Positions 1 to 40,768 of a stretch of 40,768 nt of DNA are shown piece after piece. The translations under genes and the position numbers were made by a program. This DNA comes from Akkermansiaceae bacterium (GTDB taxonomy: Bacteria > Verrucomicrobiota > Verrucomicrobiia > Verrucomicrobiales > Akkermansiaceae), in contig JANXMQ010000001.1 of assembly GCA_025354565.1 (NCBI GenBank), forward strand, positions 1 to 40,768, written 5' to 3'. The notes below the pieces were generated by a model, which searched no databases, was not told where the DNA came from, and saw nothing but the letters and a program-made list of their open reading frames with translations. The first letter of the stretch is position 1; each line of letters begins with the position of its first letter.

Positions 1-767
1 CGAAAGTAGGAGGAAATCGCCTCGCGGAGGGCGGTGGGGGTTAGGTTAGCGCCCACGGTGTCCTTCACAGCGGCGAGGATGCCCTGCCAGTCCGGTGAAT
101 CCGTGGGGAAGGTCTGCATGAAGCGGCGGAGATCCTGGAGGATTTCCTCCGGAAGCGCGGGACCGGGTTCTGCGGGCAGCGTGGCGGCGAGCCGGAACAC
201 GTCGGAGCGGTGTTTGAGTATTTTTTTCGAGTCGATCTTTTGCCCCTCCGCCTTGAGGCGGCTGAGATCTAACCAGGCAAAAGCCTTGAGGGGGATGAGA
301 GCGGTGGCGTTGGAAATGCCCAGACCGTCGCGGGTGTCATGATGGGTGCGGATGAGATCGTAGTAGGCATCGTTGAGCAGGATCGCGGAAAGGCTGTGGT
401 GATCCGGCTCCATACTGATGGGAACCACCTCGCCGGGAGCGAGGTCATAGTCCGAGGGGGTGCGGCTGAAGAATTCGAGTTCCTTGGGAAAGCGCTCGTC
501 GGTGGGGTCGGCGAAGCGATAGAGTTCAGGGCTACCGCTGGTGCGGAAGCGGGATCGGTAACCGCCCTCGCGGATGAAATCCCTCAGTGCGGTGAGCGCC
601 GCCGCGTCGATGAACTCGATGATCAGGACGATGTCGAGATCCTGAGTCGCACGAAACAGGAGCGACTGGCGAGCGAACCAATCGTCACACGCCGCGCCGC
701 CGATGAGCACGATGGAACCCCCGTGCGTTCGGAGGCGTTCGCGAAAAAGATCGAGTCCTCTCACCAT
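1..767 (-). CDS. AbiEii-like nucleotidyltransferase (partial, 3' end outside window)
   Basis: The reading frame is open from an ATG at 767 down to base 1, giving 255 residues without a stop, so the C-terminus is missing. Residues 22-47 carry a nucleotidyltransferase signature: a Gly-Gly pair (23-24), then QDLDIVL with two aspartates (43, 45) that would bind metal. A later PLKAFAWLDL stretch (159-168) followed by a basic, HRSDVFRL segment matches the helical half of AbiEii/HI0074-like enzymes. Such proteins transfer nucleotides to RNA and act as the toxin of AbiE-type abortive-infection modules. The start overlaps the stop of the upstream regulator (ATGGTGA), which indicates translational coupling. 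The fold call is fairly firm. The toxin role is inferred from this pairing; an aminoglycoside-type or house-keeping nucleotidyltransferase is the alternative. Confidence 0.72.
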   Translation of the reverse strand, partial: MVRGLDLFRERLRTHGGSIVLIGGAACDDWFARQSLLFRATQDLDIVLIIEFIDAAALTALRDFIREGGYRSRFRTSGSPELYRFADPTDERFPKELEFFSRTPSDYDLAPGEVVPISMEPDHHSLSAILLNDAYYDLIRTHHDTRDGLGISNATALIPLKAFAWLDLSRLKAEGQKIDSKKILKHRSDVFRLAATLPAEPGPALPEEILQDLRRFMQTFPTDSPDWQGILAAVKDTVGANLTPTALREAISSYF

Positions 768-1750
768 GTGAATTGTTCGATGAGGGTTTCGAGTTGGTCC
801 TGAATCCGTTCGTTAGGATCGTCCTTGAGAGTCAGGTAAAGGGACAGCGGGTCCACCGTATCCGGGCGGATGGAGAGAAGCGTGGGATTGTAGTTCCACA
901 CTTCCAGACGGGCCGTGGCATCATCACGATCGGCACAGATGCGGTAATCCCCGTTTTCAAGGGCAGTGCGGTGCGCCCGGTGGCTCAAGGCATGCACGGG
1001 CAGGCGGTCATCCGCTATCATCGTCATGCGGCTGAGAGCGGTGATTCCGGCTAATAGGATACCTTGCGGAGGATTTTCCCAGCGCACCCAGTGGGTGGCG
1101 CGGACCGGCGAAGCGAGCCAGGGCAGGGCTTTTTCCCAAAGCTCGCGCCGCTCGAAGCGGAAACGCAGCAACACAGCGCGACCGTCGCGGAAGCTTTCGC
1201 AGAGTTCGGCGGCTGCGAGTTCGTGCTTCACCTTGGCTAACATGTTGGGCGAATAACCGACGGTTTCCGCGATTTTCTGCAGGGGTTGGTGGTGAACGGT
1301 TTCACGTTCCAAATGATAGAGGAGCACGCTTTGGGCGGCAGGGCTGAGGTACTTGGGCACCGGTAGTCGGGGAGCCGGTTGTCGTTCCCTCAAATCAATC
1401 AGGGCTGTCGGCAGGAAGGTCTGGCTTCCCGGGACGATGAAGGGTCTGCCAAGTCGGATCAGGCCCTGGCGGATGTGGGTGGCCAGAACCGGCAGAACAA
1501 GGACCGGAGGCTCTCCAAGGTGGCTGGTCAGCAATTCGGCGAAGTTGGCGTAGGTCGCTGCGGAGGGGGCTTCTTCTCCCAAGGAATCCAGAGCGAGCAA
1601 GAATTCCCTGCCGAAGATTTCCGCCCGGCGCAGCGTGTAGCGCTCCCGCAGAAACAGCGGCAATTTGCCGGTTTCAACAGGCTCCAGCCGGACTTCCCGG
1701 CCCGTCAGTTTTTCCAGATACTCGGCAAGATTTGCGAGCAGACGCTTCAT
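761..1750 (-). CDS. Probable DNA-binding antitoxin/regulator paired with the nucleotidyltransferase
   Basis: A 329-residue soluble protein. The frame can be extended upstream to 1834, but I take the ATG at 1750 because a perfect inverted repeat lies directly upstream of it and would otherwise be inside the gene. A helix-turn-helix is visible at about residues 140-187, with a short recognition-like segment around AETVGYSPNMLAKVKHELAA. The rest is not recognisable to me. In AbiE systems the first gene encodes an autorepressing antitoxin and the second the nucleotidyltransferase, and the same order and overlap are seen here. Canonical AbiEi has an N-terminal winged helix, whereas here the motif is central, so this is an AbiE-like rather than a certain AbiE pair. 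It lies outside the integrated element that starts at 2295. Confidence 0.6.
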   Translation of the reverse strand: MKRLLANLAEYLEKLTGREVRLEPVETGKLPLFLRERYTLRRAEIFGREFLLALDSLGEEAPSAATYANFAELLTSHLGEPPVLVLPVLATHIRQGLIRLGRPFIVPGSQTFLPTALIDLRERQPAPRLPVPKYLSPAAQSVLLYHLERETVHHQPLQKIAETVGYSPNMLAKVKHELAAAELCESFRDGRAVLLRFRFERRELWEKALPWLASPVRATHWVRWENPPQGILLAGITALSRMTMIADDRLPVHALSHRAHRTALENGDYRICADRDDATARLEVWNYNPTLLSIRPDTVDPLSLYLTLKDDPNERIQDQLETLIEQFTW

Positions 1751-1771
1751 AGAAGATACACTGACAAGTGA

Positions 1772-1794
1772 CTCTACACTTTGCAAGTGTAGAG
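1772..1794. promoter_or_regulatory. Perfect 23-bp inverted repeat, candidate operator
   Basis: CTCTACACTT and AAGTGTAGAG form a perfect 10-bp inverted repeat around a 3-bp centre. It ends 22 bp upstream of the start codon at 1750. A TTGCAA that could serve as a -35 box on the minus strand overlaps its centre. AbiEi-type antitoxins are known to autorepress by binding inverted repeats before their operon, so this is the likely operator of the regulator-nucleotidyltransferase pair. A structured leader RNA is the alternative. Confidence 0.6.
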
Positions 1795-1889
1795 TTTTAT
1801 TCGGATGTATTCTCGGCGTCGCGGTCATTGCCAATCAAAGCGAGGCGGGTATTTCCGGCGTCACGAATCATCGCACCATTGCCAGCCTG

Positions 1890-2030
1890 TCAACCGATCG
1901 TAGGGCCGCCCTTGACGATAGATGGGAAGACGAGAATGCCCTTCGCTTCGCGGCCAAGTTGGCGAGCCTTTGGATTCTGGGCGTAGAGCGACCAGAGCGC
2001 GGCCCGCGAGTCACAGGCGATACAAAGCGG
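1890..2030 (-). pseudogene. Fragment of a SYLF (YSC84-type) lipid-binding domain
   Basis: A 46-codon open stretch between two stops, with no start codon, reads SRAALWSLYAQNPKARQLG followed by REAKGILVFPSIVKGG. This is the well-conserved start of the SYLF domain, in which a LY...NP.A..LG..AKG.LVFP..VKGG pattern precedes the lipid-binding core. The frame stops right after the KGG motif, where an intact domain would go on for about 150 residues. Both ends are therefore missing and this is a dead remnant. It lies between the AbiE-like pair and the left end of the integrated element. Confidence 0.6.
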
Positions 2031-2294
2031 TCATATCGGACACTGTAGAGACCAAGGAAGGAAATAGAAGGCTCCGTCCAGGTTCCAGGCAGCGAATTGG
2101 TATTGAAACTCAGTGTGCCGACTGGTTCAGGCCAATACGCAAAAAATGCCCAGCCAACGATACAGTAAAGACAACATGCGAATTATGCGACAGAAGGGGT
2201 TCCGCTGATACGGTTTTTCACCCATTCGTTCTCACTTTCGTTCTCATTTCGCCATTTTCTGGCACTGGAAACGACGTAAATTATTGAATATCAA
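2031..2294. other. Non-coding stretch left of the element
   Basis: I see no coding frame with recognisable content. The only local structure is a short tandem echo, TTCGTTCTCA, twice near 2226-2247. The stretch is AT-richer than its surroundings towards the attachment repeat. Confidence 0.4.
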
Positions 2295-2342
2295 AGGAAG
2301 TACGAGGACTGGGACTCGAACCCAGGACCAATTGATTAAAAG
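2295..2342. repeat. Left attachment repeat (tRNA-Lys 3' fragment)
   Basis: A 48-bp exact copy of 19639-19686. It contains the 3' half of tRNA-Lys from the anticodon loop through the acceptor end, in the minus-strand sense, but lacks the 5' half. It is therefore a left-behind attachment site and not a working tRNA. The match ends sharply on both sides (A versus G before, T versus C after). Confidence 0.9.
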
Positions 2343-2349
2343 TCTATTG

Positions 2350-2363
2350 GATAACAAGTTATC
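2350..2363. repeat. Short inverted repeat beside the left attachment site
   Basis: GATAAC and GTTATC flank a 2-bp AA spacer, 8 bp inside the left attachment repeat. Tyrosine recombinases bind short inverted core sites around the crossover, so it could belong to the recombination site. It could equally be an operator for the integrase gene. Confidence 0.35.
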
Positions 2364-2402
2364 AATGATTGCTGTTTGATTCTCGGTGATAGCGTTTGAT
2401 GG

Positions 2403-2430
2403 TTGCAATCCTTGTAGAATATGGTATATA
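2403..2430 (+). promoter_or_regulatory. Candidate integrase promoter
   Basis: TTGCAA (2403-2408) and TATATA (2425-2430) are spaced by 16 bp. The ATG at 2438 would then lie at or just after the transcription start, giving a leaderless or nearly leaderless message. This agrees with the absence of a ribosome-binding site before that codon. It also argues against the in-frame start at 2396, which would lie upstream of the promoter. Confidence 0.3.
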
Positions 2431-2437
2431 TTCACCC

Positions 2438-3841
2438 ATGAAGGCAATCACGGACGATCAAAGGGAATCAACCATACCTGAAAAAACTGCCGGAAAACTG
2501 CCGGAGGAGACAACCAAACGCACTTTCTCGAAAAGTGATGCCCGCTATTGGATGGGACAGAGCCGACTCTTCAAAGATCACGGGGCGGCAGACTATTCTT
2601 GCCGCTTCTCAGTCCGGGGGAAACGCGCCCAGCTTTGCCTCGGCACGTCCAACCAGCGGGAGGCTGCCAAGCGGGCGGCCGAACTTGTGGCACTGGTGAT
2701 TGCCGATGGGTGGGAAGCAGGTTTTGCCCTCTACCGTCCCGAAGAGAAGATCGAAAAGCCCGCACAGGTAACGGTGGGAGAGTTGATCTCCGCCGCCACC
2801 CGCGTTTCGTCGGCACGCCGGCAGACGCTCGAAGGCTACGCGAAGGCCCTACGCCTGATCGTCGGCCAGATTCGGGAAATCAAGGGCGATGGAAAATTCG
2901 ACGCCCACAAGGGAGGCTCCGCGAAGTGGCGGGAAAAGGTGAATGCCGTGTTGCTGGATTCCGTCACGCCCGCTGACGTGCTCGCTTGGAGGAACAAGCG
3001 CATCCGCGACGCCGAGGGCGATCCGCTCGCTAAGCGCCGTGCAGTGATCACGACGAACAGCCTGATCCGGAATGCCAAAGGACTCTTTGGAAAAAAGCTC
3101 CTGCCATTCGTCGCGCAGTCGGTCACCTTGCCTAGCCCGCTACCGTTCGATGGCGTGCCCCTTGAAAAAAGCCCGTCGCTTCGATACATCAGCCGGATGG
3201 ACCCCTACGCCATCCTTGCGAAGGCCAAGGAGGAACTGGCCGAATCTCAGCCGGAACAGTTCAAGGTCATGATCCTCGCCCTCGTCTGCGGCCTGCGTAG
3301 GGCGGAGATCGACAACCTGCTGTGGCGGGCGTTCGACTTCGCCGGATCCTCGATGAGGGTGGAGTCTTCGGAATTCCACGAACTCAAGAGCGAGGACAGC
3401 GCCGGCAAGATGGACCTGGACGCAGACACGCTCGCCTTATTCCGAGGCTACCGCGCCAAGAAGCCCAAGGCGGTTTTCGTGATCGAAAGCCCGCTCAAAC
3501 ACGATCCCAAGGCCAAGGCCGGCCGCTACCGTTGCAATCCTGTTTTCGACAAGGTGCTTGTATGGCTTCGTAAGAACGGAGTGGACGGCCACAAGCCGCT
3601 TCACACCCTGCGGAAAGAAATCGGCAGCATCATTGCCAGCGAACACGGCATTTTCGAAGCCAGCCGTTATCTCCGCCATGCTGACATTCATATCACCTCC
3701 GCGTTCTATGCCGACAAACGCAAGACGATCACCCCGAAGACCTTTGCCGGACTTCTTGGAAATCCTAACGCTGTTGAAGTAGGCAATTTCACGAATGCGG
3801 AAGTTCCGATTGAGAAAACCGCAGGTAAGACCAATGGATGA
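2438..3841 (+). CDS. int: Tyrosine recombinase (element integrase)
   Basis: It catalyses integration and excision of the element at tRNA-Lys. Using residue numbers counted from the in-frame upstream start at 2396 (subtract 14 for the chosen start at 2438), the catalytic set is complete: Arg301 in CGLRRAEIDNLL, the HTLR box (His403, Arg406), His428 in YLRHADIH and the nucleophile Tyr438 in SAFYADKR. The N-terminal third holds the DNA-arm and core-binding region. The size (467 aa) is on the long side for phage-type integrases. The start at 2438 fits a promoter at 2403-2430. The gene lies just inside the left attachment repeat, at the end away from the intact tRNA. One copy of the element-terminal 22-bp repeat lies inside its 5' coding region (2485-2506). 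The family call is secure. Confidence 0.92.
   Translation: MKAITDDQRESTIPEKTAGKLPEETTKRTFSKSDARYWMGQSRLFKDHGAADYSCRFSVRGKRAQLCLGTSNQREAAKRAAELVALVIADGWEAGFALYRPEEKIEKPAQVTVGELISAATRVSSARRQTLEGYAKALRLIVGQIREIKGDGKFDAHKGGSAKWREKVNAVLLDSVTPADVLAWRNKRIRDAEGDPLAKRRAVITTNSLIRNAKGLFGKKLLPFVAQSVTLPSPLPFDGVPLEKSPSLRYISRMDPYAILAKAKEELAESQPEQFKVMILALVCGLRRAEIDNLLWRAFDFAGSSMRVESSEFHELKSEDSAGKMDLDADTLALFRGYRAKKPKAVFVIESPLKHDPKAKAGRYRCNPVFDKVLVWLRKNGVDGHKPLHTLRKEIGSIIASEHGIFEASRYLRHADIHITSAFYADKRKTITPKTFAGLLGNPNAVEVGNFTNAEVPIEKTAGKTNG
2485..2506. repeat. Left copy of 22-bp subterminal repeat
   Basis: Two tandem copies of an ACTGCCGGA unit make a 22-bp block that recurs exactly, in the same orientation, at 19560-19581 near the other end. 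It lies 142 bp inside the left attachment repeat, within the integrase coding region. Paired tandem repeats near both ends are what arm-type binding sites of an integrase or excisionase look like. Confidence 0.6.
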
Positions 3842-3926
3842 TCGCTATTGATAGTTATTCATGGAAAATTCCGCGACAGTATTCATCCGATTACGCTGAT
3901 CGACTATCAGATAATGCCTTCCCGCC

Positions 3927-5318
3927 ATGAACCAGAATCAATCTCCGGAAATTCACGACTTTATCACTGGCTCAACTGATGAGCGTGCCATCCAAGATTA
4001 CCTCGCCATCCAAGACGACGGCGAAATCGCCAGGCTGGCCGCATTGATGGCACCGAGACAGGGGACTTTCAATCCCGCGACGTTGGTCGATGCCGCGATT
4101 GCTCTTCAAACTGAAACAAAGGCCGGACTGATCCGCCGACGAGAAGCGATCGTGGCAACCATGAATTACAGCACACTGTTGGCTCTCCAACAAGCCCTTG
4201 GTTTCTCACTCTGCCTCTACGTGGACGATGATGACGAAAGACTCCTTGACCCGATAGTCGGCCCGGTGCTTGGGAGGCTGCATTCAACGGTTTCTGCTGG
4301 ATTCAAGCAAAGCGATGCGCTTGAAAACGAGAGAATCGCCAGTGTACTGGCGTGCGCCGACAAACGCGCCAACCTTTCCCGCCCCTCTCTACCATGCGAT
4401 CTTGAAGATGCGTTACGCTATGCTACGAACTCTCCTAGAGTCCCTTGGCCAGCCCTGCAATCTGCATTCATGGATTTCCTTGGAGTCTCCCGAAATACTC
4501 GTGATCAGGAACAACGCGACGACGATGAAGAATCTCTGAGAAATCAGATAGAGCACACTGCACGGATTATTGCCGGGCTCAAAAAAAACCTGAAAAATGA
4601 TTCGCAGACGCTCGCCTCGACCATTGATCATGAGAGAAAATTGCAAAAGCTTCAGGACGATCTAGTCTCACTAGAAGCATTGAAGTGCTATTGCGAGAAC
4701 TTCGAACCCGGCGTTTATACGCCGCCTAATGTCGCGAAAGAATCCTCTGCGATTTTCGCAGAATACTGGCAACAGTCCCAATCCGTGAAAAGCGACAGGT
4801 TACTCGCATGGTTCTCAAGCGAATTTTACTCATTCTGGGAAAAGCACAGAATTGCGTATCAGAAACTCCACACCGCAACCGAGAAAGCCAAGAGCGCAAA
4901 GGCAAAAACTCACAGCAAAGCAGCTTCGCTCGCAGCTAAAGCAAGGGAGAAAGCCAAATGGCTCAAACACACACGAGATTTCGTGAAGTTCGCTAACGAC
5001 AATAAATCGCCCGCGCGTGATAGTTCTGAATTGATCGAAACCTTCGCCGCCGCACACTGTGGCCTTGGCACCATACCAGCCCAAATCAAAGTCCGTGAGT
5101 TTTTGGGAATGCTTTCCTCATATGCCAATAGAGATTTTGACACCTGCGCAATTATTGGGGGCATCCGCAAGAGCGGCATCAAAGCCTTGTCAGATAACGC
5201 AATACGGGAATGTCACAGCCTTCTGAAAACGGCCTGTGAAAGACCTTCCTCGAAAAAAATCGAAAAAATCGTGATGAAGCAATTCTCTGCCACGTCAGCA
5301 GTGAAACGCATCAAGTAA
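3927..5318 (+). CDS. Unknown element protein with central coiled coil
   Basis: A 463-residue soluble protein that I do not recognise. The N-terminal half is mixed and acidic (a YVDDDDER patch near residue 95). The middle (about 195-260) has heptad-like spacing typical of a coiled coil. A Lys/Ala-rich stretch follows (about 305-340, e.g. KAKSAKAKTHSKAASLAAKA), suggesting nucleic-acid or polyanion binding. No membrane segment or signal peptide is seen. It lies between integrase and the excisionase-like gene on the same strand, 85 bp after the integrase, so it belongs to the element. Position suggests a role in maintenance, excision control or cargo defence; none of these can be shown from the sequence. 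Confidence 0.7.
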   Translation: MNQNQSPEIHDFITGSTDERAIQDYLAIQDDGEIARLAALMAPRQGTFNPATLVDAAIALQTETKAGLIRRREAIVATMNYSTLLALQQALGFSLCLYVDDDDERLLDPIVGPVLGRLHSTVSAGFKQSDALENERIASVLACADKRANLSRPSLPCDLEDALRYATNSPRVPWPALQSAFMDFLGVSRNTRDQEQRDDDEESLRNQIEHTARIIAGLKKNLKNDSQTLASTIDHERKLQKLQDDLVSLEALKCYCENFEPGVYTPPNVAKESSAIFAEYWQQSQSVKSDRLLAWFSSEFYSFWEKHRIAYQKLHTATEKAKSAKAKTHSKAASLAAKAREKAKWLKHTRDFVKFANDNKSPARDSSELIETFAAAHCGLGTIPAQIKVREFLGMLSSYANRDFDTCAIIGGIRKSGIKALSDNAIRECHSLLKTACERPSSKKIEKIVMKQFSATSAVKRIK

Positions 5319-5523
5319 GACTCCTCGAAGGAGGGTAGCGCATGACGAACATTAGTTTTCGAGACATCGGCGCATAACGAACCGCGACTTCCACCACGGC
5401 GGCGCATCGCGAAGGGCCAAATCTCGCTTCTTGTCGCATCGCGGAAGGCAGAGTTCCGCCCGTTATGGATGACGATACGGTTTGCGATAGTGAATGCACG
5501 CGAAAGACCGCGCTCAATACACC

Positions 5524-5721
5524 ATGAAGCCAACCATTACACCTACCCAACCCATTTCGGATTCCGAGCCATGGGTGAACACCGCCGCCGCTTGCAAGCA
5601 CCTATCGATTTCATCACCGACGATCCGCCGCTGGATCAAGGCGGGAAAACTCAAACCCAAACGCACGCCAACCGGTGAACTCCGATTTCGTAAGTCAGAG
5701 TTGGACACCCTTCTCGACTAA
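5524..5721 (+). CDS. Excisionase-like helix-turn-helix protein
   Basis: A 65-residue protein with a single MerR/excisionase-type DNA-binding domain. WVNTAAACKHLSISSPTIRR is the helix-turn-helix, and WIKAGKLKPKRTPTGELRF is the wing with the usual Gly/Arg-Phe pattern, ending in a short KSELDTLL helix. I take the ATG at 5524; an in-frame ATG at 5494 would add ten residues without homology. Small proteins of this type act as excisionases or as directional regulators of integrases. The 205 bp before it hold no gene but show a repeated CGCATCGCG(G)AAGG (5403 and 5435) and a CTCCT-CGA-AGGAG stem at 5321-5333, which could be regulatory sites. Confidence 0.8.
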   Translation: MKPTITPTQPISDSEPWVNTAAACKHLSISSPTIRRWIKAGKLKPKRTPTGELRFRKSELDTLLD

Positions 5722-5827
5722 ACAAACCAGGCCGACCCCATGCTTGGAATCGACCCGGTAGAAGTAATCAACTGCCGAAAAGTATCCCAATGCGTGGTGG
5801 CTTTCAATCCTCAATTGAACAACCATC

Positions 5828-6802
5828 ATGAAAAACTTCAATGACGTGAAAGCATGTTACACCATCCGGGATGCGTGGCATGATTTGAATCTAGCAGGCG
5901 AACCCAAGAAATCCTGCCGTTGCCCTTGGCGGGAAGATCGTAATCCCTCCTTCTCGATTCACAATGAAGGCCGACGCTTCAAGGACTTCTCAACGGATGA
6001 GTCCGGTGATGTGGCCGACTTTGTGGCTAGTGCGACGGGTTGGAGCGTCAAGGATTCACTGGCATGGTGTCGAGAACGTGCGTGCATCAACTTCGAGTCG
6101 GGCTTCTCACCAATACCCAAGAGGCAAGAACCCCGTCGAGAATTGGTAATACCTCCCTCCGATCCGGGAGAAAACAGTGATTGGCTGGCAGTGGCAAAGC
6201 TGCGCGGGATTCATCCCTACGCGGTGGAAGTGGCCTCCAAGTTAGGCATCCTTGTATTCGGGAAAGTATGCGGCTATCCATCTTGGATTTTGAATGAGCC
6301 GGGGAAAATTGCCGAGGCTCGACGGATGGATGGCGAGGTGTTTCCGCCTATGGGCACACTGGGCAAGCGCAAGGCGCACACGCTTGCCGGTAGCCGGAAG
6401 GATTGGCCATTGGGGACCAAGATGATAGAAAATCCAGCAGCCGATATTTTCCTGGTGGAAGGAGGTCCGGATTGGCTGGCCGCAATACATTTCCTCGTTG
6501 TTAGGAAACGGAAGGGTCTTATTCCGGTAGCGATGATGGGGCGGGCCAATCGAATCTCACCGGAGGCGCTTGCATTTTTCGAGGGAAGGAGGGTCCGAAT
6601 TTACCCGCATGATGATCCTGATGAAGGCGGGCTTGAAGCGGCACGGCGATGGGCCGGTCAACTCCGAGAAGTCGGCAGCAAGGTGGACGCGTTCACCTTC
6701 GACGGGTTGATACGCGAAGATGGTAAGCCCGTGAACGATTTGAACGACGCTGTTCTGATTCACCACGAGGACAAACTTAAACTGGAGGGATTGTTGCCAT
6801 GA
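5828..6802 (+). CDS. Primase-like protein with CHC2-type N-terminus and TOPRIM domain
   Basis: A 324-residue protein that probably makes primers for replication of the element. Residues 28-45 (KSCRCPWREDRNPSFSI) match the CPxHxDxxPSF core of DnaG-type CHC2 zinc fingers. Cys30 and Cys32 are present, but the usual His is Arg, so zinc binding may be altered. A TOPRIM domain follows: LVEGGPDWLAA near residue 210 supplies the conserved Glu, and HDDPDEGG near 260 supplies the metal-binding aspartates. There is no DnaB-interaction tail of the cellular DnaG kind. Its stop overlaps the start of the DUF3987 gene (ATGA), so the two are translationally coupled and probably work together. Phage and satellite primases of this size are common. 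Confidence 0.82.
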   Translation: MKNFNDVKACYTIRDAWHDLNLAGEPKKSCRCPWREDRNPSFSIHNEGRRFKDFSTDESGDVADFVASATGWSVKDSLAWCRERACINFESGFSPIPKRQEPRRELVIPPSDPGENSDWLAVAKLRGIHPYAVEVASKLGILVFGKVCGYPSWILNEPGKIAEARRMDGEVFPPMGTLGKRKAHTLAGSRKDWPLGTKMIENPAADIFLVEGGPDWLAAIHFLVVRKRKGLIPVAMMGRANRISPEALAFFEGRRVRIYPHDDPDEGGLEAARRWAGQLREVGSKVDAFTFDGLIREDGKPVNDLNDAVLIHHEDKLKLEGLLP

Positions 6803-8373
6803 GCGGAATAAACCAGCTTTTGGATTCAGAGGAAATCCCAGCTCCCAAATCCCCCAAAACTCCCAAAAGGGACGAGAAATCGAGCAAATCGGCGGCTTCT
6901 GGGGGTTCTGGGAGTTTTGGCACCGGAGATGTCGGGGAAAACGATTCCTGCGAGATTGGGCCGTTTCCGACTCAATGCCTACCGCCGATCATCCGAAATA
7001 TGATTCAGGAATCCAGCCGAGTGACGCAAACCCCGGACGCATTGGGAGCCTTGGTCGCGCTGGGAATTCTCTCCGCATCCTATGGGGGCGGTTTACTCGT
7101 CAGAAGCGGAGCAGGCCGTATCACCCCGCCAAATCTTTTCCTCTTGGGCATTGCCAGAAGTGGTGTTGGAAAAGGGAGGGCCTTCGGGTTAATCGCCAAA
7201 CCGTTCTTGAATGAGGAAAGGGAGTGCGTCTCCCGCTGGATGGAACTTGAAAAACCGAGGATCGAAGCGGCCCTTCGCATTGCGACCCGGAGAGCTGAAG
7301 CCAAGGAAAAGGAAGCGGCAAGAGAACCCAACGAACAAGCACGCAGGATGCTCGCCAGTGAGCTTCAACAAATCGAGGAAGAGAAGCAGCGATTAGAGCG
7401 CGAGAGAGAGACTCCGCCGCATTTTTCGGTCGGGGACGTGACACGGGAAAAACTCGCCGTTTCACTATCGACTCAACCTGGTGAAGCATTGGTTAGTCTC
7501 TCATCAGAAGCGCGCGGAATTATCGGTGTGGTGATGGGAAGGTATTCCGGTGGTAAAGCCAGTGATGAAGACATCTACCTTTCCGGTTACTCCGGCGACC
7601 CATTGCGGGTGGATCGCCAAACCCGTGCCCCGGTGATGCTGCACGCGCCGCGACTCTCCCTGGCGTGGCTCATTCAGCCAGACGTTGCCCGTAAGTTGGC
7701 AGAAGATGAACGCATGACGGAAAGCGGCTTTCTTCCCCGACTTTTGCTTTGCGACGTAAAGGCTGAGTCAGAAGACGAACCGGAAGACTTCCCGGAATTG
7801 AAGCAGTCGGTTGCGGAAGAATGGCGAGCGTTGATCCTTGAATTGCTTGGCGAGTATAGGGAGAAGGGAAATAATCCACGCACCATCCATGCTTCGGATG
7901 ACGCACGCGCGATTCTACGGAAATTCACCAATGATTCCAAGGCGCGCGTGAGGGATGGCGGTGAGCTTCGCGATGTGGATTCCTACGTTGCCCGCTGGGG
8001 TGAGAATGCCTGGCGCTTGGCCCTTTGCCTTCACGGGGCGCTTCATGGCAGATCCGCGCACTTGTGCCCTCTCGGAGCGAATGAAGCGCAAGCTGCGGTT
8101 GAAATCGTTAAATGGTTTGCGAGAGCACAGCTCGACTTTCTCGCCATAAGCCGTTCAGACCGTGCCAAGCTCCGGCTGGAACGCGTGATGGAAATCCTTC
8201 GTTCTGCGGGCGGAACTAAAACACTGAACAATCTTCGGAAGTCCCACGGTTTCGAGGAATCGGAACTGCGAACCCTGGCCGAACGATACCCAACCAAGCT
8301 TCGCATCGAAATCCTGAAAACTGGTGGGCGAGATTCGACCGTAGCCTACATCCCCGGCAAGACGACGGCGTGA
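6799..8373 (+). CDS. DUF3987 replication protein (ATPase-like)
   Basis: A 524-residue protein. The first 55 residues are low-complexity (PKSPKTPK, then Gly/Ser-rich) and probably a flexible tether. The DUF3987 domain follows, with a P-loop-like GIARSGVGKG (117-126, Lys125), a charged helical insertion (about 140-200), and LSSEARGI and YLSGYSGDPLRVDR motifs usual in this family. The C-terminal 80 residues look like a winged helix. DUF3987 proteins are typically encoded next to primase-like genes on phages, plasmids and islands and are thought to be helicase-like. The 4-bp overlap with the primase gene fits that. The exact biochemical activity is inference. Confidence 0.78.
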   Translation: MSGINQLLDSEEIPAPKSPKTPKRDEKSSKSAASGGSGSFGTGDVGENDSCEIGPFPTQCLPPIIRNMIQESSRVTQTPDALGALVALGILSASYGGGLLVRSGAGRITPPNLFLLGIARSGVGKGRAFGLIAKPFLNEERECVSRWMELEKPRIEAALRIATRRAEAKEKEAAREPNEQARRMLASELQQIEEEKQRLERERETPPHFSVGDVTREKLAVSLSTQPGEALVSLSSEARGIIGVVMGRYSGGKASDEDIYLSGYSGDPLRVDRQTRAPVMLHAPRLSLAWLIQPDVARKLAEDERMTESGFLPRLLLCDVKAESEDEPEDFPELKQSVAEEWRALILELLGEYREKGNNPRTIHASDDARAILRKFTNDSKARVRDGGELRDVDSYVARWGENAWRLALCLHGALHGRSAHLCPLGANEAQAAVEIVKWFARAQLDFLAISRSDRAKLRLERVMEILRSAGGTKTLNNLRKSHGFEESELRTLAERYPTKLRIEILKTGGRDSTVAYIPGKTTA

Positions 8374-8389
8374 AATCCTCGAAATAGTA

Positions 8390-8968
8390 ATGCCAGCCCG
8401 GAACACGAACACCCGTAACGCCATGCGCTCGCACATCCTCTGCCACGAACGATTGAACAGAATTCAGTCCCTTCTCGACCGTTACGGAAACCCCATCACC
8501 GTTAGAGATTTTTCCCGTCGGTTTGCAATCTTCAATTGGGAGCTTGAGCAGGCCGAAAATCTAGGCTGGATAAAGATTATAGAGCGCAAGCCCCATGTTG
8601 GCCGGCCTTCCGTCGTCGTAGAAAAACTTAGCGAAACACAGTCTGCGAAACTCCCCCCTTTCCGTTACGCGATTCCCAAAGAAATCAGCATTCGTCACTG
8701 GAGATTCGCCTTGGAGTCAGTGAGTTGTTCCGGCTTCAAGTTGACGCTTCGCGTGCAAGCCTACCTTCGCGCCTTTCCCAATGCTAGGAGTCGTGCAGGA
8801 GCATCGGCGAGCGCAAGCCGCCTGATGAAGCGGACCGATGTGAAATTGATGCGGCGATGGCTGTTCTGTCAGATCAATCACGAGGTCACGGGTGACATGC
8901 CAAGGACCGTCTCAGGATTGATTGAGCAGCTCGCACCACTTGGATATATCCGCTATCGCCTGAGGTAG
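8390..8968 (+). CDS. Unknown small protein with winged-helix-like N-terminus
   Basis: A 192-residue basic protein, 16 bp after the DUF3987 gene and in the same operon. The first half (about residues 18-75) has the helix content and a GRPSVVVEKL hairpin typical of a winged-helix fold. A second helical part (about 130-190) ends in ...LGYIRYRLR. I recognise no family. A later start at 8423 (MRSHILCHER) is possible. The last codons lie at the junction with the inverted defence module: a truncated DinD-like frame on the other strand runs across its 3' end, so the gene's C-terminus may be a product of that rearrangement. Confidence 0.6.
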   Translation: MPARNTNTRNAMRSHILCHERLNRIQSLLDRYGNPITVRDFSRRFAIFNWELEQAENLGWIKIIERKPHVGRPSVVVEKLSETQSAKLPPFRYAIPKEISIRHWRFALESVSCSGFKLTLRVQAYLRAFPNARSRAGASASASRLMKRTDVKLMRRWLFCQINHEVTGDMPRTVSGLIEQLAPLGYIRYRLR

Positions 8969-9062
8969 CCGAGCCCTTGGCAAAGTCCCGGCTGGACCAG
9001 AATTCGTTACCAGCAGGGTTGGTGCGGCGGATGGCTTCAAAGGGTGTGATTTCTTGGCTCAT
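8886..9062 (-). pseudogene. Truncated DinD-like gene (N-terminal fragment)
   Basis: The ATG at 9062 overlaps the stop of the EVE gene (ATGA). The first 29 codons (9062-8976) read TPFEAIRRTNPAGNEFWSSR and then DFAK, the strongly conserved start of DNA-damage-inducible protein D / BRO-like proteins. At 8976 the similarity ends abruptly. The frame then runs over the antisense of the neighbouring gene for 29 more codons to a stop at 8886. Full-length DinD is roughly 270-290 residues, so about 90% is missing. The break coincides with the border between the plus-strand replication module and the minus-strand defence module and probably marks a deletion or recombination joint. Confidence 0.65.
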
Positions 9063-9472
9063 GGTAAAGCGAGAGATTGCAGGATTTCAAATCCACCCGC
9101 TGTCAATGGCATCACGGACAGGCGCGGTCGACGAATGAGCGGGAGTTCAGAGAGCCCAGGATTTGCCTTGATCACTTCCAAAGTAACTGGGGAAGGCAAT
9201 GTCTGTATCGGCTGGTAATCGCAGGTCAGCCACTGGGGATCTGCGCTCGTGGGGTCGGGGTATGCTTCGCGGGTGACTTCTAGCAGGCCGACGATGGCCT
9301 GATCTTGCTGGCTGCGGTAGAACAGAACTTGATCTCCCAAGCGCATGGCGATCAGGTGCTTTCGCGCTTCCGGATTGCGGATGCCACGGGGAGTGAAGGA
9401 GCCACGGGCGACGATTTCCGCCCAAGAAGTGCGGAAGGGGGCGAATTTGATGAGCCAGTGGCGGGGTGTCAT
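9059..9472 (-). CDS. EVE-domain protein
   Basis: A 137-residue protein consisting of a single EVE (PUA-like) domain. RHWLIKFAP, then RNPEARKHLIAMRLGDQVLFY, AIVGLLEVTREAYPDPT, LPSPVTLEVIKANP and PLIRRPRLSVMPLT follow the family pattern in order. EVE domains bind modified bases in DNA or RNA through an aromatic pocket. In defence islands they are often found with methylases or modification-dependent nucleases. I prefer the ATG at 9472, where the domain begins; an in-frame ATG at 9493 would add seven residues. It is the last intact gene of the minus-strand defence block and overlaps the broken dinD start by 4 bp. A perfect palindrome lies upstream, so it may have its own promoter. Confidence 0.85.
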   Translation of the reverse strand: MTPRHWLIKFAPFRTSWAEIVARGSFTPRGIRNPEARKHLIAMRLGDQVLFYRSQQDQAIVGLLEVTREAYPDPTSADPQWLTCDYQPIQTLPSPVTLEVIKANPGLSELPLIRRPRLSVMPLTAGGFEILQSLALP

Positions 9473-9513
9473 TTTCGTAGGATTAAAATACACATCAAAA
9501 TTCTTGCAGGCGG

Positions 9514-9533
9514 GAACCTAAGCGCTTAGGTTC
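9514..9533. promoter_or_regulatory. Perfect 20-bp palindrome upstream of the EVE gene
   Basis: GAACCTAAGC/GCTTAGGTTC is an uninterrupted 20-bp palindrome, 41-61 bp before the EVE start codon at 9472. A smaller inverted repeat (CAGCT-C-AGCTG, 9538-9548) follows at once. Palindromes of this size are typical operators of dimeric regulators, such as controller proteins of restriction-modification systems. No controller-type gene is next to it, so an operator for a protein encoded elsewhere on the element, or an RNA hairpin, is possible. Confidence 0.5.
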
Positions 9534-9568
9534 TCACCAGCTCAGCTGCCATGTGTAGCAGGAGATCG

Positions 9569-9588
9569 AACCCCGCCACGGCGGGGTT
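9569..9588. terminator. Strong GC hairpin after the 175-aa gene
   Basis: AACCCCGCC and GGCGGGGTT form a 9-bp perfect stem immediately after the stop codon at 9591 on the minus strand. No U-run follows in that direction, so it may be a weak or Rho-aided terminator, or an mRNA 3'-end stabiliser, partly separating the EVE gene from the upstream operon. Confidence 0.4.
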
Positions 9589-9590
9589 TG

Positions 9591-10118
9591 TCATTTTCTG
9601 GCTTCATACTTGAGAAGCATGTTCGATTTGGAATTTGAATAATCGAGGTGGTAGGCGGTCGTGATCATCCAAACGGTTCCGAACTTTCGAGTTTCCCACG
9701 GGCGTAGGATGACCACGTAGTCGCGATCGCGAAGCCAAAGGTATTCGCGGATTTGTCCGAACTCCTCTTCATGTTCCCAACAAAGGACGCTCGGGTCGGC
9801 GGAGTTGATGATGACGGCGCGACACCAGGCAAGACGCTCCGCGCGCCTGAAGTCCGGCACGCGCTCTTTGCACTTGGTTCTGCGGGCTCGATCATAAACG
9901 ACCTCATCCTTGGTGGTTAGGTGCCAGAAGCCTTCCTCGAAACTGTATGCGTCATCTGCATTCTTACGCGAATCAATCCAGACGCGTTTGCCAGTGTATT
10001 GGATGGATGAGTTTTTGAGTTCTGCCTCGAAAATTGAGTAGAGGCGGCGGACGTAGCCATCCCAATCACCATCGAAGGGGATCAAATCGGGAAGCCAGTC
10101 AGGAAAATCGGTGCTCAT
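9591..10118 (-). CDS. Unknown 175-aa protein in the defence operon
   Basis: A small soluble protein starting 20 bp after the methylase-DUF3800 gene, so almost certainly co-transcribed. It has no signal peptide or membrane segment. Features that stand out are a Cys/Arg-rich centre (RARRTKCKERVPDFRRAERL, about residues 78-97), CWEHEEEFGQIREYLWL, and a C-terminal beta-rich RDYVVILRPWETRK...WMITTAYHLDY. The last pair of strands reminds me of small phage- and island-encoded RNase-like (RelE/barnase-type) folds, but that is a weak impression. No catalytic residues can be assigned. It could be a toxin-like effector or an accessory specificity factor. Confidence 0.65.
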   Translation of the reverse strand: MSTDFPDWLPDLIPFDGDWDGYVRRLYSIFEAELKNSSIQYTGKRVWIDSRKNADDAYSFEEGFWHLTTKDEVVYDRARRTKCKERVPDFRRAERLAWCRAVIINSADPSVLCWEHEEEFGQIREYLWLRDRDYVVILRPWETRKFGTVWMITTAYHLDYSNSKSNMLLKYEARK

Positions 10119-10138
10119 GCTCTGAGTTGGGTGTCAAT

Positions 10139-13100
10139 TCAGAGCAGGAGGGCGTCCTGGTCATGTTCGGTGGCGATGATGAATTTGGCGCTGCCGGGCG
10201 GGGTATCGCCGGTGAGGGGAGAGCCAATTTTTTCTTCGAGGGCGCGGATGAAAGCGAGCTTGGCTGGGCTCGTTTGCGAACCACGGCGGGCGTAGGCGAT
10301 AGCACCGAGGAAAAGATCAGTGAGTTGCAGTAGGCCGATCTCGTGCGAGCGGACGAGTTGGATGTCCCGGATCGCCTTGGCGGTTTGCAGGCTGTCGCCG
10401 GCGTCGAGTTGAAGCAGGTCGCGCAACTTTGCGATTTTCTGACCGCCGCGGGTGTCCTTGGTGTCGAGGAAGATGCGGTGGCGGTTCTCGGGTTCCACGG
10501 CACTGCGGAGAAGCTGGTAGTAAAGGCGGTAGTAGAGGTGATCGCGGGCGGTTTCCGGCAGGGCGGCGTAGAGTCGGGCCTTGTCGGGAAGAACGAGGCC
10601 TCGGAAGGCGAGCGCTTCCTGTTCCGGGGCAAAGAACCATTCAAGTAAGGCAAGGTAGTGCGGCAGGCGGGCGGGCGAGAGCTTGGTCCACTTGGCCTCG
10701 AAGTGCGGTTCGAAGCCTCCGGACGAGGCGATGGTTCGTAGCGAAGCATGGGCCGTGGCAACCTCCTCCGTCGGGCAGGCTAGCAGGCCCAGCAGCATGT
10801 TCGGCTCACCGTCAGTGGGCAGATGGCAGGATTCGTCACAGTAAAAGTGCAGAACCTGGCGGGCGAGGAGTTGCTCTTCGGTTTTGCCCTGTTTGACGGC
10901 GAGGTTCTTCCGCTGCGCTTCGGCCAGCTTGGGATAGCGCCGGGCATACCAGTTATCTACCTCCTTGATGTCAGCGTCGTTCAAGCCGTAGGCGGCATAG
11001 ACGAGTCGGTCGATCTCAAGCTGCTCGTTGCTGGCGTAGTCGTAATTGGAATCAGCCTTCTGATTTTCAATAATAGTTTGAACCAGATGTCCAAACCTCC
11101 CATTCAAAACAGCAGGAACAATGAGATCCCTAATATTCTCGGACTGAGTGCTGATCGAGTGATTCTCCACCGCTTTGATCCACATTTTGGCGAGTTTCGA
11201 ACAAACTAGGCCGAGGGTTGTATTCAGCAGGTCTGCTGAAACTACAAATCGGCTTCCTTTGACGTCAAAAACGCCGCTTCCACTGAGACGAAATGTCGGA
11301 GAATAAATCCCCGCGTCTGACCACGTCAGCCCACGCACGAAATAATACTCCTCATTCTGAAATCGAGAGGTCAGACGATCATTCCCTCCTGGCTTTCCTT
11401 GAAGCCGATTTTTCTCACGAAGAGTCAAAGTTTTCATGCGGACAATCGCCCATTCACTCCAATCAATGAAATAATCGGTAGGCACCCAATAATTCGGCAT
11501 CCAACCTTCTTCGCTGTCCGACTCGCCTCCTTTATCGTAAGGCACGATGTAACGACCACCGAAGTATCGGGGGGACTTCTTGTCGTCTTTCGAGATGCCG
11601 TGTTGAATGACTTCTCCTCGGAGACGTTCATCCGAACGAATGCCCTCAAGGTCAGCATTGCTCAGGAGAAACTGACGAAAGTCTTCAACGGATCGATACG
11701 AGCCGCGTGCATTCGGATTCTGGAAAAGGTATGCCTCATTGTCGCCGGTTTGGAGGCCGACTTTCACCTCTGCGATGTCCCCGAGCTTCACAAGACTAAC
11801 GTCGCTCCCGTTTAGCGAAACTTTGCGGACAGGCACGCGCTTGCCGCCGATGTTCTCGTGCCGCGAGGGAGCGGTGGTGTCGTTCATCAACGCGAATAAC
11901 TTCGGCGACGCCACGAAGAACGGCAGATTGGAGTTCGTTGTGATGAGATTCTGGCGGTAGTGATAGATCCCGTAGGTCTGGTTGGAGATATTTGCGCGGC
12001 GGGTGAAACCCTCAGTTTGATAGAGTAAATGTAGGAAGCGTTCGTGTTGGTCCCAGATGGAGACATTGGTAAGGTCGGCCATCTGGCAGGTGTGGTTTTC
12101 GGAGCCTGCACCTCGCTGGCATAGGATGACAGCGCAGTTGACGGTGGCCTTGAAGGTGTCGCCAGAGACGCGGATCATCTTATGGACGCGATGACGCAGC
12201 ATCTGTTCGCGCAGTGGGCGGTGCGTTTTGATCGTCATAAAAGTGTCGCTGACGATGTAGGAAAGCACGCCGCCTTCGGCGAGCGGAGTGGATCGGGCGG
12301 GGTCGCCAAGGAAGCGGGCGATAAAGGCTCCGTAGGGATCTTTGGAGCCGAGGCCGAGTGCTGTCTTCACATCGTCCTCGATCTTGGTTCCGCCGTAGGG
12401 CGGATTGCCGATGACGATGTGGAAGGGTGCGGGATGGCGGTAGCCTCCGTCGCTAACCAGCTCAGGAAAGAAGGTTTCCACATTGAAGAACGGTGCGGCG
12501 ATGGTGGCGTGCTTGAACCACTCTGCGAGCCAGTAGGCGTCCTGCTGGCGGCGCATGTTCTCGCGATCCATCGGCGTGCCACCGGCGGGTTTCACGCCCT
12601 TGGCCTTTTCAGCGAAACCGGGGAAGAGACCTGCGAGTTTTTCGCCGATGGAGGTGGCCAGTTCATCGCGCCGGGCGCGGGTGGTGGCGGGTTGGTAGTA
12701 TTCCTCGCGGGCTTGGCGCAGGTCGGCGAGGACGGGGCCGCTGAGCAGACCGTGCCCGGTGTCGGCGAGGGTGTTGGCACAGATGAGGTTGGTTTCGAGA
12801 TTCGGCAGCGAAGAAAGGCCGTAGTTGTGGGCGGGATCGGAGAGGTGGACTTCCTGTTCGACGATGAGGGTGAGGAAAAAGCGCAACTTGGCGATGAGGG
12901 TGGCCAGCGGCTGAATGTCGAGACCGTAGAGGTTCTTCTGGATGAGACCGAGCTTGCGGAGGTAGTTGTAGCTCTTGTCTTGCATTTCCTGCGCAATCTG
13001 AGTCCGGAAGACGGCAGGAATGCGGGACAGGAGCCGCTCTTTCCAGAGGTCGGCCCGGGGATCGACCGAACGGAGTAGCTCGACCATGCGGTGAAGCATC

Positions 13101-14833
13101 CCCATTGGGAAGGCACCGGAGCCGCAGGCGGGATCGAGCACGCGCACGGCCTCCAGCGCATCCACCACGCGGGCGGCGATGGGTGAGAAATCGGCATGTG
13201 GGTCGAGCTCGTAACAGAGCTGACTGAGAAGCTGGAGATCGGCGGGTGTGCCTCCATTTTTCTCGAACTCGGTTCGGAGATGGAGGTGAAGTGCCTCATT
13301 GACCATATAATCCACGATGCGGCGCGGGGTGTAGTAAGAACCGGAAGCTTTGCGGGCGGACTTGGCAGCGGCTTCGTCGTCGGGGTCGATTTCGGCGAGG
13401 AGGTTTTCGAACACGAGGCCGAGCAATTCGGGATCGAGGGCGACATCCTCTTCCAGCGGGGTATTTTCCGCCACGGTGAAACGGTAGCGGTCGAAGATGC
13501 GGTTGAGGCCCTCCATCGGCTGGGGGCGCGAGCCACGCCCGCCTTCGGCGGCGAGCGCGTAGCCATCCTCGCGGCAGGCATAGAAGAGCTTGTTAGGCAC
13601 CTTGAAGGCGTTGCCCTCCTCGTGGGTGAATTTCAGGTTGTCCTCGGGCAGCGCGTCGAAGAGGCCGCCATTGAGATAGGGAATGCGGTCGAAGAGAGAG
13701 TAGTCGAAGTCGGCGGGGAGGTTTTGTTTGCCGACGTAGGCAAGTTTTTTGAGATTCGGGTCGGTGATTTCGCGGTCGTTGGCGGCTTCCGTGCCGGATT
13801 TCCGGCGCTGGTCCATCGGACGGTTTAGCGACTGGAAGAAGATGTTTTGCAGTATGCCGCGGTAGTAGTGGTTTCCTTCTAAGAATGTCCGGGAGCCGCC
13901 GTCCTTGGTGAGGACGCGGCGGTTTTCAGCAGTGTCATAGAGTTCGAGGAGTTCAGCGGGGATAAGCCGCATTTCCTTGATGAACCAAGTGAACAGCGTA
14001 CGGCAGATGAGACGGACGGTGAATTCCTGAGTAGCACGGTCGCGGTTGGCCTGCGTATCCGGGGTTTGATCGGGAAGCTGGGCGAGTTGGATTTCTGTGA
14101 TGGCCCAGCGGAACCAAGCGGAGAGGGATTTGTAGAAGCTGTCTTTGAGTTCCTGAACGGAGAAAATTTTCTGCCAAGCGGTGTCGAGGTCGGCGAATGT
14201 CCGGATGACGGACTCGGCAGAAAGTGATGGCAGGGAAAAGCGCTGGAGGAGATCGAGGTGGGCGCGGTGGGGCGAGTGGAGGTCGATGTCGCGGATGAGT
14301 GAGACTCGTGTTAGCACGTCACGGGTGCCGTCGCGGAGATTGCGGCGGCGGTTGATGACGGCGATGGAGAGGCGAGAGTCTTCACGGAAGAGGACGAGCA
14401 CCGGTTGCGGGACGAGGCGGTTGAGAGCACGGGTGATGTTTCCGTAAATCTCGCGGTTAAGGGGTTGACCGTCCGGGCGTGGATGAAGATCCAACGCGAA
14501 GAAGATGTAGGACTCGATGACTTTTCCATCGCGGCGGAGTTCGAAGGGGGTATCCAGAATCAGACCGAGATCGTTACCTGCTGATGGCGCGAGTTCAGAT
14601 TTGGTGAGTTGGAAGATGAGATGGACGGATTTCCAGAGCGAAAGATGGGCATTTTCCTCGCGAAGGAAGCCGTTGGGGTCGAGGTGGTCTTTGAGCGCTG
14701 CGACGGTATCAACATGCAGGGTGCGCTCCGAGCGGTAGCCGAGAGTGGAGAAGAAGCCAGTGGCGGCGACACGTAAAGGTCGATCCTTGAGGGACGTGAG
14801 GGCTGAGGTGATGGAATGGCGGAGGTCGGGCAT
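10139..14833 (-). CDS. Eco57I-type adenine-N6 methylase fused to a C-terminal DUF3800 domain
   Basis: A 1564-residue protein. The N-terminal ~500 residues are alpha/beta and helical without an obvious PD-ExK motif. GSYYTPRRIVDYMV leads into the methylase. DPACGSG (567-573) is motif I for S-adenosylmethionine binding, and NPPYGG (810-815) is the motif IV catalytic loop of N6-adenine methylases. A target-recognition-like region follows (about 950-1250). After about residue 1325 a complete DUF3800 domain is attached: HFYCDES (Asp1333, Glu1334), HFEAKWTKLS, IFLDTKDTRGG and LQLTDLFLGAIAYARR (Asp1506). These acidic positions are the conserved candidate active site of DUF3800. The methylase would mark host DNA, or act as a phage-sensing unit with the helicase and nuclease upstream. 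DUF3800 is usually a stand-alone protein, so the fusion is notable. It starts 5 bp after the YhcG gene. Confidence 0.88.
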   Translation of the reverse strand: MPDLRHSITSALTSLKDRPLRVAATGFFSTLGYRSERTLHVDTVAALKDHLDPNGFLREENAHLSLWKSVHLIFQLTKSELAPSAGNDLGLILDTPFELRRDGKVIESYIFFALDLHPRPDGQPLNREIYGNITRALNRLVPQPVLVLFREDSRLSIAVINRRRNLRDGTRDVLTRVSLIRDIDLHSPHRAHLDLLQRFSLPSLSAESVIRTFADLDTAWQKIFSVQELKDSFYKSLSAWFRWAITEIQLAQLPDQTPDTQANRDRATQEFTVRLICRTLFTWFIKEMRLIPAELLELYDTAENRRVLTKDGGSRTFLEGNHYYRGILQNIFFQSLNRPMDQRRKSGTEAANDREITDPNLKKLAYVGKQNLPADFDYSLFDRIPYLNGGLFDALPEDNLKFTHEEGNAFKVPNKLFYACREDGYALAAEGGRGSRPQPMEGLNRIFDRYRFTVAENTPLEEDVALDPELLGLVFENLLAEIDPDDEAAAKSARKASGSYYTPRRIVDYMVNEALHLHLRTEFEKNGGTPADLQLLSQLCYELDPHADFSPIAARVVDALEAVRVLDPACGSGAFPMGMLHRMVELLRSVDPRADLWKERLLSRIPAVFRTQIAQEMQDKSYNYLRKLGLIQKNLYGLDIQPLATLIAKLRFFLTLIVEQEVHLSDPAHNYGLSSLPNLETNLICANTLADTGHGLLSGPVLADLRQAREEYYQPATTRARRDELATSIGEKLAGLFPGFAEKAKGVKPAGGTPMDRENMRRQQDAYWLAEWFKHATIAAPFFNVETFFPELVSDGGYRHPAPFHIVIGNPPYGGTKIEDDVKTALGLGSKDPYGAFIARFLGDPARSTPLAEGGVLSYIVSDTFMTIKTHRPLREQMLRHRVHKMIRVSGDTFKATVNCAVILCQRGAGSENHTCQMADLTNVSIWDQHERFLHLLYQTEGFTRRANISNQTYGIYHYRQNLITTNSNLPFFVASPKLFALMNDTTAPSRHENIGGKRVPVRKVSLNGSDVSLVKLGDIAEVKVGLQTGDNEAYLFQNPNARGSYRSVEDFRQFLLSNADLEGIRSDERLRGEVIQHGISKDDKKSPRYFGGRYIVPYDKGGESDSEEGWMPNYWVPTDYFIDWSEWAIVRMKTLTLREKNRLQGKPGGNDRLTSRFQNEEYYFVRGLTWSDAGIYSPTFRLSGSGVFDVKGSRFVVSADLLNTTLGLVCSKLAKMWIKAVENHSISTQSENIRDLIVPAVLNGRFGHLVQTIIENQKADSNYDYASNEQLEIDRLVYAAYGLNDADIKEVDNWYARRYPKLAEAQRKNLAVKQGKTEEQLLARQVLHFYCDESCHLPTDGEPNMLLGLLACPTEEVATAHASLRTIASSGGFEPHFEAKWTKLSPARLPHYLALLEWFFAPEQEALAFRGLVLPDKARLYAALPETARDHLYYRLYYQLLRSAVEPENRHRIFLDTKDTRGGQKIAKLRDLLQLDAGDSLQTAKAIRDIQLVRSHEIGLLQLTDLFLGAIAYARRGSQTSPAKLAFIRALEEKIGSPLTGDTPPGSAKFIIATEHDQDALLL

Positions 14834-14838
14834 GGGGA

Positions 14839-15879
14839 TCAGTTTTCTCCGCTAGCGCGGACTTCGGCGAGTTGCAGGGTGAGTTCCAACTCGCGGCGGA
14901 GTTCCTCGCGGTCGGGCAGGTAGAGTTGATATTTCTGGACGAAGAGCTGGCTGTTCATCTGATAGGTCGCGTATTCGACGAGCAGTTCGTCCTTGTGTCT
15001 GGAGAGAATGATCCCGATGGGTGGGTTGTCGCCCTCGGTGTTCTCTTCCGTGGCAAAGTAGCCGAGATACATGTTCATCTGGCCGATGTCGTGGTGCTCC
15101 ACCTTGTCCATCTTTAAGTCGATCAGAACAAAGCAACGGAGGATACGGTGATAGAAAACGAGATCGACCCGGTAATGGGTGTTGTTGAGGGTGATGCGGT
15201 ATTGTCTGCCGACAAAGGTGAAGCCCTTGCCAAGCTCTAGCAGGAAGGGCTGAAGGTGATCGCAAAGGAGACTTTCCAGTTCCGTCTCTGTGAGATGGCT
15301 GGGCTCGGGAATTTTCAGAAACTCGAATACGTAGGGGTCGCGAACCAGTTCCGCCGGATGCGTCACGATTTGCCCCTCACGAGCGAGAGCCAGAATGCCG
15401 TCCCTGTCTTTTCCAGCGGCGAGACGGAGGAAAAGGGAGGTGCGCTTCTGTCGTTGCAGTTCCTTCACGCTCCACTTCTCGGTAATGGCCTGCTTCTCGT
15501 AAAAGCCGCGTTCCAAACCGTCATCAATCGAGAGCAACTCGACGTAGTGCGACCAGCTCAATTGTCCAGACAGCGTCTGGACTTTTGGGAAGGTCAGGTA
15601 AAATGCCCTCATCATCATCACGTTACTGCGGCTAAATCCCCTGCCGTGCCGCAAGGTGAGGTCTTTTGCGAGACTGGCCACCAGCCGCTTGCCATATTCC
15701 GCACGGGTGCTGCCGCCCTGTTCAAACTCAACGATGTCGCGACCTACCTGCCAGTAGGTTTCGGTGATGTGAGCATTGACTGCCTGCGTCGCCTTTATCT
15801 GACCGGAGGTGTAAACCTCCGTGATCTTTCGCAGCAAATGCTGGTAGGCGCCATCGGTGGTGAGATCGTCATTACTCAT
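14839..15879 (-). CDS. YhcG/DUF1016 family PDDEXK nuclease
   Basis: A 346-residue protein with the two-part YhcG layout. The N-terminal DUF1016 helical domain (about 5-160) includes ITETYWQVGRDIVEFEQGG and the FSRSNVMMMRAFYLTFP helix. The C-terminal PDDEXK domain has GKGFTFVGRQYRI, then the nuclease core YRVDLVFYHR (Asp about 236) and FVLIDLKMDK (Asp/Lys about 252-254), then GQMNMYLGYF. These residues match the Holliday-junction-resolvase-like catalytic set. The start codon overlaps the helicase stop (ATGA) and the stop is 5 bp before the methylase gene. DUF1016 proteins are repeatedly found in restriction-type loci; a DNA-cleaving effector role is likely but inferred. Confidence 0.88.
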   Translation of the reverse strand: MSNDDLTTDGAYQHLLRKITEVYTSGQIKATQAVNAHITETYWQVGRDIVEFEQGGSTRAEYGKRLVASLAKDLTLRHGRGFSRSNVMMMRAFYLTFPKVQTLSGQLSWSHYVELLSIDDGLERGFYEKQAITEKWSVKELQRQKRTSLFLRLAAGKDRDGILALAREGQIVTHPAELVRDPYVFEFLKIPEPSHLTETELESLLCDHLQPFLLELGKGFTFVGRQYRITLNNTHYRVDLVFYHRILRCFVLIDLKMDKVEHHDIGQMNMYLGYFATEENTEGDNPPIGIILSRHKDELLVEYATYQMNSQLFVQKYQLYLPDREELRRELELTLQLAEVRASGEN

Positions 15880-18800
15880 GCCTTATCCTCCTTGATGACG
15901 AGCCAGGTGACGAGTTCGAGATCGGTGTTTTCGTGGACCTGTTCCTGAGCATTGGGCAGGACGAACCCGCGCCCGGAGATGAGGCCGGAAGCGGCACGCT
16001 TGCGGAAGGTGGCGGCGAGTGAGTCCACGGCTTTTTGCAGCAGCATGTCGTAGGCTTTCATGTCGTTGCCGTGGTTGGTCTCTTGATCGAAGAGATTGCA
16101 GAGCTGGCCATGGGCTTCGGCTTTGCCAGCGCAAAGGATACGGTAGATGTCGAGAATCTGCTTCGGGTGGGCAAAGGTGAAGCGGACGTTGCCATCATCG
16201 AGGACGTAAACGAGGAAGTAGGGATGGAGCGGATTGATGGAATCGCTGGGACCGGGCTTGCCGTCCGCAGTTCCGCCGCGCATTCCCTCCTGCCGGAAAC
16301 AAAAGATCACGCCGGGGCCGATGGCTTTGTATTCGGGATGGGGTGGAACGCAGGTGTAAAGACCGAGCGGCGCGGATTCGAGAGCCTCCTTGTTCGCCTC
16401 AATGTATTTCAGGAGTTCCAGCCGGAAGTCATCGAGGGTGAACTCGGTTAGCGATACGCTGTCGCCAAGATCTTCGATGTCGAGGACTTCATCCTTGAGG
16501 CGGAGAAGTTGCTTGTCCCGGTAGCGGAGGTCTTCCGAGATGATGTCCTCGATTTCATCATTCGTTAGAGGATTGTCCGCGAAAGTAGCGGAGAGGTCCA
16601 CCAGGGCCATACGGGCTTCGACGCGGTTCTTGAGGTTGATGTATTTGTTGAGGTCTTCAGTGGGCCAGAAATTGACGAGATGCACCGCATGACTCTTGCT
16701 ACCGATCCGGTCGATCCGGCCAAAGCGCTGGATGATGCGGACGGGATTCCAATGGATGTCGTAATTGACGAGGTAATCGCAGTCCTGAAGGTTTTGGCCC
16801 TCGCTGATGCAGTCGGTGGCAATGAGCAAATCGATTTCACCCTGCTGCGGCATAGAAGGAATCTTGGCGCGATTCTTTGCCCTCGGTGAGAAGTTGGTGA
16901 GGATGTGGTCGAAGGCGCTTTGGCCAAAGGAGGCATGGGTATTGCCGCCACCGCAAACGAGGGCCATGTGAATGCCGAGATCCTTGGTCCCCCATTCAAG
17001 AAGCGATTTGTAGAGGTAGGTGGCGGTATCGGCGAACGCCGTGAAGACGAGGACTTTTCGGTTTGGTTCGCCGAGTTTGTTAGTTGTGGGCTTGGCGACC
17101 TTGGCGGCGATGAGTTTTTTGAGTTCGGCGAGTTTCGCGTCGGTGTCTGGCGTGACGTTTTGCGCGGCATTGTGGAGGATGCGGAGCTGGTCCTTGTCGA
17201 TCTTGAGTGCTTTGAGCCAGCCGTCATCCCCATCCAAGCGGAGATGATCCAACCTGAATTTCAATTTTCCACCGACGAGCATGGCTTCATCGAGTTCCTC
17301 GTCCTGACCTGGATCGCCGAGATCGAGCTCTAACTCGTCTGACTCTGGATTTTGATTCGGCGTTGCTTGAAAATTTTTGATCTTCCGCTCCAAATGCTCT
17401 ATGCGGTCGATGGTGCGTTCCATCGTGATTTCAAACGACTTCACCGAACTTTCAAGGCGCTTGAGAAAGTTCACCTTCATCATGCCGATGAGGTGATTCT
17501 CACTAACAATTTGGGAGAATGGCGAGGTTCCTCTATTCTCGTAACCCGACTTGAATTCATCTTTGACGTAAAATGACGGGTTGAACAGCGAGAGCTTGTA
17601 ACCGCTAATTTCGTCGTTGAGCTTGTCGTAGGAGAGAAAGCGCCCATGCAGGTCGATATCAGGATAGACGGAAACGGGCTTCTCACGCTTAGGGAAACCG
17701 CCGAGCTGGGCAATGGTGGCTTTGTAGTATTTCTGGATGTGCTTGCGCGAGCGGGCGATTGTTAGCTCGTCGAGGAGCTTGAAAAAGGAGGCGTTGAGCT
17801 TGTCCAGCAGTTCGCTCGTCTTGCGCTCGTCACCGTGTTGTTTCGCCCAGTGGGTGAAGACCTTCTGTGCGGAAGCGAGAGTTTCCTTGAGACTGGCGAT
17901 GCCGAGAGATTCAGAGAAAGCGTCGTCGCGGTTTTCGGTGAGGAAATAAATCTGGTTGCGGAGATCCTTGAGGTCGTTGTTGACCGGAGTGGCAGAGAGC
18001 AACAGCACCTTGGTGCGGACACCGGCTTTGATGATGTCGTCCATGAGCAACTGATAACGGCTCTTGCGTATGATGTTTCCTTCCTCGTCTTTTTTGCCTG
18101 GGGTGTTGTTGCGGAAGTTGTGCGACTCGTCGATGACAACGAGGTCGTAATTTCCCCACATGAGGTGTTCCAGATTGATGTCACCGGTGAAACCGATTTT
18201 CCCACGACTGAGGTCAGTGTGGGAGAGCACGTCATAGCGGAAGCGGTCCGAGACGAACGGATTGAGCAGGCTGTGAGCCGTGTAAACCGTCCAGTTTTCG
18301 CGAAGTTTCTTCGGACAGAGAACGAGGACGCGCTCGTTTTTCAGCTCGAAATACTTGATGACAGCGAGGGCCTCGTAGGTTTTCCCCAAACCGACGCTGT
18401 CGGCAATGATGCAGCCATTGTGCCGAAGGATTTTGTTGATGGCTCCCTTGGCTCCGTCCTTCTGGAACTCGAACAAAGTTTTCCACACCTCGGTTTCAAA
18501 CAGGCTGGTTTTCCCCAAGTCCACGTCGGTTTTGCCGATGTCGCCGAGGAATTTCTCAAAGATATGATAGAGCGTCTTGTAGTAGATGAACTCGGGGGAG
18601 TTGTTGTCGTAAAGCTGCTTGAGGTAGTTGAGAACGTCTTGCTTCACGTCCTTCACAAGATCCTCACTGCCCCAAAGCTCCTCGAACCATCGCTTAAGTT
18701 CCTGACGGTCGCGGTTGCCATCGACGACGAGGTTCAGCTCGATATTATTGCCGGCGTTACCCAACCCAAGGCCGCGAACGGTGAAGTTAGAACTCCCAAG

Positions 18801-19223
18801 GATGGCCGAGTCCACCCCGGCGGTATCGACGTGATACATTTTTCCATGCAGGAGGTTGGATTGTTTGATGGTTTTGATGTCCACCTTCTGCTCAATCCAA
18901 GCGGCGCACTCCATGGCGACGCGCTTTTGCTGGAGCTTGTTGGCGAGATCCAGGCCCTTGGCGTCGATGATGAAGGATTTCTTCTCGGTCTTGCTCGGGT
19001 CGAGGCGATTGATGAAGGAGGGTTCGCCGAAGAGGAAATTGAGATGGTCGATGCCGTCGAGCGAGTCCTTGAGGGCATCGTAAGCGTAAATGGTGAAGTA
19101 GGCGGAAACGACCGAGAGCTTCGAGCCGTCGCGGATTTTGTCTCTCAGAAAGTCGGCGACGCTCCCTCGCGTGTGATTATCACGAAGGCCGGAATCGTTT
19201 GGCAGGTTGAGCGTTTGATTCAT
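15876..19223 (-). CDS. SNF2-family helicase with N-terminal phospholipase-D-like domain
   Basis: A 1115-residue first gene of the defence operon. Residues about 30-190 form a PLD-like domain with one HKD-type motif: HGKMYHV (His126, Lys128) followed by AILGSSNFTVRGL (Gly143, Ser145, Asn146). In several nuclease families this fold cleaves DNA as a dimer. The SNF2 motor follows: IIADSVGLGKT (Lys281 in motif I), VVIDESHNF (365-368, motif II), LLLSATPVNND (410-413, motif III), and QRFGRIDRIGS near 830 (motif VI). An acidic insert with coiled coil (around 600-650) separates the two motor lobes. It would translocate on DNA and may cut. DISARM class 1 also combines an SNF2 helicase, an adenine methylase and a PLD protein, but here PLD and SNF2 are one chain and DrmA/DrmB are absent. 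Confidence 0.9.
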   Translation of the reverse strand: MNQTLNLPNDSGLRDNHTRGSVADFLRDKIRDGSKLSVVSAYFTIYAYDALKDSLDGIDHLNFLFGEPSFINRLDPSKTEKKSFIIDAKGLDLANKLQQKRVAMECAAWIEQKVDIKTIKQSNLLHGKMYHVDTAGVDSAILGSSNFTVRGLGLGNAGNNIELNLVVDGNRDRQELKRWFEELWGSEDLVKDVKQDVLNYLKQLYDNNSPEFIYYKTLYHIFEKFLGDIGKTDVDLGKTSLFETEVWKTLFEFQKDGAKGAINKILRHNGCIIADSVGLGKTYEALAVIKYFELKNERVLVLCPKKLRENWTVYTAHSLLNPFVSDRFRYDVLSHTDLSRGKIGFTGDINLEHLMWGNYDLVVIDESHNFRNNTPGKKDEEGNIIRKSRYQLLMDDIIKAGVRTKVLLLSATPVNNDLKDLRNQIYFLTENRDDAFSESLGIASLKETLASAQKVFTHWAKQHGDERKTSELLDKLNASFFKLLDELTIARSRKHIQKYYKATIAQLGGFPKREKPVSVYPDIDLHGRFLSYDKLNDEISGYKLSLFNPSFYVKDEFKSGYENRGTSPFSQIVSENHLIGMMKVNFLKRLESSVKSFEITMERTIDRIEHLERKIKNFQATPNQNPESDELELDLGDPGQDEELDEAMLVGGKLKFRLDHLRLDGDDGWLKALKIDKDQLRILHNAAQNVTPDTDAKLAELKKLIAAKVAKPTTNKLGEPNRKVLVFTAFADTATYLYKSLLEWGTKDLGIHMALVCGGGNTHASFGQSAFDHILTNFSPRAKNRAKIPSMPQQGEIDLLIATDCISEGQNLQDCDYLVNYDIHWNPVRIIQRFGRIDRIGSKSHAVHLVNFWPTEDLNKYINLKNRVEARMALVDLSATFADNPLTNDEIEDIISEDLRYRDKQLLRLKDEVLDIEDLGDSVSLTEFTLDDFRLELLKYIEANKEALESAPLGLYTCVPPHPEYKAIGPGVIFCFRQEGMRGGTADGKPGPSDSINPLHPYFLVYVLDDGNVRFTFAHPKQILDIYRILCAGKAEAHGQLCNLFDQETNHGNDMKAYDMLLQKAVDSLAATFRKRAASGLISGRGFVLPNAQEQVHENTDLELVTWLVIKEDKA

Positions 19224-19638
19224 CGCGGGGTGAAGAAAGAACAGAAGGACGGATCATCTGTGGCTTCCACCCGTCTCTGCGCCCCGCATTCCAGCCTAAC
19301 GGCAACAGCGAGGGAAGCAGGATTTGACCGAACGAGTGAATTTGATCTCTATTGAGATGGCGATGTGCCTGAACTACCAACCTTAATTTGCAGGGACATG
19401 AATTTCAGACAAGGCAGGGGGAATCCGTCGCGCAGGACGTTTCCAGGAATTGCTAGAAGGTGTTCCTTTACTCCCGAGCTGTGGAGGTCGAGTTGCGGCT
19501 TACTTGAAAGCGTCAAACATCAAAAAAGAGTTGAGAATTGCTGTGGAAGTCCGGTCGGGAACTGCCGGAAAACTGCCGGAGCTAAAATTTCAACGGTTTG
19601 CGAAAAGTCAAAATCCACGGTGTAACTCGTTGAAATAG
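19224..19638. other. Right end of the element, non-coding
   Basis: About 415 bp between the helicase start and the right attachment repeat. It must contain the promoter of the minus-strand defence operon, though I see no convincing -35/-10 pair. It holds the right copy of the 22-bp subterminal repeat. A 62-codon open frame on the plus strand (19450-19638) ends exactly at the attachment repeat and encodes AGKLPE within the repeat, as the integrase N-terminus does. I regard it as a by-product of the repeat and not as a gene. Confidence 0.5.
19560..19581. repeat. Right copy of 22-bp subterminal repeat
   Basis: Exact, same-orientation copy of 2485-2506 (tandem ACTGCCGGA units), lying 57 bp inside the right attachment repeat. 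Together with the left copy it marks the two ends of the element and probably binds integrase or the small HTH protein. Confidence 0.6.
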
Positions 19639-19686
19639 AGGAAGTACGAGGACTGGGACTCGAACCCAGGACCAATTGATTAAAAG
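19639..19686. repeat. Right attachment repeat inside tRNA-Lys
   Basis: Exact 48-bp match to 2295-2342. It covers the tRNA-Lys 3' portion from the anticodon loop to a few bases past the discriminator. Crossover within it preserves a working tRNA after integration. Confidence 0.9.
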
Positions 19687-19717
19687 CCAACTGCTCTACC
19701 GACTGAGCTATCCTCGC
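19645..19717 (-). tRNA. tRNA-Lys (anticodon TTT)
   Basis: A 73-nt cloverleaf read on the minus strand. The acceptor arm GCGAGGA pairs with TCCTCGT, the D arm is GCTC/GAGC, the anticodon loop is CTTTTAA with anticodon TTT, the T arm is CTGGG-TTCGAGT-CCCAG, and the discriminator is A. CCA is not encoded (CTT follows). Its 3' two-thirds double as the right attachment repeat of the integrated element, whose interior begins immediately downstream of the tRNA. Confidence 0.95.
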
Positions 19718-19743
19718 CTTCATTTCCCGCGTGCGGGGCGGGA

Positions 19744-19772
19744 CGAATAAAAGCCTAGGGCGGGCTTGGCAA
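19744..19772 (-). promoter_or_regulatory. Candidate promoter of tRNA-Lys
   Basis: On the minus strand TTGCCA (19772-19767) and TATTCG (19749-19744) are 17 bp apart, and the tRNA begins about 27 bp after the -10 element. A GC-rich stretch follows the -10 box, as is common at stable-RNA promoters. Assigned from spacing and similarity only. Confidence 0.35.
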
Positions 19773-19841
19773 GCTGATTCTTGGAAAAAATCTGGGGATT
19801 CGTGGGTTTTTCGCAGGAATCAACACAAGTGTTAGAATCGG

Positions 19842-20696
19842 CTAATAGCGCTTGGGCAGGTGCCAGCGGAGGGAGTCCTCATACATGGACTCATACATGG
19901 ACTTGAAACCGGGGAGTTGTTGGTCGATCTTCTCAATCAAAGCTGGATCGTTGGCGGGAGGGAGGACGAGCGTGTGCAGTTGGGCCGCGCCAAAAAACAA
20001 GAAAATCAGGGCGACGAGGCGGAGCGGATGGAGCGGTTCCGCCGTCACGCGGTGGCCGCCTGAGTAGTCCCAAAGTGTGACACCAAGGCGCTTGGCGGTG
20101 AACAGGCTGAGGGCTTGGCAAAATACCGCGAGCAGTCCCCAGCCGAAACCGACGCCGGTGAACATGACCCGCAACGCACGGCTGATGGCCGCCGCGAGAT
20201 CGAGCCGGGAGCCATCTTTGTTCACAACGTGGAGTCCTAACAACCACTTGCCTGGCGTGGTGCCGTAGTGCTGGATGAGTAGGGCTTCTAAGGCGAACCA
20301 TGGCACATAATGAAGGAACATCACCCAGGGATTGAGCAAGGCGAACTCGATGTTCTGGCGGCAGGCCCACATACCGATCCACCAGACGCCGGAGTAGAGG
20401 ATCAGATCGAACCAACGGGCACAAAATCGCCGGAAATAGCGGGGTTTCTCGGGCAGCGGCGGCGGCGTGGTGCGGGCACCGATTGATGGAATTTCCGGCT
20501 CCGGTGGCGCAGGCGTAGCGGCCATCTCGAACTCGCGGGTGAAGAGGTCGATCTCGATCAACGGTTGCCACGCGCTGAGGCCCGCGTGCCAGGCGGGAGT
20601 GCTCGCGGGCAGCTCGCCGAGTTCGATTTTCCGACGGACCTCGTAGTCGTGGATAGGGCCGATTTTCTCGCAGTCGCGGATGATCCAGATGTCCAT
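19842..20696 (-). CDS. GYF-domain and RDD-family membrane protein
   Basis: A 284-residue protein. Residues 1-52 form a bacterial GYF_2-type domain (MDIWIIRDCEKIGPIHDYEV, then AWHAGLSAWQPL) that would bind proline-rich or other peptide partners in the cytoplasm. A Pro-rich linker (about 60-85) joins it to an RDD domain: RRFCARWFDLIL carries the Arg and Asp that give the family its name, and GTTPGKWLLGLHVV is the second signature. About four hydrophobic segments lie between residues 90 and 235. RDD proteins are small inner-membrane proteins of uncertain, possibly transport, function. It starts only 3 bp after the LolC/E-type permease gene and is probably co-transcribed. Confidence 0.8.
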   Translation of the reverse strand: MDIWIIRDCEKIGPIHDYEVRRKIELGELPASTPAWHAGLSAWQPLIEIDLFTREFEMAATPAPPEPEIPSIGARTTPPPLPEKPRYFRRFCARWFDLILYSGVWWIGMWACRQNIEFALLNPWVMFLHYVPWFALEALLIQHYGTTPGKWLLGLHVVNKDGSRLDLAAAISRALRVMFTGVGFGWGLLAVFCQALSLFTAKRLGVTLWDYSGGHRVTAEPLHPLRLVALIFLFFGAAQLHTLVLPPANDPALIEKIDQQLPGFKSMYESMYEDSLRWHLPKRY

Positions 20697-20699
20697 GAG

Positions 20700-22370
20700 T
20701 TAGAGATTCCGCAGGGATTTGGCCGCATCACTGCGGGCCGCGAAAAAGGCGGGGACGAGGGCGGCAAGCGAGCAGAGAACGAATGCCATGAGGGCGAAAA
20801 TGGCCTGTTCCCATGGGTTATTATGGGCGGGCAGGATGTTGAAACCGGTGAACGAGGAGGTGAAAGGATCGAAGCCGACGCCCCTCAGAAACGCTTGGAT
20901 GCCGCCGCGGAAATGGATAACTACGCGACCGAGACCAACGCCAAGAACGGCCCCGAGTGTGCCGAGGATCATCCCCTGATAGAGGAAGACTCGGACGATT
21001 TGGTTAGGTGCGGCACCGAGGGCTTTCATCACGCCGATTTCCCGCCGCTTCTGGATGGTGACGGTGAACATGACAGCCATCATCGAGAAGGCGGAAATGA
21101 GAATGATGAACGAGAGCATGAAATACATCATGCCACGCTGTTGTTCGATTAGTGAGAAAAAGGTCTGATATTGCTGGCCCCAGGTGACGAGCGACCACTC
21201 TGGGCCGAGGGTTTTTCTGGCCTCGATGGCGAAGGCCTCCGCATTGTAGGGGTTGTCCAAACGCAGAGCGATGCCTTGCACGGACTGGCCGATTCCCGCG
21301 AGATTCTGGGCGAGGGGCAGCGGCACGAAGAGGTCGGGCGTGACGGCCATTTGCGATGCCTGATAGACCCCGATGACCTGCGCTTCTTTGGGCAGGATCA
21401 CGGTTTTGAGATTTTTCAGGGTTTCGGCGTCCATCTTTTCCGCATCGGTGGTGTCGAGGTCGGTTAGGGATTTTTCAATGACGGCTTTGGCGTCTGCGGT
21501 GAACCGAAAAACTTGGGCGGAGTCATCTTTTTTCGAGCCGTCCATGGCGACGAGGATCCCGTATAACAGCTTTTTCTCAGGTTCGCGGATGGCCTCGGCA
21601 TAGATCGAATAGAGCGCGGGATACGCCTCGCGGTAAGCGGCGAAGGGCAGACTGGGATTTGCGCTATCGCCCTGCCAGCCATGACGCAGGAGATTCGATG
21701 CGTTTTTCCAGACATCGGCAAATGCGGTGCGCACGGGCGGATTTTCCGTGGCCTTGTAGGCGCGCATGACGGATTCGAAATTGCGGGTCGAGTAGAGCCG
21801 GATCTGATCGCCGACGCCGATCTGGAACTGCTCGGCGAGGATCGAGGAAATGACCACCCGGTCGTCGAGGCCGAGGTCGGCAGTGGAGGTGGGGAATTTC
21901 GCTAGATCTAACATTTTTGTGATCCCCGCGATTTGAGTTGGGTCGGTGGTGTCGATGCCGCGGAACAGGACCGGACGTTGCGAGGACTGGACATCGATGA
22001 TCACGTTGTCCGAGACGTAAGCGGTCGCGGCTTCGACATGGGGCAGGGTTTTCGCGTGAGCCGCCGCGTCCGCCCATTCGGTCATCCGGCCATCCGGGCC
22101 GTCCACTGTCTGCTGGCTGAGTAAGACGTGTGGAGTGAATCCGAGCAGACGGTCTTTCACGTTGCGTTCCAGACCGGAATAAACGGCCATCACCACCACC
22201 AGAACCAACACACCAAGCATCACGCCGATGAGGGAAATGAGGCTGAAGGATGACAACACCGAGCGGCGGGGATTGAGATACCGCCGGGCGAGTAAGAGGC
22301 TGAATGAACGTCGTTTGATGCCGCTAGGTAGTCGCTTTCTGGCTGGCTGGCAAGTGAAGCGGTGAATCAA
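20700..22370 (-). CDS. LolC/LolE-type ABC transporter permease
   Basis: A 556-residue inner-membrane permease of the FtsX/MacB class, most like LolC/E, which release lipoproteins from the inner membrane for transport to the outer membrane. SLLLARRYLNPRRS precedes the first membrane helix (about 38-62). A large periplasmic region (about 65-400) follows, then three C-terminal helices. The cytoplasmic RREIGVMKALGAAPNQI loop is the family hallmark. Length exceeds the ~400 residues of E. coli LolC because the periplasmic part is enlarged. No ATG precedes the conserved region, so a TTG at 22370 is the only reasonable start before an upstream stop. No LolD-type ATPase gene is adjacent. Confidence 0.85.
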   Translation of the reverse strand: MIHRFTCQPARKRLPSGIKRRSFSLLLARRYLNPRRSVLSSFSLISLIGVMLGVLVLVVVMAVYSGLERNVKDRLLGFTPHVLLSQQTVDGPDGRMTEWADAAAHAKTLPHVEAATAYVSDNVIIDVQSSQRPVLFRGIDTTDPTQIAGITKMLDLAKFPTSTADLGLDDRVVISSILAEQFQIGVGDQIRLYSTRNFESVMRAYKATENPPVRTAFADVWKNASNLLRHGWQGDSANPSLPFAAYREAYPALYSIYAEAIREPEKKLLYGILVAMDGSKKDDSAQVFRFTADAKAVIEKSLTDLDTTDAEKMDAETLKNLKTVILPKEAQVIGVYQASQMAVTPDLFVPLPLAQNLAGIGQSVQGIALRLDNPYNAEAFAIEARKTLGPEWSLVTWGQQYQTFFSLIEQQRGMMYFMLSFIILISAFSMMAVMFTVTIQKRREIGVMKALGAAPNQIVRVFLYQGMILGTLGAVLGVGLGRVVIHFRGGIQAFLRGVGFDPFTSSFTGFNILPAHNNPWEQAIFALMAFVLCSLAALVPAFFAARSDAAKSLRNL

Positions 22371-22452
22371 TCTACAGCCGACAGTTCGATCATCCGATCA
22401 GTAATCGTTAGATCAAATAAATCCCGCCGTCCAATAACACCTCGCCGACACA

Positions 22453-22617
22453 ATGAAGAGAGTTGAAATGGCTCGCAACTTCATCAACTCGGCAGTCACC
22501 AGAGCCACGCAAAGAACCCAGCGATTCATCCGCTGGGTGCGCGTGCGAATTTACCAGCGGGTCCCCTGGAGCGAATCCGTCGCCCGCTTACGCCAACTCT
22601 GGACCCTGCAAACCTGA
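22453..22617 (+). CDS. Possible 54-aa Arg-rich protein
   Basis: ATG at 22453 to TGA at 22617. The product is strongly basic (RFIRWVRVRIYQRVPW in the middle) and amphipathic. It lies in decayed DNA, in the same frame as the broken secreted-protein gene after it, without a clear ribosome-binding site. It could be a small real gene or chance coding in a remnant. Confidence 0.25.
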   Translation: MKRVEMARNFINSAVTRATQRTQRFIRWVRVRIYQRVPWSESVARLRQLWTLQT

Positions 22618-22620
22618 GAG

Positions 22621-23521
22621 TTTTCCACACCGATCATTGTTAAAAATAGTTACATCGCGGCGGACACGAACGAGACCCAGTATCGGCCAGCCGGAATCAC
22701 CATGACGACAACCAATTTAGCCCCGGTCACGCTTGATGCCTTTCCCGTGGTGGGGGCCACGCGGGATACGACTCTGCGGACGCTAACAGGGTGGCAGCTA
22801 ACTAACAATTACGCCAGCTTTGTGTTTAAAGTGACCAGCCCAGCTTTTCAGAATGGTGCCCAGCCTAATGTAACGATCACCTTTTACTACCTAGAGGACA
22901 CGGATGGTGGCATGACGGTGGCCTATGATAGCTCGACCGGAGTGAAGACTGCAGCGACCTACTCGCTCGCCGCAGCGACAGGTGGATTCACAACCAAAAG
23001 CGTCACGGTGAACGATGCGCGTTTTGCGGGAACGAATGGGGACATCATCATCACGGTGAACAACCGACCCACTTGCGATCCGGTGCTGTTATATGTGTCC
23101 GTCCAGTCGGCCACTAATCCTGGGCGTGCCGCCTCAACTAACCGCCCTCCAAGCTTGGCGTCAGACTTACTTCGGCACTATTGTCGCCATTGGAACCGCC
23201 GCTGACCTGGCCGATCCAGATGGCGACGGCCTATCCAACTTGCTCGAATATTCGCTGGGTACAAATCCAGTGGATGCCGCATCGGTTCTGCCACCATCTT
23301 GCAGCACGACCGTCTCGCCAGCCCGGCTCGCACTCACTTTTTTCCGCGCCCGCAGCGACGTGACCTCTGTCGTCGAGGCATCATCCGAGCTTACTAACTG
23401 GTTTGGCATAGCCACCAACTCTGGCACGGTCGGCCAAAGCGTGACCGTAACGGACACTGTCAATATAACCGCAGCCGACACGCCGACACGCTTTCTACGT
23501 CTTCGCGTTACCTCACCTTGA
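22621..23521 (+). pseudogene. Frameshifted, 5'-truncated secreted protein with calcium-repeat C-terminus
   Basis: Two adjacent frames together make one protein. The first, open from 22618 and including an ATG at 22702, encodes a beta-rich carbohydrate-binding-like region (GWQLTNNYASFVFKVTSP; TNGDIIITVNNRP) and runs into nonsense after about 23120. The second, shifted by +1, supplies LTALQAWRQTYFGT, DPDGDGLSNLLEYSLGTNP (a thrombospondin-type-3/EF-hand-like calcium loop) and a VEASSELTNW...FLRLRVTSP ending that I associate with secreted Verrucomicrobiota proteins. No signal peptide remains and a stop lies just upstream, so both a frameshift around 23093-23150 and 5' loss are present. The original enzyme activity cannot be told. 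Confidence 0.65.
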
Positions 23522-23640
23522 GCACGGCCGGCATCCGCCACGCTGAGATCGACAACCTCCGCTTCCGCCACGCCGATCTGGACGAGCGCCAAGGATACAA
23601 AGCAAAAAAAATCGAAGCCACGTCGAGAGGGTCCCGGTAA
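23509..23640 (+). pseudogene. Shred of a tyrosine recombinase (Arg box)
   Basis: In a frame that overlaps the end of the preceding remnant, YLTLSTAGIRHAEIDNLRF followed by RHADLD matches the box-I region of tyrosine recombinases, where the catalytic Arg lies in a GLR..EI.NL pattern. The integrase of the nearby element has GLRRAEIDNLLW. Similarity covers only about 30 residues. The frame ends at 23640 and has no start. It looks like debris of an older integration event. Confidence 0.4.
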
Positions 23641-23682
23641 TCGAGTACCGTCGAAAGAGTCCGTCCCGGTAATCGGGCACTG
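23631..23682. repeat. Imperfect direct repeat, two copies 32 bp apart
   Basis: GTCCCGGTAATCGAGTACCG at 23631 and GTCCCGGTAATCGGGCACTG at 23663 match at 17 of 20 positions. They lie in the roughly 300-bp non-coding stretch between the recombinase shred and parB. The rest of that stretch (23683-23827) holds nothing I recognise. Confidence 0.5.
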
Positions 23683-23827
23683 TAAGCAACGATGATGACC
23701 CTAGGAAAGGTTCAGGCGTTTCTCCTCGCTTGGGCGAGATCGAGCGGGCGAAATGATGTTCCGAACTCCAGTTAGAATGCGCCGTCGAGCTTGCGCTTTG
23801 GCGTAGCTGCGGTGGCCATGGCGACCT

Positions 23828-24730
23828 CTAATCGCCGCCCGGCAGACCGAGCAGTTCGATCAGGCGCTGCAAGTCGTCATTGCCGTAGTATTCGATCTCG
23901 ATCTTGCCCTTTTTCGCGGAATGTTGGATGGCGACGTGAGTGGCCAGGTGTTCGCGGAGACGGTTGGTGATGGCGCGGACGTGGATGTCCACCTCGCGGG
24001 CGGCGGGGGCCTTTTTCGCATCGGCGAAATTCGGGATCTCGTCATTGAGAAAGGATTGGGCCAGTTTTTCCGTGGCTCGCACGGTGAGCGCACGGCGGAT
24101 GATCTGGTCCGCTACGAGGACTTGCGTGTCCTGATCCTTGATCGCGAGGATCGCCTTGGCATGGCCGACAGTCAGCCTAGCCTGGGCGACGAGGTGCTGG
24201 ACATCCCGGTGCAAGCCTAACAGCCGCATGGCGTTGGCCACGCTGGCACGGGATTTGCCGACGCGGGCAGCGATTTCATCCTGTTTCAGGGAAAACTCTT
24301 CAGCCAGACGGACGTAGCCTGCGGCCTCCTCCATCGGGTTGAGATCCTCGCGCTGGAGGTTCTCGATGAGCGCCATTTCCAACACGTCGCGGTCGGAGGC
24401 TTCACGCTCGATGACCGGCGCAGTGGCGAGTCCGAGTTTTTTCGAGGCCCGCCAGCGGCGCTCGCCAGCGATGAGTTCGAATTTTCCATTCACCAAGCGG
24501 ACGATGAGCGGCTGGATGATACCGTGCTGACGGATCGACTCCATCAAATCGTCTAACGGCGACTCCACGAACTGCATCCGGGGTTGCAAGGGACTGGGAA
24601 CGATCATGTCCAGTGGCACCTCGCGAAATTGTTTGAAATTGCCTGACCCGTTCGCGGCGTCGATTTCCGCCGTGGCCGTGCTTTTTTTGATGAGCGCGCC
24701 GAGTCCTTTTCCGAGTGCCTGTTTCGCCAT
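23828..24730 (-). CDS. parB: Chromosome partitioning protein ParB
   Basis: A 300-residue ParB. It binds parS sites near the origin, spreads along DNA as a CTP-dependent clamp and loads SMC/ParA for segregation. MAKQALGKGLGALI is the usual N-terminal ParA-stimulating segment and supports the ATG at 24730. IIQPLIVRL and GERRWRA (89-95) belong to the CTP-binding/ParB-box domain, with LIENLQREDLNPMEEAAGY (121-139) following. A helix-turn-helix (about 145-175, KQDEIAARVGKSRASVANAM) recognises parS, and the C-terminal 60 residues form the dimer domain. parA is not upstream where it is usually found; the next gene is divergent. No full parS site is visible in the window. Confidence 0.93.
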   Translation of the reverse strand: MAKQALGKGLGALIKKSTATAEIDAANGSGNFKQFREVPLDMIVPSPLQPRMQFVESPLDDLMESIRQHGIIQPLIVRLVNGKFELIAGERRWRASKKLGLATAPVIEREASDRDVLEMALIENLQREDLNPMEEAAGYVRLAEEFSLKQDEIAARVGKSRASVANAMRLLGLHRDVQHLVAQARLTVGHAKAILAIKDQDTQVLVADQIIRRALTVRATEKLAQSFLNDEIPNFADAKKAPAAREVDIHVRAITNRLREHLATHVAIQHSAKKGKIEIEYYGNDDLQRLIELLGLPGGD

Positions 24731-24907
24731 GGGGAGCAAGGGTTACTCAAAGCCGCTGAAAAATCCAAGCGCAATTCAGCGCAATTCGGGCGGACTTGCA
24801 TCGCCGCTGTGGATGGGCTGCGGGGGCTTGGGGAAATTTCAAGAATCATCGCGTTGAAGATACCGACCAAGCTTGACGGCGGGGTGGACAGGGGGCATCC
24901 ATGCGGA

Positions 24908-25606
24908 GTGAAATTCTCGATCCTATTTAGCCCGCTGGTCGCCATGGTTTTGGTCGGTAGCATTGCCTCCGCGCAAGATACGCCGCCGCCGTTGGCCCCC
25001 TTGCCCAAGGTCGCCAAGGAGACCGGGCAACCCGCGCCGGTGATCGCTTCTTTAGCACCAGCGGATGTCGTGGCGTCGGCCGTAGCGGCGGTGGCAAATC
25101 TGGGCGACCAAGTGGTGTTAGGTCGCTTTCAGGTGGCGCTTGAACGGATGAATCCGCTGTGGAAGGAGCGCACGGCAAATCAGATGAAGGGCGGCGTTCA
25201 AGAGTTGGAGGGACAGCTTGCCGGAGTGGCCCGCCAAATGGTGCAGAATGGGATCAGCATCATTTCCTTCAAGCCGCAGGGGCAACCCCGGTCGTTCGAG
25301 GTGAGCCCAGGAAAAAAGGTAGAAAAAGTCAATGGCGAGGAGGTGGAAAGCCTGATTTACACCAAGTGGTTGGTGCTGATCCCGACGGTAACAAAGTTCC
25401 GCATCACGCAGAAATTGGAAAACCAAGCTCCCAAAACCTATACCATCGACAGTATCGGCTTCCAAGTGGCGATCACGGAAAAGGGTAAGAACGACTGGAC
25501 CTTCATCGACGGCTCCGGTCTAACGGTAAACGCGCTGCGCGGCATTTTCGGCACTTTGCCACAGGATCTGCAATTTCCTCCTTTGGAAAAACACGAGTCT
25601 CGTTAA
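24908..25606 (+). CDS. Exported protein of unknown function
   Basis: A 232-residue product from a GTG at 24908. That start places a clean signal peptide first (VKFSILFSPLVAMVLVG, then SIASAQ before a cleavage site). The frame can be extended to 24809, but that would bury the signal peptide. A Pro-rich linker follows, then an alpha/beta region with MNPLWKERTANQMKGGVQEL and VEKVNGEEVESLIYTKWLVL. I recognise no family. It is probably periplasmic. The SET-domain gene starts 10 bp after its stop, so the two may be co-transcribed. Confidence 0.65.
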   Translation: MKFSILFSPLVAMVLVGSIASAQDTPPPLAPLPKVAKETGQPAPVIASLAPADVVASAVAAVANLGDQVVLGRFQVALERMNPLWKERTANQMKGGVQELEGQLAGVARQMVQNGISIISFKPQGQPRSFEVSPGKKVEKVNGEEVESLIYTKWLVLIPTVTKFRITQKLENQAPKTYTIDSIGFQVAITEKGKNDWTFIDGSGLTVNALRGIFGTLPQDLQFPPLEKHESR

Positions 25607-25616
25607 TATCACGGCC

Positions 25617-26171
25617 ATGGCAGGGAAGAAGCAGGTGATAGATGAGGCGGTATTGCACCGCAAGCTGGTAGAGTTGTGGAACAAGGGACAAAGTAAATTT
25701 TGTGAGGTTCGGGGATCGGAAATCCACGGGCGCGGAGTTTACGCGACGTGTTTCATCCCGCAGGAAACGAAGATCATCGAGTATGTCGGTGAAAGGATCG
25801 GCAAGGAGGAAAGCGAGCGGCGCGGCATCTCGCTGCATGAGAAATCCTTAAAAACCGGCGATGCGGCGGTTTACATTTTCACCGTGAACCGGAACTACGA
25901 TCTGGATGGTAATGTGCCATGGAATACGGCGCGGTTGATCAACCATTCCTGTGATCCGAATTGCGAGGCCTGGATCTCGGGACGGCGGATTTTCATCCAC
26001 GCGCTACGCGACATTAACGCCGGCGACGAACTTACGTTTGATTATGGCTTCGATGTGGATTGCTACGAGGATCATCCCTGCCGCTGTGGCAAGCAGGCGT
26101 GCGTCGGTTACATCGTCAGCCGCAGTCAATGGGGCGAACTCGCGGAACGCTTGAAGGCAAAGCAAAAGTAG
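25617..26171 (+). CDS. SET-domain protein lysine methyltransferase
   Basis: A 184-residue protein made almost wholly of a SET domain plus post-SET tail. It would transfer methyl groups from S-adenosylmethionine to lysines of a protein target. Visible motifs in order: GRGVYAT (38-44, cofactor site), ARLINHSCDPNCEAWI (105-120, pseudoknot with the conserved NHSC), GDELTFDYGF (136-145, catalytic Tyr143), and post-SET cysteines C155, C157 and C162, which with a pseudoknot Cys would hold zinc. All key residues are present. SET genes of bacteria are thought to descend from eukaryotic ones and occur in chlamydiae and other members of the same superphylum. The target is unknown; a histone-like protein is a plausible guess. 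Confidence 0.9.
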   Translation: MAGKKQVIDEAVLHRKLVELWNKGQSKFCEVRGSEIHGRGVYATCFIPQETKIIEYVGERIGKEESERRGISLHEKSLKTGDAAVYIFTVNRNYDLDGNVPWNTARLINHSCDPNCEAWISGRRIFIHALRDINAGDELTFDYGFDVDCYEDHPCRCGKQACVGYIVSRSQWGELAERLKAKQK

Positions 26172-26178
26172 TCGTGGG

Positions 26179-26502
26179 CTACTGCCCTTGCATCAACTTC
26201 ACGCCCCACCAGATCAGCGAGCCGGTGGCGACTAGCAGTAATATCAGCAGGGCAAAGCTGCGAGTCTGATCGCGCAGGACGTTGGTGACTTGGCCACGGG
26301 TGACGCAGTCCATGTGTCGGATCCGCCGCTCGCGGTCGGCGATGTCCTGAAGCGGCGGCAACGTACAATCGCGTTCGCGTTGCTCGCGTTCGAGCCTTTT
26401 TGGCAGATCGGCGATTTCCTGTTCGCGAAGGAGCAATTGCTGGTGGGTCTCGCGCAATTCGTCGAGCTCGAGTTCTTCTTTAAAAACAGCGGATCGGATC
26501 AT
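26179..26502 (-). CDS. Small tail-anchored coiled-coil protein
   Basis: A 107-residue protein. A highly charged heptad-rich helix occupies about residues 8-60, and a single hydrophobic segment near the C-terminus (SFALLILLLVATGSLIWWGV) acts as a tail anchor. No known domain. The upstream gene on the same strand (26518-27150) has the same layout and ends 15 bp before this start, so the two probably form a pair and may interact through their coiled coils at the inner membrane. Confidence 0.6.
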   Translation of the reverse strand: MIRSAVFKEELELDELRETHQQLLLREQEIADLPKRLEREQRERDCTLPPLQDIADRERRIRHMDCVTRGQVTNVLRDQTRSFALLILLLVATGSLIWWGVKLMQGQ

Positions 26503-26517
26503 GGTTCGAGGGGGTGA

Positions 26518-27150
26518 TTATTTGATGAAATAGACGACAATCGCCAGTCCGCCGAGGACGAGGATGGGTAAATTGAAGGCAAATCCATTTCGCAAATTTA
26601 CCATGAATTCCGAACTCTCCCGCTTGCGACCACCGGCGCGGCGGCGTTTTGTGGGACGGCCAAAAATCGCGCCGCTGCGGCCGCTTTCGAAGTGCACAGC
26701 CGCTTGGTCATATTCGTCAGCGGCGATGTCGATGGCCATGGAGGCTTTTTCGAGTTTCTCGGGCAAATTGTCCCGCGTCCATGCTTCCGGATTGTATTTC
26801 TGAATCTTGTCGAGGTGCCCGGCGAAGCAAACCCGGCATTGCTCGAGATCCTCGGCTTCCTGGTGCATTTCGAACAATTCGCGGTCGATCAATGTGAGTG
26901 CTGAGGTGAGCTTTTCCGTGAGCTCGACCTGTAGGGAGAGGAAATTGCGTTTGCGGCCCGTGAGTTCTTCGAGTTCGCTTTTCTTGCGTTCCAGCTCCTC
27001 GCGTTGGAGCTGGATGCGGTCAAGCTCCTGCTGCGCGCTTTTGAGCTTCCGGTCGTAGTCGTCCTCCTGCTGGGCACCGCGGGAGGATGCCATTTCTAAC
27101 TGAGTCGAGCGGATCTTGAGGTGCTGGGTATGTTCGCCGGTTGCTGCCAT
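26518..27150 (-). CDS. Tail-anchored coiled-coil protein
   Basis: A 210-residue protein. I take the ATG at 27150 (MAATGEHTQHLKIR); the in-frame start eight residues earlier adds a short Pro/Phe segment. Residues about 30-110 form a long coiled coil (KLKSAQQELDRIQLQREEL). CRVC lies near 105-108, a basic patch (RPTKRRRAGGRKRE) near 165-178, and a C-terminal membrane helix (LPILVLGGLAIVVYF) ends the protein. The cytoplasmic coiled coil plus basic patch could bind nucleic acid or a partner at the membrane. Function unknown. Confidence 0.6.
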   Translation of the reverse strand: MAATGEHTQHLKIRSTQLEMASSRGAQQEDDYDRKLKSAQQELDRIQLQREELERKKSELEELTGRKRNFLSLQVELTEKLTSALTLIDRELFEMHQEAEDLEQCRVCFAGHLDKIQKYNPEAWTRDNLPEKLEKASMAIDIAADEYDQAAVHFESGRSGAIFGRPTKRRRAGGRKRESSEFMVNLRNGFAFNLPILVLGGLAIVVYFIK

Positions 27151-27281
27151 GGGGTGAAAAGGGTTGAACGACACCAGTCCCTTATCGCAAACCGCCGATT
27201 TCTTCCAGCGAAATATTTCACGTATCTTGACAAATCACCATCCCGTGCGATCAGCACCCCGGATCTGTCCTCATGAATCTC

Positions 27282-27695
27282 TCAAATGTAAAACATCGGG
27301 TCGCCCGGATTGCTGGCCAGACTTGCCACCGTGATTTCATCCAGCGATTTCTGCAAGCCCTCGGAAACTTGATCCCAAGCCCGTCTCACCCCATGTCCGG
27401 AATCCCCGCTCCGCGTCACGGAACATTGCAACAAGCTCGGGTCCACCGCCTCGACCACCTGCCGCAGCGTGATCTGGTCCGCCGGACGTGGCAGCAAGTA
27501 GCCCCCGGCCTTGCCCCGGCGGCTGTCGATGAGTCCGGCCCGGCGCAGGTCGTTAAGAATTTGCACCAGAAAATTTCCCGACACTGCTTCCCGTTGCGCC
27601 AAGTCCTCAAGCCGTGTAAGAGTCCGCCCGTCATGGTATTTCGCCAGTTGGGCCATCGCCCGGCAGGCGTATTCCAATTTCTGTGAAATCTTCAT
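27282..27695 (-). CDS. Rrf2-family transcriptional regulator
   Basis: A 137-residue winged-helix regulator. MKISQKLEYACRAMAQLA and AVSGNFLVQILNDLRRAGLI, then SRRGKAGGYLLPRPADQITL, are typical Rrf2 motifs. The iron-sulfur members (IscR, NsrR) carry three spaced cysteines after the wing. Here only one Cys is seen in LLQCSVTRSGD, so it probably does not hold a standard cluster. It is divergent from serine acetyltransferase, and the two start codons overlap. Rrf2 proteins such as CymR control cysteine synthesis by interacting with the CysK/O-acetylserine system, which makes a CymR-like role likely. This is inference from context. Confidence 0.85.
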   Translation of the reverse strand: MKISQKLEYACRAMAQLAKYHDGRTLTRLEDLAQREAVSGNFLVQILNDLRRAGLIDSRRGKAGGYLLPRPADQITLRQVVEAVDPSLLQCSVTRSGDSGHGVRRAWDQVSEGLQKSLDEITVASLASNPGDPMFYI

Positions 27696-28557
27696 GAGCG
27701 AATCTCAACAGACCATCCCGCAACCGGCGAGCATGAATACCATCAAGCTGTGCGCCGGAAAAGCCGTGGACATCGCCAGCGCCTGGGAAACCCTCCGCAG
27801 CGAGGCCGCCCGCGTCGCCACCGAAGAACCCACCCTCACGCCCCTCGTCCACGATGTCATTCTCTCGCGCGATAGCCTAGCCGCCGCCCTCGGTGCCCGC
27901 TTGGCCCGCCGCCTCGCCCGTGTGGACATGCCGCGCGACGCCATGGAGCCGCTGCTGACCGGAGTCTTCGAGGCGCATCCCGGCATCGTCCACGCCGCCT
28001 CGCGGGATCTGCTCGCAATGTTCCAACGCGACCCCGCCTGCTTCTCGCTGCTGGAACCCTTGCTTTTTTTCAAAGGCTTCCTGGCCCTCACCACCTACCG
28101 CGTCGCCCATCAACTTTGGCTCGATGACCGCCGCTGGCTCGCACTCTATTTCCAAAGCGTCGCCAGCGAGGCCTTCGCCGTGGACATCCACCCCGCCGCC
28201 CGCATCGGCTGCGGCATTCTGCTAGACCATGCAACATCCTTCGTGGTTGGGGAAACCGCCATCATCGAGGACGACGTTTCCATTCTCCACGAAGTCACCC
28301 TCGGCGGCACCGGCAAGGACTCCGGCGATCGTCACCCGATCATCCGCTCCGGCGTGCTGTTAGGCGCGGGTGCGAAAATCCTCGGTCGCGTGGAAATCGG
28401 CACCGGCGCGAAGGTCGGAGCCGGCAGTGTCGTCCTTGCCGATGTCGCACCGCACCACACCGTCGCCGGAGTGCCCGCCGTCGTCGTCGGCGTATCGAAG
28501 GAGGAAAACCCCGCCAACGAAATGAACCAAACCCTCGATTGCGCGGGCCACATCTAA
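27694..28557 (+). CDS. cysE: Serine O-acetyltransferase
   Basis: A 287-residue enzyme making O-acetylserine from serine and acetyl-CoA, the first step of cysteine synthesis in the cytoplasm. An N-terminal helical domain begins with AWETLRSEAA and LVHDVILSRDSLAAALGARL. The left-handed beta-helix follows: HPAARIGCGILLDHATSFVV (catalytic Asp-His), SILHEVTLGGTGK (catalytic His and acceptor-site Gly) and GAKVGAGSVVLADV, with AGVPAVVVG closing the fold. A C-terminal tail ending in Ile is present, as needed for complex formation with CysK. The ATG at 27694 lies within two bases of the divergent Rrf2 start; ATG 27733 is an alternative. It is followed 6 bp later by a lipoprotein gene. Confidence 0.92.
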   Translation: MSESQQTIPQPASMNTIKLCAGKAVDIASAWETLRSEAARVATEEPTLTPLVHDVILSRDSLAAALGARLARRLARVDMPRDAMEPLLTGVFEAHPGIVHAASRDLLAMFQRDPACFSLLEPLLFFKGFLALTTYRVAHQLWLDDRRWLALYFQSVASEAFAVDIHPAARIGCGILLDHATSFVVGETAIIEDDVSILHEVTLGGTGKDSGDRHPIIRSGVLLGAGAKILGRVEIGTGAKVGAGSVVLADVAPHHTVAGVPAVVVGVSKEENPANEMNQTLDCAGHI

Positions 28558-28563
28558 ATCCCG

Positions 28564-29586
28564 ATGAAACTCCGCCGCCTCACTCCTGCCCTGCTCTGCC
28601 TGCTCTTGTTTTCCTGCGAGAAAGCGAAAAATCTCTTCAACCAAGCCAAGTCCACCGTCGAGACCAAGGTCGCCGCTAGCGAATCAGACACCACCGATAC
28701 CAAGCCCGATCCCGAGCTCCTAAAACTCGTCGATGAGACCCCGGAAGGCGTCATCTTCCGCAAAGACCTCCCCTTCCCCACCAAGATCACCGTTAAAGTC
28801 ACCCACCGCGAAGAATACTCCGGCCGCTACTCCCAGATCTCCGAACTCGGCAAGCAAGCCACCCCACTCATCGGCACCCTCAGCAACACCACCCAACTCA
28901 CCCGCAACGGCAACCGAGTCACCTTCACCTTCATCGACTTCAAATTCATCAAACCCGAAGACAAAAACAAAGCCCCCGAGCCCGCCAAAGTCATCAACCC
29001 CAAAAAACCCGTTGCCCTCGACCCCGCCGAGACCCCCGCCCCCGCCCCACCGCCCCAAGAACACGTCTTCATCAAATCCGGCTCCACCTGGCGACCCGAC
29101 GACACCACCGACTTCGCCACCGCCGCCCTCGCCCAGCAACTCTCCCCCGTCTTTCAGCAAATTCTCATCGACAACGCCCTCGCCTCCCGCACCGAGTGGT
29201 TCGGCAAACACCGCATCAAACTCGGCGAGACCCTCACCCTCTCCGGCGCCGCCCTCGCCATGCTCATCCCCGGCGACGCCACCGGCAAGCTCACCCTCAA
29301 GCTCGACTCCATCGCCGCCGTCAGCGGCCACCCCTGCGGCGTCTTCTCCTACTCCGGCAGCTACAAGCGCAAACAATTCCCCGACCTCCAAGGCAACCTC
29401 ACCGACCAAGAAATCACCATCCAGTCTGGGAAAATCTGGCTATCACTCCTCCATCCCCTCGTCCTCAGAATGGAAGCCGACACCATCCAAACGACCAAAT
29501 CCGGCGGCCACGGCGGCCTCGCCACCCACGGCCAAGGAGCCAGCAAAGTCTCCAACATCATCGAGTGGAAAAGCTCCAACCCCTGA
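28564..29586 (+). CDS. Lipoprotein of unknown function
   Basis: A 340-residue protein with a lipoprotein signal (KLRRLTPALLCLLLFSC, Cys about 19), so it is lipid-anchored on the outside of the inner membrane or at the outer membrane. A charged helical stretch comes next, then a Pro-rich spacer (about 138-165, ETPAPAPPPQEH), then a beta-rich C-terminal half (GKLTLKLDSIAAV; FSYSGSYKRKQFPDLQG). No family recognised. Codon third positions are extremely C-rich, which makes long open frames appear in the other frames. It starts 6 bp after cysE and is probably transcribed with it. Confidence 0.7.
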   Translation: MKLRRLTPALLCLLLFSCEKAKNLFNQAKSTVETKVAASESDTTDTKPDPELLKLVDETPEGVIFRKDLPFPTKITVKVTHREEYSGRYSQISELGKQATPLIGTLSNTTQLTRNGNRVTFTFIDFKFIKPEDKNKAPEPAKVINPKKPVALDPAETPAPAPPPQEHVFIKSGSTWRPDDTTDFATAALAQQLSPVFQQILIDNALASRTEWFGKHRIKLGETLTLSGAALAMLIPGDATGKLTLKLDSIAAVSGHPCGVFSYSGSYKRKQFPDLQGNLTDQEITIQSGKIWLSLLHPLVLRMEADTIQTTKSGGHGGLATHGQGASKVSNIIEWKSSNP

Positions 29587-29719
29587 CACAGGCGCGATAA
29601 CACAGTAAACCACTTTTGTCGCGGCGCTCTCACCAAAGGACGCGGAGGGCGAGGTCGATATGACGCGTAAGGTGATGGTATTCGTAAAATGCCCTGCGCT
29701 GACCGTGAAATGAAGGGGC

Positions 29720-30598
29720 TCAATGCCCTACGAGTTTTGCGGCGATGGCGGGGGTCACGTCGAAGGTTCCGGTGTCCACGGGCTTGGCGGCATCTCCGGC
29801 GGCGATTTGATATTGGAAAACTTTAATCGGCTTTTCGCCGACCACTTCGGACATCAGATAGACGCGGATGGTCATCACTTCCTTGCCGGTGCCGCCTTCG
29901 AGTTTTTTCACGGTGTATTGGACTTCGTTAGGACCGTCCTGAGCGCCACCGATGACGATTTGCGCCTCCTTGGCATTGGCAAAACGGTGACGGCTGACTT
30001 TGTTGATCTGGACCTGGACCTCGCGGCCGGGACAGAAGACATAGACCTTGGCCACGTGTTTCGCAGGCGGCACGGGGATCGGCGTGGGCGGGACTTGGCC
30101 GCTGGGCTGAATTTCCGGTGTTTCCTTGAGGTATTTGAGATTGCCCTCCTCAAGCTCCTTGCGGACCACCGGCAGGGCGGCCAGATTGACGAAATCCGCC
30201 CGGTCGTAGAGCCATCCGGCAGGGCCTTTGACGAAGGCGAGGACGAGCAAATTATCCGTTGGAGCACCACCCACGCCGAAGTCGATTTTCCCGAAATACG
30301 CGGCCTTGGCGGTTGCGCCGTTTTGAAGCGCTTCGAGGAATTTGAGGCCTTGGAGTGATGGCGGCGGGGCTGGCAATTCAAACACGGTGGCGGGAAACGG
30401 CAGTTTTTCCGAGACGATCCGGTTTCTCACCTCCACCCGCCGATGCTCCGCTGTCACCCGCTGCCAAACTTCCACATCCTTGCGGATCATCGCCTCACGC
30501 CATGCGTTGTATGTCGTTTCCAAGCCGGGCCGCAGCTCGTCCTGAGCCATGGTTAGAGATGCCGCTGAGAGGAAAAGCGCAAAAAACAAGCGATTCAT
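29720..30598 (-). CDS. Exported protein of unknown function
   Basis: A 292-residue product from the ATG at 30598, where a signal peptide begins (MNRLFFALFLSAASLTMAQ, cleavage after AQ). The longer frame to 30754 would place 52 residues before it. The mature N-terminus (TTYNAWREAMIRKDVEVWQR) is of the NTF2-like/SnoaL kind, in which a small helical hairpin is followed by a strand sheet. A Pro-rich linker (PPTPIPVPPAKH) separates a C-terminal beta domain (PGREVQVQINKVSRHRFAN; TIRVYLMSEVV). Function unknown; probably periplasmic. Confidence 0.65.
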   Translation of the reverse strand: MNRLFFALFLSAASLTMAQDELRPGLETTYNAWREAMIRKDVEVWQRVTAEHRRVEVRNRIVSEKLPFPATVFELPAPPPSLQGLKFLEALQNGATAKAAYFGKIDFGVGGAPTDNLLVLAFVKGPAGWLYDRADFVNLAALPVVRKELEEGNLKYLKETPEIQPSGQVPPTPIPVPPAKHVAKVYVFCPGREVQVQINKVSRHRFANAKEAQIVIGGAQDGPNEVQYTVKKLEGGTGKEVMTIRVYLMSEVVGEKPIKVFQYQIAAGDAAKPVDTGTFDVTPAIAAKLVGH

Positions 30599-30680
30599 AG
30601 CGAAACGATTGGACAAGATGGCCCATCCGACAACAAACAAATTGCAGGCCGATTCGATTGAGTCCGGCCGGGATTGAGCT

Positions 30681-31544
30681 ATGAGCATGATTTTGCAAAG
30701 AGTGGCGCCGATCGGCGAGGCGCGAGACCGGGAGATTTTGAAGGATGCTTCCACCTACGTTTATGAGCAGCGGCCGGAGGGTGACATTCTAGCGCATCTT
30801 TTTTTCCCGAAAGAAACGGCAGCGGTCCCCCGCCCTGTCGTGGTTTTTTTCCATGGCGGCTTCTGGGATACGCCCACTCCCACGCAATTCGTCCCCCAAT
30901 GCCTGCACTTCGCGAGCCGTGGGGCAGTGGCAGTTGCGGCGGAAACGCGGACTTCCGGGAAACATGGCACTGGCCCCTTGGAGGCGATCGAGGACGCGCG
31001 TGCCCTGATCCGCTGGCTGCGCTCGAATGCCGAAACCTTCAACCTCGACCCCCGGAAAATCACCGTCGCCGGGGCCGCTGGCGGAGCGTATCTGGCGCTG
31101 CTTGCAACCATGCCGAAGCCCAAGGATCTGCCTGCTGTCGATGGCTTGGACTGCCTGCCACAGGCGCTCGTGCTCTTCAGCGCATTGGTGAATTCCACCA
31201 CCAAGGGCCCCGCGCTGGACCGTTTCCCGAACGCGAAATCGGCGAAACTCCACAGCCCCACCCATCTCATCCGCCGGAAGCTCCCGCCGATGCTGTTTCT
31301 CCATGGCAAAACCGACCGCATCACGCCTTATGACGAGGTGGAGAAATTCCGACGTCGCATGAGATGGCGCGGAAATCCCTGCGAGATCATGGCTCTTGAG
31401 AGCGCGGATCACAGTTTTTTCAATTTCAATGTCAGCCAGAAAAAATTCGAGCTGGCTCTCGGCATGATGGATCAATTCCTCGTCAAACATGGACTCTTGC
31501 CGCCGGAAGAAACCCCGGAGTTGGTTGACGATATGATCCGTTAG
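30681..31544 (+). CDS. Alpha/beta-hydrolase fold protein lacking the nucleophile serine
   Basis: A 287-residue cytoplasmic protein of the BD-FAE/esterase-lipase type. The oxyanion HGG (58-60, FFHGGFWDTP), the acid (Asp212 in HGKTDRITP) and the His (His244 in ESADHSFF) are in place. The nucleophile elbow, normally G-x-S-x-G, reads VAGAAGGAYLA with Ala133 (codon GCT) where Ser is expected. One base change from TCT would explain it. The protein may therefore be catalytically dead, use another residue, or have become a binding protein. The reading frame is intact and shows no other decay. Confidence 0.8.
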   Translation: MSMILQRVAPIGEARDREILKDASTYVYEQRPEGDILAHLFFPKETAAVPRPVVVFFHGGFWDTPTPTQFVPQCLHFASRGAVAVAAETRTSGKHGTGPLEAIEDARALIRWLRSNAETFNLDPRKITVAGAAGGAYLALLATMPKPKDLPAVDGLDCLPQALVLFSALVNSTTKGPALDRFPNAKSAKLHSPTHLIRRKLPPMLFLHGKTDRITPYDEVEKFRRRMRWRGNPCEIMALESADHSFFNFNVSQKKFELALGMMDQFLVKHGLLPPEETPELVDDMIR

Positions 31545-31641
31545 TTTCACCGGAATGGCAGGCATGGTTCCTGCTTGGCATGGTGGACGGCCTGAATCGC
31601 TTCCATCACGGGGCAGGGCGTGATCTTCCCCGATTTTTCCG

Positions 31642-34600
31642 ATGAACCCATTCTACCACTCCAGCACCCCCCTCGTCCCGGGTTCGCTCCACCGGCTCTC
31701 CCAAGAACACGACAATTGCGGCATGGGCGCGATCGCTCATTTGCAGGGAAAATGCAGCAATCAGATTCTGGATTTCGCGCTCACGTCTGTCTGTTGCATG
31801 ACCCACCGTGGCGCCGTGGATGCGGATATGAAAACCGGCGATGGCTCGGGCGTGCTGACCCAGATCCCCCGCCCGCTGTTCCGTAAGGCGGCGGAAAAAC
31901 TCGGCTTCACCGTGGAAAATGACGCGGATCTAGCCGTTGGCGTGTTTTTCTTCCCGGCAGAAAATCTGGACACGATTGCAGAGATTCGGGCGATCGCTGC
32001 GGAAGTCATCGCGAAACGCGGAATCACCGCCATCGGCTGGCGTGAGGTACCGGTCGATCCCGATGCGCTCGGAAAAATCGCCCTCGCCAGCCTCCCTAAG
32101 ATTGAGCATTTGCTACTGATCCGCCCCGTCGCGCTGGAGGCGGACGATTTCGAGCGGAAACTCTACCTCTGCCGCCGGGAAATCGAGCATCGCACAAAGT
32201 CGATCCAGAGCTTTTACATGCCGACGTTTTCGAGCCGCCTGATTTCCTACAAGGCTCTCGCCATGCCAGCCGCACTGCGGGCGTTTTACCTGGATTTCGC
32301 CGATCCGGATTACGAGGTCGCCATCGCGCTCTATCACCAGCGCTTTTCGACCAACACTTTTCCCGCCTGGCCGCTGGGTCAGCCGTTTCGCATGATGTGC
32401 CACAATGGCGAGATCAACACGGTCGAGGGCAATCGCAACTGGATGACTTCCCGCGAGGAGTTTTTCGCCTCGCCGGTCTGGGGCAAAGACATCGACTTGG
32501 TGAAAAACCTGATCCGCCACGGTGAGTCGGACTCCGCCTCGCTCGATCACGCGCTGGAGTTGCTCATCCTATCGGGTCGCTCGCCGGAGCACGCGATGTG
32601 TATGCTGGTCCCGCCCGCTTACCGGAACGACGAGGATATTTCCGATGAGGTCCGGGCGTTTTACCAATACATCCGCTCGTTTTCCGAGCCTTGGGATGGT
32701 CCGGCTGGCCTCGTTTTCACCGATGGGACGAAACTTTGCGCCTCGCTCGACCGCAACGGCCTGCGTCCATCGCGTTACAAAATCACCGAGGACGGTGTGC
32801 TGTACATCGGCTCCGAGGCGGGCGCGGTGATTTTTGACGATGCAAGAGTCGTTCGAAAAGGTCGTCTGAGTCCCGGCCAAATGCTCTCGGCCAACACCCT
32901 CACCGGCGAGTTCAAATACGATAAAGAAATCAAGGAAGAGCTCGCCAAACAGAAGCCTTACCGCCGCTGGCTCGACAGTCACTGCCTCCTACTCCGCCAG
33001 TATGTTTCGCCACAAGCTCACGTCCCGGAAATTGACTACTCACCGTTGGAACTCTCTCGAAATCAAGTGGCTCACGCTATTTCAACGGAAGAACTGGACA
33101 TGGTTTTTCCACCCATGATGAAGAGTGCCCAGGAGGCGGTTTTCTCGATGGGCGACGATATTCCGCTCGCCATCCTCTCGACTCAACCCAGGCTCTTATA
33201 CACCTATTTCAAACAACTGTTCGCTCAGGTGACTAATCCACCCATCGACCCGATTCGTGAGTGGGCGGTGATGTCTCTCGGGGCGGGGCTGGGCATTGAG
33301 CGCAATTTGCTGGCGGAGACACCAATCCACTGCATGACGGTCAGCCTAGACAGCGCGATCCTGTTCGAACACCAGCTTGAAAAAATCAAACACCTCGAAG
33401 AACACGGCTTTCCATCGCTCACCCTCGACTGCACTTGGCCAAGCGCCAACGGCTCGGCGGGGCTGAAATCCCGCTTGGACGAAATTTGCGCCGAAGCGGA
33501 AGCCGCCGTGCAAGACGGCAACAACGTGCTGATCCTCTCCGACCGTGCAATCTCGGCCGAGCGCATCCCGATTCCGACGCTGCTCGCCATCGGCACGGTC
33601 CACCACCACCTCACCCGCATCCGCAGGCGCTTGCGGGCTTCCCTTGTTTTGGAAACCGGCGAGGCTCGCGATGTCCATCAAATCGCCTGCTGTTTCGGCT
33701 TTGGCGCGACCGCGATCTGCCCCTATCTCGGCTACGCCACCGTCCGCCAGCTCGTCGCTGGGGATGTGGAAAAGAACAAACTCGGAGACCTCACCGCCCA
33801 GAAGGCGATGACCCATTATCGCAAGGCGCTCGAAAAAGGCATACTCAAGATCATGTCGAAAATGGGCATCTCGGTCCTGAACTCCTACCAAGGCGCGCAG
33901 ACTTTCGAAGCTATCGGCGTGGGTAAGGAGGTCGTCGATTTTTCATTCACCGGCGTCCCCTCGAAAATCGGCGGCGTCGGCTTCGCGGAAATCGCTGAGG
34001 AATCCATCATCCGCCACCGCGCGGCGTTTGAAGCAGTCGTTTCAGACGGAAAAACGCTCGACCTCGGCGATCCCGGCTACAACCGCTACCGCAAGACCGG
34101 CGAGCGCCATGTTTACACCACGGAAGTCATCAAAAATTTCCACACCTACGTCAAATCTGGCCGTCCCGAGGATTACGAGGAATATGTTCGTGTATCGTTG
34201 GAAACCAATCCTGTAGCGATTAAAGATTTACTCGATTTCGTGCCTGCCTCCAGTGGCCCGATCCCGTTGGCAGAGGTTGAGTCCATGGAGAGTATCCGCC
34301 GCCGATTCACCACGGCTGCGATGTCTCTTGGGGCGCTTTCTCCTGAGGCTCACGAGACCTTGGCCATCGCCATGAACCGCATCGGCGGCAAGTCGGACTC
34401 CGGCGAAGGGGGCGAAGATCCGGCCCGATATAAGCCCTACCCGAATGGCGATTTCGCGCGTTCTTACATCAAGCAGGTGGCATCCGGGCGCTTCGGCGTC
34501 TCGGCTTACTACCTCGTCAATGCGTCCGAATTGGAAATCAAAATGGCCCAAGGCGCGAAACCCGGCGAAGGAGGACAGCTTCCCGGCCACAAAGTAAATG

Positions 34601-36315
34601 CTTTAATCGCTCGTTTGAGAAATACCCAACCCGGCGTTCAGCTCATTTCCCCGCCGCCGCATCACGACATTTATTCCATCGAAGATTTGGCGCAACTCAT
34701 TCACGATCTGAAGGAAGTGAATCCACGCGCACGAATCACCGTGAAGCTCGTCGCGGAATCCGGCGTCGGCACCGTGGCCTCTGGTTGCGCCAAAGCTTCT
34801 GCGGACAATATCCTGATTTCCGGCCACGATGGCGGCACCGGCGCATCTCCCCTTTCGTCCACCAAACACGCTGGCTCGCCCTGGGAACTCGGACTCGCCG
34901 AGGCGCAACAAACGTTGCTCATCAACAACTTACGCGACCGCGTCGTCCTCCGCACCGACGGCGGCATCCGCAATGGCCGCGACGTGGTGATCGCCGCCAT
35001 ACTCGGCGCGGAGCAATACAATTTCGGCACCACTGCGATGATCGCCATGGGCTGCGTCTATGTCCGCAAATGTCACCTGAATACCTGCCCGGTCGGCATC
35101 GCCACCACCGATCCGAAATTCCGTGCCAAGTTCAAAGGCACGCCGGAAATGGTTATCAACTATTTCACCGCTGTCGCCGACGAAGCCCGTGGCATCCTGG
35201 CGGGCATCGGTGTCCGCACGCTGGACGAACTGATCGGTCGCCCGGAATTCCTCGTCCAACGCCACGTCACCGATCACCCGAAGGCAAACACGCTGGATTT
35301 CAGCGCCTTGCTGAAAGACGTGGTCCCCACCCTCGCGGCAAATTCCGAAAAATCTCCCGAGGAAGTTTCCCGCATTTGCACCAAGGACCGCAACGACGGC
35401 CTCGCCAAACCCGCGCTCGACCTACAAATCCTTGCCGATCTGGTGGCGGCGGTTAGCAATCGACCTGCCTTGCCGTCTCCCGAGTATGGTGAAAAATCGG
35501 TCCCGCAGGAAATTCTCGATGCCGTCAAGCTCCTCCCGGACCGCCCGCCCGTCGCCCTCAGCTACGAGGTCGTCAACACCGACCGCAACATCGGCACCCG
35601 CCTGTCCGGTCGCATTGCCGAGATCCACGGCGACCGTGGCCTGCCCGCGAATTCCATCCACATCACCTGCCGTGGCACCGCCGGCCAATCGTTCGGCTGT
35701 TTCCTCGTTGCCGGGGTGAAACTCGAACTCATCGGTGAGGCGAACGACTACGTGGGCAAGGGCATGGCCGCCGGAGAAATTGTCATCCGGGTTTCAGAAA
35801 GCGCGAAATTCGAGGCCGCCACCAACACGATTTGCGGCAATACCTGCCTCTACGGTGCCACCGGCGGCAAGCTCTTCGCCACCGGCCGCGCGGGCGAGCG
35901 CTTCGCCGTTAGAAATTCCGGAGCCACCACCGTAGTCGAGGGCGTGGGCGATCACGCCTGCGAATACATGACCAACGGCAGCGTGGTCATCCTTGGCAAG
36001 ACCGGAAAAAACTTCGGCGCGGGCATGTCCGGTGGCACGGCCTACGTCTATGATGTCGATGGGAAATTCTTCTCCCGCGTCAATTCTGAGATGGTTGTCG
36101 CCCTCCCCGTCAGGCGGCCCCAAGACATCGCCGAGGTCAAAGCTCTCATCGAACTCCACCGCGACCGCACCTACAGCACGCAAGCGAAGAAACTGCTCGC
36201 CAACTGGGAGGAAACCACCCGCAAGCTGGTCCGCGTGATCGCCCGCGAACGAGCCGAACTCGAAGCCGCCGAAGAATTCCACGAAGCCGCCTCCACCCCG
36301 GCCAGTGCGAAGTGA
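31642..36315 (+). CDS. gltB: Glutamate synthase, large subunit
   Basis: A 1557-residue enzyme transferring the amide nitrogen of glutamine to 2-oxoglutarate to give two glutamates. The N-terminal amidotransferase starts at Cys26 (QEHDNCGMGAIAH), which becomes the N-terminus after removal of a 25-residue propeptide. CMTHRGAVDADMKTGDGSG and FSTNTFPAWPLGQPFRMMCH follow. The central and FMN domains include SGEGGEDPARY, HDIYSIEDLAQLIHDL and GHDGGTGASP. The 3Fe-4S cysteines are C1138, C1144 and C1149 (VRKCHLNTCPVG). The C-terminal beta-helix (GGKLFATGRAGERFAVRNSG) is complete. Full length for a bacterial GltB. The small subunit gltD is not in the window, so it must lie elsewhere, or the enzyme is ferredoxin-dependent. 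Confidence 0.96.
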   Translation: MNPFYHSSTPLVPGSLHRLSQEHDNCGMGAIAHLQGKCSNQILDFALTSVCCMTHRGAVDADMKTGDGSGVLTQIPRPLFRKAAEKLGFTVENDADLAVGVFFFPAENLDTIAEIRAIAAEVIAKRGITAIGWREVPVDPDALGKIALASLPKIEHLLLIRPVALEADDFERKLYLCRREIEHRTKSIQSFYMPTFSSRLISYKALAMPAALRAFYLDFADPDYEVAIALYHQRFSTNTFPAWPLGQPFRMMCHNGEINTVEGNRNWMTSREEFFASPVWGKDIDLVKNLIRHGESDSASLDHALELLILSGRSPEHAMCMLVPPAYRNDEDISDEVRAFYQYIRSFSEPWDGPAGLVFTDGTKLCASLDRNGLRPSRYKITEDGVLYIGSEAGAVIFDDARVVRKGRLSPGQMLSANTLTGEFKYDKEIKEELAKQKPYRRWLDSHCLLLRQYVSPQAHVPEIDYSPLELSRNQVAHAISTEELDMVFPPMMKSAQEAVFSMGDDIPLAILSTQPRLLYTYFKQLFAQVTNPPIDPIREWAVMSLGAGLGIERNLLAETPIHCMTVSLDSAILFEHQLEKIKHLEEHGFPSLTLDCTWPSANGSAGLKSRLDEICAEAEAAVQDGNNVLILSDRAISAERIPIPTLLAIGTVHHHLTRIRRRLRASLVLETGEARDVHQIACCFGFGATAICPYLGYATVRQLVAGDVEKNKLGDLTAQKAMTHYRKALEKGILKIMSKMGISVLNSYQGAQTFEAIGVGKEVVDFSFTGVPSKIGGVGFAEIAEESIIRHRAAFEAVVSDGKTLDLGDPGYNRYRKTGERHVYTTEVIKNFHTYVKSGRPEDYEEYVRVSLETNPVAIKDLLDFVPASSGPIPLAEVESMESIRRRFTTAAMSLGALSPEAHETLAIAMNRIGGKSDSGEGGEDPARYKPYPNGDFARSYIKQVASGRFGVSAYYLVNASELEIKMAQGAKPGEGGQLPGHKVNALIARLRNTQPGVQLISPPPHHDIYSIEDLAQLIHDLKEVNPRARITVKLVAESGVGTVASGCAKASADNILISGHDGGTGASPLSSTKHAGSPWELGLAEAQQTLLINNLRDRVVLRTDGGIRNGRDVVIAAILGAEQYNFGTTAMIAMGCVYVRKCHLNTCPVGIATTDPKFRAKFKGTPEMVINYFTAVADEARGILAGIGVRTLDELIGRPEFLVQRHVTDHPKANTLDFSALLKDVVPTLAANSEKSPEEVSRICTKDRNDGLAKPALDLQILADLVAAVSNRPALPSPEYGEKSVPQEILDAVKLLPDRPPVALSYEVVNTDRNIGTRLSGRIAEIHGDRGLPANSIHITCRGTAGQSFGCFLVAGVKLELIGEANDYVGKGMAAGEIVIRVSESAKFEAATNTICGNTCLYGATGGKLFATGRAGERFAVRNSGATTVVEGVGDHACEYMTNGSVVILGKTGKNFGAGMSGGTAYVYDVDGKFFSRVNSEMVVALPVRRPQDIAEVKALIELHRDRTYSTQAKKLLANWEETTRKLVRVIARERAELEAAEEFHEAASTPASAK

Positions 36316-36364
36316 AAAGATCGTTCGCACCCGAAGCCGAAGCTGCCGATTTTATGGCGAAAAA

Positions 36365-37300
36365 TCACCTGCCGGGTGCTGTCGCGAACGGTTGGGCGGT
36401 GACGCGGCGATTCACTTCGTCCGGCATCCAAGTCCATGGATTGACGTTTTTCTGGGTGAATACGGCGATGCCAATGACGCCGACGTTGCGGGTTTCGCCA
36501 TGGCGGATGTTCGCGTAAGAATTGGCGACGCTGGAAAACTTGAAAGCTGCGACATGGCTGTAACTGGTGCGAAAGCCTTGAATTTCCAGCGATTTCCCGG
36601 CTTCTATCACGTAGCCACGCTTGGCAAAGGCCGCAGCTCGCCCATCTTGGACATCCAGCCCATCCACACTCGCGACGATTTCAAGTGCGCTCTTGCAGCG
36701 GTTTTTTACGACGATCGTATAAGTGCTATCCTTTTCACCGGCGACGAGGCGGCGTCCGTATCCGCCTTCCTTATAAGTTGCTAGAAATCCGAAGCCACTC
36801 TTCACGCCCCATTCTACCAGATCACCGGCGGCGGTTTGCATGGGATTCACCCGCTCCTTGTAATTGCTCATCGCCTCAATGCCTTTGGGGTCGTTGTAAT
36901 AGATCACGTCAATTCCCGCGGGTTTCGATGAGGCTCTAACGAACGAACCCTGAATCAGCTCGGATTTCCTCTCGTCGCCCCAACCCGTGGCGAGGCCCGG
37001 GCGCTCTTCCTGCTTCCGGTTCGGATTATTTAGAATCGCGTCGATGCTGTTGCGGTTGACCGCCTGGTCACCCGTTCGGAGGCCCATGGTCACACCGTTA
37101 CTGGTGGTTTGGCTCGGAGCGCCGGGGATACCGTCAACTGAGGTTCCCTTGATCGGACTGAGGAAGTCGCCACCCGTGCGGCCGCCTTGGTTACCATTGG
37201 CACCCCCACCATTGGTGGCGCAGGAGTTGATGAGGATCGCAGCCAGCAAGCCCCCCAGTGAAATGACGATTTGGTGTTTCAAGTGCTGGAAAAACAGCAT
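36365..37300 (-). CDS. Lipoprotein of unknown function
   Basis: A 311-residue protein with a lipobox (LLAAILINSC, Cys27), then a Gly/Asn-rich flexible segment (TNGGGANGNQGGRTGG). A folded C-terminal two-thirds has mostly beta character (TYTIVVKNRCKSALEIVASV; GRAAAFAKRGYVIEAGKSL). I know no family. It is convergent with gltB and divergent from the BlaI-type repressor gene. The 83 bp between the two divergent starts hold a tandem 23-bp repeat that could control both. Confidence 0.65.
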   Translation of the reverse strand: MLFFQHLKHQIVISLGGLLAAILINSCATNGGGANGNQGGRTGGDFLSPIKGTSVDGIPGAPSQTTSNGVTMGLRTGDQAVNRNSIDAILNNPNRKQEERPGLATGWGDERKSELIQGSFVRASSKPAGIDVIYYNDPKGIEAMSNYKERVNPMQTAAGDLVEWGVKSGFGFLATYKEGGYGRRLVAGEKDSTYTIVVKNRCKSALEIVASVDGLDVQDGRAAAFAKRGYVIEAGKSLEIQGFRTSYSHVAAFKFSSVANSYANIRHGETRNVGVIGIAVFTQKNVNPWTWMPDEVNRRVTAQPFATAPGR

Positions 37301-37326
37301 TTAAAATCAAGGGTGTCAATTTTTAA

Positions 37327-37372
37327 TTGCAGTTTTTTCAGCATTTAAGTTGCGGTTTTTCCGGCATTTGGC
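37327..37372. promoter_or_regulatory. Tandem imperfect 23-bp repeat before the BlaI-type gene
   Basis: Two adjacent 23-bp units (37327-37349 and 37350-37372) share TTGC.GTTTTT.C.GCATTT. A third, shorter GCATTTAA follows an AAACA at 37296-37303. The block ends 11 bp before the repressor start codon. It is a good candidate operator for the repressor itself, although it is not the TACA-TGTA dyad bound by staphylococcal BlaI/MecI. Confidence 0.45.
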
Positions 37373-37383
37373 AAAGTAGCCGC

Positions 37384-37767
37384 ATGAAACGCTTCGAGGA
37401 CGGCCAGATTTCCCGGCGGGAACGACAGGTGATGGACATCCTTTTTCGCAAGGGCAAGGCGACGGCGGAGGAAGTGCTGGCGGAACTGCCGGACCCACCG
37501 GGGTATTCGGCGGTGCGGGCGCTGTTAGTGACGTTGGAAGGAAAAGCGCTGGTGACTCACTCCAAGGACTCGCGGCGCTACGTGTATCTGCCCGCTGTGC
37601 CTGAAAAGCGGGCGAAACGGACAGCTCTGAAACAACTGCTGGCCACATTTTTCGAGGGCAGCCCGGAAAAACTCGTCGCCTCCCTGCTCGATCCGAAAGA
37701 CCAGAAACTCAGCGAGGATGAAATCGCCCGCATCCGGAAATTAATCGACGAAAGCGGCGACAAATGA
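37384..37767 (+). CDS. BlaI/MecI-family transcriptional repressor
   Basis: A 127-residue winged-helix repressor. It starts at the ATG at 37384, since MKRFEDGQISRRERQVMDIL is the family's N-terminus; an in-frame upstream ATG (37327) would lie in the repeat region. KGKATAEEVLAELPDPPGYS and AVRALLVTLEGKALVTHS form the DNA-binding domain. The C-terminal helices (FFEGSPEKLVASLL, then DEIARIRKLIDES) are the dimerisation part, where sensor-triggered cleavage normally occurs. It is followed 16 bp later by a short M56 peptidase, its likely inducer. Such pairs occur widely outside beta-lactam resistance, and no beta-lactamase is seen here. Confidence 0.88.
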   Translation: MKRFEDGQISRRERQVMDILFRKGKATAEEVLAELPDPPGYSAVRALLVTLEGKALVTHSKDSRRYVYLPAVPEKRAKRTALKQLLATFFEGSPEKLVASLLDPKDQKLSEDEIARIRKLIDESGDK

Positions 37768-37783
37768 ATCACTCCACCATCCG

Positions 37784-38680
37784 ATGATTCCAATCCTCAC
37801 ATTTTCGATCATCGCCTTCGGGTTGGTCTTTCTGGCAGGTATTCGGGACTCCGCACGCGATCCGCGACTGACGGTTTTGTTGTTGTTTTTATTGGCGGTG
37901 TTTCCGGTCTTGGTCGCGGTGCTGCCGAAGTATGGAATTTTCCCATCCGTAGCGCGTGTTACCGGTGGCGCGGGACTGCCGTGGGGGCGTATTTTCCTGG
38001 CAATCTGGGCCATGGGATTTGCTGGAACCGTGGGACGCTTGATCTGGGCGATACTGGCTTTGCAGCGGTGGCGCGGACGGTCCGTGGAGGTCGCCCGCGT
38101 GGCAGGGGTGGCGGTTTGTGAGATGGAAAGACTGCATGGTCCGATGGCGGCGGGTGTGTTTCACCGCGTGATATTCGTTCCTACCTCATGGCACACATGG
38201 ACCGAAGAAATCCGGCGGGTGGTGCTGCAACATGAACTGGCACATCACCGCCGTCGCGATCCGCTGTGTCGGCTGTTAGTGGAGTTGGTGCTGGCGGTGT
38301 ATTGGTATCATCCTCTGGTTCACTGGATGGCCCGGCGTTTCGTGATCCAGTGTGAATATGCCTGCGACACACGGGTCTTGCGCGATGGCATCGACCCGAA
38401 GATTTATGCCCGGGTGCTGTGTGATTTTGCCGAACAACGGGCGTTTTCGCCACTGGCACTGCCGATGGCCGAAATCTCTGCCTTGGAATCACGAGTCACG
38501 CGAATGCTGAAACCCGCACGCGGCCACGGCGGAAAAGTCCTGCTCGCACTGGGCGGAGTCGGCGTGCTTGCGGCTTGCTCTATCTCAATGATCGATCGGA
38601 AGAGCGAGGTGCATACGCCGGAATCCCGGATCGAAACACAACTTCGTTTCTCGGCGAACCCATTTCCCGGCGAGCGCTGA
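37784..38680 (+). CDS. M56-family (BlaR1-like) membrane metallopeptidase, short form
   Basis: A 298-residue inner-membrane protein. Three hydrophobic segments (about 3-20, 30-48, 68-92) precede a cytoplasmic gluzincin domain with LQHELAHHRRRDP (H150, E151 and H154 of HExxH) and, further on, CEYACDTRVL supplying the third zinc ligand region. A last hydrophobic stretch (about 255-272, VLLALGGVGVLAACS) leads to a short tail of about 30 residues. BlaR1 carries a 250-residue penicillin-binding sensor there; this one does not, so the signal is not a beta-lactam bound in the usual way. It probably inactivates the BlaI-type repressor encoded just upstream. Confidence 0.85.
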   Translation: MIPILTFSIIAFGLVFLAGIRDSARDPRLTVLLLFLLAVFPVLVAVLPKYGIFPSVARVTGGAGLPWGRIFLAIWAMGFAGTVGRLIWAILALQRWRGRSVEVARVAGVAVCEMERLHGPMAAGVFHRVIFVPTSWHTWTEEIRRVVLQHELAHHRRRDPLCRLLVELVLAVYWYHPLVHWMARRFVIQCEYACDTRVLRDGIDPKIYARVLCDFAEQRAFSPLALPMAEISALESRVTRMLKPARGHGGKVLLALGGVGVLAACSISMIDRKSEVHTPESRIETQLRFSANPFPGER

Positions 38681-38765
38681 CGGCCTGCATTTTCAGGGAC
38701 AATGGGGGGCTCCAAACGAGCTGGAAAAACGTTCTGGATTCTACAGTCGTTTCGCCTCTCAGTCG

Positions 38766-39986
38766 GTGGCAGACGCCATGTTTGTCATATCAATCGCCGC
38801 CCTGAAACGAAACACCGCGATTTTGCGCGAGGTGAAGGAAGCAGCGGGGTGCCATCTCGTGCTCGCGCTCAAGGGATTTTCCTGTTGGAAGGCATTTCCT
38901 TATCTACGCGATGATCTCGATGGATGCTGTGCCTCGGGCTTGTGGGAAGCGCTGTTGGCCAGGGATTATTTCCAGAAGCATATCGTCACTTATTCGCCCG
39001 CCTACGATGAGTCTGACATTGATGCGCTCTGTGAATTCACGGACCACTTGGATTTCAACTCGCTTTCCCAATGGTTCCGCTTCCGGGAAATGGTGATGGC
39101 GCATCCTCGATTCAAAAAAGGAGAACTCCTGTGCGGCCTGCGTGTGAACCCGGAATGCTCGACCGGAGAGACGCCAATTTATGACCCCTGCGTGCCTGGA
39201 TCGCGACTCGGCATCACTGCGGAGCAACTCGCCGAGGCCGATCTAACAGGATTGTCCGGCCTCCATTTCCACACGCTCTGCGAGCAAAACTCGGACGACC
39301 TGGAAAAAACCCTCGCCGCCGTGGATGAAAAATTCGGCCATATTCTCCGCTTGCCGCAATTCACCTATCTGAACATGGGCGGCGGGCATTGGATCACCAA
39401 GCCGTTCTACGACCGCGATCGGCTGATCCGGCTCGTCAGGGAAACGCATGAGAAATATGGAGTCGAAATTTGGTTGGAACCGGGAGAAGCGATTGCCATC
39501 CACACGGGTGTGCTGCGGGCCAGCGTCATGGATGTGTTCGAATCCGCCGGGCACCGCCTCGCCATTCTGAGTATTTCCGCCACCGCCCACATGCCGGATG
39601 TGATGGAAATGCCCTACCGCCCGGATGTGTTTCTCGTTGAGGATTCAGAGACCAAAAGCCAGCAGCCGACGAAGATGCCAGCGGTCGTCTTCGATGGCGA
39701 AAGCTACCACCTCGCTGGCGACCCCACGAATCCCCAATCTCCCCTCACTTACCGTCTCGGCGGCCCGACCTGCCTGGCGGGCGATGTGGTCGGGGATTTT
39801 TCATTTCCCCGCGAACTCAAAGGGGGCGACATCATCGTTTTTGACGACATGGCCCACTACACCATGGTCAAAACAACGACTTTCAACGGCGTCAAACACC
39901 CGCCCATCGCGCTTCAGCATGAGGATGGAAGATTGGAGATCCTCCGCGAGTTCGGTTATGCGGATTTCCGAGACCGGCTTGCTTGA
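38766..39986 (+). CDS. nspC: Carboxynorspermidine/carboxyspermidine decarboxylase
   Basis: A 406-residue PLP enzyme that decarboxylates carboxy(nor)spermidine in the alternative polyamine pathway. ISIAALKRNTAIL and LVLALKGFSCWKA (Lys36 as Schiff-base lysine) form the start of the alanine-racemase-type barrel. GLHFHTLCEQNSDD, LNMGGGHWITKPFYDRD and WLEPGEAIAI are NspC signatures. GGPTCLAGDVVGDF closes the active site across the dimer with the catalytic Cys. GTG at 38766 is taken as start; the ATG at 38778 is possible. The partner carboxy(nor)spermidine dehydrogenase is not in the window. Confidence 0.92.
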   Translation: MADAMFVISIAALKRNTAILREVKEAAGCHLVLALKGFSCWKAFPYLRDDLDGCCASGLWEALLARDYFQKHIVTYSPAYDESDIDALCEFTDHLDFNSLSQWFRFREMVMAHPRFKKGELLCGLRVNPECSTGETPIYDPCVPGSRLGITAEQLAEADLTGLSGLHFHTLCEQNSDDLEKTLAAVDEKFGHILRLPQFTYLNMGGGHWITKPFYDRDRLIRLVRETHEKYGVEIWLEPGEAIAIHTGVLRASVMDVFESAGHRLAILSISATAHMPDVMEMPYRPDVFLVEDSETKSQQPTKMPAVVFDGESYHLAGDPTNPQSPLTYRLGGPTCLAGDVVGDFSFPRELKGGDIIVFDDMAHYTMVKTTTFNGVKHPPIALQHEDGRLEILREFGYADFRDRLA

Positions 39987-40215
39987 TGAGCGATGCATTC
40001 CTCACCCAGTTCAAGCCGCTTAATGTGTCGGGAGGATTCACTCCTTCCCTTTGAAGGGTAGCTCGACAGCCCAGACGAATCATGCACATGAAAGAAATCT
40101 TGGCACGTCGGCCCGGAGTGCTAAGCTTGCTAGGTATGAATTTCCCGCCGCAGCCATCGCGTTTGAAAGGAAATGAGCTCAACGGCGGTCCTGACAAAGT
40201 CATCCAGCAAAGGAA

Positions 40216-40677
40216 ATGCCCACGCATCCGGCTCGTTTCATTGCTGCTGGAATGTCAGGAGCAGGCTGCCTTGGGCTTGCCATTCTGTTCGCAAACTGCG
40301 GAATCATTGCTGCTCCTTTTGCAGTCGCTGGAAAACCGGTCGTCATGGCTTCCGAAAGGCTTTCCGAGTCCATCGAACACGCAAAAGGCCCCATACCCGA
40401 GGCGGACTGGAACTAGGACAAACTCTGGTATCGCGTTGCTGATGCTCCTCCCACTTATCTGCCGAAGGGCTACTCGCGTGGTCGATCCTTGGAACCTAAC
40501 GCCGGGTCATGGATGGTGGACCAACGTGATGGCAAGCGGCTCTTCATCCCGAAGGGAGGGCTGGGCGACATCCCGGAGGGAACCTATCGATCCGTGGCGC
40601 GCTATCCCACCCAATGGCAGCACCATGAACCTAAAGAGGAAAATGGAAAACTCGCCAGAACGCGGCAAGTGACGTAA
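40216..40677 (+). pseudogene. Small membrane-anchored protein gene interrupted by an in-frame TAG
   Basis: One frame runs from ATG 40216 to the TGA at 40675-40677 with a single stop, TAG at 40414-40416. The first 66 codons encode a signal/anchor with a Cys (GCLGLAILFANCGIIAAPFA) and a charged helix ending PIPEADWN. After the TAG the frame goes on as DKLWYRVADAPPTYLPKGYS, then SWMVDQRDGKRLFIPKGGLG and SVARYPTQWQHHE, clearly protein-like to the end. A single nonsense mutation in an otherwise intact 153-codon gene is the simplest reading. A sequencing error is the main alternative. The 229 bp between nspC and this gene hold nothing I recognise. Confidence 0.6.
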
Positions 40678-40768
40678 TTTCAAAGTCATGGATGCTCCCA
40701 TGGCTGTGATTTCCGCTCACCCGGCGGGTGAGACAAGAACTTCCCCTCAATACCCATCTGGAACCTGG

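Follow-up and report, generated by a model that had tools for sequence, protein, structure and literature searches.

A predicted small-RNA gene beside an RlfA-RlfB pair in an Akkermansiaceae genome and its copies in phages

In the stretch of Akkermansiaceae DNA analyzed here (the window, 40,768 bp in all), an EVE-domain gene and an rlfB-like gene lie on the minus strand and flank 97 bp that hold three inverted repeats. An earlier note had described these as a 20-bp palindrome with the form of a dimer operator, a CAGCT-C-AGCTG repeat and a GC stem, and all three were borne out at their positions when the window sequence was rechecked (Table 1). Its proposal that the stretch separating the nuclease operon from the EVE gene is a control or transcription unit of its own holds; its assignment of that unit to the EVE gene as an operator does not, as the relatives that have both rlfB and EVE (L032 and G029) keep a plus-strand small RNA, its promoter and its terminator. 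Judging from these comparisons, the 97 bp are almost certainly in the main a small-RNA gene, read opposite to the flanking genes. The rlfB stop codon borders the RNA terminator in the window. The names RlfA and RlfB are used because the genes correspond to the P1 pair rlfA (annotated as DUF3800) and rlfB; in PADLOC, rlfA-rlfB is the candidate system PDC-M04. The window fusion protein that ends in RlfA adjoins genes for a YhcG/DUF1016 nuclease and a PLD-Snf2 helicase, and by their sequences the three make up a putative composite defence operon. The DUF3800 domain of L032, a Verrucomicrobiota MAG, likewise ends a long ORF (935-5980, plus strand), similar in size to the window fusion.

Table 1. 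Features of the small-RNA locus and its neighbors in the window
Feature	Position	Strand	Basis or remark
EVE-domain gene	9059..9472	-	PF01878, E 5.4e-31; start codon ATG (9470-9472); small RNA runs divergently
Direct repeat TGTCATTTTC	9467-9476 and 9589-9598		Shared by the RNA tail and the EVE start
-35 box TTGCAG	9504..9509	+	Position and conservation; window copy at -37
Perfect 20-bp palindrome GAACCTAAGCGCTTAGGTTC	9514-9533	.	Covers the promoter spacer and -10 box
-10 box TAGGTT	9527..9532	+	17 bp from the -35 box, inside the palindrome
Predicted small RNA, about 62 nt	9537..9598	+	Antisense orientation to rlfB and EVE
CAGCT-C-AGCTG repeat CAGCTCAGCTG	9538-9548
Conserved 24-nt hairpin CUC-A-GCUG-CCAUGUG-UAGC-AG-GAG	9541..9564	+	Covariation
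GC stem of the intrinsic terminator, AACCCCGCC-AC-GGCGGGGTT	9569..9588	+	Tail TTTGTCATTTTC starts within the last stem bases; terminator 9569-9598
rlfB-like gene (PADLOC PDC-M04B), 175 aa	9591..10118	-	PDLC04360, E 1e-38; homologous to P1 RlfB
RlfA/DUF3800 domain (PDC-M04A)	10142..10870	-	PF12686, E 7.2e-7; PDLC04353, E 4.4e-61
Type IIG/PglX-like methyltransferase fusion, 1564 aa, with C-terminal RlfA/DUF3800	10139-14833	-

The covariance model built for this element (R1) scores the window RNA at 56.3 bits (E 3.3e-15), the window being part of its training set. Two alignments (A1 and A2) were made from 46 of the 83 non-redundant copies, picked by eye for a clear upstream stem, plus the window, so that the stem statistics are biased toward good stems. 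Across these 47 sequences, 99.7% of the cells of the seven hairpin pairs are paired on the plus strand, compared with 90.9% when the hairpin is read on the complement. The plus strand pairs better because A.C mismatches on the minus strand become U.G pairs. Among 84 distinct viral copies, one hairpin pair on the RNA strand is G.U in 43, A-U in 32, G-C in 8 and another combination in 1, and a second pair is U-A in 72, C-G in 10 and otherwise in 2. Since the wobble pairs fix the strand and the second stem with its run of U forms a terminator in the same direction, the RNA is placed on the plus strand of the window. The terminator scan also scored the GC stem on that strand; shuffles of the region average 0.6 terminator-like sites, so the stem is not special by itself. 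The CAGCT-C-AGCTG repeat overlaps the start of the conserved hairpin and therefore has no separate meaning.

Two-sided changes occur at four of the seven hairpin pairs and at 14 of the 18 pairs of the whole structure. In the structure test, four of five measures exceeded all 500 shuffles, and the fifth, which counts further pair types, was matched by 29 of the 500. It is important to consider that sliding the 3' partners by one column mostly retains the covariation score (0.277 versus 0.312) and that the terminator stem, being poorly aligned, is only 63.9% paired in the alignment. Consequently, the case for an RNA structure rests on the hairpin, which RNAalifold recovered from A1 as the only element, missing the terminator stem. 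A conserved, covarying secondary structure is thus present, as expected of a DUF3800-associated RNA motif. Other readings of the same letters were set aside. The wobble asymmetry rules out an RNA on the minus strand; a small minus-strand ORF (MTNPAVAGFDLLLHMAAEL...) has identical third codon positions in three relatives, while the hairpin covaries; and a REP or other repeat element is at odds with one full match in the 5.1-Mb genome, where the palindrome core is unique. Four further matches of the element in this genome are partial (20 to 50 nt, E of 0.02 or more).

L032 and G029 retain rlfB and EVE with the stretch between them. At the RNA start, a block of 28 nt is identical in the window and both relatives; over the small RNA as a whole, the DNA of G029 is 77% identical, and three pairs of its terminator stem are swapped on both sides. 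In G029, the piece before the DUF3800 gene (L003, 1-120) resembles, by eye, a portion of the gene that follows EVE in L004, and looks like a rearrangement or an assembly join. Near the same island, L032 also has two plus-strand matches to the Acido-Lenti-1 RNA, at 9005-9049 (41.8 bits, cut-off 37) and 9700-9744 (34.8 bits, below it). If up to three mismatches are allowed, 4 of the 387 genomes searched in the phylum, the source genome included, contain the 28-nt block, and it also occurs in SPbeta-like phages, Vibrio phages and P1. A looser pattern, written as the minus-strand motif with positions 6, 9 and 20 free, 4 and 17 pyrimidine and 13 purine, matched 109 stretches of viral contigs; because the viral copies were found by this pattern, conservation of the other motif positions comes partly from the selection of hits. 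As a rule the small RNA occurs as one copy; in SPBc2, two matches stand in tandem.

The palindrome has a more restricted history. No other perfect palindrome of at least 14 bp exists in the window, windows resampled with an order-1 model (30 resamples) contain on average 0.1 palindromes of 20 bp, and the chance of at least one palindrome of at least 18 bp in 97 bp is about 0.0003 by the same procedure; a chance origin is unlikely. Its central 18 nt have no second site in the 5.1-Mb draft genome at up to three mismatches. The earlier note had proposed looking for the palindrome in relatives, and this comparison went against it: the palindrome is gone in L032 and imperfect in G029, where 9 of 10 pairs remain (AACC, AGCGCT and GGTT retained, with shorter spacers), so it is not generally conserved. 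Since it overlaps the spacer and -10 box of the small-RNA promoter, a putative binding protein would act first on the small RNA, and the palindrome is possibly a lineage-specific operator of that promoter.

The promoter claim itself rests on position and conservation, because the boxes are poor by consensus and the scan of the region found no promoter at 9504-9532; their score of 6 out of 12 over both boxes was no better than that of shuffles. Of the 22 rlfAB-linked copies, 18 have a TTG that starts 36 to 38 nt ahead of the RNA core, as opposed to 4 of the 74 unlinked viral copies. The linked set leaves out P1 duplicates, L164, L174 and the decayed L058, holds three close relatives (the window, L003 and L032) and takes in the borderline L183, without which 17 of 21 copies have the TTG. 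CTTGC in the -35 region and TAGG.T at -10 are invariant among the window, L032 and G029, and P1 has the same geometry (TTGAAA-17-TAGATT).

The link to rlfA-rlfB appears in searches from either side. Starting from the protein alone, 15 rlfB loci were found in 14 of the 387 genomes, the source genome included, and nine of these loci (L175-L182 and L184, the window being L176) have the RNA directly 3' of rlfB in convergent orientation. L175-L182 entered the later covariance model; L184, which lies outside it, scores 26.2 bits. A tenth locus, L183, is borderline, with 14.7 bits without filters and 11.1 with them, against controls that reached 11.1 bits in 44 loci with filters and 13.3 bits in 29 of those without. 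It therefore rests on its place, which is right, and on a TTGACA at the expected distance. The best rlfB protein match (L174, E 1.0e-46) has an RNA match of only 7.5 bits, and no RNA above 7 bits was seen at the four weakest protein matches (L185-L188) or at the DUF3800 locus L193; L187 has a DUF3800-VIII match just below the cut-off (39.6 of 40.2 bits). In the reverse direction, the RNA was matched in 18 of 387 genomes, again counting the source genome, with rlfA and/or rlfB adjacent in 10 (shortened in L196 and L198) and no rlfAB in the examined locus of the other 8. In P1 (NC_005856), the RNA lies on the strand opposite rlfA-rlfB, its core begins 43 bp past rlfB, the model match abuts the rlfB stop, and the record has no annotated feature there. 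The small RNA thus sits beside DUF3800 genes, with many copies lacking one, and a functional tie to rlfAB is, on these comparisons, highly probable. At two loci, L058/L198 (G062) and L181/L196 (G426), rlfA is shortened and the small RNA retained, and L181 has a single ORF that holds the RlfA start together with RlfB; the sequences point to decay of the nuclease with retention of the RNA.

Most viral copies stand apart from the gene pair. Within 1.5 kb of covered flank, rlfAB accompanies 9 of the 84 distinct copies, all convergent; L069, whose covered flank is too short, is added as a tenth linked copy from its record. No rlfAB lies near 74 of the 84, and 68 of these 74 have at least 1.2 kb covered on that side. 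DUF3800 is encoded in 7 of the 50 viral records with the RNA, which may be fragments; phi3T, titled as a complete genome, has the RNA and no DUF3800 gene. Close to the unlinked copies, a same-strand tRNA was found within 250 nt in 22 of 74, and an opposite-strand tRNA within 200 nt in none of the 74; in L106, L144, L154 and L171, the hairpin begins 3 to 10 nt past a tRNA. The phage tRNA cluster of L171 also contains skipping-rope and ROOL RNAs (10486-10553 and 13328-13908, minus strand). At six SPbeta-like loci (L062, L068, L070, L075, L084 and L104), a DUF3800-VIII RNA lies about 95 to 160 bp from the RNA, and a search of three such records, namely phi3T and the ones for L068 and L070, turned up no DUF3800 gene.

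The predicted structure of RlfA (pLDDT 85.5) is closest in fold to RNase HII (Z 12.2 to 1eke over 167 residues, 3.6 A), with a best Foldseek E of 7.7e-05 and Z 7.9 to Argonaute PIWI; ToxN was absent among the matches listed, which leaves room for a likeness to it. RlfB gave no Foldseek match at E <=0.001. In 12 RlfA sequences, CDESCH (D12 and E13), D136, E177 and D185 are invariant, and RNase HII has an adjacent Asp-Glu motif. By its modeled fold and these acidic residues, RlfA would be an RNase-HII-like nuclease, whose catalytic residues are presumably among the invariant acids. Replacement by other cargo is frequent for accessory genes. Such a replacement of rlfA-rlfB has been described in P1-like plasmids (PMC6906374, in the portions available), and excerpts of a CRISPRi screen list P1 rlfA and rlfB as non-essential (PMC10695390), which is evidence in neither direction. 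An AlphaFold model of DUF3800 had already given an RNase H fold, according to the accessible text of PMC10910872.

The explanation that we favor, with moderate confidence, is that the locus is an rlfAB-accompanying small-RNA gene, transcribed from the promoter at 9504-9532, whose product partners RlfAB and probably inhibits it, with the phage copies acting as mimics. That the RNA has an inhibitory role is, for this analysis, an evenly balanced proposition; that the lone phage copies are mimics falls somewhat short of that. We infer an RNA that restrains or equips RlfAB, with phage copies as mimics, because the arrangement is like pseudo-ToxI (PMC3475682) and the Racrs (PMC10651486) as the available parts of these sources describe them. 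RlfA, a predicted RNase-HII-like nuclease with intact acidic residues, would work with RlfB; the RNA, transcribed convergently into the rlfB 3' end, would bind the RlfA-RlfB pair through its hairpin and either keep it inactive or shape its choice of target. When infection halts host transcription, the RNA would drop and the nuclease would act. A lone phage copy could then supply a hairpin decoy, much like pseudo-ToxI against ToxIN and Racrs against CRISPR, and in the window the palindrome may let a repressor tune the RNA promoter.

Other functions of the locus can be weighed against the same evidence. The operator of the earlier note, with a dimer site and hairpins controlling the EVE gene separately, draws on a palindrome that is improbable by chance, lies 41 bp from the EVE start and keeps nearly all its pairs in G029; we consider it improbable, however, because L032 lacks the palindrome despite having rlfB and EVE, the block invariant in the three relatives is the RNA start instead, and P1 and SPbeta-like phages have the RNA without an annotated EVE gene nearby. 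An element acting as DNA (a repeat, a recombination site or a nick site) would fit the many phage contexts and the hairpins. The single full copy in the genome, the confinement of wobble pairs to one strand, the fixed promoter position in rlfAB-linked copies and the same-strand bias of neighboring tRNAs nevertheless make it very improbable.

Readings in which the RNA acts otherwise than as an inhibitor of RlfAB fare slightly better. Regulation of the rlfAB or EVE transcript by antisense pairing in cis, as with the type I antitoxin RNAs that overlap 3' ends, would agree with the convergent position at the rlfB 3' end in all nine rlfAB-bearing viral copies and in genome loci, and with the complementarity of the window RNA tail to the EVE start (duplex z -2.33). 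Yet the EVE match is lost in the relatives (z 0.1 in L032, -1.32 in G029), the rlfA and rlfB starts of seven loci give z -0.24 to 1.12, and no conserved duplex signal was found for antisense to EVE, rlfA or rlfB. The hairpin and loop are, moreover, alike in Verrucomicrobiota, P1 and Bacillus phages, a conservation that antisense pairing does not need, and copies without rlfAB have no such partner; regulation of this kind is rather unlikely. Some weight, although well below that of a probable reading, goes to a guide or scaffold RNA that directs RlfAB to nucleic-acid targets as an RNP effector: the RlfA fold has some likeness to Argonaute PIWI besides RNase HII, and DUF3800 is found with a Cas12a2 branch (PMC10910872, in part). 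Against it, the conserved part is a closed hairpin, the 3' half is terminator-like, and no guide-like segment was seen by eye in the compared copies. The lone phage copies, for their part, could serve a role unrelated to rlfAB.

RlfAB and the RNA would together form an RNA-controlled, RNase-HII-like anti-phage system, and phages from several groups of hosts, large phages with tRNA genes among them, would encode stand-alone hairpins for counter-defence; we put this forward tentatively. Just as tentatively, some mimics would be placed in tRNA transcripts, and some SPbeta-like phages would bear a cassette of mimics aimed at two DUF3800 systems together. What had looked like a cluster of palindromes is resolved into a predicted gene, and the DUF3800-associated RNAs, so far unexplained, gain a family present in the well-studied laboratory phages P1 and SPbeta, which make the function of the link between DUF3800 and RNA directly testable. 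Mimicry, if true, would explain in concrete terms why phages carry the RNA alone.

No Rfam 15 family reached its cut-off on the RNA, whether in the window, at the 15 rlfB loci or in two more sets of 6 and 11 loci. Matches below the cut-off that overlap it in the window are led by istR (24.6 of 45 bits) and include rnk_pseudo, CRISPR-DR36, RsmY and others. The Rfam DUF3800 models found nothing at the element in the window (E up to 5), in the 11 loci (E up to 0.5) or in the 15 rlfB loci (E up to 1). In the literature covered on DUF3800, rlfA/rlfB, PDC-M04 and SPbeta small RNAs, whose scope did not extend to Weinberg et al. 2017, nothing was recognised as the present RNA, and three B. subtilis papers gave no match to the gene names yonJ, yonK, yonL or yonN. 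Weinberg et al. 2017 is reportedly the main paper on the DUF3800 motifs. Among the texts available in part, PMC11701678 names the DUF3800 RNA motifs I and IX, and PMC10910872 notes the link between DUF3800 and RNA, guessing at its function.

The DUF3800-VIII RNA (RF03075) is likewise a small structured RNA adjoining a DUF3800 gene, but its sequence and structure are unlike those of the present RNA. In three of six loci with DUF3800-VIII (L215, L216 and L217), it directly follows a DUF3800 gene in convergent orientation, and in L219 it lies upstream of rlfAB and divergent from it; profiles found no DUF3800 gene in L214 and L218, and phi3T also carries it without DUF3800. With ToxIN, the locus shares an RNA gene that adjoins a nuclease gene, and ToxI is encoded on the strand of its toxin. 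Here, the tandem repeats, toxin strand and upstream position of a type III toxin-antitoxin system are replaced by a single hairpin on the opposite strand, 3' of rlfB. Phages carry copies or mimics of the RNA in both cases (PMC3475682, available in part), whereas ToxI is a repetitive pseudoknot RNA, as that source and the accessible sections of PMC5772629 describe it, and the present RNA is a hairpin on the other strand; the proteins also differ, being here a two-gene pair with a predicted RNase-HII-like member and a putative inhibition. Racr RNA anti-CRISPRs (PMC10651486, from the portion at hand) resemble the lone viral copies in that phages carry, by itself, the RNA component of a host system, although CRISPR is absent here and the inhibitory effect is a proposal. 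P1 has both genes of the pair as well as this RNA, again on the strand opposite to them; its rlfA stands alone, whereas in the window and in L032 RlfA is fused to a methyltransferase.
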